Shown here piece after piece: positions 1-62,878 of a DNA stretch of 62,878 nt (the stretch's first letter is position 1; each line of letters begins with the position of its first letter). The notes beneath the pieces are model-generated. The model was given only the letters and a program-made list of their open reading frames with translations. It made no database searches and had not been told where the DNA came from. The DNA lies in contig VBOZ01000015.1 in the NCBI GenBank assembly GCA_005893305.1, positions 1 to 62,878 on the forward strand, given 5' to 3'. Made by a program: the position numbers and the translations under genes. Source of the DNA: Candidatus Eisenbacteria bacterium (GTDB taxonomy: Bacteria; Eisenbacteria; RBG-16-71-46; SZUA-252).

Positions 1-1617
1 CGGCCCATTCTCCACCTCGTAATGCGAGTTGTCCGCGGCACGCCAGGTGCCTCCGAAGGGATTCCGCAAGCCATAGGCGTAGACATAATCGCGCGCGTTG
101 ATCCCATCTCCCGCGTTGTAGAACGGGTTGTCCGACGGGGCGCTTCCATCGAGGTTCATGCGCAACACCTTCCCGCGGAAGGAGTCCAGATCGAGCGCGG
201 TGCTCGTCGTAAAGCCGTCCCCCAGGTGGACGTAAAGCTTGCCGTCGGGACCAAAGGACACGTTAGAAATGTAGTGAGATGCGCCCATGTCCTCGCCGAC
301 CATCGCCAAGATCGTCGTCTGCGTCGACACGGTGTGCCCGCCGTCCACGCTGTGAAACCGGACTACCTTCGGATAATGGGGGCCGTTGGGCGGGGCCGAA
401 TCGTAGAGCATGCCGCAGAAGATGTCGCCCGAGGCCGCATCCACGGCGATCCCGCCGAGCCCCTGCTCGCCCGACCCCGGGAACTGTCCGCCGGGATCGA
501 AATTGAGGAGCCCGGTCGCGTAGTCCGACACGACGCCGTTTTTCGCGACGACCTTGATCTTTCCGTAAAGCTCCGAGACGTAATAGAAGGGATCGGTGGG
601 ATTGGGGCCGGGGTTGGGCACGAACGCGATGTTGACCGGCAGCTGGAACCCGGTCGCGACGATCTCCACTTCGAAACCGGGCTGGAGCACTTCCCAAGGG
701 ACGGGCGATCCCCGAGCCAGAGTAGAGAAGTCGGGCGCGGTCTGGGAAGCGTTCCCCGAATAGGTGCTGCCGTTCGCCGACACCCAGAAGTAGACCTGGC
801 CGGAGGCCGCCACGCTGACTGGCGGGAGATAGACGATCCGCGAGAAGCCGAGTCGCTCCTGGAAGCCGAGCCGCGACGCCGGAAGCACGAGGCCGCCGCT
901 CCCGCCGTTAATTACGACCCGCGCGGCAACGTCGCTGCCGAGCATCGCAGGGTTCGTGATGGTGTTGGTCGCGCCGTCGAGCCCCGAGAACTGGAGGAGG
1001 AGGTCCCCGGCTCCGGAATCGATTCGCAGCGAGGGGGCCGGCGAGCCGGGCGAGAGGACGATCGGGGAGGCCGATTCATCCATCCAGGTAGGCGTCGGCG
1101 CACTCGTGACGTCGTCGAGCTGAAGCGGGAAGACCTGGGTCTGATCCCCGGTCGTGAAGGCGCGCTGCGCCCAATTGCTGTAGAGGCTCGTCTGGTCCCG
1201 GTGCCGGACTCGGAGAATGTGGTCGGTGCTGAACGCGAGGCTCGTCTGGCCGGCACGAGATCCCTCGAAGGTCCCGTCCCCGAAATGCGTATGGACCTTT
1301 TCGACTCCGGTGAGGCACGTCGCCGACCACACCCTCTCCGACGGGGTCACGGTCCAGATCTCCCAGTCGGAGCAGAAATGGGTGTCCCCGGGGTCGGGGT
1401 CGGAGAAGACCGCGGTCTCCATATGCACGTCGAACGGGCTCACGACCTGTCCGTCGAAAGCTGGGGTTGTGATGATGGGGGTATTGGGAGGAGTCTGGGC
1501 GAGGGCTGTGCCAGGCTGGCCCAGGCCCGCGGCGAGCAACAGACAAACCGCGGCGACCCTTGTCGACCACTTGAAGGAAATCCAGTAACTACGTATGTAA
1601 CTATATGTTGATGGCAT
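1..1617 (-). CDS. Secreted PQQ-dependent sugar (glucose/sorbosone-type) dehydrogenase, partial
   Basis: Partial: 539 codons are visible and the C-terminus runs off the left edge. The protein starts with a long signal peptide (about residues 1-41, ending GTALAQ). A beta-rich N-terminal section without clear family signature runs to about residue 305. The propeller then starts, with GEQGLGGIAVD, the GPDGKLYVHLGDG strand and the hallmark YGLRNPFGG, whose Arg lies at the PQQ/sugar site in soluble glucose dehydrogenases. The family oxidises sugars or aldoses in the periplasm or outside the cell using PQQ; the substrate cannot be predicted. ATG 1617-1615 is the only in-frame ATG that keeps the signal peptide, but its Shine-Dalgarno is poor. 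A perfect TATAAT and a palindrome lie just upstream. The protein could instead be a non-enzymatic member of the same propeller fold, since the rest of the active site is outside the window. Confidence 0.85.
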   Translation of the reverse strand, partial: MPSTYSYIRSYWISFKWSTRVAAVCLLLAAGLGQPGTALAQTPPNTPIITTPAFDGQVVSPFDVHMETAVFSDPDPGDTHFCSDWEIWTVTPSERVWSATCLTGVEKVHTHFGDGTFEGSRAGQTSLAFSTDHILRVRHRDQTSLYSNWAQRAFTTGDQTQVFPLQLDDVTSAPTPTWMDESASPIVLSPGSPAPSLRIDSGAGDLLLQFSGLDGATNTITNPAMLGSDVAARVVINGGSGGLVLPASRLGFQERLGFSRIVYLPPVSVAASGQVYFWVSANGSTYSGNASQTAPDFSTLARGSPVPWEVLQPGFEVEIVATGFQLPVNIAFVPNPGPNPTDPFYYVSELYGKIKVVAKNGVVSDYATGLLNFDPGGQFPGSGEQGLGGIAVDAASGDIFCGMLYDSAPPNGPHYPKVVRFHSVDGGHTVSTQTTILAMVGEDMGASHYISNVSFGPDGKLYVHLGDGFTTSTALDLDSFRGKVLRMNLDGSAPSDNPFYNAGDGINARDYVYAYGLRNPFGGTWRAADNSHYEVENGP

Positions 1618-1645
1618 ACGGCCGAAACATGGTCAATCCCTTCAA

Positions 1646-1670
1646 GTAGGATCCTCTCCTACGTATTATA
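1646..1670 (-). promoter_or_regulatory. Promoter -10 and operator-like palindrome of the PQQ dehydrogenase gene
   Basis: On the minus strand a perfect TATAAT lies at 1670-1665. No good -35 is seen at 16-18 bp. Directly downstream, where transcription should start, is the inverted repeat GTAGGA-N5-TCCTAC (1662-1646). A palindrome over the start site is a typical repressor position; a short RNA hairpin is the alternative. Confidence 0.45.
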
Positions 1671-1679
1671 CGACATTTC

Positions 1680-2723
1680 TTACCGGGGCGGGTGAAGGAA
1701 ATCGTCCACCGATTTCACGAAGAGCGCCGGCTGATCGACGAATGTCATGTGCCCGCTCTCGGGAAGAATCACGAGCTTCGATCCCGGGATCAGCTCCTGC
1801 ATCTTGCGGGACAGGGCCGGATCGCATTCGTCGTGATCCCCCGCCATGATGAGGGTGGGCACGGAGATCGTGCCGAGCCGGTCGTCGTACTCCACCGAGA
1901 CGAGGTTTCCGTCGATCACGAATTCCCCGTGGGAGCCCCACATCGTCCGGTAGAGGTCCCACGACATGACGCCGTTCATGAGGGGATCGAAGTTGCGATC
2001 GGGCCGCTTCCGGTAGAGGTAAGGGAAATACGCCTCGCCCCAGGACGCCGCCATGTAGTCGGCCGGGTACCGCTCCCTCTCGAAGATCTTCCCCCGCCCG
2101 TAGAGCCCGGCACGCTCGAGGCTGTCGATCCGGGCCCGCAGCTCCGGCGCCATTTGCTCCTTCATTCGAACGAAGACCTGGTTCATCGCCTTGGTGCTCG
2201 AGAACGTGCTGCAGAGGATTAGATGGGCAAGGTTCTGCTGGTACTTGAGGGCGTACGCCTGGGCGAGGGCCCCACCGTAGGAATGGCCGAGGAGATTGAT
2301 TCTGCCCAGGCGAAGCGCCAGCCGCACGGCCTCGACGTCGTCCGCCATCTTCTCGATGGTGTAGCCGCTCGGGTCCTCGAGCGCCGGGGAGCGGCCGGAG
2401 CCACGCTCGTCGATGAAGACGAGGCGGTTCTGGCGCGCCAGCGGGACGAGGTGCGGCAAGAGGTAGTCGTGCGACGCGCCGGGCCCCCCGTGGAGAACGA
2501 CGAGGGGCTGCCCCCTGCCGATCGCTTTGTAGTAGATCCAGACGCCGTTCGTCTCGACGTACCCTTCCGAGATCGGGTAGCCCAGCTGGGGCGAGGGAGC
2601 CGGCGCGGCCGCTGTAGGAAGGGCGGCCGAGGGACGGGCTGCCGCGGCAGGGGCCGGGTGCGGGGCGGCCGCCAGGATCGCGACCCCCCCGGCGAACAGG
2701 AAGCGCTGGATACGACGACTCAT
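1680..2723 (-). CDS. Secreted alpha/beta hydrolase, proline iminopeptidase-like
   Basis: 347 residues. A signal peptide and Ala/Pro-rich linker (residues 1-45) precede an alpha/beta-hydrolase domain. The oxyanion-hole motif HGGPG (78-82), nucleophile elbow GHSYGG (Ser148), a late acid in GDHDECD and the catalytic His in ESGHMTF make a complete triad. HGGPG plus FIDERGSGRS is the signature of the proline iminopeptidase (S33) branch, which removes N-terminal Pro from peptides, but many homologues are esterases or amidases, so the substrate is open. ATG 2723 has GGAGGGA three bases upstream. The gene follows the sigma factor after 34 bases. Confidence 0.85.
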   Translation of the reverse strand: MSRRIQRFLFAGGVAILAAAPHPAPAAAARPSAALPTAAAPAPSPQLGYPISEGYVETNGVWIYYKAIGRGQPLVVLHGGPGASHDYLLPHLVPLARQNRLVFIDERGSGRSPALEDPSGYTIEKMADDVEAVRLALRLGRINLLGHSYGGALAQAYALKYQQNLAHLILCSTFSSTKAMNQVFVRMKEQMAPELRARIDSLERAGLYGRGKIFERERYPADYMAASWGEAYFPYLYRKRPDRNFDPLMNGVMSWDLYRTMWGSHGEFVIDGNLVSVEYDDRLGTISVPTLIMAGDHDECDPALSRKMQELIPGSKLVILPESGHMTFVDQPALFVKSVDDFLHPPR

Positions 2724-2757
2724 GGTTCCCTCCCGCGAGACGCCCGAAGACCCAGGA

Positions 2758-3816
2758 TCAGTGCACGGAAGGCTGGGTTTCGGCCTCGTCGCTTTCGAGA
2801 AGATGGCGGAGCTTGAGGAGAGCGCGCTCCTCGAGCTGGCGAATGCGCTCCCGCGAAAGCTTGAAGTGCTCGCCCGTCTCGGCCAGGGTCCGTGGGCGGT
2901 CGTCGAAGAAGCCGTAGCGCAGACGCAGGATCGCCTCCTCCCGGCCCGAGAGGCGCTTCAGCATGTCGTTCAGCTGCTGGTCGCGGATCTGCATCTCGAC
3001 GATCTCGTCGAGGCTCGGCGGCTGCTCCACGGCCTCGGACTCGATCAGACCGTGGAACGCTTCGTTCCCCATGTCGACGTCCAGCGTGTGGATCGATTGA
3101 ACCAAGGTTTCGAGGCGCGCCACGCGCGTCACCGCGATTCCCATCTCGCGCGCGATGTCGTCATGGCCGGGCTTGCGTCGCAGCTCCGACTCGAGCCGGC
3201 GCTGGGTGGCCACGAAACGCCGCATCATCTGAAGCACGTGGATCGGAATCCGGACCGTCCGCGATTGGTTCGCGACCCCGCGCGCGAGGGCCTGCCGGAT
3301 CCACCACCCGGCGTAGGTGCTGAAGTGAATGCCGCGCTCCACGTCGAATCGATCGACCGCGGTGATCAGCCCGAGGTTTCCTTCCTCGACGAGATCGAGG
3401 AACTCGACGCCACGATTCCGATAGCTGCGCGCGAACGAGACGACGAGGCGGAGGTAGGCGTGGATGATCGAGCGCCGGGCAGGCTCCGAGCCGCGCCGCA
3501 TCGCCTCCCAGAGGGCGCGCTCCTCCTCGCGCTCGAGGAGCGGATAGCGCTGAATCTCGTTCAGGTATCGGCGTTCGAGGCTTCCCAGCGAGCGGCCGGT
3601 CGTCTCGGTGGTCGAGACGTCCCCCATCCGGCTTCCCTCGGGGAGCTTGACGGACTGCCGTCGCGCCTCGGCCAGGAAGAGGTCGAACGCGCCGGCCTCG
3701 AAGTCCGATGAATGGAGAAGAGCGTCCAGATCCTCGTCCGTAAGCTCGCCCTGCTCGAGGCCACGGCGGAGCGCCTCGGAGAGCTCGGAGACGAATCGGC
3801 GGGAATTCTCGGCCAT
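2758..3816 (-). CDS. RNA polymerase sigma-70 family factor, group 2 (RpoS/RpoD-like)
   Basis: 352 residues. A short N-terminal extension rich in acidic residues is followed by region 1.2 (LNEIQRYPLL), regions 2.1-2.4 (LVEEGNLGL, FSTYAGWWIRQAL, NQSRTVRIPIH), region 3 and region 4 with the helix-turn-helix ending LSRERIRQLEERAL. The full core-binding and -10/-35 recognition set is present, but the long region 1.1/non-conserved insert of a primary RpoD is not, so a stationary-phase or stress-type group-2 sigma is likelier than the housekeeping one. I use ATG 3816 because AGGGGAGAG lies just ahead; the longer frame (to 3876) would overlap the acylphosphatase gene and has no such site. Confidence 0.88.
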   Translation of the reverse strand: MAENSRRFVSELSEALRRGLEQGELTDEDLDALLHSSDFEAGAFDLFLAEARRQSVKLPEGSRMGDVSTTETTGRSLGSLERRYLNEIQRYPLLEREEERALWEAMRRGSEPARRSIIHAYLRLVVSFARSYRNRGVEFLDLVEEGNLGLITAVDRFDVERGIHFSTYAGWWIRQALARGVANQSRTVRIPIHVLQMMRRFVATQRRLESELRRKPGHDDIAREMGIAVTRVARLETLVQSIHTLDVDMGNEAFHGLIESEAVEQPPSLDEIVEMQIRDQQLNDMLKRLSGREEAILRLRYGFFDDRPRTLAETGEHFKLSRERIRQLEERALLKLRHLLESDEAETQPSVH

Positions 3817-3827
3817 GGACTCTCCCC

Positions 3828-4118
3828 TCAGCCTGCCTCGATGCGGAATTGATTGGCGCCGGTCGGAGGGAGCCATTCCACCTCGACGCGATCGACCCGC
3901 GCCGCGGGCGGCCCCTCTCGCAGATCCTCGATCAGCGCCTCGAGCACTTCCCTCGGACCCTCTGCTTCCACTCGTACCGATGATCGGTTGGGCATGTTCC
4001 GGACCGAACCGGCCAGGTGAAGCGCCTCCGCCCGCGATTGGACGAAGTAGCGGTAGCCAACCCCTTGGACGCGCCCCTCAACGCGCGCGACGAAGCGGGC
4101 CGCGTCTCGTTGACTCAC
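3828..4118 (-). CDS. acyP: Acylphosphatase
   Basis: 96 residues, normal for the family. The signature GRVQGVGYRYFVQ (about 15-27) contains the phosphate-binding loop and catalytic Arg, and the GSVRNMPNRSSVRVEAEG strand supplies the conserved Asn. The enzyme hydrolyses acyl phosphates such as carbamoyl or acetyl phosphate in the cytosol. It sits between tRNA-Pro(CGG) and the sigma factor on the same strand, 11 bases from the sigma ATG, so the two may share an mRNA. Confidence 0.93.
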   Translation of the reverse strand: MSQRDAARFVARVEGRVQGVGYRYFVQSRAEALHLAGSVRNMPNRSSVRVEAEGPREVLEALIEDLREGPPAARVDRVEVEWLPPTGANQFRIEAG

Positions 4119-4175
4119 GCGCTGGAAGTGTCAGAGGGACCACAAGAATGGAGGCGGGGCTGCCGTGGCGGAAAA

Positions 4176-4252
<77 letters not shown>

Positions 4253-4325
4253 ATCCTTGTCCGCATACGGCATCCACGAATTCTTCCCCGATCGTCCGCA
4301 GTTTATCAGCCGGAAGGCAAAGGGG

Positions 4326-4994
4326 TCAACCGACTTCGCCCGGAGACCAGCCCTCCCGACCGATCAATGGGACGAACGTGCAGCTGCAGAGAACGCGCTC
4401 GATCGTTCCCTCGGATGCCCGGATCACCTTCACCAGGGATTGGCTCTCGCTCTCGCCGACCGGGGCCACTCCGATCCCGTTCACCTTGAGCTGCTCCTCG
4501 AGGAAGGCGGGAACTCGCGGGGCGCCCGCCGTGATCAGGATTCGGTCGTAGGGCGCCATTTCCTTCCACCCGAGCGATCCGTCCGCGCACCGAAACACGA
4601 TGTTGGAGTAGCCCATGGTATCGAGGCGCTCCTTCGCTCGTTCCGCGACCGATGGGATCCGCTCGACGGTGAAGACCCGCCCCGCCAGCTCGGCGAGGAC
4701 GGCGGTCTGATATCCCGAGCCGGTCCCGATCTCGAGAACCTTCTCTTCCCCGGTCAGGTCCAGGGCCTGCGTCATCAGCGCGACCATGTACGGCTGCGAG
4801 ATCGTCTGCTCCTCACCGATCGGGAGCGCGTGATCGCTGTAGGCGCGGGCGGCGAGGGTATCGTCGACGAAGAGGTGGCGCGGGAGCGCTTCCATGATGC
4901 GGAGAACGTGCGGATCGTGGATCCCGCGGGCCCGGAGCTGCTCCTCCACCATCCGCCGCCGGGCGACGGCCAGGTCGCTACGCCTCCGATTCAT
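4326..4994 (-). CDS. pcm: Protein-L-isoaspartate O-methyltransferase
   Basis: 222 residues. Family motifs: VEEQLRARGI, LPRHLFV, PIGEEQTISQPYMVALMTQ, then the SAM-binding motif I VLEIGTGSGYQTAVLAEL and motif II-like YDRILITAGAP. It methylates isoaspartyl residues with SAM so that damaged proteins can be repaired in the cytosol. I choose ATG 4994; an upstream in-frame TTG (5027) would add 11 atypical residues. It overlaps the end of surE by 17 bases. The surE-pcm pair is widely conserved as a stress/repair unit, and in some bacteria is linked to rpoS; here a group-2 sigma gene lies 0.5 kb further on. Confidence 0.95.
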   Translation of the reverse strand: MNRRRSDLAVARRRMVEEQLRARGIHDPHVLRIMEALPRHLFVDDTLAARAYSDHALPIGEEQTISQPYMVALMTQALDLTGEEKVLEIGTGSGYQTAVLAELAGRVFTVERIPSVAERAKERLDTMGYSNIVFRCADGSLGWKEMAPYDRILITAGAPRVPAFLEEQLKVNGIGVAPVGESESQSLVKVIRASEGTIERVLCSCTFVPLIGREGWSPGEVG

Positions 4995-5742
4995 CGAGCG
5001 AAAGTCCGAGCGATTCGAGATCCACAATGGCCTTGTAGTCAGTGAGCTCGAAACTGAGCGGCGTGATCGAAACGTAGCCTTGCTCGACGGCGGTGAAATC
5101 GCTCGCCTCGTCGTGCTTCCACGTCGGCTCTTCGCCTCCGATCCAGTAGTAGAGCTTCCCCCTGGGATCGGTCTTCTCCACGATGACGTCTCGATAGACG
5201 CGCATTCCCAATCGCGTGACCCGGACCCCTTTGATGTCGCTCCACGGAATCGCCGGGATATTGATGTTGAGGCAGGAGCCCTCGTGGAGGCCGCGGCGAA
5301 GGAGCCCCTTCACGAGGCGATGCGCCACGCGGGCGCCGGGCCCGAAGTCGGCGGTCGGTTCCCACGTCGCGAGCGAAATGGCGATCGAGGGGATGCCCAG
5401 GAACATCCCCTCGCTCGCTGCGGCGACCGTGCCCGAATAGAGGACGTCGTTCCCCATGTTGGGTCCGTGGTTGATGCCCGAGACGACGAGCGCGGGCTTT
5501 CGCTTGAGGAACCCGTGCACTCCGAGGAGGACCGCGTCCGTGGGTGTGCCGTCGACGCTCATCACGCCGTCCCCGATCTTCCGGACGCGGAGCGGTCGGT
5601 GGAGCGTCAGGGCGTGGCTCGTCGCGCTCTGCTCGCGGTCGGGGGCGATGATCGAGATCGTCCCGAGCGGGGCGAGGGCCTCGGCGAGCGCGCGGATCCC
5701 GTCCGCCTGGATTCCGTCGTCGTTCGTGACGAGGATGTCCAT
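4978..5742 (-). CDS. surE: 5'/3'-nucleotidase SurE
   Basis: 254 residues. Starts MDILVTNDDGIQADGI, with the catalytic Asp pair and metal-site Asn/Asp of SurE; HGPNMGNDVLYSGTVAAA is the second family signature. SurE dephosphorylates nucleoside monophosphates and short polyphosphates. ATG 5742 overlaps the TGA of the upstream glycosyltransferase (TGATG), so translation is probably coupled. An open frame continues far upstream but is not SurE-like. Confidence 0.96.
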   Translation of the reverse strand: MDILVTNDDGIQADGIRALAEALAPLGTISIIAPDREQSATSHALTLHRPLRVRKIGDGVMSVDGTPTDAVLLGVHGFLKRKPALVVSGINHGPNMGNDVLYSGTVAAASEGMFLGIPSIAISLATWEPTADFGPGARVAHRLVKGLLRRGLHEGSCLNINIPAIPWSDIKGVRVTRLGMRVYRDVIVEKTDPRGKLYYWIGGEEPTWKHDEASDFTAVEQGYVSITPLSFELTDYKAIVDLESLGLSLDESEA

Positions 5743-6404
5743 CAGCGCCCAATGTGCCGGATCACGAGACGGATGAAGCGGAGCGTGTCCCGCACGGGGT
5801 CGATGTGGCTCCCCGGCGCGTTGTAGAGCGTCGGTACCGGGGCCTCCCCGATCGAGAAGCCCGCCCGCGCGGCCGCGATCAGGAACTCCGACTCGTACTC
5901 GAACCGGCGGCTCCGAGGGTGGACCGTGCGGAGCACCGAGGACCGGATCGCCCGGTACCCCGACTGGGAGTCGTGAATCCGCTGCCCCGCGAGGAGCGAG
6001 ACGAGCCACGTCGTGACATCGTTCGTCGCGCGGCGAAGCAAGGGCATCCCGGTCCGATCCCGCTCCCGAGAGCCGACGACCAGGTCGGCGCCCTCGAGAG
6101 ACGCCAGAAGGTTTGGCGCGGCCGCCGGATCATGCTGGCCGTCCGCATCCATCGCGATCACCGCGTCCGCGCCGCGGCGAAGCGCCTCGGCGAATCCCGA
6201 CTCGAGGGCCGCCCCTTTTCCGCGATTGACCTCATGCCGCACCACGGCCGCCCCGGCTTCGCGCGACCGCTCGCCGGTGGCGTCCATGGACCCGTCGTCC
6301 ACCACGATCACCTCCGCGGACGGGAGAACGCGCCGGAGGCCGCGCACGACGTCGCCCACCGTGGCCGCGGCGTCGCGCGCCGGGATCACCGCGATCACCT
6401 TCAT
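5742..6404 (-). CDS. Glycosyltransferase family 2
   Basis: 220 residues. A GT-A fold: VIAVIPARDAAATV at the N-terminus, IVVDDGSMDATG for nucleotide-sugar binding, metal site MDADGQHD, and the acceptor-side DSQSGYRAI. Closest in layout to dolichyl-phosphate mannose synthase-like or undecaprenyl-phosphate sugar transferases without membrane helices. It overlaps the acyltransferase gene by an ATGA, and this pairing suggests a role in lipid A or envelope glycolipid synthesis (inference). Confidence 0.9.
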   Translation of the reverse strand: MKVIAVIPARDAAATVGDVVRGLRRVLPSAEVIVVDDGSMDATGERSREAGAAVVRHEVNRGKGAALESGFAEALRRGADAVIAMDADGQHDPAAAPNLLASLEGADLVVGSRERDRTGMPLLRRATNDVTTWLVSLLAGQRIHDSQSGYRAIRSSVLRTVHPRSRRFEYESEFLIAAARAGFSIGEAPVPTLYNAPGSHIDPVRDTLRFIRLVIRHIGR

Positions 6405-7297
6405 CCCTCCGACGGGTCCCCGGCCGCGGCCGCGCGCGGAGGCCAAGGGCTCCAATCGAACCACTGCGTGGGGTGGGCGCGGACATGGGCCTCGAAGAAT
6501 CCCTGGAGGCGCGCCTCGGCCAGGCTGAGCGCGATGCCTCCCCCGCACGGCTCGATCGAGAACGCCGGGTGGAATCGCACCTCCACCTCTCCGTCGGGAG
6601 CGCGCCAGGCGACCCCCGCCAGGACCTGGGCGCTCGCGCGTCGCGCCAGGAACAGAGGCGCCGGATCGACGCGCACGAGCGCGGGTCCGCCGGCATGGTC
6701 TTCGGCTCCCGTGGGATGGGCCCGCCTTCGGGCTCCTCGGTCCACGAGCGCGGCGATCCAGCCGCCGGCGCGGAGCCGCGCGAGGGCCGCGGAGGCGGGC
6801 CGGTCCGCGCTCAACGTCCGCACGCCGAAGGCGGCACGCCGCGCCGCGAAGAAGCGCTCGACCGCTGAGAGTCGATGGACCTGGGCGAGCGCATCCACGG
6901 AGCCTACCTCCCGGGCAAGCCACTGGAGCGCGAGCTCCCACGGGCCGAAGTGGCCGCTGACCAGGAGCGTCGAGCGCCCGGACGCGCGCGCTTCCCGGAG
7001 GATTCCGCGGGCCTCCTCGTCGAGGCGCACGCGCGGTGCGTTCCGCGCCCGCGCGTCGGCCGCGAGGAAGTCCCGCAAGGCCCGCGCGAACGCGCGGTGC
7101 GTCTCCCGCGCCGTCGGAATCGGACCCACGGCGCCCGACTCGGACCAGACGCGGCGGAGCCGCCGATCGACCGCGCGGGTCCGCCCGGGATGGCTCAGGA
7201 CGCAAAGGTCCGCGACCGCCACCGCGAGGGTGTCGCTCGCCCAGCGCGGCAGATGCCGCGCCGCGGAGGCCGCGAGTATGTAGCCGATGTCGGTCAC
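6401..7297 (-). CDS. Lipid A biosynthesis (LpxL/HtrB-type) lysophospholipid acyltransferase
   Basis: About 298 residues. The HX4E catalytic motif is visible as GHFGPWELA, and the C-terminal HPTQWFDW matches the family's HP.QW.W signature. Such enzymes acylate lipid A precursors with acyl-ACP at the inner face of the membrane. I use GTG 7297 because the open frame otherwise runs back into the tRNA-Pro(GGG) gene; the N-terminus is therefore uncertain by a few residues. Its stop overlaps the glycosyltransferase ATG. Confidence 0.82.
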   Translation of the reverse strand: MTDIGYILAASAARHLPRWASDTLAVAVADLCVLSHPGRTRAVDRRLRRVWSESGAVGPIPTARETHRAFARALRDFLAADARARNAPRVRLDEEARGILREARASGRSTLLVSGHFGPWELALQWLAREVGSVDALAQVHRLSAVERFFAARRAAFGVRTLSADRPASAALARLRAGGWIAALVDRGARRRAHPTGAEDHAGGPALVRVDPAPLFLARRASAQVLAGVAWRAPDGEVEVRFHPAFSIEPCGGGIALSLAEARLQGFFEAHVRAHPTQWFDWSPWPPRAAAAGDPSEG

Positions 7298-7330
7298 GTG
7301 CGGGTCGAGGATCTCTGGGTGGAATGGCGA

Positions 7331-7356
7331 CGCCCCGGGGTTCGGACCCCGGGGCG
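7331..7356 (-). terminator. Strong hairpin downstream of tRNA-Pro(GGG)
   Basis: An 11-bp perfect stem (7331-7341 with 7346-7356, G/C only apart from one A-T pair) closes a 4-base loop, 22 bases 3' of the tRNA. There is no T-tract, so it is either a processing/termination structure for the tRNA or a leader hairpin ahead of the acyltransferase. Confidence 0.45.
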
Positions 7357-7378
7357 CAGCGAGACAAACGAGCTCAGA

Positions 7379-7455
7379 TGGTCGGGGCGACAGGATTTGA
7401 ACCTGCGACCACCTCCACCCCAAGGAGGTGCGCTACCGGGCTGCGCTACGCCCCG
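7379..7455 (-). tRNA. tRNA-Pro(GGG)
   Basis: 77-nt cloverleaf with acceptor CGGGGCG/CGCCCCG, discriminator A and encoded CCA. The anticodon stem CCTCC/GGAGG encloses TTGGGGT, giving anticodon GGG. Its acceptor stem is identical to that of tRNA-Pro(CGG) 3.1 kb away. Confidence 0.96.
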
Positions 7456-7573
7456 ACCTCTTCATGCGGCTTCGGGTGGCACCGTTCGCGGCAATGGTAC
7501 ACGACCCCCGACGGAGCGGACAAGAGGCAGCGCCCAAGGCCGGACATCGCCGGGAGCGCCGGCCCCTCGACCG

Positions 7574-7957
7574 TCAGCGTCGCGCGCGCCCTCTGGCCTG
7601 GGCTTCCTGGCGAAGAAGGTTCAGGAGGCCCTCCATGTCCTTGCGCAGCGCGCGCAGGGTCTCTTCCCGGTCCAGCTTGCTGAACGGGAGCTCGATCTGC
7701 TCCTTCTCGTCCCGGCCGTCCAGGATCCTCCGCCTCGCGCCCGCGATCGTGAAGCGCTGGTCGTAGAGGAGCTGCTTGATCTCGAAGAGAACCTCCACGT
7801 CCCGCTTGCGGTACATCCGGGCTCCACCTCGCCCCTTCTTCGGGCGGAGCATCTTGAACTGCGTCTCCCAGTAGCGGAGGACGTGCGGTTTGACGCCGAC
7901 CAAGTCGCTCACTTCGCTGATCGAGTAGTAGAGCCTACCTGTCGGAAGCGACTTCAA
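7574..7957 (-). CDS. MerR-family transcriptional regulator
   Basis: 127 residues. The winged helix-turn-helix is clear: YYSISEVSDLVGVKPHVLRYWE, then ARMYRKRDVEVLFEIKQLL. A basic, coiled C-terminus follows and there are no Cys metal ligands, so a HspR/CarH-like minimal MerR rather than a metal sensor. The start is TTG 7957, supported by a near-perfect Shine-Dalgarno AGGAGGTGATCC that overlaps the gpsA stop codon, so the gene is coupled to gpsA. Confidence 0.9.
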   Translation of the reverse strand: MKSLPTGRLYYSISEVSDLVGVKPHVLRYWETQFKMLRPKKGRGGARMYRKRDVEVLFEIKQLLYDQRFTIAGARRRILDGRDEKEQIELPFSKLDREETLRALRKDMEGLLNLLRQEAQARGRARR

Positions 7958-7961
7958 TGGA

Positions 7962-8990
7962 TCACCTCCTGGATAGGGTTCCTGCTTCCGGCTTCAAATC
8001 CCGTGTCAAAAGCTCGCGCATCGCGGTCTTCGCGCTCTTCCCTTCGTAGAGGATCGCGTGGACCTGCTCCACGATGGGAAGCTCGACGCCGTGGCGGCGG
8101 GCAAGGTTGACGGCCGCCTCCGCGGTGCCCACGCCTTCCACGACCATCGGCGAGGACGCGAGCGCTTCCTTCAACGTCGCCCCGCGGCCGATGGCCTCTC
8201 CGAGCCGGCGGTTTCGGCTGTGCCGGCTCGTCGCGGTGGCGATCAGGTCGCCCATTCCGGCGAGACCCGCGAAGGTCTCCCGCCTCGCGCCCAGGACCTC
8301 GCCCAGCCTCGATATCTCGGCGAGACCTCGCGTCATGAGCGCTGCCCGGGTGGAGTCGCCGAAGCCGAGTCCGTCGGCGATTCCGGACGCGATCGCGATG
8401 ACGTTCTTGAGCGCGACCCCGATCTCGACCCCGATCACGTCGTCGTTCGTGTAGATGCGAAGCCAGTCGGTGGAAAAGGTTTCCTGAGCATTCGCTGCGA
8501 GCGGCGCGCTCTCGGACGCGGCCACGATGAGGGTAGGCACGCGGCGCGCGACCTCCTCGGCATGGCTCGGCCCCGCGAGCACGACCACGCGCTCGCCCAG
8601 TCCCTTGGGAAGCGTCTCCGCCAAGACCTCGCTCATCCGGCGGAGCGTCTTCGTCTCGAGTCCCTTGGTCGCCACCGTCACCCATTTCACGCCCTTGAGC
8701 GACTTCTCCGCCTCGGCCGCGAGCCTCGTCGCGGTCGCGCGGAGCGCGTGGGAAGGGGTCACGAAGAGCAGGACGTCCGCGTCGGCCGCCGCGTCGGGAA
8801 GAGTGGACGTGATCTCGATCGCGTCGGGGATTCGCACATCCGGGAGGAAGCGGTCGTTCGACCGCGTGCGGCGCATCTGTTCGGCGAGATCCGCCTCGAA
8901 CACCCAGAGCCGGACCGCGTGGCCGCGGCTCTCGAGCACGATCGAGAGCGCGGTTCCCCATCCTCCGCCTCCGATCACACCGATCTTCAC
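7962..8990 (-). CDS. gpsA: Glycerol-3-phosphate dehydrogenase [NAD(P)+]
   Basis: 342 residues. The NAD(P) site GVIGGGGWGTALS is at the N-terminus; VLAGPSHAEEV and the catalytic-lysine helix VALKNVIAIASGIADGLG follow. It reduces dihydroxyacetone phosphate to sn-glycerol 3-phosphate for phospholipids. GTG 8990 overlaps the plsY TGA (GTGA), placing substrate producer and consumer in one operon. Confidence 0.96.
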   Translation of the reverse strand: MKIGVIGGGGWGTALSIVLESRGHAVRLWVFEADLAEQMRRTRSNDRFLPDVRIPDAIEITSTLPDAAADADVLLFVTPSHALRATATRLAAEAEKSLKGVKWVTVATKGLETKTLRRMSEVLAETLPKGLGERVVVLAGPSHAEEVARRVPTLIVAASESAPLAANAQETFSTDWLRIYTNDDVIGVEIGVALKNVIAIASGIADGLGFGDSTRAALMTRGLAEISRLGEVLGARRETFAGLAGMGDLIATATSRHSRNRRLGEAIGRGATLKEALASSPMVVEGVGTAEAAVNLARRHGVELPIVEQVHAILYEGKSAKTAMRELLTRDLKPEAGTLSRR

Positions 8991-9658
8991 TGGCGGCGCT
9001 CCGAGGCCGCGCCCAAAATGGGCGGCTCGGTTCCCTTCAGCAATCGGCGGATGTTGGGGAGATGCCGGACGATGATGAGAAGGGCGATCACCGCGGAGAC
9101 CGTGATGAGGATCCCGCGCTGTGGATCCCTCGCGGTCTGCCAAGCGACGAGGAACGGATAGGAGATCGCGGCGCCGATCGACCCGACCGAGACGCGCCGG
9201 GAGATCGCCACGAGGATGATCCAGAGGCCAAAGGCGAGAAGCGTGGGCCGGGGCAGGATGCCGAGGAAAACACCGAGGCTCGTCGCCACTCCGCGGCCGC
9301 CTTTGAAGCCGAGCCATGGAGAGAAGACGTGCCCAAGGATTGCGGCGATGCCGGCCGCGAGCGTTGGAGCCAGCAGGTCGGCCGGGGAGCCGCCGGCCGC
9401 AGTCCCGCTCGTCAGCCCGCCGGCCGCGATCCCGCTCGCGAGGCGCGGAACCATCGACGCCGCGAACCCCTTAAGGGCATCGAGAAGGAAGACGAGGGCC
9501 CCCCACCGCGCACCGAGGACCCGAAACGCGTTGGTGGCGCCGATGTTCTTGCTGCCGGCGGTCCTGAGGTCGACGCCCCGGGCGCGTCCGATCAGGAGGC
9601 CCGATGGAATCCCGCCGAGCAGGAAGCCGACCAGCACGGAGGCGATTAGGAGCGGAAT
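8987..9658 (-). CDS. plsY: Acyl-phosphate:glycerol-3-phosphate acyltransferase PlsY
   Basis: Polytopic membrane enzyme that makes lysophosphatidate from acyl phosphate. The three active-site loops are present: GSKNIGATNAFRVLG, the DALKG loop, and GHVFSPWLGFKGGRGVAT. If translation began at the first canonical codon (GTG 9637) the first membrane helix would be clipped. An ATT at 9658 sits six bases after GGAGGA and restores PLLIASVLVGFLLGGIPSG, which aligns with normal PlsY N-termini, so I place the start there (223 residues). Uncertainty is confined to the start. Confidence 0.93.
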   Translation of the reverse strand: MPLLIASVLVGFLLGGIPSGLLIGRARGVDLRTAGSKNIGATNAFRVLGARWGALVFLLDALKGFAASMVPRLASGIAAGGLTSGTAAGGSPADLLAPTLAAGIAAILGHVFSPWLGFKGGRGVATSLGVFLGILPRPTLLAFGLWIILVAISRRVSVGSIGAAISYPFLVAWQTARDPQRGILITVSAVIALLIIVRHLPNIRRLLKGTEPPILGAASERRQ

Positions 9659-9691
9659 GGTCTGTCCTCCGGTAACGAGCGATCTAAGCGG

Positions 9692-11005
9692 CTAGTGGCT
9701 TGCCTTCCACTCGAGCACGATCGGCGTGCCCTGGAAGCCGAATCGCTCGCGCAACTCTCGCTCCAGGTAACTTACATAATTCTTCTGACGATATCGAGGA
9801 TTGTTAACGAAAAGGGAGAATGTCGGGGGGCGGCTCCCGGTCTGGGCCGCGTAGTAGAGCTTCAGGTGGCGGCCGCTGGGAGTGGCCGGCGGGGTCACGC
9901 GACCGAGGATCTCGTGAACGGCCCGATTGAGCTCCGCGGTCGGGATCGAGCGCGCGTATTCCTCGTAGACCTCGGTGCACGCCGGTAGGACCCGAGGGAC
10001 GCCCTTCCCGGATTCGGCGGAGACGTAGAGGCGCGGCACGAAGCCAAGGAACGGATACTGACGGGGGAACTCCTCGTCGATCAGCTGGCGGACCCCGACC
10101 GGATCGTCGACCAGGTCCCACTTGTTGAAGACCACGACGATTCCCTTCCCCTGGTCCTCGGCGAGCGCCGCGAGGTGCGCGTCCTGGCGCGACGGCTCGC
10201 GGGAGACGTCGATCACGAGGATGACGAGGTCGGCCCGGGAGATCGCGCGAAGCGCGCGCGTGACGCTGTAGTACTCGACCGGGTCGGTGACCTTTCGGTC
10301 CCGCCTGAGGCCGGCCGTGTCTACGAGAACGTAGGTCCTCCCGCCGCGCTCGAAGGTCGTGTCGACGGCGTCGCGGGTGGTCCCGGCCACGGAGTCGACG
10401 ACCATCCGCTCCTTCCCCAGCAGCCGATTCACGAGCGACGATTTCCCGACGTTGGGCCGGCCCACGACCGCGATCCGGATCGCGCCCTCGACTTCAGGCG
10501 TCTCCTCGGGCTCGGGAAGGCACCCGATGACCTCGTCGAGCAGCTCCCCCGAGCCCCGGCCGTGAAGCGCGGAGACCGGGATCGGATCGCCGATGCCGAG
10601 GGAGTAGAAGTCGGCCAGATCCTCCTCGCGCGCCGCCGAGTCGGCCTTGTTGGCGATGACCAGCATCGGCCGCCCTCGCCTGCGGACCCGATCGGCCACC
10701 TCGCGGTCGAGCGGCATGATCCCCTGCGTCGCGTCCACCACGAGGAGCGCCACGTCGGCCTCCTCGAGCGCCTGGGCCGTCTGGCTCAGGACCTGGCGCT
10801 GGATCGGATGCGGGCTCCCGGGATCGATCCCGCCCGTGTCGACGAGGAGGAAATGCCGCCCGCTCCACTCGGCTTCCGCGTAATGCCGGTCGCGCGTGAG
10901 CCCCGATAGCTCATCCACGATGGCCCGGCGCTGTCCGAGGAGCCGGTTGAATAACGTCGACTTCCCCACGTTGGGACGGCCGACGATGGCGACGATGGGG
11001 AGCAC
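9692..11005 (-). CDS. der: Ribosome-associated GTPase Der (EngA)
   Basis: 437 residues. Tandem GTPase domains, each with a P-loop (GRPNVGKST at about 9-17; GRPNVGKSS near 184), DTGG/DTAG switch II motifs and NKAD/NKWD specificity motifs, then a C-terminal KH-like domain ending in basic residues. Der acts in 50S subunit assembly. The GTG start at 11005 lacks a strong Shine-Dalgarno; the gene lies 9 bases after the upstream radical-SAM gene. Confidence 0.97.
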   Translation of the reverse strand: MLPIVAIVGRPNVGKSTLFNRLLGQRRAIVDELSGLTRDRHYAEAEWSGRHFLLVDTGGIDPGSPHPIQRQVLSQTAQALEEADVALLVVDATQGIMPLDREVADRVRRRGRPMLVIANKADSAAREEDLADFYSLGIGDPIPVSALHGRGSGELLDEVIGCLPEPEETPEVEGAIRIAVVGRPNVGKSSLVNRLLGKERMVVDSVAGTTRDAVDTTFERGGRTYVLVDTAGLRRDRKVTDPVEYYSVTRALRAISRADLVILVIDVSREPSRQDAHLAALAEDQGKGIVVVFNKWDLVDDPVGVRQLIDEEFPRQYPFLGFVPRLYVSAESGKGVPRVLPACTEVYEEYARSIPTAELNRAVHEILGRVTPPATPSGRHLKLYYAAQTGSRPPTFSLFVNNPRYRQKNYVSYLERELRERFGFQGTPIVLEWKASH

Positions 11006-11014
11006 GGGCGTGTC

Positions 11015-12298
11015 CTAGGGGCCGACCGGCGAATCGAACCCGATTTGAACCGGGACGCCGAGTCTCTGCTCCAGGTCGCCGCGGGTTCGATCGTCGAGAA
11101 AGATCTCGCGCTCCTTGAGACAGTTGGGAGGAAGGAGCACGCGGTCGGCGGGACCGTGCGCGACGAGCGCCCGCTCGATGTCCGCGCCGACGAGAAGCCC
11201 GCTCACCGTGACCGAATCGCCGAAATAATCATTCGTCACGACGCAGATGGAGGCGTCAACGCTGCCGGGAGGGCGATCGGATAGAAGCCGCTCGAGGGTC
11301 GGCGCCGCGCTGGTCCCGGTGACGACGGCGACCCGCTCCCGGGATCCGTTCCTTGCCCGGATCTCATCCCTGCCGTCCATCCACTGGTCGATCGTCGCCC
11401 GAAGCATCCCGATTCCGTTCTCGAGCTGCGGGAACCCCTCGTAGGCCCGCGCCGAGGGCACCGGCTCGCCGGCGAGAACGTACATCTCGTCCGCCGCGAA
11501 GACGACCCGGCTCCTCGAGCGTTTCCGGAACGTGGCCTGGTGTTGATGGACGATCTCGAGGGACGCGCGCGCGTCCTCGGACGTGAACGGTCGAAGGTCG
11601 GGAAGCCGGGCGCGATGCTTGGTGAGCCCGACAGGCACGACCGCGATCGTCTTCACCCGCGGATGGCGCTCCCCCAGCTCCGCGATCGATTGGGTGAGAA
11701 CCGCGCCGTCGTTGATCCCCGGGCAAACGACGAGCTGGGTGTGGAGATCGATGCCGGCCGCTGCGAGCCGGTCGATCTGCTTTAGGATTTGACCCGATTT
11801 GGGATTCTTCATCAGGCGGATCCGTACGTCGGGATCCGTCGCGTGCACCGAGACGTAGAGGGGCGAGAGACGCTCGTCCAGGATTCGCTGGAAGTCCGCC
11901 TCGGACAGGTTGGTGAGCGTTATGAAATTCCCGTGGACGAACGAGAAGACGTAATCGTCGTCCTTGATGAGGAGCTCGCGCCGGACGCCCTTCGGGTGCT
12001 GGTAGACGAAGCAGAACACACAATTGTTGTGGCAGCGCTTCGGCTGGCGCGCCTCGAACTCGGCGCCGAAGGAGACGCCGTACTCCCGCTCCCCCGCGAC
12101 CTGCCGCTCCACGCCGTCCTTGCCCAGGATCCGGAGCAGGAGGCGCTCTTCGGAGATCTGGGCGCCGAAATCGATCTCGTCGTTCAGGGCGACCCCGTTG
12201 ATCTCCAATATCCGCTCACCGGCCCGAAGCCCGAGCCGCGCGGCCAAGCCGCCGGACTCGATTTTTGCGATGGTGAATGGGTCGCTAAGGCCGATCAC
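11015..12298 (-). CDS. PDZ/radical SAM/DUF512 protein
   Basis: 427 residues. An N-terminal PDZ-like segment (PFTIAKIESGGLAARLGLRAG) is followed by the cluster motif CHNNCVFCF, i.e. CX3CX2C, the radical-SAM [4Fe-4S] site in this family, and a C-terminal DUF512 domain (LVVCPGINDG, then VVFAADEMY). DUF512 proteins are conserved beside der/engA in many phyla, as here, but their reaction is unknown. GTG 12298 is preferred: GGGAG lies nine bases upstream and the open frame beyond it enters tRNA-Gly. Confidence 0.9.
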   Translation of the reverse strand: MIGLSDPFTIAKIESGGLAARLGLRAGERILEINGVALNDEIDFGAQISEERLLLRILGKDGVERQVAGEREYGVSFGAEFEARQPKRCHNNCVFCFVYQHPKGVRRELLIKDDDYVFSFVHGNFITLTNLSEADFQRILDERLSPLYVSVHATDPDVRIRLMKNPKSGQILKQIDRLAAAGIDLHTQLVVCPGINDGAVLTQSIAELGERHPRVKTIAVVPVGLTKHRARLPDLRPFTSEDARASLEIVHQHQATFRKRSRSRVVFAADEMYVLAGEPVPSARAYEGFPQLENGIGMLRATIDQWMDGRDEIRARNGSRERVAVVTGTSAAPTLERLLSDRPPGSVDASICVVTNDYFGDSVTVSGLLVGADIERALVAHGPADRVLLPPNCLKEREIFLDDRTRGDLEQRLGVPVQIGFDSPVGP

Positions 12299-12385
12299 GG
12301 AATCAACTCCCGGTTCGAGGGACGAGCGTCGAAGTCGTGGGATCAAGGCATGAGTGAGGCAAGGGAGGCAGACAAGCGTGGATAC

Positions 12386-12460
<75 letters not shown>

Positions 12461-12508
12461 TCCCGATGCAACTCCCAGACCGAGCGTAGGGGGAACGGGG
12501 TGCCGTGG

Positions 12509-13429
12509 TCAAGAATCAATTCGGCTCGCGATCGTCCGGGCCACATCCGGGAACTGCTCGGGCGATTCCAGATCGAGCCAAACCACGTCTTCCACCTTCC
12601 GGAACCACGTTTCCTGCCGTTTGGAGAGTTGTCGGGTCCGGAGCGCGATCGTCTCCACCGCCGACTCGAGCGAGCTCTCTCCCCGCAGGTGCGCGAGGAG
12701 CTCCCGGTAGCCCAGGGTCTGGACCCCGGGCGCGTCGGCGGGCAGCCCCGCCGCGAGAAGCGCGCGCGCTTGATCCAGAAATCCGTCGCGGAGCTGATCC
12801 TGGATGCGCGACGCGATCCGGAGCGCGAGGATCGGGCGCGGCCATCGGATCCCGAACCTGATCGCCGGAAGCGGGGCCCGGCGGCGCTCGCGCCGGAGCG
12901 CCGTGATCGGCTTCCCGGTCAGCTCATGCACCTCGAGCGCGCGGATGACGCGAACGGCGTCCGCTCCCAGGATCTTGGAATGCGCCTCCGGATCCACCCG
13001 CTCGAGCTCGGCCCGGAGCGCCGGCAGACCCTCGCGCGACAGCCTTTCTTGGAGTCTGGCGCGGATGCCTTCGTCCCTCCCGGGCCCCTCGAACAGCCCG
13101 TCGAGGAGCGCGCGCAGGTAGAGCCCCGATCCGCCGACGACCAAGGCGGTCCCGCCGCGCGTCAGAATTCCATCAATGGCCACACGTGCCTCGCGCGCGT
13201 AGCGTCCGGCGCTGTACGACTCGCCCGGCGGCAGGAACGACGCGAGGTGATGCGGAGCCACGGCGCGGTCCCGCTCGCTCGGCGCCGCGGTGCCGATCTC
13301 GAGCCCTTGGTAGATCTGGCGTGAATCGGCCCCCACGATCTCCGCTCGTATCCTGCGGGCGACCTGGAGCGCGATCTCGCTCTTCCCTGCGGCGGTGGGA
13401 CCGAGGACGACGACGGGGCGGCGGGGCAC
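12509..13429 (-). CDS. miaA: tRNA dimethylallyltransferase
   Basis: 306 residues. P-loop GPTAAGKS, the substrate motif DSRQIYQGLEIGTA, VGGSGLYLRALLDG, and the C-terminal RTRQLSKRQETWFR. MiaA adds dimethylallyl to A37 of tRNAs that read UNN codons. GTG 13429 gives a standard N-terminus (MPRRPVVVLGP) and lies just after the mutL stop; TTG 13450 inside mutL is an alternative. The mutL-miaA order is common in bacteria. Confidence 0.95.
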   Translation of the reverse strand: MPRRPVVVLGPTAAGKSEIALQVARRIRAEIVGADSRQIYQGLEIGTAAPSERDRAVAPHHLASFLPPGESYSAGRYAREARVAIDGILTRGGTALVVGGSGLYLRALLDGLFEGPGRDEGIRARLQERLSREGLPALRAELERVDPEAHSKILGADAVRVIRALEVHELTGKPITALRRERRRAPLPAIRFGIRWPRPILALRIASRIQDQLRDGFLDQARALLAAGLPADAPGVQTLGYRELLAHLRGESSLESAVETIALRTRQLSKRQETWFRKVEDVVWLDLESPEQFPDVARTIASRIDS

Positions 13430-13436
13430 GGCCCGC

Positions 13437-15233
13437 TCAGCGCCGGCCAAAGCGCCGGTCCAGCTCCTCCATCGCGACGCGCACGTAGGTGGGGCGCCCG
13501 TGCGGATCGCCGTGCGGAAGGCTCGTGGCGAAGAGGCGGTCGAAGAGGGCGCGCCGCTCCTCGGGATTCAGCGCCTGCCCGGAGCGAACGGCGGCGTGGC
13601 AAGCGTAGGTCTTCGCGATCCGTTCCTCGGGCGGCTCCGAGGCGTCGACGTCCGCGTGTCCGTCATCCCCGCATAGGAGGCGCTTCAGGGCCTCGATCGC
13701 GATGTCCTCGGGGAGCGAAGCAGGAACTCCCCGGATCGCGACCTGGCGGTCCCCGAAGAGGGAGATGTCGTACCCGATCCGCCGCGCGTGGGGCTCGAGC
13801 ATGAGGAGCGTGTCCAGCTCCTGTGCCGAGACCTCGAGGACGCGCGGGAAGAGGAGGCTCTGGCTCACGCCGGCTTCTCCGAAGAGGTGGATGCGCGCCT
13901 CCTCGTAGAGAATCCGCTCGTGCGCCGCGTGCTGATCGACGATGACGAGGCCGCCGCGGATCGGCGCCAGCAGGTAGCGGTCGTGGAGCTGCCAGATCGG
14001 GATCTCCGGCTCGGCGAGGCTCTCGCGGACGTCGCCGACCTCAACCTCCCGCGCCGTGTCCGATCCAGTTCCTTCCTCGGGTGGAGCGTAGAGCGTGCGC
14101 GCGGCCGCGATCCCGTCCCACAGAAGCTGGGAGGGCGTGAGCGTCCCCGCGCTCCCCGGCAAACCCGGCGCTGCGCCGGGGCCGCGGGTCGGAGTTCCCT
14201 CCTCCGGCGCCGCACCCTCCCCGCCGACGCCGAGGGCGACCGGGACGTAGCGCTTCATCGTCTGCTCCACGGCGCGTCGCGTCGCCTGGAAGAGCGCCGA
14301 CTCGTCCCGGAAGCGCACCTCCCGCTTCGTCGGGTGGACGTTCACGTCGACCTGCGCCGGATCGATCTCGATCAGGATGAGCGCGACCGGGTGGCGGTCC
14401 CCTGGGATCAGATTTCCGTAACCTTGGCGAAGGGCCGCGCCGATCGTGGGCGAGGAGAACACGCGACCGTTGACGGCGAACACCTGGTGCTCGCGGCTCG
14501 CGCGCGCCATCTCCGGCGGGCCCAGGATCCCCCGCAGGCGAATGCCGGCGGCCGCTCCCTCGAACGGGGCCGCGCCCTCGACCGCGCCGCGCCCGTAGAA
14601 CACCTGCCACCGCTCGAGAAGATCCTCGGTCGCTGGGAGATCGGTGTTTTCCCTGTCGTCCACCTTGAATCGCCAGTGGACCCGCGGGGTGACGAGAGCG
14701 TAGCTCCAGACCACTCTCGAGAGCACGCGGCTCTCGGACTCGCGGGAGCGAAGAAAGCGGAGGCGGGCCGGCGTGTTGAAGAAGAGATCCTCTACCACAA
14801 CCGTCGTGCCGACCGCGCGGCCGATCCCCGAGACCGAAATGACCGTGCCGCCCAGGACCTCGATCTGGCTCCCGGAGAGATCGTCCGCGGAGCGGGTCGA
14901 GAGCGTGAGGCGGGAGACCTCGGCGATCGACGCGAGCGCCTCCCCCCGGAAGCCCAGGGTCCGCATCGCGGCGAGGTCCTCCGCCCGTTCCAGCTTGCTC
15001 GTCGCGTGGCGCCGGACGGAGAGCAGGGCGTCCTCCCGCGACATGCCGTGGCCGTCGTCCTGGATCCGGATCGACCGCTCCGGACTCGACGCTGTTTGGA
15101 CAGCGATGAGCCGGCTCCCGGCGTCGAGGGCGTTCTCGATCAGCTCCTTGGCCACGGCGGCCGGCCGGTCGATTACCTCGCCGGCGCGGATCTTCGCAAC
15201 GACTTCATCGTCCAGGATTCGAATCGCGGCCAT
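13437..15233 (-). CDS. mutL: DNA mismatch repair protein MutL
   Basis: 598 residues. The GHKL ATPase is complete: ELIENALDAG, DDGHGM, TLGFRGEALASI and HPTKREVRF. After a Pro/Gly-rich linker (about residues 330-400) the dimerisation domain carries DQHAAHERILYEE, matching the endonuclease motif DQHA(X)2E(X)4E, so this MutL should nick DNA as in bacteria without MutH. The usual CPHGRP appears as DPHGRP, so one zinc-site Cys is missing. ATG 15233 begins the conserved IRILDDEVVAKIRAGEVI. Confidence 0.96.
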   Translation of the reverse strand: MAAIRILDDEVVAKIRAGEVIDRPAAVAKELIENALDAGSRLIAVQTASSPERSIRIQDDGHGMSREDALLSVRRHATSKLERAEDLAAMRTLGFRGEALASIAEVSRLTLSTRSADDLSGSQIEVLGGTVISVSGIGRAVGTTVVVEDLFFNTPARLRFLRSRESESRVLSRVVWSYALVTPRVHWRFKVDDRENTDLPATEDLLERWQVFYGRGAVEGAAPFEGAAAGIRLRGILGPPEMARASREHQVFAVNGRVFSSPTIGAALRQGYGNLIPGDRHPVALILIEIDPAQVDVNVHPTKREVRFRDESALFQATRRAVEQTMKRYVPVALGVGGEGAAPEEGTPTRGPGAAPGLPGSAGTLTPSQLLWDGIAAARTLYAPPEEGTGSDTAREVEVGDVRESLAEPEIPIWQLHDRYLLAPIRGGLVIVDQHAAHERILYEEARIHLFGEAGVSQSLLFPRVLEVSAQELDTLLMLEPHARRIGYDISLFGDRQVAIRGVPASLPEDIAIEALKRLLCGDDGHADVDASEPPEERIAKTYACHAAVRSGQALNPEERRALFDRLFATSLPHGDPHGRPTYVRVAMEELDRRFGRR

Positions 15234-15238
15234 GGTGC

Positions 15239-16456
15239 TCAGGGAAGACGAAGGATCGGGAGCTCGCGTGGGAAGCGTGAGAGGAACTCGGCGCCCTTCG
15301 GGCCGACCACGACATCCTCTTCGAGGGAGATGAGCCCGTGCTCTTCGAGGTGGATGCTCGGCTCGAGCGTGAAGACGTTGCCCACGCGCACGGGCTCGAA
15401 CGGCTCCCGTCCATACCGCTCCCAGCGCGGACCTAGGACGCCGCCGCCGTCGTGGACCGCTCGGCCGAGGTGATGCCCGAGGGCGTGCGGATACTCCGGA
15501 TATCCGCGGGACAGGAGCAGCTTCCGGGCCTTCTCGTCGACCTCCCACCCGAGCGCGCCGGGAATCAGGGACCGCGCCGCGAGGTCGATGGCATCGACGA
15601 TGGTCTGGTAGGCGCGTCGGACCGGCTCCGGCGCGGCGGAGCCGCCGGCGGGCGCCACGTACCAGAAACGCTGCAGGTCCGAGCAGTAACCGTTCAGGAT
15701 GATGCCGAAATCGACGTGGACGGCGCAGTTCAGGGTGACGGGCTCTTCGCTCGGGCCCACGTGGCCGATGGGCGATTTCGCGCCGACCGTCACCGTCGGG
15801 CAGTGGTGCTTGGGCCACGCGGTCCGGACGCCGCCGCGGGCCGCCTCGGCGTGAAATTCCCCCGCGATCTGGCGGGCCGTCTGACCGACGCGAATACGGT
15901 CGCGCACGCGGTCGAACATCAGCTCGGTTTCGTTCACGGCCAGGGTCACGAGCCCGCGCTCCTCCTCGAGCTTGACCCCGCGCAGAACGGAGAGCAGCGG
16001 CGCCGCGCTTACGATCCTCGAGGCGAAGGGCGTTCCGGCCAGGCTCTCCGCGAGATAGTCGCGCAATCCTGCCGTGATTCCGTCCGCGAGCGCGTCATCG
16101 ATCGAGAAGTTGATCCCGATGCGCGCCGGGTCCCTCTTCCGCAAGAGCTCGAGAAGCTGGGCGCGCGGACCTTCCCGGTACGTCACGACCTCGTCAAAGA
16201 GGCCGAGGCGGACCAGATCGGGCGCGTCGAATGTCGCCACCAGGGCCGCGGACCAATCGCGCGTGACCAGGAAGAACGTCGTCCACGTGAAGTCGAGATC
16301 GAAGAAAAAGCGAAGGATGGGGTCCGGCCGCTCGGCGGACTCGCGCACCACCACGAGCCACGCGTCGAGCCCGCTCGATTCGAGGAGCGACTGCGCCTGG
16401 GCCAGCTTCAGCGCGCCGATGCTGGGCGCTCGCGTCTCTACCGGGGCCGTTTCCAT
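15239..16456 (-). CDS. M24-family metallopeptidase (Xaa-Pro aminopeptidase-like)
   Basis: 405 residues. An N-terminal creatinase-like domain (residues 1-170) is followed by a pita-bread catalytic domain. Metal ligands are visible as the two Asp in VHVDFGIILNGYCSDLQRF, the His in HALGHHLG, and the Glu residues in FTLEPSI and LISLEEDVVV. The family cleaves X-Pro bonds in the cytosol. The gene ends six bases before the mutL ATG, so it probably leads the M24-mutL-miaA unit. Confidence 0.88.
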   Translation of the reverse strand: METAPVETRAPSIGALKLAQAQSLLESSGLDAWLVVVRESAERPDPILRFFFDLDFTWTTFFLVTRDWSAALVATFDAPDLVRLGLFDEVVTYREGPRAQLLELLRKRDPARIGINFSIDDALADGITAGLRDYLAESLAGTPFASRIVSAAPLLSVLRGVKLEEERGLVTLAVNETELMFDRVRDRIRVGQTARQIAGEFHAEAARGGVRTAWPKHHCPTVTVGAKSPIGHVGPSEEPVTLNCAVHVDFGIILNGYCSDLQRFWYVAPAGGSAAPEPVRRAYQTIVDAIDLAARSLIPGALGWEVDEKARKLLLSRGYPEYPHALGHHLGRAVHDGGGVLGPRWERYGREPFEPVRVGNVFTLEPSIHLEEHGLISLEEDVVVGPKGAEFLSRFPRELPILRLP

Positions 16457-16515
16457 GCGGATACGATAGCTCGAGCCGAGCCCGCGCGGCAAGTCATTGT
16501 CCGAGGGGAGGACTG

Positions 16516-18819
16516 CTAGGCGCCCGGGTAACTGCTCCGGATGAGGGCGAGAAGCTCGCCGCCTGTGGATACCTCGTCGGGATAGCTGTATTGACGCCCG
16601 ACGAGACGGATGTCGTCCGCGTCGGGGAGCGACTGGACCGTGTCGAGCCGTGGGACCAGATGATCGAGCCGCTTCAACAGCGCTCCCTCGTCCTTGTCCG
16701 ACTCGGGCGAGAGCACCGCGAAGCGTCCCCCGCCGAGGCGGGCCACGGTGTCGACCTCGCGGACGTTCTTCGCGAGCGCCTGGGCGAACTCGCGGACGAA
16801 GCTCTCGGTCCACTCGGGGCCGTGCCTGCGCTCGAGGCGCTCGTACCCCGAGATCGAGCAGATCGTGAGCAGGATGCGGTCGTGGTACCGCTCGGCGCGC
16901 TTCACCTCTTCCTGGACCCTCGCCTCCAGTCCGGCGCCGCCCAGAAGGCCGGTCACCGCGTCGTGCGGATCGGGCGGCTCGCAGACCTCGGCGCGCGCCT
17001 GATCCCAGGCGAGGGCGATATAGAGCGCGAGCTTCCGGACCGCGTCGAGCTCGGCCGCGCCCAGGCTCAAAGACCCGACGCGTGCCTCAGGCGGAGACGA
17101 CATCGCGATCCCGAGCGCGCCCACGACGCGGTCGGAGGAGCGGATCGGAACCGCGGCGAACTCCGTGCGCGCAGCGTCCGTGCCATCGGGCCTGGCGGAT
17201 CCCGCGATCGAGCTCGATTCGGTCCCGTGCTCCAAGGCGAGCGCGGTCAGATCCTCATCCATCTTCGTGAGCACGGCCTGGTCGGCTTCGGACCCCTCGA
17301 AGGCGGTCCGGGACATGGTTCCGTCCTTGTGATTTCGGAGCCTTACGGTGACGAGGCCCCGGCCGAACAGCTCCCGGAGGGCCGCCAGCGATTCGGTCAA
17401 GAGGGACTCCAGATCGTGCTGCACCATGAGCCGCGGCGCGATGTCGGCCAGCATGCCGGAGAGGATGCCTTGCCGGGTGGCCATCCCGTGGTCGCGGTGG
17501 ATGCCGGCGAGCCGGGCCAGGAACGACGCGATGCGCGTGATCAGCCGGGTGTGCTCCTCGATGTCGGTCGCGATCCGCTCCATGCACTCGATCGCGAGCA
17601 CGCCCAGCGCGCGGGCCTCGCCGATCGGCGCGACGACCATGTTGGCGGCGGGCTCCCCCGCGTCGGCGTCCGAAGGGCGCGCGAGGCGAGAGGCCAGGAA
17701 CAGGGACTCGCCGTTCTTGTACGCGCGGCTGTAGAGGCCTCCGGTCATCGGGAGCCGTCCCTCCGTTCCCGTCTCCGTCCCGGACGAAATGACCCGGAAA
17801 CGTCCAGCGTCCGGCTCGGCGATGCAGATGTGCGCCGACTCGGCCTCGAGATGCGCCGCGAGCTTCGTCGCGGCGATCCGGAAGCGCTCGGCCAGGGGCA
17901 GGTCCTCACGGGCGAACGCCTGCTCCAGCGCCCGCCGTGCCCGGAACTCGACCGCGTCGGCGTCGCGCTTCAGCCCCTGGATCACCCGCTCGAGGATCGC
18001 GGAGATCTGGGTCGCGATCTCGGTCAGGCGTCCGAGGTCCTGCTCGTCGAAGCGACGGTCGGGCCGGTCGCTCGAGACGTTGAGCACGCCGATCACGCGT
18101 CCGTCGAGCTGGATCGGCGCCGACATCGCCGCCGAGATGCGGGATCGCTCCCGCGTGTCGCGGAATCGGGGATCGCCGATCCGTTCGTTGATGATGAGCG
18201 GACGACCCTCCAGAGCCACCTTCCCCGCGACGCCCTCGCCGAGCTTCTGCCTCGTCGCGCGCACGGTGTCGGCGGAGAGCCCGGTGGCGAATGCGATGCG
18301 AAGCTCCCCTTCCTCTTCGTCCAGGACCATGATCGATCCCGCCTCCGCCCGCGTCTGCTCCACCGCCAACGACAGGATCTCGCGGAATAGGCGCTGGCGG
18401 TCTTCGGAGAGAGCGAGCGCTTCCTGGATCTTGCCCAGTCGGGTCCCGGTCGCCTCGTCGAATAGCTCTTCCCAGTTCTCCAGGGGCGTGGGGTCGCCGG
18501 TGGCGTCGGCGCGCGTGCCCGCGACGAACGTGGACTCGAGGTCATCCAGGGTCATGAAGATCCGGTTCGATATGCCCGCGCGGGTGAGCGCGGCGGCGCT
18601 GGGCGTATCCATGGCGGGGAGAGCAACGCGGTCCGGCTTCAGAGCAAGGAGGTCGAGCGGCTCCGTGGAGCGGGGAATCTGGAGCACCTCGGCGATCTTG
18701 AGCGCCAGGGCCTCCGGATCCGGATGGCAGACGAGCGCGATCTCCACACCGGCCGTCTGTCGCGCGAGCGAAATCAGATCGACCCTGTCGTCAGGCAGGT
18801 CGAGAAACGCGAGCCTCAT
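16516..18819 (-). CDS. Multi-GAF sensor protein with degenerate GGDEF domain
   Basis: 767 residues, soluble. An N-terminal region (1-110) without recognised signature is followed by about three GAF-like domains (roughly 130-290, 300-430, 450-600) and a GGDEF-like domain (about 605-767). In the last the catalytic signature reads LGGGRF instead of GG(D/E)EF, so diguanylate cyclase activity is unlikely; it may bind GTP or act as a dimerisation or c-di-GMP-linked regulator (inference). GAF domains bind small ligands or cofactors; none can be named. Confidence 0.8.
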   Translation of the reverse strand: MRLAFLDLPDDRVDLISLARQTAGVEIALVCHPDPEALALKIAEVLQIPRSTEPLDLLALKPDRVALPAMDTPSAAALTRAGISNRIFMTLDDLESTFVAGTRADATGDPTPLENWEELFDEATGTRLGKIQEALALSEDRQRLFREILSLAVEQTRAEAGSIMVLDEEEGELRIAFATGLSADTVRATRQKLGEGVAGKVALEGRPLIINERIGDPRFRDTRERSRISAAMSAPIQLDGRVIGVLNVSSDRPDRRFDEQDLGRLTEIATQISAILERVIQGLKRDADAVEFRARRALEQAFAREDLPLAERFRIAATKLAAHLEAESAHICIAEPDAGRFRVISSGTETGTEGRLPMTGGLYSRAYKNGESLFLASRLARPSDADAGEPAANMVVAPIGEARALGVLAIECMERIATDIEEHTRLITRIASFLARLAGIHRDHGMATRQGILSGMLADIAPRLMVQHDLESLLTESLAALRELFGRGLVTVRLRNHKDGTMSRTAFEGSEADQAVLTKMDEDLTALALEHGTESSSIAGSARPDGTDAARTEFAAVPIRSSDRVVGALGIAMSSPPEARVGSLSLGAAELDAVRKLALYIALAWDQARAEVCEPPDPHDAVTGLLGGAGLEARVQEEVKRAERYHDRILLTICSISGYERLERRHGPEWTESFVREFAQALAKNVREVDTVARLGGGRFAVLSPESDKDEGALLKRLDHLVPRLDTVQSLPDADDIRLVGRQYSYPDEVSTGGELLALIRSSYPGA

Positions 18820-19027
18820 GGCACCCCTGCGTCGGCCGAATGAAATATAGCGTAGATATGCAGAGTGATCCGCGGGGCGAAACGCAAGGATTGTACCATT
18901 CGGAAGGCATGTTTCGGGGTGAGGCCGGAATCGGGCCGGGCTAGCGAGTTACGCGGGTCGCCGGAGGCTTAAGTTGAAGGGCGGCTCGGGGGTGCGCGGC
19001 TCGTCACCGCCATGCCCCGGCTCGTGG

Positions 19028-19044
19028 CCGTGCAAGATGCACGG
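19028..19044 (-). terminator. Hairpin immediately after the propeller gene
   Basis: CCGTGCA/TGCACGG with a 3-base loop begins directly after the stop codon (TAG, 19047-19045). It lacks a T-tract, so it is a weak terminator or an mRNA 3'-end stabiliser. The rest of the gap to 18819 (about 200 bases) shows no gene; it should hold the promoter of the GAF gene. Confidence 0.35.
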
Positions 19045-21180
19045 CTATCGCGTTACGGTCACAACCTTGGCGGCCGCCACATTTCGATCCAGGTCGGACG
19101 CCCGCACGGTGATCCGATGCTCGCCCGGCGCCAGGTCGGACACCTCGAATCGGAATGTCTCCCGCCGCGCGTCGAAGATCCCGTCCTCCGGGAAGATGTC
19201 CGTCCAGTCGCCGCCGTCGACCGAATACTCGATCGAGGAAACGCGGGTGTCGTCATCCACGGCGGCACCGCTGACGGTGACGGTGGTCTTGCCGCCGCGC
19301 GCGGCGCCGGCCGATACGCGCAGCTCCTCCACGCGGGGAGGAACGTTGTCGATCTCGAACACCGTGCTCAGCCGCTCGCTCTTGAGCGCGACGCCGGGAG
19401 GGTTGTCCGGCGTGTCCGTCGCCTCGACCCGGACGCGGTACGTCCCGTTCGGGTACGACTCCGAGTCGAAGCTGTAGAGCCGCTCCGGATGATCGGAGAC
19501 CAGGCGGCGCCATTCCTTCTCGTCGGAGGCCTTGATGGAGAGGTTGTATCGAAGCGCGTCCCCATTCGGGTCGAGCGCCTCCCAGGTGACCGTCCGGATG
19601 CCGCGCGCCCACGCGGTGCTCGCGTCGGAGACCTGCTTGGGTCCGACGCGGGGGAGGTTGTACTCCACCTTGAGACCGCCGGCAAAGGTCTGCGATATCG
19701 AGGGTGGGCGGTACTCCGGGCCCCCCTCCATGTACGGGTTGTCGGGCCCGAAGATCTGGATCGATCCGATCTCGGGCGGGAGATTCCTCGCCAGGAAAGC
19801 CACCTCGATCGAGGAAACGACGGGGCCCGCGCTCCCACTCCCCTTGAGGCCGAGGCGGTACTGGAGGAAGCGCGCGGCCGGGCTCTCCACGGGAACGCCC
19901 TCCTTCATCGGAACCGCCTTGGACCACGGGCTCCATCCCTCGTCGGGCTCCTCGCTCAGCCCGCTCCGCGTCGACCACGTGACCTCGCCCCCTCCCGTGA
20001 TCCCGGCGATCACCTTCCCCCAGGACGCCACGGAGTGAAGGTCGTACGGCTGCGAGGTGTAGCTTCCCTCGCGCGCGGGTCCGGAGCCGAGGGCGTAAAG
20101 GATCGCGTCGTTCCCGGTAGCGATATAGGTCTCCCCGCCGCCGCGCGCGATCGCGAGGATCTGTTTTTGCTCGGGCACGCCGAGGAGCGAGTATTTCTTG
20201 TCGGTGCCGATGCGGAACAACGCCGCGGACTCCCCCGTCGCGGCCAAGACGGAGGTCGCGTCGTACGGGACCAAGGCATAGATGAAATCGGTCGGAGGCG
20301 CGTAGAGGAGTCGGGCGCTTCCGTCCGACTGGACCAGGAAGACCCCGCACTTCCCGCCGCCCTGGGGGGTCACGTCGATCCCGAAGCGGCCGTCGCCTCC
20401 GGTGCTCCGCTCGCTCGGCCCCTCCCCCGACTTGCCAGCCTGCGTCCGGTTCGTCCCGACCGCGATCGATCCGTCCTCGAGCACGGCGATCGCGCGGACC
20501 TCGTCCGCGTCGGCGTCGTAGATGACCCGCATGGATCCGGTCTTGTCGATGCGCAAGAGGAGCCCCTTCGAGGCGGTGCCGGCGAGGAGCGTGCCGTCCT
20601 TCGCCTCGGCGAGGGCCACGACGTTCACATCCTTCGTCTCGACGTGGACCGATCCCTTCTTCGGGCCGGTGATGCGGTAGATCTTCCCGTGGCTCCCGGT
20701 CCCCGCGTAGAGCGCCCCGTCCTTCCCCTGGAGGAGGGACCAGATCGATTCCTCGCCCGTCTCGAAGTAGCGGGTGGTGTCCCCGCGCGCTCCGACCCGG
20801 AATACCGTGCCGCCCGGAGCGGATCCCGCGAACAGGTTGTCGGCGGGGTCGATCGCCATGCAGGTGATCTCCGCGGCGCCGGTTTCCCAGAGAAGCGCGG
20901 CGCCCTGGCCGCGCGTCCAGCGGTAGATCCGCCCGTTGTCGCCCGTTCCGAAGTAGACCCGGCCCTTGGAGTCGCGCGCCGCACACCAGATATACGAGAC
21001 CCCGTCCAGCCGCGTCACCACGGAATCCCACGCGGGGCCCAACGCGAGCGACCCGTCGCTCTCGATCGATACGCCCGCCACGTTCTCGCCTTCGAGGAAC
21101 CCTTGAATGTCGGTGATCTTCCAGAACGAGGTCTTCACGGCCGCCGCGTCGGGAACGCTTCCCAGCAATCCCGTGATCAA
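19045..21180 (-). CDS. Exported beta-propeller protein with C-terminal Ig/FN3-like domains
   Basis: At least 711 residues. Repeated strands such as GRVYFGTGDNGRIYRW, NLFAGSAPGGTVFRV, GALYAGTGSHGKIYRI and GTLLAGTASKGLLLRI form an NHL/two-component-regulator-type propeller (about 30-420). Further beta domains follow, including a fibronectin-like section (SYPNGTYRVRVEATD) and a last Ig-like domain. No enzyme motif is visible, so a binding or scaffold role is likely. The first canonical codon (TTG 21180) cuts the signal peptide. A CTG at 21213, seven bases after AAAGGAG, would give THAKWLFGAILITGLLG as a proper leader, so the real start may be there. It follows the S55 peptidase gene in the same direction. 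Confidence 0.8.
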   Translation of the reverse strand: MITGLLGSVPDAAAVKTSFWKITDIQGFLEGENVAGVSIESDGSLALGPAWDSVVTRLDGVSYIWCAARDSKGRVYFGTGDNGRIYRWTRGQGAALLWETGAAEITCMAIDPADNLFAGSAPGGTVFRVGARGDTTRYFETGEESIWSLLQGKDGALYAGTGSHGKIYRITGPKKGSVHVETKDVNVVALAEAKDGTLLAGTASKGLLLRIDKTGSMRVIYDADADEVRAIAVLEDGSIAVGTNRTQAGKSGEGPSERSTGGDGRFGIDVTPQGGGKCGVFLVQSDGSARLLYAPPTDFIYALVPYDATSVLAATGESAALFRIGTDKKYSLLGVPEQKQILAIARGGGETYIATGNDAILYALGSGPAREGSYTSQPYDLHSVASWGKVIAGITGGGEVTWSTRSGLSEEPDEGWSPWSKAVPMKEGVPVESPAARFLQYRLGLKGSGSAGPVVSSIEVAFLARNLPPEIGSIQIFGPDNPYMEGGPEYRPPSISQTFAGGLKVEYNLPRVGPKQVSDASTAWARGIRTVTWEALDPNGDALRYNLSIKASDEKEWRRLVSDHPERLYSFDSESYPNGTYRVRVEATDTPDNPPGVALKSERLSTVFEIDNVPPRVEELRVSAGAARGGKTTVTVSGAAVDDDTRVSSIEYSVDGGDWTDIFPEDGIFDARRETFRFEVSDLAPGEHRITVRASDLDRNVAAAKVVTVTR

Positions 21181-21247
21181 GATCGCGCCGAACAGCCACT
21201 TGGCGTGCGTCAGCGTCAGGCTCCTTTCCGTCGAGAATCGGTGCGCA

Positions 21248-23104
21248 TCAATGCACCCGGTCGGGCACGACGTCCAGCTTCGCCGTCTCGCATCCGTTCG
21301 TGACGGCTCCGAGGTCGACCGAGACTTCCTGAAGCGTGGCTCCCTTCGTCATCGACGTCGCGCCGGAGTTCCCCGCGCCTCCGAGCACTCCCAGAACCGA
21401 GGGCGGCGCCTGGGAGATCTCGCCTCCGCGGGCCGCAGCGCCTCCCTTGGCGCGGTAGAGCTGGACGTACATCCGATCGAGTCGGCGCTCCTGCTCGATC
21501 AGCCGCACGAGATCGTCGAAGGTGTCGGGCTTGAAGCTGTCCGGCGAGCGGTCGCGATCCCACTTGTCCGTCTCCTGGCCGTCGCAGACCCGGACCGTCA
21601 GCTCTCCCTCGGGCGTTTGCGGCGGCACGCGGAGCCGGACGCGGCGCGTCTCCACCGCGCGGCCGCCCCGTCGGATCGCGACCTCCACTTCCACGGAGTC
21701 GCCCGGCGCCGCGGTCGCGGGATGCACGCGCACCTCGCTGATTCGCGCGGCGTCGAGCCCGATCGACGCGCTCACGTCGACCGTGACCGAGTCGAGCGTC
21801 GAAGGGCGGAAATGATCGCTCAAGAGGAGCGTGAGCGATTGCGTGACCTCATCCCCGACTCCCGAGATCGGCGATTGGGTGAGCAGCACGTTGCCCTTCC
21901 GTACCGTCGTCGCGCCGGCGTTCATGTGGAACGTCAGGTCGTATCGGACGGTCGCGTACCCGGACTCGTAGAGCGCCTCCGAGATCGAGTTCACCACCGT
22001 CATGCCCACGAGGCTCGGCGTCAGGAGGCGGCTGCGCGCGACTTCGAAGTGGTACTGCCTTCCGAGCTTCCCGCTCCCCGCGATCGTGACCGCGACCGGG
22101 ATCATCGCCGGTTCCGCGCCGATCTCTCCGGCGATGCCCACGCTTCGGTCCGCGAGGAGCGTTCCGCAGGGGGTCGTCGCCGATCCCACCTTGGTCGAGA
22201 TCTGCTGATTCGCGAATACGGTATGAATCGTGGCAGCGGTGAGCGGGAATCGGACCCAGCCCATCCCTGAGAACGGATGGCCGAACGCGAGAACCCGATC
22301 GCCGTCGCGATAGGTGAGGGTGCCGATCGCGGCGGCCGACCAGTCGCCGCGGATCAGCTCCACCCCGACGGCGGAGCCGGGCACGAGGTCGTCACAGGAG
22401 ATGCCCGGCTCCGAGCCCCCGCCGGGTCCTGCCACGAAGCCGCGCTCCCTTAGCCACGGCTCCAGGTACGCGATCGCATCCGATGTGAATCCGGAGAGGA
22501 CGAGCGGCGTCGCGATCGGCCGTGCGCCGGAAGGATCTCCGGAGCTGCCGCCGGGCCCGCCATCCAGCGAGCCCAACCGCCTGTCGACTTCCTCCGACGG
22601 GGGTGTCCCGCCCGACGGGAAGAGATGGAGCATTTCGCCGATCGGCGTGATGCCGCCGACCGGATCCTTCGAGAAGGCCCAGGTGTAGGCGACGGCGCCC
22701 AGGAGCCTCCCGTTGATGTAGACCGGGCTTCCGCTCATCCCCGCGATGATTCCCGTGCGCTCGAGATAGGCACCCTGCGCACGCACCAGGACCAGGGTGG
22801 CACCCGGCCGCTGCCCCTTCAGAACGCCGAGGATCGTGACGGGAAATGAATCGATGCGCGTTCCTTCGAAGACGGTCAGCCCGATCCCGGTCATTCCGGC
22901 GCGGACGGAATCGACGGGAAAGACGCCGGGGATCGTCGGCTTCGGGGAGGCGGGGCGCGATGGCGCGGTCTTCGCGGTCTTCGCGGCCTTCGCGGGCGCA
23001 CCCGCCGCGGCCGCGCGCTTTGTAGGCGCGGCCTCCGCGAGCGTGGCGGCCGTCAAGCCTGCGAGGATGAGAACGAGGGGAACGCACCGCCGGAGGAAGG
23101 TCAT
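21248..23104 (-). CDS. SpoIVB-type (S55) serine peptidase domain protein, exported
   Basis: 618 residues. A signal peptide (1-25) and Ala/Lys/Pro linker are followed by the S55 domain; the nucleophile motif GMSGSPVYINGRLLGAV is at about 122-138. The C-terminal half is beta-rich (about 440-618) with no known active site. SpoIVB is a signalling protease of spore formers. Exported S55 homologues also occur in non-sporulating phyla, where their role is unknown. The gene ends about 35 bases from the probable start of the propeller gene, so the two are probably one envelope unit. Confidence 0.82.
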   Translation of the reverse strand: MTFLRRCVPLVLILAGLTAATLAEAAPTKRAAAAGAPAKAAKTAKTAPSRPASPKPTIPGVFPVDSVRAGMTGIGLTVFEGTRIDSFPVTILGVLKGQRPGATLVLVRAQGAYLERTGIIAGMSGSPVYINGRLLGAVAYTWAFSKDPVGGITPIGEMLHLFPSGGTPPSEEVDRRLGSLDGGPGGSSGDPSGARPIATPLVLSGFTSDAIAYLEPWLRERGFVAGPGGGSEPGISCDDLVPGSAVGVELIRGDWSAAAIGTLTYRDGDRVLAFGHPFSGMGWVRFPLTAATIHTVFANQQISTKVGSATTPCGTLLADRSVGIAGEIGAEPAMIPVAVTIAGSGKLGRQYHFEVARSRLLTPSLVGMTVVNSISEALYESGYATVRYDLTFHMNAGATTVRKGNVLLTQSPISGVGDEVTQSLTLLLSDHFRPSTLDSVTVDVSASIGLDAARISEVRVHPATAAPGDSVEVEVAIRRGGRAVETRRVRLRVPPQTPEGELTVRVCDGQETDKWDRDRSPDSFKPDTFDDLVRLIEQERRLDRMYVQLYRAKGGAAARGGEISQAPPSVLGVLGGAGNSGATSMTKGATLQEVSVDLGAVTNGCETAKLDVVPDRVH

Positions 23105-23141
23105 CGGTCGCGGTGGAGCATAGGGACTCCGCGCAGGTCCG

Positions 23142-25784
23142 TCAACGTGCCCCGCCGGCGCGCGCCTTCTCGCGCAGACGCGCGAGCTCGTTCAGCGCTT
23201 CGATCGGCGTCATCGCTTCCACCTCGACGTCGGACAATTCCCCGAGGAGGGCCGCGCGCTCGTCGGGACCGACGCCGGCGGCGTCGGGTTGCGTTGTGGA
23301 CTCCTCCGGCAGCGGCCCGCCCCCCTCGCTCTCCCGGCGAGCGAGGCGCGCGTGCTCCGCTTCGAGGCGCCCGAGAATCTCGCGCGCCCGCTCGAGCACG
23401 GGGCCGGGCACGCCCGCGAGCTGGGCCACGTGGATGCCGTAGGATCGGTCGGCCCGCCCGGGCGCGATTTGATGAAGGAACACGATCTCGCCACGCTGCT
23501 CGGCGACGCGGACGGTCCGGTTGCGGACACGGCTCAGGGTGTCCTCCAGGTCGGTCAGCTCGTGGTAATGCGTCGCGAAGATCGTGCGCGGCTTGGCGCG
23601 GGCGCCGTCGTGGAGCGCCTCGGTCACCGCCCAGGCCAGGCTGAGGCCGTCGTACGTGCTCGTTCCGCGCCCCACCTCGTCCAGGAGCACCAGGCTTCGG
23701 TCGGTCGCCTGGCGAAGGATCGCCGCGGTCTCCTGCATCTCGATGAAGAACGTCGAGGCGCCTCGCGCGATCTGATCGGACGCCCCAACGCGCGTGAAGA
23801 TGCGGTCGACCAGACCGATCGACGCCGACTCGCACGGTACGAAGGAGCCCGCCTGCGCGAGGAACACGCAGAGGCCCACCTGGCGGAGGAACGTCGATTT
23901 GCCGCCCATGTTGGGACCGGTGATGATCCAGATCTGACCGGATTCGGCGTCGATCTCGCAGTCGTTGGGAACGAATCGCCCCGGATCGAGCGAGCGCTCG
24001 ACCATCGGATGACGGGAGCGGGTGAGGAGAAGCTCCCGCTGCTCCGAGAGCGTGGGACGGGCCCAGCGCTCCCGTGCCGCGGTGTCGCCGAGCGAGAGGT
24101 GAAGATCGAGCTCGGCAACGACCCGCGCCGCGGCGTGGAGGTCCCCCATCGCTGCGACCGCGTGGCCGCGCAGCCGTTGGAAGTGCTCCGCCTCGAGGCG
24201 ATGGCTCTCGGTGCTCGCGGCCTCGATCCGCTCCTCCATGCGGCTCAGGTCGGCCGTCACGAACCGCTCGGCTCCCGTCAAGGTCTGCCGGCGCACGTAG
24301 TCCTCAGGGACGCGGGAGAGCTGCGACCGGGTCACCTCGATCACGTAGCCGAAGACCCGGTTATAGATGACGCGGAGGTTCGGGATCCCGGTCCGCTCCC
24401 GCTCCCGGGTCTCGAGGGCGAGCACCAGCGCGCGGACGTCGGAAGTATCCGCGCGATACCTGTCGAGCTCGGGATCGTAGCCGGGGCGGACGATTCCCCC
24501 TTGGGTCGCGACGAGCGGAAGCTCCTCGGCGAGCGCGACCTCGAGTCGCCCCGCGAGGTCGGAGAGATCGGGAAGGCCGGCGAGCCATCCCTCCAGCACC
24601 GCGCCGGGCCGGGCCTCCAGCATGAGCCGGATTGCGGGAAGACGGCGCAGGGCGTCGCGCAGCACGCCGAGGTCGCGTGGCGTGGCGCGGCCGGAACCGA
24701 GGAGCCCCAGCGTCCGCTCGAGGTCTGGAAATCGGTGGAGCCGGTCGCGCGCTTCCGCGCGGAGCGTGGCGGCCGAAGCGAAGCACGCGGTCCGGTCAAG
24801 GCGAGCCTCGATCACCGCGCGATCCCGCGCCGGCGTCCGGAGCAAGGCTCGGAGGGCCCGCGCCCCCATCGCGGTTTCGGTGCGGTCGAGCAGGTTGAGG
24901 AGAGTCCCGGCCGGTCCGGCGGACGACTCGAACACTTCGAGATTCCGAAGGGTGACCTCGTCCACGACCAGGGGGCTTCCCTCGCGCAGGCGGCGGAGCT
25001 CGCGAATCTGCGGGAGGTCCGATTTCTTGAGCGACTGGAGATAGCCGAGGAGCGCGCCGCCGGCGCCAAAGCCCTCGCGCGCCGTTTCCAGGCCGAACGC
25101 GTCGAGGCTCAGCACCTCGAACTTCCGCTGGATCGCCTCGCGGCCGCTCCGCGCGTCGAAGCGTGCCCGCTCCCATCGGGTCACAGGAACGTGGTCCGGT
25201 AGGTTCATCCCCCCTCCGCCGCCGTTTCCGGGAAGGCCGCGCTCGTCTCCGGGGCGTTCGGGCTCTGCCGGGAGCAACACCTCGCGCGGCGGATATTCCA
25301 GGAGCAAGGAGGCGATCTCCTCGAGAGGTACCTCGCCCACCCGAAACTCCCCGGTCGAGACCTCGGCCACGGCCACGCCCGCGCGCGACTCCCCGAGGAG
25401 GAGCGCGACGATGTAGTTGCTCTCGCTGGATTCCAGGAGGCCCAGCCGCGTCACGGTCCCGGGCGTGACGACCTCGACGACCTGGCGGTCCACGATCCCC
25501 TTCGCTCCCTCGGCGGGCTCCATCTGCTCGGCGATGGCGACCGAGAAGCCCTGCGCCACGAGCCGCTTCAAATATCCTTCGACGGCGTGGTACGGGACCC
25601 CGGCCAGCGGAAGCGGATCGCCTTTCTTGTCGCGCGAGGTGAGCGCGATTCCCAGGACGCGGGAAGCGACGAGTGCGTCGTCGCCGAAGGTCTCGTAGAA
25701 GTCCCCCATCCGGAAGAGGAGGATGGTCCCGGGGTGCTCCGCCTTGAGCCGGCGGTACTGCTCGAGCATCGGGGTTGCTTCCAC
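23142..25784 (-). CDS. mutS: DNA mismatch repair protein MutS
   Basis: 880 residues. The mismatch-reading Phe-X-Glu is in RMGDFYETF near the N-terminus. The connector, lever and clamp domains follow, then the ABC-type ATPase with Walker A (TGPNMGGKST), signature/Walker B (LVLLDEVGRGTSTYDG) and the ATHYHELTDLE switch. GTG 25784 begins the usual TPMLEQY leader; an internal ATG at 25769 is possible. Its partner mutL is 8 kb away on the same strand. Confidence 0.97.
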   Translation of the reverse strand: MEATPMLEQYRRLKAEHPGTILLFRMGDFYETFGDDALVASRVLGIALTSRDKKGDPLPLAGVPYHAVEGYLKRLVAQGFSVAIAEQMEPAEGAKGIVDRQVVEVVTPGTVTRLGLLESSESNYIVALLLGESRAGVAVAEVSTGEFRVGEVPLEEIASLLLEYPPREVLLPAEPERPGDERGLPGNGGGGGMNLPDHVPVTRWERARFDARSGREAIQRKFEVLSLDAFGLETAREGFGAGGALLGYLQSLKKSDLPQIRELRRLREGSPLVVDEVTLRNLEVFESSAGPAGTLLNLLDRTETAMGARALRALLRTPARDRAVIEARLDRTACFASAATLRAEARDRLHRFPDLERTLGLLGSGRATPRDLGVLRDALRRLPAIRLMLEARPGAVLEGWLAGLPDLSDLAGRLEVALAEELPLVATQGGIVRPGYDPELDRYRADTSDVRALVLALETRERERTGIPNLRVIYNRVFGYVIEVTRSQLSRVPEDYVRRQTLTGAERFVTADLSRMEERIEAASTESHRLEAEHFQRLRGHAVAAMGDLHAAARVVAELDLHLSLGDTAARERWARPTLSEQRELLLTRSRHPMVERSLDPGRFVPNDCEIDAESGQIWIITGPNMGGKSTFLRQVGLCVFLAQAGSFVPCESASIGLVDRIFTRVGASDQIARGASTFFIEMQETAAILRQATDRSLVLLDEVGRGTSTYDGLSLAWAVTEALHDGARAKPRTIFATHYHELTDLEDTLSRVRNRTVRVAEQRGEIVFLHQIAPGRADRSYGIHVAQLAGVPGPVLERAREILGRLEAEHARLARRESEGGGPLPEESTTQPDAAGVGPDERAALLGELSDVEVEAMTPIEALNELARLREKARAGGAR

Positions 25785-25796
25785 CGGGGGGTAGCC

Positions 25797-26879
25797 CTAC
25801 CGCGGTGCGATGGTGTAGGAGAAGCCTCGCTCGCGCCGGAGCCGCTCGCCCAGGGCGCGGGCTTCGTCGCGCGTGGAGAAGGCGCCCGCGCGCACGCGGA
25901 AGATGGTGGGGGTTTCCGTGCCTTGCTTCACCGAGACGTCGTCGACGCCGGCCAGCTTGAGATCGCGGGCGAGCGCCTCGGCGAGCTCGCGCCGGCTGAA
26001 CGCGCCGACCTGAACCACGAAGCCGCCCCCCAGCGGGAACGTCGGGCTCGAGGACGCGACCCGGATGCCCCGGTCCCGGGCCCGAGTGGCCTCGTAGGAA
26101 TTCGGGTATCGGACCATCACCTGGCGGAACGCGCCGGCGGCGTCGCCCGGACGCCCCACCGCTTCAAGGCTCAACGCCATCGCGTAGAGCGCCTGCGGCC
26201 CGTAATCTCCCTTGGCGTGGCGCTCGAGCAGGAGCCGCAGGGCTTCGATCGCCTCGGCCGGCTTGCTCGCGCGGATCGCCGCCTGGGAGACCGCGAAGTA
26301 GTAGGCCTCCTCCTGGGGTGTCCCGGCGAGATCGGCCTGCGCGGAGCGGAAGAACGCGAGGGCGCCCACGGCGTCCCCGCGCGCGAGCTGGGCCAGTCCG
26401 CGTTGCACGAGGGCCTGCCTGCCGATGTAGTCCTTTTCGACTCCGGGTGAGAAAATACTGAGGACGTTCTCCGCTTCGGAGTATTCACCGCGCACGTAGC
26501 GCGCGCGCCCGAGCGCCAGCGTCGCCTGGCGGCGGTGGGGCCCCCGCGGGTAAGTCTTCAAGTACACTTCGAGCGCGGCCACGTTAGCGGCGCCGTCGTC
26601 CGCGAGCATGGCCTTGAGGTAGGCGTAATCGTCTTCCGCCCCCTTCGGAAGCCGTGCCACCGGAATCGACGCGAGCAGGGCGCGGGCCTCCTCGCCCCGC
26701 CCGTCCCCGAAGGCTTCCGAGGCCTCGGCGAGCTTGCGCCATTCGGCGGAGGTGCGGCCGCCCTTGTCCCCGCCCGGGCGAGTCTGGGCGCGCGCGCCGG
26801 CAATCGAGAGCGCGGCGAGGGTCAGCGCCACGACGATCGCGACCGCGCGCGATGGGTGCGTGGTGAGAGCCCGCCTCAT
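25797..26879 (-). CDS. Periplasmic TPR protein with SPOR domain
   Basis: 360 residues. A signal peptide (1-31, ending GARA) is followed by TPR-like helical pairs (35-270; e.g. ATLALGRARYVRGEYSEAE) and a C-terminal SPOR domain (FVVQVGAFSRRELAEAL). SPOR domains bind denuded glycan strands of septal peptidoglycan, so a cell-envelope or division-site role is likely. ATG 26879 overlaps the lapB TGA (ATGA), so it is translated with lapB. Confidence 0.85.
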   Translation of the reverse strand: MRRALTTHPSRAVAIVVALTLAALSIAGARAQTRPGGDKGGRTSAEWRKLAEASEAFGDGRGEEARALLASIPVARLPKGAEDDYAYLKAMLADDGAANVAALEVYLKTYPRGPHRRQATLALGRARYVRGEYSEAENVLSIFSPGVEKDYIGRQALVQRGLAQLARGDAVGALAFFRSAQADLAGTPQEEAYYFAVSQAAIRASKPAEAIEALRLLLERHAKGDYGPQALYAMALSLEAVGRPGDAAGAFRQVMVRYPNSYEATRARDRGIRVASSSPTFPLGGGFVVQVGAFSRRELAEALARDLKLAGVDDVSVKQGTETPTIFRVRAGAFSTRDEARALGERLRRERGFSYTIAPR

Positions 26880-28015
26880 CCGTGCCGGGCCCACGAGAAG
26901 CACTGAGGGCAGCGCGACCAATACTCCTCGGCCTGGTGGCCGCACGCGGCGCAGACGTAGACCTCTCCGCTTCCCACGCCGCGCATCAGCGATTCCATTT
27001 CGTCCAGCGCGCCCGACAGATCGCCTCGCCTGCGATAGAGATCGGCCAGGAGGAGGCGCGCCGGGACCGAGTCGGGCTCGAGCTCCAGCGCCTCGTTCAG
27101 GACCCGGCCCGCGTCCGCGAGATCGCCCTTCTTCACGTGCATCCTCGCGAGCGCGAGATGGATCCGGACGTCCTTCGGGTTCCGCGCCAGCATCTCCTCG
27201 TACGCCTGGTCGACGTCCCCGAATCGGCCCTTCTCGAAATACGAGGCCTCGAGGCGCTCGAGAACCAAATGCGAGAAGGAGGGGTGCGCCTCGGCGAGGG
27301 CCTTCCAGAGCACGCCGGCCCGCTCGGGCCGGTTGCTCTCGTAGTAGATATCTCCGAGACGGAGGAGCGCCGCCGGGTCGTCGCGGCGCAGGTGGAGCGC
27401 GGCCTTGAATTGGCGCTTCGCCTCGTCCAGCTTCCCGTCCCGCAGGTAGATCTCGCCGATCGCCGACCGATACCGCGCGAGGCCCTCGCCGTTTCGCTCG
27501 CCGGACGACTTGGCGATCTCGGCCCGCACCTCGTAGGCCTGGTCCCAATCGTGAGCCGCCTCGTGCGCCCTCAGCAGGAGCTTGAGCGCGCTCCCGCTCT
27601 TTCGATCGTGGTCGTAGAGCTCTTCCGCCACCTCCACGGCCTCGCCCGCCCTTCCCACGGCGATCAAGTCGAGAACGAGCCCCTCCCGGATCGCACGGTT
27701 CTGGCTGGGGGTCTGCCCTGCGCGCACGGTGAGCTCCCGGTGGAGCTGGAGGGCACGCTGAACCTCGCCTTGCTCGCGAAGCAAATTGGCCAAGTGGATG
27801 TATGCATCCACGTTATCGCTGTCCAGGCGGACGCTCTCCGCGAAGGCCTGGAGCGCCTCTTCCCGGTCTCCCGCGAGGAGCGCGTTCAGCCCCTGCTGGT
27901 AGGGGGTCTCCACCTTGGTCGGCTTCACCGCCGCGTCGCGGGAGAGGACCCACGCCGCGTACCCCACCCCGGCGAGGAGGCCTCCCACGAGGAAGACGGT
28001 GAAGAAGTCGCTCAT
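26876..28015 (-). CDS. lapB: LPS assembly protein LapB (YciM)
   Basis: 379 residues. One N-terminal membrane helix (FFTVFLVGGLLAGVGYAAW), nine or so TPR units, and the rubredoxin-like metal knuckle (CAACGH ... CPQC) at the C-terminus are the exact LapB layout. In Enterobacteria LapB controls LpxC turnover and so LPS amount. ATG 28015 overlaps the lapA stop. Confidence 0.93.
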   Translation of the reverse strand: MSDFFTVFLVGGLLAGVGYAAWVLSRDAAVKPTKVETPYQQGLNALLAGDREEALQAFAESVRLDSDNVDAYIHLANLLREQGEVQRALQLHRELTVRAGQTPSQNRAIREGLVLDLIAVGRAGEAVEVAEELYDHDRKSGSALKLLLRAHEAAHDWDQAYEVRAEIAKSSGERNGEGLARYRSAIGEIYLRDGKLDEAKRQFKAALHLRRDDPAALLRLGDIYYESNRPERAGVLWKALAEAHPSFSHLVLERLEASYFEKGRFGDVDQAYEEMLARNPKDVRIHLALARMHVKKGDLADAGRVLNEALELEPDSVPARLLLADLYRRRGDLSGALDEMESLMRGVGSGEVYVCAACGHQAEEYWSRCPQCFSWARHG

Positions 28016-28341
28016 CCCCGGGCCGCCCCAGTCGGCTCGCCCAGGTTCAGATCCTCAAGGGCGAGGTTTCTCAATTGGCTCAGCTCCCGTTTCAGGTCCT
28101 GGTTCTCGCGGCTCATCCGATTCATGGCCGAGCGGACCTTGAGCTGGTGGAAGAGCGTGAGCACGAACCCGGTCATCATGCCGATCGTGAAGGCCACGAA
28201 CAGCACGACGTTCGCCGGGACCAGGCGGTAGACGCTCCCCGGAAGGATGATCGCGGTGACGGTCTCATGGACGTTCAGGATCGCGAAGCCCACGACGAGC
28301 ACCATGATGGCGAGCCAGACGACGTTCCTCAGAAACCACAT
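28012..28341 (-). CDS. lapA: LapA family (DUF1049) membrane protein
   Basis: 109 residues. Two membrane helices (AIMVLVVGFAILNV and VVLFVAFTIGMMTGFVLTLF) followed by a coiled-coil tail. The lapA-lapB pair is the standard order. Of two near ATGs I choose 28341, which has GGAGG at eight bases; ATG 28347 is almost inside the Shine-Dalgarno. Confidence 0.88.
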   Translation of the reverse strand: MWFLRNVVWLAIMVLVVGFAILNVHETVTAIILPGSVYRLVPANVVLFVAFTIGMMTGFVLTLFHQLKVRSAMNRMSRENQDLKRELSQLRNLALEDLNLGEPTGAARG

Positions 28342-28405
28342 GAGCATTCCCTCCAGGGGCGGGAAATCTCTTCGACGCTAAGTGCCAGGATAGCAGCCCG
28401 TGCTC

Positions 28406-28445
28406 AAAACGAAAACCCGAGGAGCTTCGTATCGCCCCTCGGGTT
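28406..28445 (-). terminator. Intrinsic terminator of rpsA
   Basis: On the minus strand, AACCCGAGG/CCTCGGGTT (28445-28437 with 28422-28414) closes a 14-base loop and is followed by TTCGTTTT. It lies 29 bases beyond the rpsA stop and separates rpsA from lapA. Confidence 0.85.
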
Positions 28446-28474
28446 CGTCTGCGTCGATTCGAATCAAAGCGCTG

Positions 28475-30331
28475 TCACGCGATCGTGCCCGCGTCGCTCC
28501 CCTCCTCGGCGCTTACGACCGGCTCTTCGGTTGCCGAGGGCTGCGGCTTGAAGCGCTCCTGGAATACCGATTGCGCCGCCCCGGGCTGGTCGGTCAGCCA
28601 CGCCTTGACGCTCAGGATGATCCGGTGCGCCTGGGTATCGACGCGCGTCACCTTCAGCTCGAGGACGTCGTCGGGCTTGAAGCTGTCCGAGGGCTTCTTC
28701 AGCCCATCGATCCCCAGCTGGGAGAGCGGAATGAATCCTTCGAGGCCGTCCTCCAGATCGACGATGACCCCGCGATCCAGAAGCCGGACGACCTTACCCT
28801 TCACGATCATGTCGGGGAGGTACCGCTCCGCCAACGTCGGCCAGGGATCCTCGCTCACCTGCTTCAATCCGAGCGAGATTCGCCGGGCGTCCTTGTCGAT
28901 CGAAAGGACCACGACGTCGACCTTGTCCCCCTTCTTCAGCACCTCGCTCGGGTGGACGACCCGGCGCGTCCAGGACATGTCGCTGATGTGCACGAGCCCG
29001 TCGATTCCTTCCTCGATCTCCACGAACGCGCCGAAATTCGTCAAGTTGCGGACCTTTCCGGTCAGCCTCGTGCCGATCGGGAAGCGCTCGTCCAGCGAGA
29101 GCCACGGATCGGGCTCGATCTGCTTCAAGCCGAGGGAGATCTTCTCGTTCTCCTTGTCGATCTTGAGGATCATCGCCTCGATCTGGTCCCCGATGGCGAC
29201 GACCTTGGACGGATGCCGCACGTGGCGCGTCCAGGACATCTCGGAGATGTGGATCAGGCCCTCGATCCCCTTCTCCAGCTCCACGAAGGCGCCGTAGTCG
29301 GTGATCGATACAACCTTGCCCTTGACCCGCTGCGTGACCGAGTACCGCTTGTCGACGTCTTCCCACGGGTACGGGGTCAGCTGCTTCATGCCGAGGGAGA
29401 TGCGCTCCTTCTCGGGATCGAACGAGAGGACCTTGACCCGGACCTTGTCGCCGATCGATACCAGCTCCGAGGGGTGGCTCACCCGGCCCCAGGACATGTC
29501 GGTGATGTGGAGCAGGCCGTCGATCCCGCCCAGATCCACGAACGCGCCGAAGTCGGTGATGTTCTTGACGACTCCCTCGCGAAGCTGATCCTTGGCGAGC
29601 TCCTGGATGATCTCGCTCTTCTGCTTCGCGCGATGCTCTTCGAGCACCGAGCGTCGCGAGATGACGATGTTCCGCCGGCGCTTGTTGAGCTTGATGATCT
29701 TGAATTCCATCAGCTGGCCGATCAGGGAATCGACGTTCTGCACCTGGCGGAGCGCGATCTGCGATCCGGGGAGGAAGGCCTCGACCCCGTAGAGGTCGAC
29801 GACCACGCCGCCCTTGATCTTCCGCACCAGCTTCCCTTCGACCAGCTCGCCGTTGTCCGCGGCGGTCTTGACCCGATCCCAGACCTTGACGAAGTCGGCC
29901 CGCTGCTTCGATAAAACAACGAGGCCGTCCTGGTTCTCCGTTTTCTCGAGGAAGACCTCGATCTCGTCGCCGACTTTGACGCCTTCCAGGTCGGGAAATT
30001 CCTCGACAGGGATGACGCCTTCCGACTTGAAGCCGACGTCGACGGTCACCTCCTTGTCGTCGATCTTGAGGACGCGACCGCGGACGATCTCACCTTCCTC
30101 GAGGTCTTTGAGGGAGTCCTCGTACATCTGGAGCCACTGCCCCATCGAGCTCGAGTTCTCGTCGTCCGAGTCGGCTTCCGCGAGGCCCGTTCCGGTCCCG
30201 TTGGCCTCTTCACCCAGGTCCTCATGCACCAGCCGCGTCACCGCCTTGCGCTTCCGCGGCTTGGCTTCGACCTCGGTTTCCTCGGTCGGTTCGTCCTTCA
30301 CATCCACATCGTCATCATGCCGTCGAACCAT
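28475..30331 (-). CDS. rpsA: 30S ribosomal protein S1
   Basis: 618 residues. An acidic N-terminal extension (1-80) is followed by six S1 OB-fold repeats; the last four share the GxVxxIxxxGAFVEL...GLxHISxMSW pattern. Six repeats is the Gram-negative form that binds mRNA on the 30S subunit. ATG 30331 has AAGGGGG 13 bases upstream, a long but usable spacing. It follows ispH, and an intrinsic terminator closes the unit. Confidence 0.97.
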
Positions 30332-30394
30332 GCTTTTGTGTTTCCCCCTTGATTCTATGAATTTCGGCTCCCGTGGGAGCCGCTGGTGCCAGCG

Positions 30395-31252
30395 TTAGGC
30401 GCCCGCCGCAGCGGGGACGATCTGGGTGAGGCGTTCCACGACCTCGGCGATCACCTCGTCGGGCGTGGAGGCTCCGGCGGAGACTCCGATCCGGCGCAAC
30501 CCCGAGAACCACTCCGCGCGGATCTCGTCCGCGGATTCGACCTGATGAACCCGCGGGTTCACCCGGCGGCAGACCTCGGCCAGCTGCGCGGTATTCGCGC
30601 TCTGACGTCCGCCGACGACGACCATCGCTTCCACTTCCGGGGCCAGCTCGACCGCGGTCTTCTGCATCGACGTTGTCGCGCCGCAGAGCGTGTTGAAGAC
30701 CCGGACTTCCTTCCCGCGCTTCAAGAGCGCTCCGACGATCTCCTGGACGTGCCCGATCGAGTGGGTCGTCTGGAAGACCACCCCCATCCGGGGAATGAAC
30801 TTGAGCGCCTCGGCCTCCGCCACGGTGTTGATCACGATCGCCTTGTCCCCGGAGTGGGCAACGACGCCGATGACCTCGGGGTGATGCTTGTCCCCGATCA
30901 TCACCACTTTGTAGTTCTCCTCCACGAGCTTCGCCGCGTATTGCTGCGCCTTCGTCACGAAGGGACACGTGGTATCGACGACGTTGAGCCCCTTACGGAG
31001 GGCGCCTTCCTTGACCTCGGGCCCGACGCCGTGCGAGCGGATGATGATGGTCGACTCCTCCTCGATCTCATCCAAGTCCGACACGACCTCGAGACCGCGG
31101 CGCTGGAATGCCTCGACCACTTGGGGATTGTGGATGAGCGGGCCGAGGGCTTTCACCCCGCCCTGGCTCCGATCCAGGGTGTCGTTCGCCATCTTGATCG
31201 CGCGCTTCACGCCGAAGCAGAAGCCCGCGTTGTCGGCAACGATCACTTCCAT
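30395..31252 (-). CDS. ispH: 4-hydroxy-3-methylbut-2-enyl diphosphate reductase
   Basis: 285 residues. The three [4Fe-4S] cysteines are C12 (AGFCFGV), C96 (DTTCPFV) and C190 (NTLCGATT), with the catalytic HHPEVIG Glu. It makes IPP and DMAPP, the last step of the MEP pathway. ATG 31252 has GGAGG at seven bases and overlaps the end of the cmk-plsC gene by 10 bases. The ispH-rpsA pair is conserved in many bacteria. Confidence 0.97.
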   Translation of the reverse strand: MEVIVADNAGFCFGVKRAIKMANDTLDRSQGGVKALGPLIHNPQVVEAFQRRGLEVVSDLDEIEEESTIIIRSHGVGPEVKEGALRKGLNVVDTTCPFVTKAQQYAAKLVEENYKVVMIGDKHHPEVIGVVAHSGDKAIVINTVAEAEALKFIPRMGVVFQTTHSIGHVQEIVGALLKRGKEVRVFNTLCGATTSMQKTAVELAPEVEAMVVVGGRQSANTAQLAEVCRRVNPRVHQVESADEIRAEWFSGLRRIGVSAGASTPDEVIAEVVERLTQIVPAAAGA

Positions 31253-32532
31253 CGAATCTCCTCCGTTCCTGCCGGGAGGGCCACGATCGCGTCCATGATC
31301 TTCCGCGCGAACGCGTCCCCATCTTCACGGCTCCCCGCCGCCCCCACCGGGGGCATCATCGGCGAGCCGAACGTAAGTCGAATTTCAACCTGCCGCAACA
31401 TGGAGCGGCGGATCTGGTTGGATCCTGAGATGCGGGCGGGCACGACCGGGGCGCGGGCCGAGGCCGCCAGATGCGAGATACCGGCCCGCGGCGGCAGAAG
31501 CGACCCGCTCTTGCTGCGCGTGCCCTCCGGAAAGATGAGGACCGCGCCCCCTCGATCCAGAACCCCTTCGGCACCGCGCAACGCCGACCGTGCCTGGGGT
31601 CCCCGCTGAATCGGGATGCAATTATAGGCCCGAAGCATCGCCCCGAACACCCTATTCTCGAAAAGCTCCTGCTTGGCCAGGTAGTGGAGGGTCCGGGGTA
31701 CCCATGCCCCCACGAGGGGGGGGTCCCAGAACGAGATGTGGTTGCAGGCGATGATCAGGGGCCCTTTGGGAGGAATGTGCTCCCGGCCCACCACCCGGTA
31801 CTTGAGGCCCAGCCGGGCGAAGTTGACCACCACCTGCCGGCTCGCGGCGTGAAACGGGGTCATCCCCCCCGGCCCCCTTCGCGCCCCGGCAGCCCAGTGG
31901 GTGGCGAGGTCGATCTGCTCCTCCAAGGTCAGCCGGGTCGTGTCGAGCGGGATCGCGTCGGGCGCGGGCAGAAGGGGGCTCGCCGCGCGGTCGCTGTCCC
32001 TCCGATCCCGCTCACGGATCGCGGCCTCGATCGCCGCAAGCTCGGGCCGCTCGTCCCGGGCTCGAAGCTCCTCGAAGCGCCGACGTGCCCGGGCCTCGAC
32101 CGACGCCGTCAGGAAGATCTTGAGATCGGCCTTGGGGAAGACGACCGTGCCGATGTCGCGTCCTTCCATCACGACGCCCGGGGCGCCGCCCAGGGAACGC
32201 TGAATCCTCACCAGCCGCGAGCGGACGCCAGGATGAACGGCGACGCGGGACGCGGCTTCTCCCGCTTCGGCGGTCCGGATCTCGGCCTCGACCGAGACTC
32301 CATCGACGAGGATCCCCTCCCGGCCCGCCTCGATCTTCGTTTCCGCGAGAAGCCGAAGAAGGGCCTCTTCCGAGTCGAGCGGGACCCCATGCTTTCGGGC
32401 GAGCCACGCGACCGCGCGGTACATGGCGCCCGAATCGACGTGGATGAGCCCGAGCCGGTCGGCGACCCCCCGGGCCGTGGCCGTCTTGCCCGCGCCGGCA
32501 GGTCCGTCGATCGCCACCACGAATCCCTTCAA
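31243..32532 (-). CDS. cmk: Fused cytidylate kinase / 1-acyl-glycerol-3-phosphate acyltransferase
   Basis: 429 residues in one frame. Residues 1-220 are CMP kinase: P-loop DGPAGAGKTA, SGAMYRAV, VMEGRDIGTVVFP and the lid RERDRRDSDR. After a short Gly/Arg linker (AAGARRGPGG), residues from about 235 are PlsC: NHISFWDPP (NHX4D), FPEGTRSKSG and the VPARISG strand. The protein would phosphorylate CMP/dCMP and make phosphatidate. TTG 32532 overlaps the aroA TGA. A separate plsC start at the internal ATG (TPFHAAS) is possible but no stop divides the two halves. Confidence 0.93.
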   Translation of the reverse strand: MKGFVVAIDGPAGAGKTATARGVADRLGLIHVDSGAMYRAVAWLARKHGVPLDSEEALLRLLAETKIEAGREGILVDGVSVEAEIRTAEAGEAASRVAVHPGVRSRLVRIQRSLGGAPGVVMEGRDIGTVVFPKADLKIFLTASVEARARRRFEELRARDERPELAAIEAAIRERDRRDSDRAASPLLPAPDAIPLDTTRLTLEEQIDLATHWAAGARRGPGGMTPFHAASRQVVVNFARLGLKYRVVGREHIPPKGPLIIACNHISFWDPPLVGAWVPRTLHYLAKQELFENRVFGAMLRAYNCIPIQRGPQARSALRGAEGVLDRGGAVLIFPEGTRSKSGSLLPPRAGISHLAASARAPVVPARISGSNQIRRSMLRQVEIRLTFGSPMMPPVGAAGSREDGDAFARKIMDAIVALPAGTEEIRWK

Positions 32533-33809
32533 CGCGCGAGCCCCCGGACCCGGGCGAGGAAGCCGGGATCGGAAACGCGTATCGATTCGGCGCCGTCCAC
32601 CGTGACGCCCTGCTTGGCCCGGAGCCCGGCGATCAGGAATGCCATGGCGATCCGGTGATCGCTCCGCGCATCCACGATCCCACCCCGCGCGGATTGCCGC
32701 CCCGCGATCGTCCACCCGTCCTCGCGCTCTTCCACCTCCACCCCGATCGCGCGGAGCCCCGCCGTGACGGCGGCGATCCGATCCGACTCCTTCACGCGGA
32801 GCTCCTCGGCGCCGCGTATGACGCTCTCTCCCTTAGCGAACGCCGCGAGCACCGCGACCAGCGGAAGCTCGTCGATGAGCGGTCCCGCCTCGGGCCCCGA
32901 GATCCGGAACGCCGCGAGGGCGCCCGGCCGTATCCGGACGTCCGCGACCGGTTCCTCCCCGAACAGGCGCTCGTTCCCCAATTCGATCCGCGCGCCCGCG
33001 CGCGCCAGAAGGTCGAGGAACGCGCGGCGGGTCGGGTTCACCCCCACGTCCCGCACCGTGAGGTCGGAACCGGGCACCAGCGCCGCTGCGGCGAGCAGGA
33101 ACGCCGCCGCGGACGCGTCTCCCGGCACGCGGATTTCGGCGCCGCGAAGCGGGGCTCGGCCCTCGACGCGGGCGGCCGCGCCCTCCCGCGCGACCGGGCA
33201 GCCGAACAAAGGGAGCATCCTCTCGGTGTGGTCCCTCGTGGGCGCGGACTCTTCCACGACGGTCTCTCCCTCCGCCTGGATCGCGGCGAGGAGAACCGCG
33301 CTCTTCACCTGGGCGCTCGCGACCGGGGTCCGGACGGTCGCGCCTTTGAGACGGCGGCCCCGGACCACCACCGGCGGGAGCCGGTCCCCGCCCCTTGCGG
33401 CGAGGTCCGCGCTCAGGGCTCGCAGCGGCTCGATCACCCGCGCCACGGGACGATTCCGAAGGGAACTGTCCCCGGTCAGGATGGATAGGAAGGGTTGCGC
33501 GGAGAGGAGCCCCATCGAGAGACGGAGCGCCGTGCCCGAGTTTCGGGCGTCGAGGACGCGGTCGCTCTCCCGAAGCTCGCCGCCGCGGATCCGCCAGTCG
33601 CCTGGCTTCGACGCGCTCGCCTTGATGCCGAGCGCCCGGACGATCCCGAGCGCCGCCAGCGCGTCCGCGCCCGCGTTCGCGCCCACGATCCGCGTTTCCC
33701 CGGCCGCCAGGGCGCCAAGAAGGATCGCCCGCTGGGTGATCGATTTGTCACCGGGTGCGTCGCACGCGCCGCGAAGAGGCCGTCCTGGCCGGGTGGTCGC
33801 GCGGCTCAC
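32529..33809 (-). CDS. aroA: 3-phosphoshikimate 1-carboxyvinyltransferase
   Basis: 426 residues. EPSP synthase motifs: APGDKSITQRA, ARNSGTALRLSMG (usually GNSGT), PVASAQVKSAVLLA, EELRVKESDRIAAV and DHRIAMAFLIAGL. It joins PEP to shikimate 3-phosphate in aromatic amino-acid synthesis. The start is GTG 33809, 58 bases after hisC, with no clear Shine-Dalgarno. Confidence 0.95.
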   Translation of the reverse strand: MSRATTRPGRPLRGACDAPGDKSITQRAILLGALAAGETRIVGANAGADALAALGIVRALGIKASASKPGDWRIRGGELRESDRVLDARNSGTALRLSMGLLSAQPFLSILTGDSSLRNRPVARVIEPLRALSADLAARGGDRLPPVVVRGRRLKGATVRTPVASAQVKSAVLLAAIQAEGETVVEESAPTRDHTERMLPLFGCPVAREGAAARVEGRAPLRGAEIRVPGDASAAAFLLAAAALVPGSDLTVRDVGVNPTRRAFLDLLARAGARIELGNERLFGEEPVADVRIRPGALAAFRISGPEAGPLIDELPLVAVLAAFAKGESVIRGAEELRVKESDRIAAVTAGLRAIGVEVEEREDGWTIAGRQSARGGIVDARSDHRIAMAFLIAGLRAKQGVTVDGAESIRVSDPGFLARVRGLAR

Positions 33810-33867
33810 CGCGCCGGGCCCTTCGGGGAGAGGAGCGCCCGGACCGCTATCGAGGCCCAGACTCCGA

Positions 33868-34968
33868 TCACAAGATCCGGCGGAGGCTCTCGATGAGGCG
33901 TTCGTTCTCGGGGCGAAGTCCGACGCTGATCCGCGCGTACTCCGCGGAGAGGCCGAACGGGAGCATCGGGCGGATGATGATCCCCTGGCGCTCCAGGGTG
34001 CGCGCGACCTCGACCGCCGAGCCGGGAAATCGGGCCAGCGCGAAATTGGCCCAGGTCGGGGTCAGCTGGATCCCGAGCGCGGGAAGCTCGCGCTGGTAGT
34101 AGGCGAGGCCCTCCCCGTTCAGGGCGCGGCTTCGGGCGATCTGATCCAGGTCGGTCAAGCTGGCGCGGGCGGCAGCCTGGCCGATGCTCGTCACGTTGAA
34201 CGGGAGCCGCACCCGGTGCACGAGCGAAGCCAGGCTCGCCGGAAAAAATCCGTATCCGATGCGGAGGCCCGCCAGGGCGTAGATCTTGGAGAACGTGCGG
34301 AGCACGGCGACGCGACGGCCCCGCCGGAGGTGCTCGAGACCGTCCGGATACTGCGGGTCGGTCACGTACTCGAAGTAGGCTTCGTCGAGGATCGTAAGAA
34401 CGTGGCCGGGAACGCGGCGGAAGTATTCATCCAGGGCGCGCTTCACGACGATCGTGCCGGTCGGATTGTCGGGATTGGAAAAGTAGACCAACCTCGTTCG
34501 ATCGGTGATCGCGGCCAGCATCGCCTCGGGATCGTGAAAGAGGCCTTTGCCCGGCGCCTTCACCAGAGTCCCGCCGGCGACCCGCACTGCGATCGCGAAC
34601 ATGATGAACGAGGGGTCCGACATGACCGCCTCGTCCCCCGGCCCCAAGTGAATCCGGCAGAGGACGTCGATCAGATCGTTCGAGCCCGAGCCGACCGCGA
34701 TCCAGTCGGGCGGAACGTTCCAGTGGGTGCTCAGCGATTCACGCAAGTAATACGAGCTGCCGTCGGGGTAGCGATTCACCCCGTGCGCCGCGGCCTGAAT
34801 CGCCGCGACCGCGAGCGGCGACGGCCCGAGCGGATTCTCATTCGAGGCCAGCTTGATCGCGCCCGCGATCCCCAGCTCCCGCTCCAGCTCCTCGATCGGC
34901 TTCCCAGGGACGTATGGCTGGAGCGAGCGGACTTCGGGGCGAATCGTCTCGACCGCGGGGAAGGCCAT
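33868..34968 (-). CDS. hisC: Histidinol-phosphate aminotransferase family (aromatic aminotransferase-like)
   Basis: 366 residues. Fold-type I PLP enzyme: KLASNENPLGPSP, the NPDNPTGT cofactor motif, DEAYFEY, and the PLP lysine in RTFSKIYALAGLRIGY. HisC-family enzymes next to aroA often transaminate phenylpyruvate/prephenate as well as imidazole acetol phosphate; no other his gene is here, so aromatic use is plausible. ATG 34968 has AAAGGG close upstream; GTG 34995 is the alternative. Confidence 0.9.
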   Translation of the reverse strand: MAFPAVETIRPEVRSLQPYVPGKPIEELERELGIAGAIKLASNENPLGPSPLAVAAIQAAAHGVNRYPDGSSYYLRESLSTHWNVPPDWIAVGSGSNDLIDVLCRIHLGPGDEAVMSDPSFIMFAIAVRVAGGTLVKAPGKGLFHDPEAMLAAITDRTRLVYFSNPDNPTGTIVVKRALDEYFRRVPGHVLTILDEAYFEYVTDPQYPDGLEHLRRGRRVAVLRTFSKIYALAGLRIGYGFFPASLASLVHRVRLPFNVTSIGQAAARASLTDLDQIARSRALNGEGLAYYQRELPALGIQLTPTWANFALARFPGSAVEVARTLERQGIIIRPMLPFGLSAEYARISVGLRPENERLIESLRRIL

Positions 34969-34998
34969 CGGGTCCCTTTCCGAGCTATGTGTCACAAC

Positions 34999-35742
34999 TC
35001 AGCGCAGTCTAGCACCGGACGCTGGGCCGGGAAAGGCATCCCGCCGCAGCGCGTCGATCTCTGTCCGCGTAAGGGGGCGAATGGCGCCCTGGGCCAGGGG
35101 CTCGAGTCGGACGGGACCGAACTGGATCCGGACTAATCGGGCCACGTCCAGGCCGACCGCCTTCGCCATGACCCGCACCTCGCGCTTCTTCCCCTCCGCC
35201 AGATCGATCACGAGAACGCCTAGCCCTCGGTCCGCGCCCTCGTGGGTGACGCGCTCCGGTTTCACGGGCACCCCCTCGACCGTAGTGCCCCTCGACAGGA
35301 GCCGGAGCATCTTCGGATCGGGAACCGGACGGACCCAGACCCGGTAGCGGCGCAGGAGCGCGGTCCGCGGATGGAGGAGCGCCTCCGAGAGCGCCCCGTC
35401 GTCGGTGAGGAGAATGAGCCCTTCGGATTCCACGTCGAGCCTTCCCACCGCGTGGAGTCCGCGGATTGAGGCCCCGAGCACCTCGAAGATAGTCCGGCGG
35501 CCGCCCTGGCTCCGGCGGCTCACGAGCAGGCCGCGCGGTTTGTGGTAGGCGATGTAGCGGCGCTCTTTCGGCAGCTCGACCCTGGAACCGTCGAGCGTCA
35601 CCCGGTCCTTCTCGGGCTCCACGGAAATCCCGATGCTCTCGGGGGGCGCGCCGTTGATCCGAACCCGACCCTCCTGGATCCAGCGGTCGGCTTCCCGGCG
35701 GGATCCGCCGGCCGCCAGGGCGAGGAAGTGGTTAAGTCGCAC
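34999..35742 (-). CDS. rluB: Pseudouridine synthase, RsuA/RluB/E/F family
   Basis: 247 residues. An N-terminal S4 RNA-binding domain (MRLNHFLALAAGGSRREAD) is followed by the catalytic motif GRLDVESEGLILLTDDG (Asp nucleophile). It isomerises uridine in rRNA. GTG 35742 lies inside the 3' end of scpB (11-base overlap), matching the conserved scpA-scpB-rluB order. Confidence 0.93.
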   Translation of the reverse strand: MRLNHFLALAAGGSRREADRWIQEGRVRINGAPPESIGISVEPEKDRVTLDGSRVELPKERRYIAYHKPRGLLVSRRSQGGRRTIFEVLGASIRGLHAVGRLDVESEGLILLTDDGALSEALLHPRTALLRRYRVWVRPVPDPKMLRLLSRGTTVEGVPVKPERVTHEGADRGLGVLVIDLAEGKKREVRVMAKAVGLDVARLVRIQFGPVRLEPLAQGAIRPLTRTEIDALRRDAFPGPASGARLR

Positions 35743-36328
35743 TCTCGGTCGAGGCCACCTCCGGTTCGGAAATCAGCTCGATCTCCTCCTGCGCCCGCTC
35801 GCGGTCCTCCATCACGGTCCCCAGCTCCTTGAGCTCGGGAAGGTCCGAGAGATCGTTGATTCCCATGTACGAGAGGAACTCGGGCGAGGTGGCGTAGAGG
35901 AGCGGCCGTCCGACCGCCCTCGATCGTCCTTTGATGAGCGCGAGATTCCGCTCGAGCAGCGTGTGGAGCGCGCCGCCCGAGTCCACCCCTCGAATCGAGT
36001 CGACCTCGACCTTCGTGATCGGCTGCTTGTACGCGATGATCGCGAGGGTCTCGAGGCCCGCCCGCGACAGGCGGACCTTCCGGCGGGACCGGAGCATCCG
36101 CTCGATCCAGGGCGCGCACTCCCTTCGGGAGAGGAGCTGGTAGCCGCCCGCGATCTCCACGAGGACGACCCCGCGATCGGAATCGCGAAGGTCGCGCTCC
36201 AATTCTTGGAGTAAGGCGACCGTCTCCTCCGGCCCGGGCCCCTCGAGCACTTCCACCAACGTCGAGAGCCCCACGGGCGAGTCGCTCGCGAAGAGCAGCG
36301 CTTCCACGATCTGCTTCTGGGTCGGCAT
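35732..36328 (-). CDS. scpB: SMC-Scp complex subunit ScpB
   Basis: 198 residues. Tandem winged helices: IVEALLFASDSPVGLSTLVE, and the typical RAGLETLAIIAYKQPITKVE-like block followed by GVDSGGALHTLLERNLA. It regulates SMC in chromosome condensation. ATG 36328 overlaps the scpA TGA as TGATG; the upstream extension is not ScpB-like. Confidence 0.96.
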   Translation of the reverse strand: MPTQKQIVEALLFASDSPVGLSTLVEVLEGPGPEETVALLQELERDLRDSDRGVVLVEIAGGYQLLSRRECAPWIERMLRSRRKVRLSRAGLETLAIIAYKQPITKVEVDSIRGVDSGGALHTLLERNLALIKGRSRAVGRPLLYATSPEFLSYMGINDLSDLPELKELGTVMEDRERAQEEIELISEPEVASTESAT

Positions 36329-37125
36329 CAGGCGTTCTCCTCTTCCAACGCAACGGGAATTGGGGCGGCGCCGCCGCGCCATTCGATCCAGATCGGTCCG
36401 AAGAGAGACTCCTGGGCCGCCGCGATGCTCCCCTGCTTCAGCAGCTCGAGCAGGCCCAGGAACGCGGTGATCTTCTCGATGCGCGTGACGAAACGTTCGA
36501 GCAGCTCCGCGAAGAGGAGCCGCGGCCTCTCGAGGAGGTGGCCCCGTATGACGCCCATCGCCTCCTCCAGGCTGAGCGGCTCGGCGTTGACCGTGTGGAC
36601 GATCGGAGGGACCTGGCGCGAGAGCACCGTCTTGAGCGCGTCGAGGAGGCGGAACATGCTGACGGGGAGAAGCTCGCTCGCTTCCGGATCCTCAAGCTGC
36701 GCCGGGGCGCCCCGCTCGAAGTGGAGCCTGCGCTCGGTCTCGAGCCGGCCCAGGTCCTGGGAGGCCTCCTTGAAACGGCTGTACTCGAGGAGCTGACGGA
36801 CGAGTCCCGCGCGCGGATCCTCCTCCTCCTCCTCGGCAATCGCCGGCGGGAGCAGCATGCGCGACTTGATCCGCATCAAGGTCGCGGCCATGACCAGGAA
36901 CTCGCCGGCGACCTCCAGGTCGAGCTCGCGCATCAGCTCCAGCGTGTCGAGGTACTGCCGCGTGATCTTGGCGATGGGTATGTCGGTGATCTCGAGCTGC
37001 TCCTGCTGGATCAGATGGAGCAGGAGATCCAGAGGGCCATCGAAGACCGGGATGTGGACCTGAATCGAGGATCGCCCCTCGGGCGTCGACTCCGCCACCG
37101 GAGCGCCGTTTCGCGTTTCGTTCAT
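36328..37125 (-). CDS. scpA: SMC-Scp complex subunit ScpA (kleisin)
   Basis: 265 residues. The family start VFDGPLDLLLHLIQQEQLEITDI is slightly N-terminal to EFLVMAATLMRIKSRMLLP. The C-terminal winged helix (TAFLGLLELLKQGSI-like) contacts SMC. ATG 37125 overlaps the trpS stop (ATGA). Confidence 0.96.
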   Translation of the reverse strand: MNETRNGAPVAESTPEGRSSIQVHIPVFDGPLDLLLHLIQQEQLEITDIPIAKITRQYLDTLELMRELDLEVAGEFLVMAATLMRIKSRMLLPPAIAEEEEEDPRAGLVRQLLEYSRFKEASQDLGRLETERRLHFERGAPAQLEDPEASELLPVSMFRLLDALKTVLSRQVPPIVHTVNAEPLSLEEAMGVIRGHLLERPRLLFAELLERFVTRIEKITAFLGLLELLKQGSIAAAQESLFGPIWIEWRGGAAPIPVALEEENA

Positions 37126-38120
37126 GGCAGCTTCATCGCCTCCCGCACCTCGCTCATCGTCCGGCTCGCGATCGCGCGCACCTTCTCCTCACCGTACCGA
37201 AGCGCTTCGCGCACCCGCTCGGGCTTGGCCTCCAGCTCCTTCCGCCGCTCGCGGAACGGGGCGAGCTTCTCGGCGAGGATTCCGGCCAGGTCCTTCTTGT
37301 CCGCGACGCACCCCAGCTTCCCCGCGCGGCAGAGCGCCGCAATCTCGTCCGCGCCCCCAGCGTTCCAGGCGCGATGATACGCGAAGACGACGCATCCGTC
37401 GGGGTCTCCCGGATCGTTCACGCGAAGTTTTTTGGGGTCGGTGTAGGCGGTCCGGATCTTGGCCGCGATCTCCTGCGGCGAATCCGAGAGGAGGATCGTG
37501 TTCCCCATCGACTTGCTCATCCGCTTGCCGTCCAGCCCGGGCAGGCGTGGGAAGCGGGTGAGCTTGGCCTCGGGAACCGGGAACACCTCCCCATAAAGCG
37601 AGTTGAACTTCCGCGCTATCTCCCGCGTCACCTCCACGTGCGGCACCTGGTCCTCGCCGACCGGGACCAGGTTCGCCTTGTAGAGCAGGATGTCCGCCGC
37701 CTGGAGCACGGGATACCCCAGGTGGCCGTAGCTCATGGTCTGCTCCAGATTGAGGTCCCGCACCTGCTCCTTGACCGTCGGGTTCCGCTCCAGCCGGCTC
37801 GTCGTGACGAGCATCGAGAAGAGGAGGTGAAGCTCCGCGTGCTCCTTCACGTGCGACTGGATGAAGACCGGGCTCCGCTCGGGGTCGATGCCGGCCGCGA
37901 GCCAGTCCGTGACCATCTCGATCGTGTTGGGCGCGAGCTGATCGGTGTGCTCGTAGTCGGTGGTCAGGGCGTGCCAGTCCGCCACCATGTGCAGGTTCTC
38001 GGAGGTGGCCTGAAGGTCGACCCAATTCTGGAGGGCGCCCAGGTAGTTCCCGAGGTGGAGCTTCCCGGTCGGCCGCATCCCGCTCAGGATCCGCGGTCGC
38101 TTGGTAGCGCCAGCCGTCAC
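37122..38120 (-). CDS. trpS: Tryptophan--tRNA ligase
   Basis: 332 residues. Class I synthetase: the HIGH-type motif PTGKLHLGNYLGAL near the N-terminus and KRMSKSMGN. SYGHLGYPVLQAADILLYKA is the TrpRS tryptophan-site helix. GTG 38120 overlaps the stop of the M50 gene (GTGA); a longer frame upstream is only a shadow of that gene. Confidence 0.97.
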   Translation of the reverse strand: MTAGATKRPRILSGMRPTGKLHLGNYLGALQNWVDLQATSENLHMVADWHALTTDYEHTDQLAPNTIEMVTDWLAAGIDPERSPVFIQSHVKEHAELHLLFSMLVTTSRLERNPTVKEQVRDLNLEQTMSYGHLGYPVLQAADILLYKANLVPVGEDQVPHVEVTREIARKFNSLYGEVFPVPEAKLTRFPRLPGLDGKRMSKSMGNTILLSDSPQEIAAKIRTAYTDPKKLRVNDPGDPDGCVVFAYHRAWNAGGADEIAALCRAGKLGCVADKKDLAGILAEKLAPFRERRKELEAKPERVREALRYGEEKVRAIASRTMSEVREAMKLP

Positions 38121-38761
38121 AGGATTCCGCCTGTGAAGAGCCCGCCGAAGTATTGGACGAAGGGGCCGACCACGACGCCGATCACGCTCATCCCGGAGAC
38201 GGAGCCGAGCAGGATCAGCCCGAGGAGCAGGTAGGGACCGATCGGTTCGAGGGTCTGGTACCGCGCCGCCGCGATCGGCGGGAGGAGGCCCGCGAGCACT
38301 TTCGATCCGTCGAGCGGGAAGATCGGAATCATGTTGAACGCGGCAAGGCTCAGGTTCAAGACCACGCTCCAGGCCACCATCTTGACCAGCGCCACCTCGA
38401 CGCGGCCGGTAAAGGCGTGCGATGCCGGATCGATGACGCGCAACAGGGTGCCGAATCCGATCGCCAGAATCACGTTGGAAATCGGTCCCGCGAGGGCGAT
38501 GTACATGAGATCGCGGCGGGCGTGCTTCAGGTAGCGCACATCCACCGGCACCGGCTTCGCCCACCCGATGTGCGGCGGTATGAAAAACACCAGCGCCCCG
38601 AGCGGATCGAGATGCGAAAGCGGGTTCAGGGTCAGGCGGCCCATGAGCTTCGCCGTGGGGTCGCCCAGACGGAGCGCCACCAGGCCGTGCGACACCTCGT
38701 GGACCGTGAGCGCGAAGAGAAGAGGCGGAAAGAGGAGAACCAGGCCGACCGGATCACCCAC
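38117..38761 (-). CDS. Site-2-protease-like M50 membrane metallopeptidase
   Basis: 214 residues, about five membrane helices. Zinc site HEVSH near residue 21 and the third ligand in NMIPIFPLDGSKVL (NPXDG type). This short form (rhomboid-size, no PDZ) is the FtsH-like/YwhC group often found beside trpS and scpA. It should cleave membrane-embedded segments; the substrate is unknown. The start is GTG 38761, after a purine-rich AGGGAGGGTAGGGGG. Confidence 0.9.
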   Translation of the reverse strand: MGDPVGLVLLFPPLLFALTVHEVSHGLVALRLGDPTAKLMGRLTLNPLSHLDPLGALVFFIPPHIGWAKPVPVDVRYLKHARRDLMYIALAGPISNVILAIGFGTLLRVIDPASHAFTGRVEVALVKMVAWSVVLNLSLAAFNMIPIFPLDGSKVLAGLLPPIAAARYQTLEPIGPYLLLGLILLGSVSGMSVIGVVVGPFVQYFGGLFTGGIL

Positions 38762-38800
38762 GGGCCCCCTACCCTCCCTGGCCGCGGGCCGCGGCCTTCA

Positions 38801-40204
38801 TCAGGGTCCCGAGTCGATCTTGGACGGCAGGAGTGTCACCTCGCACGCGTGCGTGAACCACCGCGCCGCGGCGTCGCGCACGTCCTCCGGCTTCAGCGTG
38901 AGGAGGCGCGACTCGAACCGCTTCGGGTAGTCGAGGCCCAGATCCAGTGTCTCGTAACGGGCCAGATCGCGCGCCCGGACGAGGGGGCTGTCCTGATCCT
39001 TGAAGTACGCGTTCTGCACGCGCTTGAGATGAGCCGCCCAATCCCCCTTGTCGAGCGGCTCGGTCGTGAGCCGCCGCATCACCGTCGCGACCGTGTCGCG
39101 CGCCGCCTTCCAGTTTGCCGGAGTGGCGCCAAGGTAGACGGTGATCGAGGAGCGCTTCGGGTAGCGCGGGTAGAGAATGCCGACCCCCGTGGCCAGGTGC
39201 CGCTCGGGGAGCCAGTAGGCGATCGGGGAGCGGTCCCCGGACCGGAGATAGGAATCGATGATCATGAACGCGGGATAGTCGGGGTCGCCGTAGCCCGGCG
39301 CGGGATAGCCATAGGCGAGCGACTGCGCCCGGTAGGGCCTCTCTTCACTGACCAAGGTGTCCGCGGCGAGCGGAACCGGATCGCCTGCGAACGGCGCCGG
39401 CGGGGGCCCGGGGGCGGCCGTCGCGAACGCCTTCTCGAGATCCACCATGACCTTCTTGCCGTCGAAATTCCCCACGAAACAGACCGAGATGTTTCCGCCG
39501 ACGAAGAGCTTCTTGTACAGGGCGACGATGTCGCCTCGGCGCGAATCGCCGATCGTTCGAACCTGCCCGAACGCGGGCCGCTCGAATGGGCTCCCCCGGT
39601 AGAACGTGCGAAGGAAGATGGCGTAGGTACCGGAGAGAGGGCCGCCGACATCGTCGGACGCCTTGCCAAGGAAGTAGCCGCGCGCCGCCTCGAACGCCGT
39701 ATCGGGGAATGCGGGATTCAAGGCGATGTCCGACAGCAGGTCGATCGCCTTGCTCAAGCGCTCCCGCGTCGTGCCGATCGAGATCTGTCCCATATCCGGC
39801 CCAGCGCCGGTCTCCATGGTGGCGCCGGACGCGAGCAGCTCCAGCTGGATCTCGGGTCCACTGCGGTGCTCGGTGGCGGACGCCAAGGCGCGCATCATGA
39901 CCTGGCTCAACCCGGACTCGTTCTCGGATTCATACCGGGTGCCCATCTTGAGGGCGACGACGCCCGCGACACGGTCGCTGGTCCGCTGCTCCTGAACCAG
40001 CAGGCGAACCCCGTTTTTCAGCACCTTCCGCTGCACGGGCTGGCCGGGATCGTAGACCGGGTTCCTGGGCCGTCCCGACGTGTCGGGCGCTTCCCTCTCC
40101 TGGGCGGCGGAATGCCCGGAAGCGAGGAGCGAGACGAGCGGGATCAGAAGCGCGAGGGTCCGCGAAAGTCGTTTGGCACGAAGGAGATTGCGGGAGTGGG
40201 GCAT
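38801..40204 (-). CDS. Periplasmic M16-family peptidase-like protein, zinc site lost
   Basis: 467 residues. A signal peptide (1-35, ending GHSAAQ) and two M16 half-domains. Where active M16 enzymes have HXXEH (GLAHFLEH), this one has GLSQVMMR, so both His and the Glu are gone. The C-terminal domain has the typical RSPIAYWLPER substrate-side strand. It resembles the non-catalytic partner of paired M16 peptidases, but no active partner lies in the window. ATG 40204 is chosen because it gives a clean signal peptide. Confidence 0.85.
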   Translation of the reverse strand: MPHSRNLLRAKRLSRTLALLIPLVSLLASGHSAAQEREAPDTSGRPRNPVYDPGQPVQRKVLKNGVRLLVQEQRTSDRVAGVVALKMGTRYESENESGLSQVMMRALASATEHRSGPEIQLELLASGATMETGAGPDMGQISIGTTRERLSKAIDLLSDIALNPAFPDTAFEAARGYFLGKASDDVGGPLSGTYAIFLRTFYRGSPFERPAFGQVRTIGDSRRGDIVALYKKLFVGGNISVCFVGNFDGKKVMVDLEKAFATAAPGPPPAPFAGDPVPLAADTLVSEERPYRAQSLAYGYPAPGYGDPDYPAFMIIDSYLRSGDRSPIAYWLPERHLATGVGILYPRYPKRSSITVYLGATPANWKAARDTVATVMRRLTTEPLDKGDWAAHLKRVQNAYFKDQDSPLVRARDLARYETLDLGLDYPKRFESRLLTLKPEDVRDAAARWFTHACEVTLLPSKIDSGP

Positions 40205-40327
40205 CGCCAAAATCGTATCAGAGTCGCGCTGGCGCGTCAACGTGGGACGGGAATGGGCGTCTCTCAATGTGCCCGCTCTACCCCGATTTCGCGGTCAAGT
40301 TCGCCGGATGGAGAGCCGATTTATTGG

Positions 40328-40348
40328 GTTGAGGCCGGGGGCCTCAAC
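40328..40348. promoter_or_regulatory. Perfect inverted repeat upstream of a secreted-protein gene
   Basis: GTTGAGGCC-GGG-GGCCTCAAC, 9-bp arms, ends five bases before the AAGAAGG Shine-Dalgarno of the next gene in the divergent 157-bp gap. It could be an operator or an mRNA hairpin next to the ribosome-binding site. Confidence 0.5.
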
Positions 40349-40361
40349 GAAAGAAGGCAAA

Positions 40362-40886
40362 ATGGGACATCTCTTCGCGCAGTCCGGGTATTGCGCCCGG
40401 GCAAAGAGGGCTTTGGTACTCGCCGCGATCCTCGCATCGCTGGACGCCGCGCCGACGCCGCGCTGCGCCCTCGCCGCCACCGGGCCCGACCTCAACGCGA
40501 TGCTTCCCGAGTTCAATCGGATCTGCACCGACCTCACCCAGGCGCGGGAAGAGCTGCGCCTCGGGACGCTCGACGAGGACTCCTTCGGCGACAGGATTCT
40601 CGCCCTCTTCGTCGACGCCGACAGCCTCATGAACTGTCTGCAAACGGCGGGCGCATCGGCGCGACGCATCGCGAGCCCGCTCTTCGCGATGAACCACGGA
40701 CTCCGCTATCTGATCGAATCGCTCCGAGAGAATTACGTGGGGATTGTCGCGCGGAACGGGACGAGCTTCGTCGCGGCGGACCGCGCGCTTCAAGCCGCCG
40801 TGGCGTGGCGCAGCGGGGTGAGCGTGGCGGCGGGGGTCGATGCGATGACCGGGGTGGACCCGATCTCGGACGTGGCACGACCGTAA
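40362..40886 (+). CDS. Hypothetical secreted protein
   Basis: 174 residues; not recognised. A signal-like N-terminus (ALVLAAILASLDAAPTP, then CALA) precedes a mostly helical region with two Cys (RICTDL and LMNCLQ) and a Gly/Ala/Val-rich end. ATG 40362 has AAGAAGG at four to five bases. It is divergent from the M16 gene and the only plus-strand gene in the first 42 kb. The 3' end is seven bases from tRNA-Ala on the opposite strand. Confidence 0.6.
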   Translation: MGHLFAQSGYCARAKRALVLAAILASLDAAPTPRCALAATGPDLNAMLPEFNRICTDLTQAREELRLGTLDEDSFGDRILALFVDADSLMNCLQTAGASARRIASPLFAMNHGLRYLIESLRENYVGIVARNGTSFVAADRALQAAVAWRSGVSVAAGVDAMTGVDPISDVARP

Positions 40887-40893
40887 AGGAATG

Positions 40894-40966
40894 TGGAGCT
40901 GGCGGGGATCGAACCCGCTACCTCTTGACTGCCAGTCAAGCGCTCTCCCAATTGAGCTACAGCCCC
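40894..40966 (-). tRNA. tRNA-Ala(GGC)
   Basis: 73-nt cloverleaf with acceptor GGGGCTG/CAGCTCC (one G-T pair) and discriminator A. The anticodon stem CTTGA/TCAAG encloses CTGGCAG, giving GGC. CCA is not encoded (the bases after the discriminator are CAT), unlike the other four tRNAs here. Confidence 0.95.
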
Positions 40967-41012
40967 GTCAGACCGATAATCTCCAGAGCCTACTGAGGAT
41001 TCGCTCGCCTCG

Positions 41013-42215
41013 TCAATTGGGTTCCTCGATCTTGGAGGCCCGGTCTCGCGAGAAGATGCGCCTTCGGAGCGACGAAAGCCGCGAATCGCTGAAGAAGAGA
41101 GACCGCCCAAGGCGCGGCCAGCCGCGGCGCTCTCCCCTCTCGAGAAGCTCTGCCATGAACTGACGCGATTTTTCCCCGAATTCCTTTACGCTGAAGCCCT
41201 CCGACATGCGGCTCCGAGCATTCCGCGAGAGGCGCTGCCATTCGGCGGGATTGCGAGCGAGCCACTCCACCCGTTCCCGCATTCCTCCCAGGTCGCCCCA
41301 CGGCAGCACGAAGCCCGTCTCCCCGTGCACGAGGTAGTCGTTGATCCCTCCGCCACAATCGAACGCGATCGCCGGGAGCCCGACGGCCATCGCCTCGGCG
41401 AGGCTCAGGCAGAAGCCCTCGTGCCGCGAGGTCAGCACGGCGACGTGGGCCCCTTGGAGAGCGTTCTCGAGGTCGGCCCCTTCAAGGTGTCCCAGGAAGA
41501 CGACCCGCTCGCCCAGCCCGCGCTCAGCCACCCGATCTCGATACGTCTGCTGATCCGGGCCGTCCCCTACCAAGATCAATCGGAAGTCGACGTCCCCCTT
41601 CGCGAGCGTCTCCGCGAGAGCGATCAGGCTGGAGACGCTCTTCTGGTCCTCCTCGAGGCGCCCGTGGTAGATGAGCCGTATTTCTCCTCCATCGAATTTT
41701 GGCGGGGAGTCGCCCGCGCCCGGGATGCCGTGCGGGATGAGCCGGATGTCCCGCCTCCGATGCGGGAGCACTTTCTTCAAGTGCTCGTAGGAGACGGTGG
41801 CCGGGCAGATGAAGCCGTCCATGATCGGCTCATAGTAGGTAAGGTATTTGTACATGGTCGGAGTGTGATCGTGACAGATGCCGATGATGCGGCTCGCCTT
41901 CTTCCGGGGCAGCTTCGCGCAGGCCGCGAAGCTGATGGTTCGGTAGTTGGGAATGATGATGTCGGCATTCGCGTCGAGATAGGCCTGGTACAGCTGGAGC
42001 ATCTGCTTCTTGCTGACTTCCTTCGGGTGCCTGGGGACCGGCCGGATCGTGGCGCCGTCGTGCTTGAGCGAGGCGAGTCGTTCGGACCCCAGGTTGCCGG
42101 TGGGAGGGTGCGTGATGAACTCGACTTGGGCTCCCAGCTCGACCAGCTGCTTCGTCAATCGCTGGGAGTAGACGTAGACGCCTCCCGTATGATCGGAAAA
42201 GATGGCAACCCTCAT
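41013..42215 (-). CDS. Glycosyltransferase family 4 (GT-B fold)
   Basis: 400 residues. The N-terminal acceptor domain begins MRVAIFSDHTGGVYVYSQRL. The C-terminal donor domain has IRLIYHGRLEEDQKS, LVGDGPD, and the EX7E-like segment SRHEGFCLSLAEAMAVGLP. It uses a nucleotide sugar to extend a surface glycan or glycolipid. The C-terminus (about 370-400) is very basic, suiting membrane association. ATG 42215 gives the standard start; the gene is divergent from a Mur-type ligase. Confidence 0.88.
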   Translation of the reverse strand: MRVAIFSDHTGGVYVYSQRLTKQLVELGAQVEFITHPPTGNLGSERLASLKHDGATIRPVPRHPKEVSKKQMLQLYQAYLDANADIIIPNYRTISFAACAKLPRKKASRIIGICHDHTPTMYKYLTYYEPIMDGFICPATVSYEHLKKVLPHRRRDIRLIPHGIPGAGDSPPKFDGGEIRLIYHGRLEEDQKSVSSLIALAETLAKGDVDFRLILVGDGPDQQTYRDRVAERGLGERVVFLGHLEGADLENALQGAHVAVLTSRHEGFCLSLAEAMAVGLPAIAFDCGGGINDYLVHGETGFVLPWGDLGGMRERVEWLARNPAEWQRLSRNARSRMSEGFSVKEFGEKSRQFMAELLERGERRGWPRLGRSLFFSDSRLSSLRRRIFSRDRASKIEEPN

Positions 42216-42323
42216 TCGGCGTTCCTCTCCATAGCCGGACGAATTGGGGGTCGCCGCGACGTTCCCTCGCCGCGCTCCCAAAGTCGGAATCTAGGTAAAG
42301 CGTATCAAAGGCCGGCCGTGGCG

Positions 42324-42375
42324 GGCCAGCCCCGTCGCAGGGGCGGGGCTGCGGCAGGCCAGCCCCGTCGCAGGG
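42324..42375. repeat. 19-bp direct repeat with competing hairpins
   Basis: GGCCAGCCCCGTCGCAGGG occurs at 42324-42342 and 42357-42375. Between them CGGGGCTG (42344-42351) can pair with the CAGCCCCG of either copy. It lies in the 274-bp divergent gap; the rest of the gap shows no gene. Confidence 0.7.
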
Positions 42376-42489
42376 TCCGTTCGGAACTCGGCCCTCAACT
42401 ATTGCCGGCTCGCGCCGATAAGTCCCGGGGGGGAAGCCTGATGCCCCGCTCTTGACCGCGACCCGCCTCCCGAGGAGACTCGTCGAGCC

Positions 42490-43959
42490 ATGAAGCCTGA
42501 CCTCGGAGCATTCCCGTTTCGGGATCGCCGGTACCATTTCAGCGGTGTCGGCGGGAGCGGCATGACGCCGCTCGCGATCCTGGCCGTCTCCCTGGGCGCC
42601 GAGGTGACCGGGTCGGACCGCAATCTGGACCGCGGCCTCCCCCTTCCCTCGTTCTCGGCCCTCCGCGACGGAGGGGTCCGCCTCGTGCCCCAGGACGGGA
42701 GCGCGGTCACGCCGGACCTCACCGCGTTCGTCTACTCGACCGCCGTCGAGACCGCCAATCCGGACTTCCGCCGCGCGACCGAGCTCGGCGTGGAGCGCAT
42801 CCGGCGGGGCTCGTTCCTGGCGGGAATTGCCGGCGCCCGGCGCGCAATCGCGATCGCGGGGACGAGCGGCAAGTCGACCGTCACCGCGATGACGGCGCAC
42901 GTGCTCCTCGAGGCGGGATTCGACCCCACATTCCTCGGCGGAGGGGCCGCCGTCCGGTTGAAGGGGGCGGTGCCCCCGGGAAGCCTGCGGCTCGGCGAGA
43001 GCGACTGGTTCGTGGTCGAGACCGACGAAAGCGACGGGAGCGTGGCCGAGTTCGCCCCGGCGATCGCCGTCCTCACGAATCTGAGCCGCGACCACAAGGA
43101 GATCGACGAGACCGCCCGCGCATTCGAGGCGCTGCTGGAAAACACCCGGGAGCGGGCCGTCATCCACAGCGGCGATCCGATCCTAGAGAGAGTCCGCTGC
43201 CCGGACCGGCTTCCCCGCATCTATGCCGCGATCGAGGGCGTCCCCACGTGGGCGCCAGCCGATCTCGTCGCTCGATCGGTGCGTCTAAGCCCGGACTCGG
43301 TCCGCTTCAAGGTGGATCGTGTCGAGGTGTCGGTTCCTTTCCCCGGCGCGATGACCGTCGAGAACGCGCTCCTCGCGATCGCCGCGGCGGTGGCGGCGGG
43401 CGTCCCGCTGGAGCGCGCGGCGGCCGCGATGGCGTCGTTCGGCGGCGTGCGCCGCAGGCTGGAGCCGATCGGGGCGGTCGACGGGATCGATGTCTTTGAC
43501 GACTTCGGCCACAACCCCGTGAAGATCCGCGCCGCGCTGGAGGCGCTGCGGCCGAAAGGCTCGCTCTGGGTCTACTATCAGCCCCACGGCTACGCCCCGA
43601 CGCGCTTCTTCAAGGATGAGCTGATCGAGACGCTTCGCGTGGTGATGCGGCCCCAGGATCACCTCCTCCTCGCGCCGATCTACGACGCGGGCGGCACGAC
43701 CGACCGCTCGATATGTTCCGAGGAGATCGTGGAGGCACTACGGAAGGTTCACGTGGATGCGACCCTGGCGGCGACGAGGGCGGGTGCCGCTCTGGAGATC
43801 GCGAAGCGTGCCCGCGCCGGCGACCGCGCGGTCGTCATGGGCGCTCGCGATGACACCCTTCCCGCGTTCGCGCGGGAGATCCTGGCCGCGCTCGAGGAGC
43901 ACGCGGGCTCGCGCGGCGAGGCGCGCGCGGAGACGCCGGCTACCCGACCAGCTCGGTAA
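42490..43959 (+). CDS. Mur ligase family protein (MurC/Mpl-like)
   Basis: 489 residues. An N-terminal UDP-binding fold (HFSGVGGSGMTPLA), the ATP P-loop AGTSGKSTVTAM, the central-domain ETDESDGSV and NLSRDHKEID, and a C-terminal domain with FDDFGHNPVKI (MurC has DDYAHHP). It is closest to UDP-MurNAc:L-alanine ligase or the murein tripeptide ligase Mpl. It stands alone, not in a division-wall cluster, and the acceptor motif differs from MurC, so a recycling or non-wall acceptor is possible. GAGGAG lies 15 bases before the ATG. Confidence 0.82.
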   Translation: MKPDLGAFPFRDRRYHFSGVGGSGMTPLAILAVSLGAEVTGSDRNLDRGLPLPSFSALRDGGVRLVPQDGSAVTPDLTAFVYSTAVETANPDFRRATELGVERIRRGSFLAGIAGARRAIAIAGTSGKSTVTAMTAHVLLEAGFDPTFLGGGAAVRLKGAVPPGSLRLGESDWFVVETDESDGSVAEFAPAIAVLTNLSRDHKEIDETARAFEALLENTRERAVIHSGDPILERVRCPDRLPRIYAAIEGVPTWAPADLVARSVRLSPDSVRFKVDRVEVSVPFPGAMTVENALLAIAAAVAAGVPLERAAAAMASFGGVRRRLEPIGAVDGIDVFDDFGHNPVKIRAALEALRPKGSLWVYYQPHGYAPTRFFKDELIETLRVVMRPQDHLLLAPIYDAGGTTDRSICSEEIVEALRKVHVDATLAATRAGAALEIAKRARAGDRAVVMGARDDTLPAFAREILAALEEHAGSRGEARAETPATRPAR

Positions 43960-45490
43960 TCGCCTTTCCCTGCAGGAAGAGACCCAGATAGTCCCGCCCG
44001 CCCGCCTTCGAATCGGTGCCGCTCATGTTGAATCCGCCGAACGGATGGACCCCCACCAGCGCGCCCGTGCACTTTCGGTTGATGTAGAGGTTCCCCACGT
44101 GGAGCCGGCGCTTCGCCTCGGCGACCCTCGCGCGGTCGCGTGAGTAGTAGGCGCCGGTCAACCCGTAGATGGTGCCGTTCGCGATCTGGATCTCCTCTTC
44201 GAACGAGGCGGCCGGGATCACCGCCAGGACCGGCCCGAAAATCTCCTCCTGGGCGATCCGGGCATCCGGCTTCACGTCGGCGATGATCGTGGGCTCGAGG
44301 AAGTAGCCCGGGCCCGGGCGCTTGTTTCCGCCCGCGACCAGGCGGCCTTCCTTCTTGCCGATCTCGATGTAGCCCATGATCGTCTTCTCCGCGCGCGCGC
44401 TCACGACCGGGCCGAGGTAGTTCTCCTTGTGCTCGGTCGGACCCACGGTCGTGGCCTTCGTCCTCTCCACGAGTCGCTTCACAAACTCGTCATAGAGCGA
44501 TCGGTGGACGATCGCCCTCGAGCAGGCCGAGCACTTCTGCCCCTGGAATCCGAACGCGCCCTGATAGACGCCGTTCACCGCAGCGTCGAGATCCGCCTCT
44601 TCGTCGACGATCGTGAAATCTTTCCCGCCCATCTCGAGGATCGCGCGCTTGAGCCAGATCTGCCCGTTCGGGACCTTGGCCGCCTTCTCGCTGATCCCGA
44701 TTCCGACCTCCATCGAGCCGGTGAAGGCCACGAACCGAACGTGCGGATGCTCGACCAGCGCGTCCCCGATCGCTCCTCCGGGCCCGGTCAGGAAATTCAG
44801 GACCCCCGGCGGAACGCCCGCTTCCTCGAAGATCTCGAAGATCTTCCACGCGGTGAGCGGCGAGTCGCTGCTCGGTTTCAAGATCGCCGCGTTCCCGGTC
44901 ACGAGGGTCGCCGCGGTCATCCCCATCGCGATGGCGCAGGGAAAATTCCACGGCGGGATCACGACGCCGACGCCGAGCGGGATGTACTTGTATTGGTTGT
45001 GCTCGCCGGGGTAGGGCGTGAGCGGCTGGGGTGCGCCATAGCGGAGCATCTCCCGCGCGTAGAATTCGCAGAAGTCGATCGCTTCGGCGGTGTCGCCGTC
45101 GGCCTCGGGCCAGCTCTTCCCCACCTCGTGCACCATCACGGCGCTCATCTCATGACGCCGCTTTCGAAGCAGCCCGGCCGCGCGAAGGAGCACGTCGGCC
45201 CGCTCCTCGTGCGGCGTCCATCGCCACGACTCGAACGCCTTGAGCGCCGCATCGACGGCCTGGGCGACGTGCTCCACGGTGCCCTTCGAGAAATTCCCCA
45301 CGCATTCCGAGGGATTCGCGGGATTGGCGCTCTGGAAGGTCTCCGGGGTGGAGATCCGCTTCCCGCCGATCACCAGCGGGTAGGTGGTCCCGAATTTCGA
45401 CCGAACCTGCTTCAACGCCGTGCTCATTCCGGCCTCGTTCTCGTGGCGCGAATAATCGAGCATGGCGGTGGTTGTGTAATCCGGAAGCAT
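43940..45490 (-). CDS. pruA: Delta-1-pyrroline-5-carboxylate (glutamate-semialdehyde) dehydrogenase
   Basis: 516 residues. Aldehyde dehydrogenase superfamily, P5CDH branch: IPPWNFPCAIAMGM, LKPSSDSPLTA, FTGSMEVG, catalytic Glu in LEMGGKD and catalytic Cys in GQKCSACSRAIV. It oxidises glutamate semialdehyde to glutamate with NAD in proline catabolism; no proline dehydrogenase is in view. ATG 45490 has AGGAG at about six to seven bases. Its 3' end overlaps the convergent Mur-ligase gene by 20 bases. Confidence 0.92.
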   Translation of the reverse strand: MLPDYTTTAMLDYSRHENEAGMSTALKQVRSKFGTTYPLVIGGKRISTPETFQSANPANPSECVGNFSKGTVEHVAQAVDAALKAFESWRWTPHEERADVLLRAAGLLRKRRHEMSAVMVHEVGKSWPEADGDTAEAIDFCEFYAREMLRYGAPQPLTPYPGEHNQYKYIPLGVGVVIPPWNFPCAIAMGMTAATLVTGNAAILKPSSDSPLTAWKIFEIFEEAGVPPGVLNFLTGPGGAIGDALVEHPHVRFVAFTGSMEVGIGISEKAAKVPNGQIWLKRAILEMGGKDFTIVDEEADLDAAVNGVYQGAFGFQGQKCSACSRAIVHRSLYDEFVKRLVERTKATTVGPTEHKENYLGPVVSARAEKTIMGYIEIGKKEGRLVAGGNKRPGPGYFLEPTIIADVKPDARIAQEEIFGPVLAVIPAASFEEEIQIANGTIYGLTGAYYSRDRARVAEAKRRLHVGNLYINRKCTGALVGVHPFGGFNMSGTDSKAGGRDYLGLFLQGKAITELVG

Positions 45491-45500
45491 CGACTTCTCC

Positions 45501-45531
45501 TTGTGGGAACGATACGGGAACTGCCTATACT
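45501..45531 (+). promoter_or_regulatory. Promoter for the membrane-protein gene, near-leaderless
   Basis: TATACT at 45526-45531 with TTGTGG 19 bp upstream. Transcription would start near 45538, four bases before ATG 45542, and no Shine-Dalgarno is present, so the mRNA would be leaderless or nearly so. Confidence 0.5.
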
Positions 45532-45541
45532 GCGCGCGACC

Positions 45542-46291
45542 ATGATATCCACTTACCTGATCGCTGTCATCCCGGCCCTCGTCCTTCCCTGGCTCCTGCT
45601 TCCGCTCCGCAACACGGGTCTCTTCGCGGTCTTCCCTGTCCTGCCCGCCGCCATCGTCTACGCACGGCTGATCCGGGCGCGGCGCGGCGATCAGGCGATC
45701 ACCGTCGCGGTGCTCTGGGCGCTTGGGCTCACGATCTCGACGGTCGCCGCGAGCGCCGTGTTTCCGGAGGGCGCGACAAAGGCGATCTGGCATGCCGGCG
45801 CATTCAGGGACGAGATGCTCGCGTGGATCGCGACCGGCCGCGGCGCGGAGGGAAACCCCGCCATCTTTCTCCCGCGCGTGCTCTTGGAATACGCGCTGGT
45901 CCTGATTCTCTCCGCGGTCTCCATGGGCGTGGCCGCGCTCTTCCTCGGCGGACTTCTCCTCGGCTACATGAACGGCTACGTCGGCTGGGTCGTCGCGCAC
46001 GCCGATCCATCGACCTCGCCGATCGCCGCCGCCCTGACCGCCTGGCCCCCGTGGTCGGCTTGCCGAGTCCTCTCCTTCATCTTCGCCGGCACGGCCGGCG
46101 CGCTCTGGGGCCATCCGCGCATCCTCGCCCGGGGCGCCGAGAGGTCCCCCGTCCGGAACCTCCTCATTGGGTCGGCCGCGCTCCTCCTCGCCGACATCGG
46201 CCTCAAGTGGTGGCTTGCTCCGATCTGGAGGGACCTCCTCCGCGCCCTTCTCGGCGCGAGCGCCGGCATCGAGGCCGGCGGGAACGGCTGA
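45542..46291 (+). CDS. Polytopic inner-membrane protein, unknown function
   Basis: 249 residues with about six hydrophobic helices, e.g. TYLIAVIPALVLPWLLLPL at the N-terminus, then AVLWALGLTISTVAASAVF and VLILSAVSMGVAALFLGGLL. Charged loops contain HAGAFRDEMLAWIATGRGA. I recognise no family. It is divergent from the P5C dehydrogenase gene with only 51 bases between, and a TATACT -10 lies close to its ATG. Confidence 0.75.
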   Translation: MISTYLIAVIPALVLPWLLLPLRNTGLFAVFPVLPAAIVYARLIRARRGDQAITVAVLWALGLTISTVAASAVFPEGATKAIWHAGAFRDEMLAWIATGRGAEGNPAIFLPRVLLEYALVLILSAVSMGVAALFLGGLLLGYMNGYVGWVVAHADPSTSPIAAALTAWPPWSACRVLSFIFAGTAGALWGHPRILARGAERSPVRNLLIGSAALLLADIGLKWWLAPIWRDLLRALLGASAGIEAGGNG

Positions 46292-46411
46292 AGCTCAGAC
46301 CCAGGCGCGGGCCCACGTTCGACTTGTGGCGACGTCTGGCCCTCTCCCGGGCACGGAAGATGCATTTCATGATTCTGGGGCTTTTTACCTCAATACATTC
46401 CACCAACTTCG

Positions 46412-46810
46412 ATGGAGGCTCAGCGCCCCGCGATGCAGTCTGCATTGCGGGCCGCGTGTCGGCGCATGGCCATGGATCGTCACGAAAAGGGTCTGGAGAG
46501 GGTTCCCGGCAGGCCCGACCTGCCACTGCCGGAGTGGCAGGGCGGTTACGGCGGCGATACCCAGCGGCTCCCCAAGGTCGTTCAAAAGCTGATGCACGGG
46601 CGGATCCTGACGGCGGAGGAAAAGGCCGAGCTTCTGTGGCGCCTCTTCGAGCTCGACCAGCGCGAGAAATCCCGGCGGGCACGCAGCCAGCGGATCCTGG
46701 TCGCGGTCACCCTGCTGGCGGCGGGCGCCTGGGTCGCCATCTACCAGTGGCGTTGGGTCGCGGACCACGTCATGGCCTGGCTCAGCCCACCCGCGGCACC
46801 TCCCGCGTAG
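46412..46810 (+). CDS. Small membrane-anchored protein, unknown function
   Basis: Up to 132 residues. The reliable part begins at ATG 46466 or 46472 (MDRHEKG). A soluble helical part with VQKLMHGRILTAEEKAELL and RLFELDQREKSRRAR precedes one membrane helix (ILVAVTLLAAGAWVAIYQW), with a short Pro/Ala tail. No Shine-Dalgarno distinguishes the starts. Not recognised. It precedes lepB by 95 bases. Confidence 0.55.
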   Translation: MEAQRPAMQSALRAACRRMAMDRHEKGLERVPGRPDLPLPEWQGGYGGDTQRLPKVVQKLMHGRILTAEEKAELLWRLFELDQREKSRRARSQRILVAVTLLAAGAWVAIYQWRWVADHVMAWLSPPAAPPA

Positions 46811-46857
46811 CGGTTCGCACTACCACCTCCCCTGAAACATTTGCGTCCCGGCTGCGG

Positions 46858-46863
46858 TATACT
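46858..46863 (+). promoter_or_regulatory. -10 element of the lepB promoter
   Basis: TATACT, 43 bases before the lepB ATG. No convincing -35 is seen. The element lies between inverted copies GCGGTTCG (46810-46817) and CGAACCGC (46881-46888). Confidence 0.4.
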
Positions 46864-46905
46864 CCTTAGCGACGGCTAGTCGAACCGCACTCAGGAGATC
46901 AAACG

Positions 46906-47562
46906 ATGGCATCCGGGACTCGGAAGTCCAACTCCTCCACCGAATCCACGATCAAGGAATGGACCAGGGCGATCATATTTAGCGTCCTGTTCGTCGTGAC
47001 CTTCCGTGGCGTCGTGGCGCAGGCCTATCAGATCCCAACCGGCTCGATGGAGAACACCCTTCTCGTCGGCGATTACCTGTTCATCAACAAGATGCTCTAC
47101 GGCTCGGAGATCGACCTCGGGATCAGCGGCCATCAGTTCCTGCACTATCGCTTCCCCGCGTTCCGGCAGCCGCACCCCGGCGACGTCATCGTCTTCCGCT
47201 ATCCGGAGAACATCCGCCAGGACTTCATCAAGCGCTGCGTCGCGGTGGGCGGCCAGACCGTGATGATCCGGAACAAGACCCTCTACGTGGACGGCGTGCA
47301 GCAGGTGGAGCCCTACGTGATCCACATCGATCCGAGGATCCTGCCCCGCGAGGTAAGCCAGCGGGACAACTTCGGACCGATCACCGTGCCCAAGGGTTAT
47401 CTCTTCATGATGGGCGACAACCGCGACAACAGCCACGACAGCCGCTTCTGGGGACCCCTTGCCGTCGGCCTGATCAAGGGCAAGGCGATGATCCGCTACT
47501 TCTCGTGGGACGGAGAGCACAGCTCCATCCGGTTCAGCCGGATGTTCCAGACCATCGGGTAG
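46906..47562 (+). CDS. lepB: Signal peptidase I
   Basis: 218 residues. One N-terminal membrane helix (IIFSVLFVVTFRGVVAQAY), the catalytic Ser47 in IPTGSMENTLL, the general-base Lys109 in DFIKRCVAVGG, and box E GDNRDNSHDSRFWG. It releases exported proteins by cutting signal peptides. GGAG lies eight bases before the ATG. The two genes that follow encode large secreted proteins, its likely clients. Confidence 0.96.
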   Translation: MASGTRKSNSSTESTIKEWTRAIIFSVLFVVTFRGVVAQAYQIPTGSMENTLLVGDYLFINKMLYGSEIDLGISGHQFLHYRFPAFRQPHPGDVIVFRYPENIRQDFIKRCVAVGGQTVMIRNKTLYVDGVQQVEPYVIHIDPRILPREVSQRDNFGPITVPKGYLFMMGDNRDNSHDSRFWGPLAVGLIKGKAMIRYFSWDGEHSSIRFSRMFQTIG

Positions 47563-47563
47563 T

Positions 47564-47577
47564 CCCGCGTTAGCGGG
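47564..47577 (+). terminator. Short hairpin after lepB
   Basis: CCCGC-GTTA-GCGGG starts two bases after the lepB stop. There is no T-tract. A second GGCGA/TCGCC pair follows. The remaining gap to 47793 holds the duplicated ACGGCCTCG (17 bp apart) and otherwise no visible gene. Confidence 0.35.
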
Positions 47578-47792
47578 CGATCGCTCGCCGATCGAGTGGC
47601 GCCCTTCCCTTCGTAGCCTCTTCGTGGTAAAGTACGGCCTCGTTTAACGCACGGCCTCGGCTTTCGAGGAAAGGAATTCCCGTGCCCGCTTCACCCGCGC
47701 CTCAGCTCGCCGCATCATGTTTCTCCGCAGTTAGACGTGCGCCACGGACGACCCAGTCGGATCAATCACCGTTTCATCGGAGGGGCGACATC

Positions 47793-50210
47793 ATGTGGAC
47801 CCGGATTCTCACGGCGATCCTGACGATCGTCGTGGTTACCGGCCTCGCAAGGGAGGCTGGCGCCCAGTACATCTACCTCGACTCGAACGGGAACGGGGTG
47901 CACGACACGGGCGACCGACTGAACGCGAACGGCGCGGCGACGACGGTCGATCTGTACCTCCGGACGGACCAGAACCGCGACGGCTCGCCGGCGGTATGCG
48001 ACATGAGTCCGGACCCTCTAGGGATCAATGCATACTCGTTCAACTTGTTGGCGGTCGGCGGGACCGTAGCCTACTCGGGGTTCGTGAACCGACAGGCGAC
48101 GATGCCGAACTCATCCGGTGAGCTGAACCCGGATGGGGTGCGGTACAAGAACGGCCATTACGGTATCCAGTATTTACCTCCCGGACTCTTCCGCCTTTGC
48201 ACGCTGACCATCACGGGCACGAGCGGCACCCCGCGGATCGACATCGTGGACCTCGTGAGTGCGAGCACGGACTTCACCGGGTTCGGTACACAGTGCCCCA
48301 GCCGTGGCTTTGACAACACGTATCGCTTGGACGGGCCGAACACGCAGGCGTTCTACGGTGGCCCTGGGGACTTCACCGACTGGGACGGTCTGGGACCGGG
48401 GGGCGGACCGAACAATCCGCCCGCGGTGACGAATCCTGGGAACAAGACGGTGAACGAGTTCTCGACCTTGACGTTCACCGCGACGGCGACGGATCCGGAC
48501 GTGGGGCAGACGATCACCTGGTCGTTAACCCTGGGGACCCCCGCGGCGAATGGGGCGACGATCAATCCTTCGACGGGGGCGTTTACCTGGACGCCCAGCC
48601 CGGCGCAGGCGAACGGGGTTTACCCCCTGACGATCACGGCGACGGACAATGGATCGCCGCCGCTGAGCGGCAGCGCGGCGTTCACGGTCACGGTCGGCCA
48701 CGTCGACAGCGCGCCGGTTATCGCGGATCCCGGAAACAAGACGACAGACGAGCAAGTGAACTTGGCGTTCACCGTGACCGCGACGGACTCCGATCAGCCC
48801 CCGCAGACGATCACCTGGTCGTTGCTCCTGGGGACCCCTTCCGCGACGGGTGCGACGATCCAAGCGTCGACGGGTGCCTTCAACTGGACACCGTCGGAGG
48901 CGCAGGGCCCCGGGATCTACCCCCTGACAATCAGGGCCGAGGACAATGCCACCCCGCCGCTGAGCGATAATGCGGCGATCACGATTACGGTGAATGAAGT
49001 GAATTCACCGCCGGTTCTGGCGCCGATCGGGAACAAGGCCGTTGCCGCAGGCTCCACCCTTGCCTTCACAGCGACCGCGACGGACGCGGATATCCCGGCG
49101 AACGCACTCTGTTTCTCGCTCGATCCCGGTTCACCGCCGGGGGCCACGATGACTTGCAGCACCGGTGCTTTCATGTGGACCCCGTCGCTGGGGCAAATCG
49201 GAAGTTATGTGATCACGGTGCGAGTCACGGATAACGGACTCCCGCCGTTGAGCGACTCCGAGACGATCACGGTTCTGGTGGGTCAACAGCAAAGCGGGCC
49301 GACGGCCAATGCCGGCGGTCCCTACACAGGGATCGTGAATTCCCCGGTGAGCTTCGATGGGACAGGCTCGTCCGACCCGAACGGTGACCCGTTGACGTAC
49401 GCCTGGAGTTTCGGCGACGGCAATACGGGCACGGGAGCCACCCCGATGCACACTTACACCGCGCCGGGCAACTACAACGTGGTTCTCCGCGTCACGGACC
49501 CAGAAGGCAATTACGATGAGGCCACGACCACCGTGACGATCCTGGCCGAGATCTCGACCGCGCTCGTGCTCCGGAACGGCAAGTCGACGATCAATCTGGG
49601 CGACGACATCTTGAAGCTCGGCATGGAGGAGCTCGAGCAGCCGTACGAGAACGTCCTCGTCGGCACGCTCCGCCTCTCGACCGACTTTCCGAACGCCGGG
49701 ACGGTCGCCGAGTGCGCGGCCGATTCGAAGCACACCCGGATCGGGGACCTGGATCGGAACGGCATACCCGACCTCGAGCTCCGATTCCCCATAGCGTGCA
49801 TCAGAGATCTGTTCCGAAACACTCCCAACAACAGCACCGTGAATCTCATCCTCACGGGGCAATTCCAGACCTCGTCGGGAATGGTTCCCCTCCGGGGTAT
49901 GAAGGTCGTGACCATCAAGAGGGGCGGCGGCGGCAGTGCCCCCGTACTCGCCTATCCGAACCCATTCAACCCGCAGGGCCGCCTCTCGTTCCACACGACG
50001 AGACCGGGTAGCGCGAGCATTCAGCTGTTCGACCTGCAGGGACGACTGGTGAGGACACTCCTGCCGCAGCAATTCCTAGGGGCTGGCGCTCACGAAGTGG
50101 CGATCGACGGTCTGAACGACCAGGGGGTCCGTCTCTCCTCCGGCGTTTATTTCTACCGGGTCTCGACGGCGGACGGTGCCACGGAGGGGTCAATCAACGT
50201 CTTGAAGTAG
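47793..50210 (+). CDS. Secreted modular protein: Ig-like x3, PKD, PNPFNP-type C-terminal domain
   Basis: 805 residues. A signal peptide (1-22) is followed by a Ca-binding-like segment (YLDSNGNGVHDTGD) and a beta-sandwich region to about 205. Three putative-Ig (He_PIG/cadherin-like) domains start near 210, 307 and 407. A PKD domain (GGPYTGIVNSPVSFDGTGS) starts near 502. A conserved linker domain (STINLGDDILKLGMEELEQ) leads to a FlgD-Ig-like end beginning YPNPFNPQGRL near 718. This end is typical of cell-surface attachment or type 9-like sorting in FCB bacteria. ATG 47793 has GGAGGGG at eight bases. Likely an adhesin or surface-layer component (inference). Confidence 0.88.
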   Translation: MWTRILTAILTIVVVTGLAREAGAQYIYLDSNGNGVHDTGDRLNANGAATTVDLYLRTDQNRDGSPAVCDMSPDPLGINAYSFNLLAVGGTVAYSGFVNRQATMPNSSGELNPDGVRYKNGHYGIQYLPPGLFRLCTLTITGTSGTPRIDIVDLVSASTDFTGFGTQCPSRGFDNTYRLDGPNTQAFYGGPGDFTDWDGLGPGGGPNNPPAVTNPGNKTVNEFSTLTFTATATDPDVGQTITWSLTLGTPAANGATINPSTGAFTWTPSPAQANGVYPLTITATDNGSPPLSGSAAFTVTVGHVDSAPVIADPGNKTTDEQVNLAFTVTATDSDQPPQTITWSLLLGTPSATGATIQASTGAFNWTPSEAQGPGIYPLTIRAEDNATPPLSDNAAITITVNEVNSPPVLAPIGNKAVAAGSTLAFTATATDADIPANALCFSLDPGSPPGATMTCSTGAFMWTPSLGQIGSYVITVRVTDNGLPPLSDSETITVLVGQQQSGPTANAGGPYTGIVNSPVSFDGTGSSDPNGDPLTYAWSFGDGNTGTGATPMHTYTAPGNYNVVLRVTDPEGNYDEATTTVTILAEISTALVLRNGKSTINLGDDILKLGMEELEQPYENVLVGTLRLSTDFPNAGTVAECAADSKHTRIGDLDRNGIPDLELRFPIACIRDLFRNTPNNSTVNLILTGQFQTSSGMVPLRGMKVVTIKRGGGGSAPVLAYPNPFNPQGRLSFHTTRPGSASIQLFDLQGRLVRTLLPQQFLGAGAHEVAIDGLNDQGVRLSSGVYFYRVSTADGATEGSINVLK

Positions 50211-50272
50211 CCTTGCGTCAACAGGAGGCACCGCTCCAGCTGTTCGCGCCACGATCGCTCCGGAGGTAATCC

Positions 50273-53200
50273 ATGAGTCGTGCCTCGACAATCCGCCTGC
50301 TCGCCGTTTCGTGCACCCTCTTTGCGCTCGGCTCGGGGTGGGCAAGACCTTCCCGCGCGGCGGACATCTCCCTCACGCCTATCGGGAACCTCGACGTAGG
50401 CGGCTTCAACATGTCCGTGATCACATCCGATTTGAATCGGGACGGAGCGCTCGACCTCATAACTACCAGTTTGGAATTCAACCGCGCCTCGGTATTTCTC
50501 GGAAACGGAGACGGGACCTTCCGGGCTCGCTCGGATTACGCCACGGCCAACGAGCCCCACTCTGTCGCGGCCGGAGATCTGAACCTGGATGGGATTCCCG
50601 ATCTACTTGTCGCAAACGCCGGGGCGGGCACCGTATCCGTGCTGATTGGGGTTGGCGACGGCACGTTTGTCCGAGGCACGGACTTCGAAGCTTCGCCCAC
50701 CCCTTACTTCGTTGGGATCGCCGACGTGAATGGCGACGGACGGCCCGACGCGATTTGCGCGGTCTCCTCATCCATCTTTGTACGCCTCGGAAACGGCGAC
50801 GGGACCTTCGGGCCGCGGACGGACGTGGCTCTTGCCGGCTGCGCCGTCGGTGAAATCCAGGCTGCCGACTTGAACGGCGACGGCCGGCTCGACCTGGCGG
50901 TGACCAACAATTGCTCCGGGCTCGTTCACATTCTGCTTGGCCACGGAGACGGCTCCTTTCAACCGCCGCTGAGCTATTCCGCCGACGGTTCGCCACTGTC
51001 GTGCGACATCGGCGATCTGAACGGGGACGGTCGGCTCGACCTCGTCGTCTCCGGTGGCGCCGCGCTCGCCGTATCCGTGTTCCTCGGTAATGGGGACGGC
51101 ACCTTCCTCCCGAGAACGGACTATGGAACGGACGTCGCACCGATCAGCGTGAGAATCGGAGATTTCAACTCGGACACCATCCCGGATCTCGCGGTGACCA
51201 CCGGCGAAGGGCGTGCTCTCGACGTCCTCGCCGGTCGTGGAGACGGAACCTTCGATCCAAAACACGGTTACCCGACCGGTCCTGGCTACGCCCTCGCGGT
51301 TGGCGACTGGGACCGAGATGGACTCCTGGATCTTGCGGCCTCAACTTTTGACCAGATGGGGCGCCTTTCCTTGTTCCGCAACACGCCCGGGGTGCCGGTA
51401 GGAAACTCGCCGGTCCTTACGGCTCCTCCCTCGGCCAGCGGCAATGTCGGTACTGAGATTACATTCACGGTGTCCGCCGCCGATCCCGACGGCGAGCCGA
51501 TCACGGAGCTGGGGGTGAGCCCTCTTCTCCCGGGCGCCTCGTTCACGGTGGATCCCTCGCAAACCTCCGGCACGTTTCGATGGACGCCGACGTCGGCCGA
51601 GCTGGGTGGACCGTACCGAGTGGTCTTCTTCGCATACAACTCGCTCGCTACCTCGGCGAGGACCCATATCTACATTGGGCCGGGAGGATCCAATCGACCC
51701 CCAGTGCTGGACCCAATCGGAAGCAAGGCGGTAAACGAGCTCGCACCGTTGACCTTCACCGCGACCGCGACGGATCCCGATGCGGGCCAGACTCTGACTT
51801 TCTTGCTCTTCCTAGGCGCCCCGGCGGCTACGGGGGCGACCCTCAATGGGACGACCGGCGCGTTCAACTGGACTCCGACAGAGGCCCAGGGTCCGGGCTC
51901 GTACTCCATCACGGTCCAGGTGGTGGACAACGGAAGTCCGCAGCTCAACGCGGTAGAGGGGATCACGATCGCGGTGAACGAAGTGAACGTGGCACCGGTG
52001 CTCGCAGCGATCGGAAACAAGGCGGCGTGCGCTGTGGGTTCACCCTTTACGTTTACCGCGACGGCCACCGATACGGACGTTCCGGCAAACGTCTTGACGT
52101 TCTCGCTCGACCCCGGTGCTCCGTCGGGGGCGACGATCAACGGGTCGACAGGCGTCTTCAATTGGACGCCTTCCTCGCCAGGGAGCTTCCCGGTGACTAT
52201 TCGCGTGACGGACAACGGCACGCCACCGTTGAACGATTTCGAGGCCATCACGATCACTGTTAGCCCCGGGGAGCCGAATCAGCCCCCCGTTCTGAGCGCG
52301 ATCGGTAACAAGACGGTGAACGAGCTCACGCCGCTGGCATTCACCGTTGTGGCGTCGGATCCCGGTCCCTGTCCTGGCGAGACACTCACGTTCTCCCTGG
52401 ATGCTGGCGCGCCCGCTGGCGCCACGATCAATGGGTCGACCGGCGCGTTTACGTGGACCCCGGCGGAGGCGCAGGGGCCGGGAACCTTCCCGATCACGGT
52501 CCGCGTGACCGACAACGGAAGCCCGCCACTTAGCGACTTCGAGACGATCACGGTGACGGTAAACGAGGTGAACTCGGCCCCAGTGGTGGCGAATCCCGGG
52601 AACAAGTTCGTAACGGTGTTGTCGACCCTGGCGTTCACGGTCACGGCAACCGATTCGGACATTCCGGCCAACACGATTGCGTGGTCGTTAACGCTGGGGA
52701 CACCCGCGGCGACGGGCGCGACGATCAACTCTTCCACAGGGGCGTTCAGCTGGACGCCCACACAGGCACAGGCAAACCAGGTGTACCCGGTGACGATCAC
52801 GGCGACCGATAACGGGACCCCGGTGCTCAGCGGGTCGGCCGCGATCACAGTCACCGTCAACGAGGCGAATCAGGCGCCTGTCCTCTCCCCCATCGGGGGT
52901 AAATCCGGAACCGTTCAAGTACTCTTGACCTTTACGGCGACGGCGACGGACCCGAATGCGGGTCAGACGCTGACTTTCTCACTCGATGCAGGAGCCCCGG
53001 TCGGCGCCACGATGACGCCGGGCGGAACCTTCTCCTGGACGCCTGCTTGCGGGCAGAACGGGACCTTCCCGGTCACCATCCGCGTCACGGACAATGGCAT
53101 CCCCCCGCTGAGCGACTTCGAGGCGATCACGATCACGATTGGTGATCCGGGCAACCCGTCACCCGTGCTCGCGACCATCGGGAACAAGACAGTCAATGAA

Positions 53201-56200
53201 GGCTTCCTCTTGAGCTTTACCGCCACCGCGACGGATTCAGATGCTGGGGATGTGCTCACATTTTCATTGGACTCGGGTGCTCCGGCCGGTGCCGCCATCA
53301 ACGGAGCGTCTGGTGCCTTCACTTGGACGCCGACCGAGGCCCAAGGCCCAGGAAGTCATCCGATCACCGTTCGCGTGACGGATAACGGAGAGTGCCCGGC
53401 AACTGATTTCGAAACAATCACCGTAATGGTGAACGAGGTGAACGTGTCCCCGGTGCTCGCGCCGATAGGAAACAAAACCGCGTGCAGCGTTGGCGCTCCC
53501 TTTACTTTCACCGTGACGGCCACCGATGCCGACCTTCCGGCAAACGTCCTGACGTTCTCGCTCGATCCCGGCGCCCCGTCGGGAGCGGCGATCAATGCGT
53601 CTACGGGCGCCTTCAGCTGGACGCCCTCGACGACCGGGACCTTTCCGGTGACGGTTCGGGTGGCAGACAACGGCACACCGACTCTGGACGACTTCGAGGT
53701 TGTCACGATCACCGTAAGCCCCGGGGCGCCGAACCAGGCACCTGTTCTGGGAGCGATCGGAAACAAGACGGTGAACGAGCTTGCGGCGCTGGCATTCACC
53801 GCTGTCGCGTCCGACCCCGGTCCCTGTCCTGGAGAAACTCTCACCTTCTCGCTGGATGCCGGAGCGCCTATCGGCACGACGATCAATGGATCGACCGGCG
53901 TCTTTACCTGGACCCCGACGGAGGCCCAGGGCCCGGGCACCTTCCCGATCACAATCCGCGTAACGGACAACGGCAGCCCCCCGCTGAGCGACTTCGAGAC
54001 CATTCAGGTCACGGTGAACGAGTTCAACTCCGCGCCGGTGCTGGCGGCGATCGGGAACAAGACCGGCGCGATTGGCACTCCGACCACCTTCACGGCGACG
54101 GCGACCGATTCCGATATTCCCGCGAACACCCTGACTTTCTCGCTCGATGCGGGCGCTCCGCCGGGCGCCACAATTAACGCCGCAACGGGCGCCTTCAGCT
54201 GGACGCCCTCGACGACGGGGACCTTCCCGGTCACGATTCGCGTCACCGACAACGGCACCCCACCACTGAGTGACTTCGAGACGATCACGATCGTCATGGG
54301 TGGAGGTCCGGGCCAGGCGCCAGTTTTGGCAGCGATCGGGAATAAAACGGTGAATGAGCTCACGCTCCTGGCTTTCACCGCGACCGCAACGGATCCGAAC
54401 GCTGGGGAAGTCCTCACATTCTCGCTGGATGCCGGCGCGCCTGCCGGCACGACGATCAATGGGTCGAGCGGCGCCTTTGTCTGGACCCCGACCGAGGCAC
54501 AGGGCCCGGGGGTCTACCCGATCACGGTCCGCGTAACGGACAACGGCAGCCCGCCACTGAGCGATTTCGAGACGATTCAGGTCACGGTGAATGAGTTCAA
54601 CTCCCCGCCTGTGCTGACACCGATTGGGAACAAGAGCGGCACGATCGGCACGCCGGTCACCTTCACGGCGACCGCGACAGATGCCGACATCCCGGCGAAC
54701 ACGCTGACATTCTCGTTGGACGCCGGCGCGCCGCCGGGGGCCACGATTGGCGCATCGACGGGCGCCTTTAGTTGGACACCGACGAACAGCGGGACCGTTC
54801 CCGTAACGATTCGCGTCACCGACAACGGCACACCACCACTGAGTGACTTCGAGACGATCACGATCGTCCCGGCACTCGGTGCGGGCCAGGCGCCGGTTCT
54901 GTCACCGATCGGGAACAAAACGGTGAACGAGCTTGTGCTCCTCGCTTTCACCGCGACCGCAACGGATCCAAACGCTGGTGACGTTCTCACCTTCTCGCTG
55001 GATGCCGGCGCACCCGCCGGCGCGACCATCGGCGCATCGACGGGCGCATTCAGTTGGACCCCGTCGGAGGCGCAGGGTCCCGGGAGCCGCCCGATCACGG
55101 TCCGCGTGACGGACAACGGCAGCCCGCCCCAAAGCGATTTCGAGACGTTCACGGTCACCGTGAATGAGGTAAACCAGGCGCCGGTCCTGACTCCGATCGG
55201 CAACAAGACTGTGACTGCGGGGTCGACCCTTGCCCTCACGGCGACCGCGACCGACGCCGATATCCCGCCCAACACGCTCTGTTTCTCGCTCGATTCCGGT
55301 TCGCCGCCCGGGGCCACGATGACCTGCGGCACGGGCGCCTTCATGTGGACCCCGTCGCTGGGGCAAATCGGCCTCTACTCGATTACGGTGCGGGTCACGG
55401 ATAACGGGATCCCGCCCTTGAGCGATTCCGAGACGATCACGGTGCTGGTGAGTCAACCGGAGAGCAGGCCGACGGCCGATGCCGGCGGTCCCTACACAGG
55501 GATCGTGAATAGCCCGCTGAGTTTCGATGGGACTGGCTCGTCCGACCCGAACGGTGAGGTGCTCACGTACCTCTGGAATTTCGGCGACGGCAACACGGGC
55601 GCGGGGGCCACACCGATGCACATCTACACCGCCCCGGGAAACTACAACGTGGTCCTCCGCGTCACGGACCCGGAAGGTAACTTCGACGAAGACGTCACGA
55701 CCGTCACGATCCTGGCGGAGATCCCGGTGACCCTACTCCTCAAGAACGGCAAGTCGACGATCAACCTTGGCGATCCCGACGTCCTGAAGCTCGGTATCGA
55801 GGAGCTCGAACAGCCGTACGCGAGCGTCCTCGTCGGCACGGCCCGCCTCTCCACCGATTTCCCGAACGCTGGCACCGTCGCCGAGTGCTCGGCGGACACG
55901 AAGCACACCCGGATCGGGGACCTGGATCGAAACGGTGTGTCCGACCTCGAGCTCCGGTTCCCGATCGCTTGCATCAGGGATCTGTTCCGGAATACCCCCA
56001 ACAACAGCACCGTGAACCTCATCCTCACCGGGCAATTTCAGACGTCGACGGGTACGGTCCCACTCCGCGGCGTGAAGGCGGTCACGATCAAGAGGGGCGG
56101 CGGCGGTAGTGCCCCTGTCCTCGCCTACCCGAACCCATTCAATCCACAAGGCAGGCTCTCGTTCATGACCACGAGGCCGGGGAGCGCGAGCATTCAGCTA

Positions 56201-56383
56201 TTCGATCTTCAGGGACGCCTGGTGAGAACACTACTGCCGCGGCAATACCTAGGGCCGGGCGATCACGAGATCGCGATCGACGGTTTGAACGACCAGGGCA
56301 TCGGCCTTTCCTCTGGAATCTATTTCTACCGGGTTTCGACGGCGGACGGCGTCACGGAGGGATCGATCAGCGTATTGAAGTAG
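50273..56383 (+). CDS. Giant secreted protein: FG-GAP propeller, 14 Ig-like domains, PKD, PNPFNP-type C-terminal domain
   Basis: 2036 residues. After a signal peptide (1-29) come seven FG-GAP/VCBS blades (about 38-370), each with a Ca-loop such as DLNGDGRLDL and most with an LGNGDGTF strand. One divergent Ig-like domain (about 380-475) and thirteen closely related Ig-like domains of ~97 residues (about 477-1730; hallmark PVLxxIGNKTVNEL...FTATATD) follow. PKD begins near 1733, and the C-terminal YPNPFNPQGRL module near 1949. The last ~400 residues are almost the same as those of the preceding gene product. GGAGG lies six bases before the ATG, 62 bases after the first gene, so the two are probably cotranscribed. 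Propeller plus stalk plus anchor suggests a surface-displayed adhesin. Confidence 0.9.
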   Translation: MSRASTIRLLAVSCTLFALGSGWARPSRAADISLTPIGNLDVGGFNMSVITSDLNRDGALDLITTSLEFNRASVFLGNGDGTFRARSDYATANEPHSVAAGDLNLDGIPDLLVANAGAGTVSVLIGVGDGTFVRGTDFEASPTPYFVGIADVNGDGRPDAICAVSSSIFVRLGNGDGTFGPRTDVALAGCAVGEIQAADLNGDGRLDLAVTNNCSGLVHILLGHGDGSFQPPLSYSADGSPLSCDIGDLNGDGRLDLVVSGGAALAVSVFLGNGDGTFLPRTDYGTDVAPISVRIGDFNSDTIPDLAVTTGEGRALDVLAGRGDGTFDPKHGYPTGPGYALAVGDWDRDGLLDLAASTFDQMGRLSLFRNTPGVPVGNSPVLTAPPSASGNVGTEITFTVSAADPDGEPITELGVSPLLPGASFTVDPSQTSGTFRWTPTSAELGGPYRVVFFAYNSLATSARTHIYIGPGGSNRPPVLDPIGSKAVNELAPLTFTATATDPDAGQTLTFLLFLGAPAATGATLNGTTGAFNWTPTEAQGPGSYSITVQVVDNGSPQLNAVEGITIAVNEVNVAPVLAAIGNKAACAVGSPFTFTATATDTDVPANVLTFSLDPGAPSGATINGSTGVFNWTPSSPGSFPVTIRVTDNGTPPLNDFEAITITVSPGEPNQPPVLSAIGNKTVNELTPLAFTVVASDPGPCPGETLTFSLDAGAPAGATINGSTGAFTWTPAEAQGPGTFPITVRVTDNGSPPLSDFETITVTVNEVNSAPVVANPGNKFVTVLSTLAFTVTATDSDIPANTIAWSLTLGTPAATGATINSSTGAFSWTPTQAQANQVYPVTITATDNGTPVLSGSAAITVTVNEANQAPVLSPIGGKSGTVQVLLTFTATATDPNAGQTLTFSLDAGAPVGATMTPGGTFSWTPACGQNGTFPVTIRVTDNGIPPLSDFEAITITIGDPGNPSPVLATIGNKTVNEGFLLSFTATATDSDAGDVLTFSLDSGAPAGAAINGASGAFTWTPTEAQGPGSHPITVRVTDNGECPATDFETITVMVNEVNVSPVLAPIGNKTACSVGAPFTFTVTATDADLPANVLTFSLDPGAPSGAAINASTGAFSWTPSTTGTFPVTVRVADNGTPTLDDFEVVTITVSPGAPNQAPVLGAIGNKTVNELAALAFTAVASDPGPCPGETLTFSLDAGAPIGTTINGSTGVFTWTPTEAQGPGTFPITIRVTDNGSPPLSDFETIQVTVNEFNSAPVLAAIGNKTGAIGTPTTFTATATDSDIPANTLTFSLDAGAPPGATINAATGAFSWTPSTTGTFPVTIRVTDNGTPPLSDFETITIVMGGGPGQAPVLAAIGNKTVNELTLLAFTATATDPNAGEVLTFSLDAGAPAGTTINGSSGAFVWTPTEAQGPGVYPITVRVTDNGSPPLSDFETIQVTVNEFNSPPVLTPIGNKSGTIGTPVTFTATATDADIPANTLTFSLDAGAPPGATIGASTGAFSWTPTNSGTVPVTIRVTDNGTPPLSDFETITIVPALGAGQAPVLSPIGNKTVNELVLLAFTATATDPNAGDVLTFSLDAGAPAGATIGASTGAFSWTPSEAQGPGSRPITVRVTDNGSPPQSDFETFTVTVNEVNQAPVLTPIGNKTVTAGSTLALTATATDADIPPNTLCFSLDSGSPPGATMTCGTGAFMWTPSLGQIGLYSITVRVTDNGIPPLSDSETITVLVSQPESRPTADAGGPYTGIVNSPLSFDGTGSSDPNGEVLTYLWNFGDGNTGAGATPMHIYTAPGNYNVVLRVTDPEGNFDEDVTTVTILAEIPVTLLLKNGKSTINLGDPDVLKLGIEELEQPYASVLVGTARLSTDFPNAGTVAECSADTKHTRIGDLDRNGVSDLELRFPIACIRDLFRNTPNNSTVNLILTGQFQTSTGTVPLRGVKAVTIKRGGGGSAPVLAYPNPFNPQGRLSFMTTRPGSASIQLFDLQGRLVRTLLPRQYLGPGDHEIAIDGLNDQGIGLSSGIYFYRVSTADGVTEGSISVLK
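51702..55460 (+). repeat. Tandem array of thirteen ~290-bp Ig-domain repeats
   Basis: Thirteen in-frame units encode Ig-like domains. Units 2-3 and 7-8 match as pairs (ACxVG type then PGPCPG type), and units 9-10 and 11-12 match as pairs (GxIGT type then DPNAG type), pointing to a two-domain unit of about 575-580 bp that was copied. Confidence 0.85.
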
Positions 56384-56446
56384 TTGCGGGGCTCTCGGCG
56401 GCGGGACATAGTGGTGCCGTAGGTTTGCGATTGAGTTGAAGTAGTT
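56375..56446 (+). repeat. 11-bp direct repeat at the giant gene's stop
   Basis: TTGAAGTAGTT at 56375-56385 (last codons and stop of the giant gene) recurs at 56436-56446, where the frame again reads LK-stop. It may mark the remnant end of another copy of the repeat-protein tail. Confidence 0.45.
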
Positions 56447-56477
56447 CATCGCCGCGCCCACTGGGGGCACCAAGGCA

Positions 56478-58412
56478 ATTACCAAGTCCGATCGAAGTGC
56501 CCGACCCGCGGACGGCGTTCCCGACTGGCTCGCTCCGGCGCTGACGGCGGCTCTCCTCGCCGCCCCTCGTCTGGGCCTCGGCTATTTCTGGGACGACTAT
56601 CACTTCCTGACCGCGCGCGGCACGAACAACCCCCTCTACTATCTAATCCCGCATAAGGCTGACCCCTACTATCGGCCGATCCCCGAGGGTCTCTACGCGC
56701 AGCTCCTCAGGCGCCTCGATCCGCACAGCGGCCTCCTGGGGCACGGGATCAACCTCGCGCTCTTCGCGCTCGCTGTCGTCCTCCTGGTCCGGATCGTCAC
56801 GCGCCTCGCCGGGAGGCGTGCCGGGATCATCGCCGGGTTCGCCTTCGCGGCCACCGGGGCGGTTCCGAGCCTCGTCGCCTGGGTGAGCGGCTCGCACGAT
56901 CTCTTCGCGATCGTGTTCCTCCTCGCGGCCATGCTTCTCCGCGACGCCGGCCGGTTCGTACCCGCGCTCGCGGCGACCGCGTGCGCGCTTCTCTCCAAGG
57001 AATCCGCCATCGCGATGGTGCCCGCGCTCGTCTTCTGGGACGCGATCACCGGGAGCCGGGCGCCTCGTCTCGCCCGCGCCCTGATCGCCTATGGGTGCGT
57101 GATCGTCGCATGGGCCGCCATGCATCCGGGCGTGCGAGCGCTGGTTGCGCACGGATTCCAAAGCGGCGCGACCGGGTACGTGGGCCTGGAGCATCCCGAG
57201 CGATGGGCGCGATATTCCCTCCGATACGTGGCGACGCTCTGGAACCTTCCGGTAACCGGATTCTCCACGCGGTGGCCGTCGGAGCTGACGCCTTGGGTTG
57301 CCGCGGCGCTCGCCGTTCTCGTCGCCGGCATAGCTTGGGGCCGCGGGATGCGCGCGGCCTTGAGTAGCGATATCGGTTCGCTACCGTCCGCGCGCCGGCT
57401 CGCCACGCTCGGGCTCTTGCTCGCGGTTCCGCCACTTCTCCTTCCCACGTTCCTGGTCCGGCCATGGGTCCCCTATCTCGTCGCCCTACCCGCGCTCGGA
57501 GCCTCCCTGCTTCTTGCGATCGGGCTGAGGCGTGCGTCGGTGGGCGTTGCCGTCCTGACCCTGGCGGCATTCCTCGTGATGGGTGCTTCGTGCCGCGGCG
57601 TCTCGCTGCCCGGCGAGCTCTCATGGACGGAGGCGGTCCTCGTCGACGCGAGCCAGGCGATTCACCGCGTGGAGCGAAACCTCCGCACGATCCGCCCATC
57701 GATTCCCCATGGAGCGCAGCTTTTGGTATCGGTCGCGGCGACCGGCACGCGTGGAATCAATTCCACGATCATCGACGGCCAGGCGCCGAGCATCTGGTAC
57801 GACGACCCCTCGCTCAAGTCGGCGAGGCCGGAGCTACGTGGAGCAGGGTTTCGCGACGACCTTCTCTTTCGCGTCACGCAGGGACTCGACGTCGTGGAGA
57901 TCGAGCCCGATCAGACCCTTTACCGCTCGACCGCCTCCTCTGTGAGCCCGTTCGACATCGGGCGGCCGATCAGCACCTACGCGCGCGGGGTGGCCGCTTC
58001 CGGTGACGTCGCCCGGTCGATCCGGATCCTCGAGAGGCTGGCCCGGCAGGATCAGGGCGATCTCCGATCGTACGACTTGCGATTGGCGGCCATGGCGGCG
58101 ATCTGGAAGGGACAGAAGGGGGAGGCGGCGCGGCTTGTGGCGGAGGCCGACTCGATGCCGCGAGATGCGGCGCTCGATCAGATGGCGAAGGTATTCGGCG
58201 AGCCTACCGCCCGGCCCGACCTGGATTCCTGCGCCTACCAGGCCTTCGGCATCTCGACGGAAGACGCCGAGTCCATGCGCTTCCTGATGCGACTCTATCG
58301 CGACATGGGGTACGTGCCCCAAGAGGAGCACTTTGCCGCGCGCCTCCAGAGGATCGCGCCGGGCGATTCGGGGGCGGCGGAGGTGTTGCGCGCCAAGGGG
58401 GGTAGGCGGTAG
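56478..58412 (+). CDS. Polytopic GT-C-like membrane protein with C-terminal helical repeats, non-canonical start
   Basis: About 640 residues. The coding frame is open from 56445 and clearly protein-like from VPDWLAPALTAALLAAPRLG, with the early-loop acidic motif GYFWDDYHFL typical of GT-C glycosyltransferases (lipid-linked sugar donors). At least eight membrane helices run to about residue 370, followed by a periplasmic TPR-like tail (GDVARSIRILERLARQDQGD). No ATG, GTG or TTG exists in frame before GTG 56883, which would delete the DD motif and the first helices. ATT 56478 or ATC 56448 could start it; I mark ATT provisionally. It follows two secreted-protein genes and may glycosylate them (inference). 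Confidence 0.65.
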   Translation: MTKSDRSARPADGVPDWLAPALTAALLAAPRLGLGYFWDDYHFLTARGTNNPLYYLIPHKADPYYRPIPEGLYAQLLRRLDPHSGLLGHGINLALFALAVVLLVRIVTRLAGRRAGIIAGFAFAATGAVPSLVAWVSGSHDLFAIVFLLAAMLLRDAGRFVPALAATACALLSKESAIAMVPALVFWDAITGSRAPRLARALIAYGCVIVAWAAMHPGVRALVAHGFQSGATGYVGLEHPERWARYSLRYVATLWNLPVTGFSTRWPSELTPWVAAALAVLVAGIAWGRGMRAALSSDIGSLPSARRLATLGLLLAVPPLLLPTFLVRPWVPYLVALPALGASLLLAIGLRRASVGVAVLTLAAFLVMGASCRGVSLPGELSWTEAVLVDASQAIHRVERNLRTIRPSIPHGAQLLVSVAATGTRGINSTIIDGQAPSIWYDDPSLKSARPELRGAGFRDDLLFRVTQGLDVVEIEPDQTLYRSTASSVSPFDIGRPISTYARGVAASGDVARSIRILERLARQDQGDLRSYDLRLAAMAAIWKGQKGEAARLVAEADSMPRDAALDQMAKVFGEPTARPDLDSCAYQAFGISTEDAESMRFLMRLYRDMGYVPQEEHFAARLQRIAPGDSGAAEVLRAKGGRR

Positions 58413-58420
58413 TGACAACT

Positions 58421-58507
58421 TGGTGCCGGAGGGGGGAATCGAACCCCCACGGGATTGCTCCCACGGGATTTTGAGTCCCGCGCGTCTGCCAATTTCACCA
58501 CTCCGGC
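58421..58507 (-). tRNA. tRNA-Leu(CAA)
   Basis: 87-nt class II tRNA: acceptor GCCGGAG/CTCCGGC, discriminator A, encoded CCA, and a long variable arm (GGGAGCAATCCC). The anticodon stem CGGGA/TCCCG encloses CTCAAAA, giving anticodon CAA. A minus-strand TATCAT at 58536-58531 could be its -10. Confidence 0.95.
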
Positions 58508-58591
58508 GCCTTAACCCCTTGAATTTCTCGATGATAGCAGACCAGTCCGACCGACCCCAGTCCCCGACCACCCCATCGACCACAATTCCAA

Positions 58592-58621
58592 TTGACAACA
58601 GGCCAGTCGTTTAGGCATAAT
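58592..58621 (+). promoter_or_regulatory. Sigma-70-type promoter of the intergenic RNA
   Basis: TTGACA (58592-58597) and CATAAT (58616-58621) are spaced by 18 bp. The -35 is overlapped by the palindrome CAATT-CC-AATTG (58583-58594), a possible operator. No plus-strand protein gene follows before the terminator at 58822. Confidence 0.6.
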
Positions 58622-58654
58622 ACTTCCTGCAATTCGGAAGGCAACCCCCCGCCC

Positions 58655-58682
58655 GGAACTTTTCGCTCCTTCTAGCGTCTAA
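58655..58682 (+). promoter_or_regulatory. ECF (sigma-E-type) promoter of the intergenic RNA
   Basis: GGAACTT (58655-58661), 16 bp, TCTAA (58678-58682): an exact match to the sigma-E/RpoE-type consensus. Transcription would begin near 58690. The gene for the cognate ECF sigma factor is not in the window. Confidence 0.6.
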
Positions 58683-58689
58683 AGCTCTG

Positions 58690-58860
58690 ACGACAGGGAG
58701 TGAAGTTCCCTGTAATTCGCGTCTCCCTAGATGGCTTGACCCGGCGTTCGCCGGTGGGTTTCACAAGGCCTCAACAAGTTATTTAGGCACGGTCTGCACG
58801 GGGAACTTCCATATTCATAGACGGGTGGCGGGGCTCAGGTCACGCCACCCGGTTTTCTTT
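58690..58860 (+). ncRNA. Candidate small regulatory RNA with own promoters and terminator
   Basis: The 357-bp gap 58508-58864 holds no convincing protein gene. From the ECF-type start (~58690) a ~170-nt RNA would carry a hairpin ACAGGGA/TCCCTGT (58693-58699 with 58707-58713), a second hairpin CCGGC-GTTC-GCCGG (58741-58754), and an intrinsic terminator. From the upstream sigma-70 promoter it would be ~230 nt. It does not match 6S, tmRNA, SRP RNA or RNase P RNA by the features I know. A 28-codon frame (GTG 58700 to TAG 58786) has no usable Shine-Dalgarno and lies partly in the first hairpin. Promoter type and architecture resemble sigma-E-controlled sRNAs such as RybB and MicA, but the sequence does not. 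Confidence 0.5.
58822..58860 (+). terminator. Intrinsic terminator of the intergenic RNA
   Basis: A perfect 9-bp stem CGGGTGGCG/CGCCACCCG (58822-58830 with 58843-58851) encloses a 12-base loop and is followed by GTTTTCTTT. On the minus strand the hairpin lies just after the phosphatase gene, so it could serve both directions, but the T-tract is on the plus strand. Confidence 0.8.
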
Positions 58861-58864
58861 GCCC

Positions 58865-60634
58865 TCAGGCCGGCAGCCCCTTGATCGCGACGATCGTTAG
58901 GTCGTCGTCCTGCTCCCGGTCCCGGAAGGCGCGCACGGTCTCCCAGATCCCGCGCACCACCGTCGCGGCCGACTCCCCCTTTCGGGCCCGGATCACCTCC
59001 CGCAGGCGGTCCTCGCCGAAGAAATCCCCTTCGGAGTTCATGGCCTCGGTCACGCCATCCGTATAGAGAACGAGTAGATCCCCGGCCGGAATCTCGACCT
59101 GGCGCTCCTTGTAACTCGCCGCCTCGAAAGTCCCGAGCAATGGCCCCGTCGAATCGAGAATCTCGAAGCGATCGGCGCCCGCCCGATACAGAAATGCCGG
59201 GTTGTGCCCCGCGTTCACGTACGTGTATCGGCGGTTGGCAATGTCGAGCACGCCGTAGATTGCCGTGACAAAGCGGTCCGGCTCCACGCTCTCCCAGAGG
59301 AGCTTGTTCACCTTCGCGAAGACCGTCTTGATCGCGTAGTTGTTTCGAATCTCCGCGATCAAGGAAGCGCGGAAGGAAGCCATGATCAGCGCGGCGGCGA
59401 TCCCCTTCCCGGACACGTCGCCGATCACGATCCCCAAATGCTGGTCGGCGATCCGGATGTAGTCGTAGTAGTCGCCGCCGACCAGCTCCGAGGAGTAGTT
59501 CGCGCCCGCGATGTCGAAGTGCGGAATCTCGGGATTCCGCTCGGGCAGGAACGTCCTCTGAATCCGCTGGCCGATCGCGACCTCGCCCTCGAGGCGGCGC
59601 TTTTCCAGCACCTCCTCGTGGAGCCGGGTGCGCTCGATCGCCACCGCAGCCTGGGCGGCGAAGGCCATCAGCAGCTCCATGTCCTCATCCTCGTACGCCT
59701 CGGGCTCGTCCGATTCCAAGTTGAAGGCGCCGATCACCTCGGTTCCGATCCGGATCGGGGCCACCATCTCGCTCCGCGTCTGGTCGCGCGCGTTCACGTA
59801 TCGCGGATCGGTCGTCACGTCCGAGACGATCACGCCCTGCCCGGTCTTCACGCTCCACCCGATCAGCCCCTTCCCGACCTTGAGCCGGACCGCATCGTCG
59901 CGCTCCGAGTCGTATCCCCGGATGGTCTGGCGCGTGATCCACTGCGTCTGCTTGTCGACGATGTAGATTCCGGCGGCGTCGTAGCGGACGACCTGGAAGA
60001 CGAGATCGAGGATCTGCTCGAGGAGGCGGCTCATCTCCAGGCTGGCCGAGATCTTCGTGCCCAGCTCGAGGAGGAGCTGGTTCTGCACCCTCTCCCGCGT
60101 CGCCTCGGCGTAGACGCGCGCATTCCCCAGGGCGATCGCCAGCTGGATCGCCAGCTCGCCGAGGAACGCGACTTCTTCCTCGGGCGGCGGCACGCGGTCC
60201 AGCTTCTGGAGCACCGCGACGCCGAGCGGCTCCCCGCCGCGGCGGAGCGGTAGCGTCAGGATGCCCTGAAGGAGGGAGAGCGGACGACCGCCCCACTCGT
60301 CGGGGACGTAGAGCGCCTCGCTCAGCTCGGGGCGGTAGACCGGGGCCTCTTCCTGAAGCGCACGACCAGCAAACCCCTCGCCCACGTGGAGCCGAGGGCG
60401 GCGACCGACGACCGGCGTATTGGCCAGCGTCCACGGGAAGAGGAACTTGCCGCGGGAATCGAGAACCCAGAGGGAAAACTCCGAGAACGAGCCGGCGCCG
60501 ATGAGGAGATCCCGCGCGCGGCGCGCGAGGGCATCCCGCTTCAACAGCGCAAGCTCGCGGGAGGCGCGCACGAGGAAGCGCAGCCGCGCCTCTTCGGTGC
60601 GGACGCCTTCGCGCAGCGTCGTTTCCCCGGTCAT
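58865..60634 (-). CDS. GAF-GAF-SpoIIE/RsbU-type serine phosphatase
   Basis: 589 residues. Two GAF-like domains (about 20-180 and 195-345), a short coiled linker (TRLHEEVLEKRRLEGEVAIG) and a C-terminal PP2C/SpoIIE domain. The metal motifs are intact: SSELVGGDYYDY, VIGDVSGKGIAAALIM, LVLYTDGVTEA and QDDDLTIVAIK. Such enzymes dephosphorylate anti-anti-sigma factors (partner switching) after sensing a GAF ligand. No STAS or HPK-type gene is in the window. ATG 60634 overlaps the stop of the metallopeptidase gene (ATGA), so the two proteins are made together. Confidence 0.92.
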   Translation of the reverse strand: MTGETTLREGVRTEEARLRFLVRASRELALLKRDALARRARDLLIGAGSFSEFSLWVLDSRGKFLFPWTLANTPVVGRRPRLHVGEGFAGRALQEEAPVYRPELSEALYVPDEWGGRPLSLLQGILTLPLRRGGEPLGVAVLQKLDRVPPPEEEVAFLGELAIQLAIALGNARVYAEATRERVQNQLLLELGTKISASLEMSRLLEQILDLVFQVVRYDAAGIYIVDKQTQWITRQTIRGYDSERDDAVRLKVGKGLIGWSVKTGQGVIVSDVTTDPRYVNARDQTRSEMVAPIRIGTEVIGAFNLESDEPEAYEDEDMELLMAFAAQAAVAIERTRLHEEVLEKRRLEGEVAIGQRIQRTFLPERNPEIPHFDIAGANYSSELVGGDYYDYIRIADQHLGIVIGDVSGKGIAAALIMASFRASLIAEIRNNYAIKTVFAKVNKLLWESVEPDRFVTAIYGVLDIANRRYTYVNAGHNPAFLYRAGADRFEILDSTGPLLGTFEAASYKERQVEIPAGDLLVLYTDGVTEAMNSEGDFFGEDRLREVIRARKGESAATVVRGIWETVRAFRDREQDDDLTIVAIKGLPA

Positions 60635-61329
60635 TGCTTCCGCCGCCGTCTCCTTGGAGGACGCGCGCCGGAGCCCTGCAGCTCCTTCCAGTAGGAGCGA
60701 AGCTCGGTCGGTCCCAGATGGTCCGCACGCCAGAGCGCGCGGAAGACCCGCTCGCCCATCGACGAGTAGGCGGGAGCCGTCCCGAGGGTCCGCTCGTAGA
60801 CCCGGCGCCGCTCGGCCCGCGACATCGCCGGGAGCCCCCTGCGATGAAGTCTTCCGTCGATCCAGACGTTCCAGAGCTCGTTCAGCGCCTCGCGGTCGGC
60901 CTCCGGGTGATTCGAGAGATCGACGCCCGACTCGTGGTCGTCCTTGAGATGGCAGAGCTCGTGCAGGCACGCCTCCGCGAAGCTCCGCGGCGAGAATTGC
61001 TTTGAAGGAATGGGCGGAACTCCGGGGCGTCGGGACCAGGTCCGGGTCCAGGACCGGCGCCGCTCCCGCGTGACGAAATTCCCGAGCGCGAACCAGAGAC
61101 GGGCGGCGCGGTGATCGTGCGTGTTCCACTCGATGTACGCGTGATCGTCCCGGTTCGACATGTCGACGGAGACATGGAGGTCGCGCACGATGCCCTTGAG
61201 CCCGAGCTCCCGGACGCATTCCCTCAGGGTTTCCTCCGCCGGCGAGCGGAGCGCGAAATCGGGCGGATTCCAGCGGACGTGAAGTCCTTGGTCCGCGGCC
61301 GTTCTGTCCATCGCGCGCTTTGTCGGCAT
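60631..61329 (-). CDS. Putative HExxH mini-metallopeptidase (zincin), unknown family
   Basis: 232 residues, no signal peptide. The zinc-type motif HELCH (123-127) continues as LKDDHESG, and a following helix (NELWNVWIDGRLHRR, 150-164) could supply a third ligand or substrate contact. This arrangement resembles minigluzincins and the DUF2201-type metallopeptidase-like domains. The N-terminal ~110 residues form a mixed alpha/beta region with many His/Trp, and the C-terminus is strongly basic (RPPRRRRRKQ), possibly nucleic-acid or membrane binding. ATG 61329 overlaps the upstream gene's TGA, and its own stop overlaps the phosphatase ATG. Confidence 0.65.
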   Translation of the reverse strand: MPTKRAMDRTAADQGLHVRWNPPDFALRSPAEETLRECVRELGLKGIVRDLHVSVDMSNRDDHAYIEWNTHDHRAARLWFALGNFVTRERRRSWTRTWSRRPGVPPIPSKQFSPRSFAEACLHELCHLKDDHESGVDLSNHPEADREALNELWNVWIDGRLHRRGLPAMSRAERRRVYERTLGTAPAYSSMGERVFRALWRADHLGPTELRSYWKELQGSGARPPRRRRRKQ

Positions 61330-61832
61330 CAGTGGGTCACCGCCCTGATGATGAAGTAGTTCAGGACCGCGATGCCGAGAAGGATCGCGATCGGTGTGAG
61401 TCCGAACAGGCTGCCCTTCTCCTTTGGCTTCGCCGCAGCCTCGCCGGTTTTGGGTTCTCCGGCGGCTTTCGATCCGGGCGGCGGTAGGAACTGGAGCGTA
61501 TCGGGAAGAACCGATGACCCCTTCGGCTTGAACGTCGTGCCTGCGCCGGACGAATCGGCCGGCACGATCGAGGTCGAGTCCGACGGGATCGTCGACACCG
61601 AGTCCGATCGCGCGGCCGTCGACCCTGGCCTTGCAGTGGTCGAGTCGGTCCGTGCGGCCGCGGAATCTGATCTGGCGACCGTCGAGTCCTGCCTCGCGGT
61701 CGTCGAGTCGGCCTTCGCCACGACCCCGCTCGTCGAGGCACGGGCGCCGCCACCGTTGCGCGCGCCATACGCGACCGCAACGGCAAATACGAGGAGAAGC
61801 TGGAGGAGTCGCCACGCGGCGCGCCGACGCAT
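61329..61832 (-). CDS. Membrane protein with 7-residue Asp-Ser-Thr-Ala-Arg repeats
   Basis: 167 residues. An N-terminal hydrophobic segment (LLQLLLVFAVAVAYGA) and a C-terminal membrane helix (LTPIAILLGIAVLNYFIIRA) flank a disordered, low-complexity region. Residues 41-75 are five heptads of the type xDSTxAR (ADSTTAR, QDSTVAR, SDSAAAR, TDSTTAR, PGSTAAR), followed by further DS-rich sequence. Not recognised. The Ser/Thr content suits phosphorylation or glycosylation. I choose ATG 61832; TTG 61874 is a longer alternative. It is coupled to the zincin gene by TGATG. Confidence 0.65.
   Translation of the reverse strand: MRRRAAWRLLQLLLVFAVAVAYGARNGGGARASTSGVVAKADSTTARQDSTVARSDSAAARTDSTTARPGSTAARSDSVSTIPSDSTSIVPADSSGAGTTFKPKGSSVLPDTLQFLPPPGSKAAGEPKTGEAAAKPKEKGSLFGLTPIAILLGIAVLNYFIIRAVTH
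61608..61712 (-). repeat. Five 21-bp in-frame tandem repeats
   Basis: Degenerate 21-bp units encode the xDSTxAR heptads of the membrane protein. Such short in-frame repeats commonly vary in number between strains. Confidence 0.7.
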
Positions 61833-61877
61833 CGGTTCTGATTTTAGACGACGCGCGTCCCGACGGCGACGCAAAGA

Positions 61878-62321
61878 TTAGCGCTGGGCGAGGTAGGCTT
61901 CGAAGCGATCCGGGTTAAGAAGGATTCCGTCGCGGAAGCGGAGCGGAGGATCGAGCAGCTTGTAGTACCACCATTCTTCCGTGTGCCCCACCGGCATCAG
62001 AAGCACGCGGCTGGCCGGATACCCGAGGGCATCGAACACGGCGCGCATGTCGGGCGCTATGTGCTCGCTCCAGTATCTCAGCCGGATTCCGCGGAGAAGA
62101 AGCTTCTCCTGATGTTTGACGTTCTCCGACAACCATTCCTGCGAGCGCAGGTAGTACACGCTGTCGGCATCCATGTAGAGAATCTGGGACGGGCCGACCA
62201 CGACAGGCGACCCTGGCGGCGGCCCCATTCCGGTCGCAGCCTCGGTAGGCACGGCCATCCCTAAAACGGCGATCAAAAGCCCGAAAAATACACCGAGAAG
62301 CAGAGCACGATGTCCAGCCAT
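61878..62321 (-). CDS. Small secreted protein, unknown function
   Basis: 147 residues. A signal peptide (1-28, ending PTEAA) precedes an alpha/beta domain rich in aromatic residues (QILYMDADSVYYLRSQEWL; HTEEWWYYKLLDP). No known motif and no Cys. It ends 45 bases before the repeat-protein ATG, in the same direction. Confidence 0.65.
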   Translation of the reverse strand: MAGHRALLLGVFFGLLIAVLGMAVPTEAATGMGPPPGSPVVVGPSQILYMDADSVYYLRSQEWLSENVKHQEKLLLRGIRLRYWSEHIAPDMRAVFDALGYPASRVLLMPVGHTEEWWYYKLLDPPLRFRDGILLNPDRFEAYLAQR

Positions 62322-62372
62322 GGTGGCTCAATTATAGCCGATTCGAGGGAGCCTGTGAACTGCCGGAGAGTT

Positions 62373-62729
62373 CTAGAGGCGGTAGAGGATTCGCCCGCAA
62401 TTTTGGCAATTTTCGAGCGTTACACCTGGAGTGTTCTTGGATGCTGAGGAAGTCGGAAGACTCATCCGGCATCCTTGGCAAACACTACGCTCCACCGAGA
62501 CCACTACCCGGTCGAACCTTTGGCTCATCCGCTCGTAAGTTTGGAGGAGCCTGTCGTCGATCTGGCTGGCGAGCCGCCGTCGGGTCTTCTCTACCGTGCC
62601 CAGGTTCTCGAGGGCGAACCCGAGCCTCGCCTCTTGCCCGGCGAGCTTGGGATCGCGCGCCTCCCGAAGGAGAAGATCGATATCTTGCAGCCGAACCAGG
62701 GCATCGAGCTGCTCAGTCAGCGGCGGCAT
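62373..62729 (-). CDS. C4 zinc-ribbon protein with N-terminal coiled coil
   Basis: 118 residues. A helical N-terminal half (QLDALVRLQDIDLLLREARD) is followed by a zinc ribbon with CXXC knuckles (VCQGCRMS and NCQNCGRIL). It resembles a short form of the CT398/CdsZ-type zinc-ribbon proteins, which usually carry a much longer coiled coil, so it may be a paired nucleic-acid or protein-binding adaptor. Its ATG lies inside the 3' end of the EIIA-like gene (17-base overlap). Confidence 0.75.
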   Translation of the reverse strand: MPPLTEQLDALVRLQDIDLLLREARDPKLAGQEARLGFALENLGTVEKTRRRLASQIDDRLLQTYERMSQRFDRVVVSVERSVCQGCRMSLPTSSASKNTPGVTLENCQNCGRILYRL

Positions 62730-62878
62730 GGATCAGAACCTCCTGAACCGCCGCGAAGTCGGGCGCCTCTATGAGCCGTTGGCGTACTTTGGTAAGCCGG
62801 ACGGCCCGAACGATGTCGGCAAGGAGCTTGAGGTAGATCGGGTCCTGCCCCGCGGACGGGGCGACGATCAGGAAGAAG
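62713..62878 (-). CDS. PTS EIIA-type (fructose/nitrogen, PtsN-like) domain, partial
   Basis: Only the last ~54 residues are in the window; the rest lies beyond the right edge. FFLIVAPSAGQDPIYLKLLA followed by DIVRAVRLTKVRQRLIEAPD matches the C-terminal half of EIIA type-2/PtsN proteins (VAP....HL..LA..s...r...L). The phospho-accepting His would be outside. The stop (TGA, 62715-62713) overlaps the zinc-ribbon gene. Confidence 0.7.
   Translation of the reverse strand, partial: FFLIVAPSAGQDPIYLKLLADIVRAVRLTKVRQRLIEAPDFAAVQEVLIHAAAD

Follow-up and report, generated by a model that had tools for sequence, protein, structure and literature searches.

The 357-nt intergenic gap at positions 58508-58864 of the window (the whole 62,878-nt stretch of Candidatus Eisenbacteria DNA analysed here) carries a conserved, non-coding small RNA gene, a conclusion that the data support well. 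The gene is stand-alone, lies on the plus strand and ends in an intrinsic terminator. The first-pass annotation had proposed such a gene with an ECF/sigma-E-type promoter, and synteny, promoters and terminator bear this proposal out. Comparison by covariance models gives good reason to count it among a family of short RNAs (~115-nt core) that share the closing stem of 6S RNA. This group of short 6S-related RNAs, with its sub-types having differing kinds of promoter in Eisenbacteria, is apparently undescribed.

Genomic setting and promoters

The gap separates a tRNA-Leu(CAA) gene (58421-58507, minus strand) from a convergent minus-strand gene (58865-60530) for a phosphatase, in which GAF and RsbU/SpoIIE-like PP2C domains were read from the sequence; the stop of this gene lies at 58865, and 60530 is not an assigned start. 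The tRNA gene is near the RNA in six of the eight loci of the window's own group (group C, as defined below), and comparison of the loci showed that the same GAF/PP2C phosphatase gene adjoins the RNA in group C relatives. Phosphatases of the RsbU/SpoIIE type usually feed sigma-factor partner switching, a role that may or may not relate to the RNA. Elsewhere in the window, positions 50273-56383 (plus strand) encode a secreted protein of 2036 aa, in which cadherin/Ig-like repeats are numerous and the C-terminal domain is sorting-like.

When 59 related genomes were searched at the DNA level, homologues were found, with synteny, in seven further genomes, all from the window's GTDB family, and in none outside it. 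Group C is present in eight of the nine genomes of the family, the one that lacks it being 78% complete. A genome of another family (G009) has a copy of related sequence, in which the sigma-70-like site is weak and GGAACTT is not accompanied by TCTAA.

Two promoters precede the RNA on the plus strand. The distal one is a sigma-70 promoter, TTGACA-N18-CATAAT, at 58592-58621 (TTGACA 58592-58597, CATAAT 58616-58621); it scored 11/12, and shuffles of the region gave 0.4 as the number of promoter-like sites expected by chance. The proximal one is a predicted ECF/sigma-E-type promoter, GGAACTTTT-N13-GTCTAA (equivalent to GGAACTT-N16-TCTAA), at 58655-58682 (GGAACTT 58655-58661, TCTAA 58678-58682), whose boxes are identical in seven genomes. 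The first-pass annotation had listed both motifs and the terminator, and all three were found in place.

Both promoters, at exact spacings of 18 and 16, occur in all seven copies that retain the upstream part, the window copy included, so that the spacing to which the first-pass annotation had given weight is kept throughout. The six relatives have TTGAC[AT]-N18-TATA[AC]T, the window copy instead having CATAAT. Across the seven genomes, identity was 0.92 and 0.87 in the sigma-70 boxes and 1.0 and 1.0 in the ECF-type boxes, compared with 0.33 in the inter-promoter linker, 0.56 in the ECF spacer and 0.55 in the leader before the stem; linker lengths also vary. Near-invariant boxes at constant spacings, set among diverged and length-variable linkers, argue for two independent tandem promoters. 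The exact string GGAACTT-N16-TCTAA occurs once per genome, at the RNA locus only, in six of the seven genomes; in the seventh the copy is cut by a contig end.

Structure of the predicted RNA

With its ends taken from the promoter and terminator positions, the RNA predicted from the proximal promoter spans 58690-58862 (plus strand, ~170 nt), and that from the distal promoter would be ~235 nt long. The 6S-like core, at 58697-58813 of the plus strand, was delimited with covariance models R2 (E 9.3e-20) and R3 (E 2.9e-16), E-values that are not independent, since the training sets of both models contain the window sequence.

Fold and alignment together define a closing stem with the strands GAAGUUCCCUGU (58702-58713) and ACGGGGAACUUC (58798-58809), all elements described here being on the plus strand. 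In one relative (G007) this stem shows a compensatory change from A-U to G-C, giving AGGUUCC/GGAACCU. Within it lies an internal-loop/short-helix motif whose 5' side (AUUC, G, CGU; 58715-58722) covaries with its 3' side (ACG, GUCU; 58789-58795), followed by an inner, P2-like arm formed by CCUAGAUGGCUUG (58726-58738) and CAAGUUAUUUAGG (58775-58787), again supported by fold and alignment. There are two apical hairpins: CCGGC-GUUC-GCCGG (58741-58754), which is the best-conserved part of group C, and GGGUUUCACAAGGCCU (58756-58771), seen in fold and alignment. The intrinsic terminator (58822-58860) has a 9-bp stem with the arms CGGGTGGCG (58822-58830) and CGCCACCCG (58843-58851), extended by an inner stem and followed by GTTTTCTTT, the 3' arm leading into G-TTTTCTTT. 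Other group C loci likewise have a terminator hairpin 3' of the core, with changed sequence.

The first-pass annotation had described two hairpins upstream of the terminator. A structured region is indeed present, but its shape is rather that of a long closing stem with an internal loop and a three-way junction. For the predicted RNA the folding energy is -95.7 kcal/mol (z = -3.4), and none of 200 shuffles folded as well. The structure is also conserved in relatives, as had been anticipated, in the form of covarying helices. Among 17 sequences, two-sided changes occur in 8 of 21 pairs (29 cells vs 12.5 in shuffles). With 32 sequences the figure is 14 of 21 pairs and 77 cells vs 30.5 in shuffles, a value that none of 500 shuffles reached; in this alignment, columns 19-109 appear as A-U, G-C, C-G and G-U, and columns 20-108 as U-A, C-G, G-C and U-G.

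That the gap holds a short protein gene instead is extremely improbable. Although a 28-codon frame is open from a GTG near 58700 in the window's own genome, its frame, length and start differ in relatives, and the indels there are not multiples of three. The 28-codon frame is thus not conserved, and the earlier statement that the gap has no plus-strand protein gene holds.

The wider family and its relation to 6S RNA

A covariance search of related genomes, which the first-pass annotation had proposed as a check, returned related RNAs in group C and beyond. R1, a model made from group C copies alone, picked up RNAs in two further families of the class, and it detected the group B RNAs of another family with E-values of 7.5e-6 to 1e-3 per genome. 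Searched with a pattern taken from the conserved core, 85,000 GTDB genomes gave 12 credible matches; 11 are named Candidatus Eisenbacteria, and the twelfth, on a contig named Latescibacterota, is the G008 locus that was already in the comparison set. Four matches outside Eisenbacteria (two in Clostridia, one in Nocardiopsis, one in Pseudonocardia) were dismissed as chance, the model giving no match. Family members were found in 37 of 47 Eisenbacteria genomes with R2 and in 39 of 47 with R3, often two or three per genome. R3 also matches in six genomes classified outside the class, one of which has a contig recorded as Candidatus Eisenbacteria.

R3 identifies three members in the window's own genome: the window copy (contig C15, plus strand), G000:C8:14178-14292 and G000:C12:69819-69937 (both minus strand). 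The C8 copy (L109) is a group B paralogue with a sigma-54-like promoter (GGGAACACCGGTTGCA), a 6S-like closing stem and an RF00013 score of 26.3 bits. The C12 copy (L123) is a group A paralogue with TTGACA-N18-TAATCT directly upstream and an apical motif unlike those of groups B and C.

When the 70 retrieved copies were sorted by apical motif and, separately, by promoter, apical type and promoter class matched near-perfectly across groups A, B and C. Group A, which has a CCUAGUC-type motif, carries a sigma-70 promoter in 17 of 19 copies, with TTGACA and a fair -10 box immediately before the RNA. Group B, with a GCUGAU motif, carries the sigma-54 -24/-12 element GGCAC-N5-TTGC in 35 of 39 (shuffle rate 4%), and one of the four exceptions (G015) sits at a contig end. 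In group C, to which the window copy belongs, the tandem of sigma-70 and ECF-type promoters is present in 7/7. The closing stem is nearly invariant in sequence and the apical domains are wholly different between the three groups; the distance from the ECF-type site to the stem in group C is about that from promoter to stem in group A and in many group B copies. The correspondence hints that every RNA may be tailored to its own sigma factor, either to the condition or to the polymerase form that goes with that factor.

Loss and replacement of sigma-54 in the window's family was considered and rejected, since rpoN is found in nearly all genomes. Group B RNAs, all with sigma-54-type elements, are also found in genomes classified outside the window's phylum (G115, G145, G181, G256 and G283; loci L116-L118, L120 and L121), and the sigma-54 group is therefore wider than one phylum. 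In many group B copies of family f8 (L047-L049) the core is followed, ~40-140 nt further downstream, by a second, strongly conserved hairpin (GGGCCC...GGGCCC). Ahead of the sigma-54 promoter these loci also share a conserved TCGCAA/CATGCGGGTG element, possibly an enhancer-binding site.

The closing stem of 6S RNA was recovered in both directions of comparison. The Rfam model of 6S, RF00013, aligns with group B copies end to end, at 34.1, 32.7, 29.2, 26.3 and 26.0 bits, all of these scores being below the Rfam gathering threshold of 46.4 bits. The alignment covers the closing stem, the next helix and the pRNA-start region (CUGAGCUGAU vs CuGAgCCgA). Conversely, R3, which was built from groups A-C, recovers canonical 6S genes with both ends exact (best E 1.7e-6); the search with R2 did not find them. 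The window core, at ~115 nt, does not show the 6S rod of ~180-200 nt, whose central bubble is large and whose apical arm is long. RF00013 gave no match to the window copy at E<=10, and the link of this copy to 6S runs through group B and the common closing stem, which weighs against a 6S-like reading. For this reason we name the window RNA 6S-like, on the strength of R1, R2, R3 and the closing stem in common, and do not assign it to 6S RNA itself.

Among the other Rfam families, a single meaningless lncRNA match was obtained at the window at E<=10, and no family above threshold was found that covers these RNAs. The possibility that the window locus encodes canonical 6S RNA was rejected. The canonical 6S gene of this genome is a separate locus, G000:C25:18431-18612 (L012), directly downstream of a zapA-like gene, an arrangement noted for Eisenbacteria, and RF00013 has no match at the window locus.

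Function, alternatives and precedents

6S RNA controls RNA polymerase, and its large single-stranded central bubble imitates an open promoter. On balance we lean towards the window RNA being a 6S-like RNA that acts on RNA polymerase and is made by both housekeeping and envelope-type sigma factors. Its transcription and its function (polymerase binding, stress induction) we infer as follows. The RNA would bind RNA polymerase, as holoenzyme or core, via its closing-stem side and modulate initiation in the manner of 6S. The sigma-70 promoter would provide a basal level of RNA, and the ECF-type promoter would raise that level when an envelope-type sigma factor is active. In that condition the RNA would act by adjusting how polymerase is allocated, and not by Hfq-dependent pairing with porin mRNAs. 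So short a form is mechanistically possible, because in B. subtilis both polymerase binding and the templating of pRNA are retained by 6S derivatives of 78-82 nt (PMC8876501). On the other hand, the window RNA is without the large single-stranded central bubble of 6S, and no further clear target of the ECF-type motif was found in the genome; both points weigh against this reading.

More tentatively, Eisenbacteria and some relatives may possess a sigma-matched set of mini-6S RNAs, one each made by sigma-70, by sigma-54 and, in the window's family, by an ECF sigma factor. The apical domain of each would suit that polymerase form, so that each sigma factor could, by way of its own RNA, feed back on polymerase or redirect it. 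We regard this extension as possible and somewhat doubtful.

The near-invariance of the closing stem, the part shared with 6S, could also mean that it is a processing or protein-binding handle only, and that the RNA is a sponge for another protein or part of an RNP unrelated to polymerase. The complete difference of the apical domains between groups A, B and C and the missing central bubble agree with such a role. We nevertheless think it rather unlikely, given that the alignment of group B to RF00013 takes in not only the closing stem but also the next helix and the pRNA-start region, and that members correlate with sigma factor classes. A different explanation concerns the proximal promoter: GGAACTT...TCTAA would not be a promoter, transcription would be by sigma-70 only, and GGAACUU in the longer transcript would pair with the closing strand GAAGUUCC as a switch. 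In the alignment, GGAACUUU can indeed pair with GAAGUUCC in all seven sequences, and the motif is without another genomic copy. This explanation is unlikely in our judgement: it does not account for the conservation of GTCTAA and of its spacing, the closing stem persists in 7/7 when the long transcript is folded to minimum energy, and the promoters of groups A and B lie similarly close to the stem. Mimicry of an ECF -35 box by GGAACUU in the closing stem was also considered and set aside, because its orientation is wrong and the -10 side would fall outside the stem.

The first-pass annotation had read the locus as an envelope-stress sRNA, that is, a trans-acting RNA that base-pairs with the help of Hfq in the manner of RybB and MicA. 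The promoter fits well, since GGAACTTTT coincides with the -35 motif published for sigma-E and GTCTAA differs from the -10 motif GTCAAA at a single base (PMC1804206); the RNA has a terminator, as sigma-E sRNAs do, and the secreted protein encoded nearby is of envelope type. Several findings make this reading improbable all the same. Hfq (PF17209) was detected in none of 46 Eisenbacteria genomes, control genomes being positive; the RNA is mostly closed, with conserved helices, a long 5' stem and no free 5' seed; and its relatives are under sigma-70 and sigma-54. Nor does any second site of the sigma-E-type motif rise above control. GGAACTT-N16-TCTAA was not found elsewhere in the own genome even with one mismatch (the reversed-pattern control gave 9), and in six relatives the sites with one mismatch were not above the reversed-pattern control. 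With the ECF-type site occurring once per genome, no sigma-E regulon is visible. The motif was likewise not found upstream of the genome's own ECF sigma genes, and ECF autoregulation through it was rejected on that ground. What survives of the envelope-stress proposal is the conserved sigma-E-type promoter element; the analogy with RybB and MicA is not supported, in view of the lack of Hfq and of a regulon, the closed 5' stem and the 6S-like relatives.

Structured RNAs stated as known to bind bacterial RNA polymerase are of two types, 6S and Ms1 (PMC11077062). If the 6S-like reading is right, a shortened family split into promoter-class sub-types would suggest that 6S-type control extends beyond the housekeeping holoenzyme. 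It also makes a question testable, namely whether a 6S closing stem with another apical domain binds sigma-54 or ECF-sigma polymerase. It would also give this phylum a first family of regulatory RNAs, for which covariance models now exist: a literature search on Candidatus Eisenbacteria turned up no described regulatory RNA, in agreement with the earlier remark that such RNAs are little described there, and in the library searched no paper covered both Eisenbacteria and small RNA.

Like the window RNA, RybB and MicA of enterobacteria combine a sigma-E-type promoter with an intrinsic terminator. The sigma-E motifs of rybB and micA are GGAACTTTT and GTCAAA, the former exact in the window and the latter replaced by GTCTAA. 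Those RNAs are 70-80 nt long, depend on Hfq and pair with omp mRNAs, whereas the window RNA is longer and closed and belongs to a genome without Hfq (PMC1804206).

Resemblance to 6S RNA (SsrS, RF00013) is centred on the closing stem, for which the consensus is CUCCCUGCGGUGUUCG with CGGCAC-CGCGGGGAG and the window copy has GUUCCCUGUAAUUCGCG with ACGGUCUGCACGGGGAAC; in group B the closing stem is nearly identical to that of 6S, and the next helix and the pRNA-start region are kept as well. Both the window RNA and 6S are free-standing and terminated. Unlike 6S, however, the window RNA has a core of ~115 rather than ~180 nt, with small hairpins in place of the terminal arm and central bubble.

The nearest precedents are sibling 6S RNAs (PMC4211561) and Ms1 (PMC4191392, PMC9130861). 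Siblings such as 6S-1 and 6S-2 of B. subtilis and 6S1 and 6S2 of Legionella likewise provide several 6S-type RNAs per genome that differ in expression, but they are described as having the conserved 6S structure in common (PMC4211561), whereas the present family comprises three truncated forms whose apical domains are unrelated and whose promoters are of three types. Ms1, which is known from Actinobacteria and is set beside the window RNA by description rather than by sequence comparison, also has a 6S-related shape without being 6S, and it offers a precedent for binding of such an RNA to the polymerase core (PMC4191392, PMC9130861).
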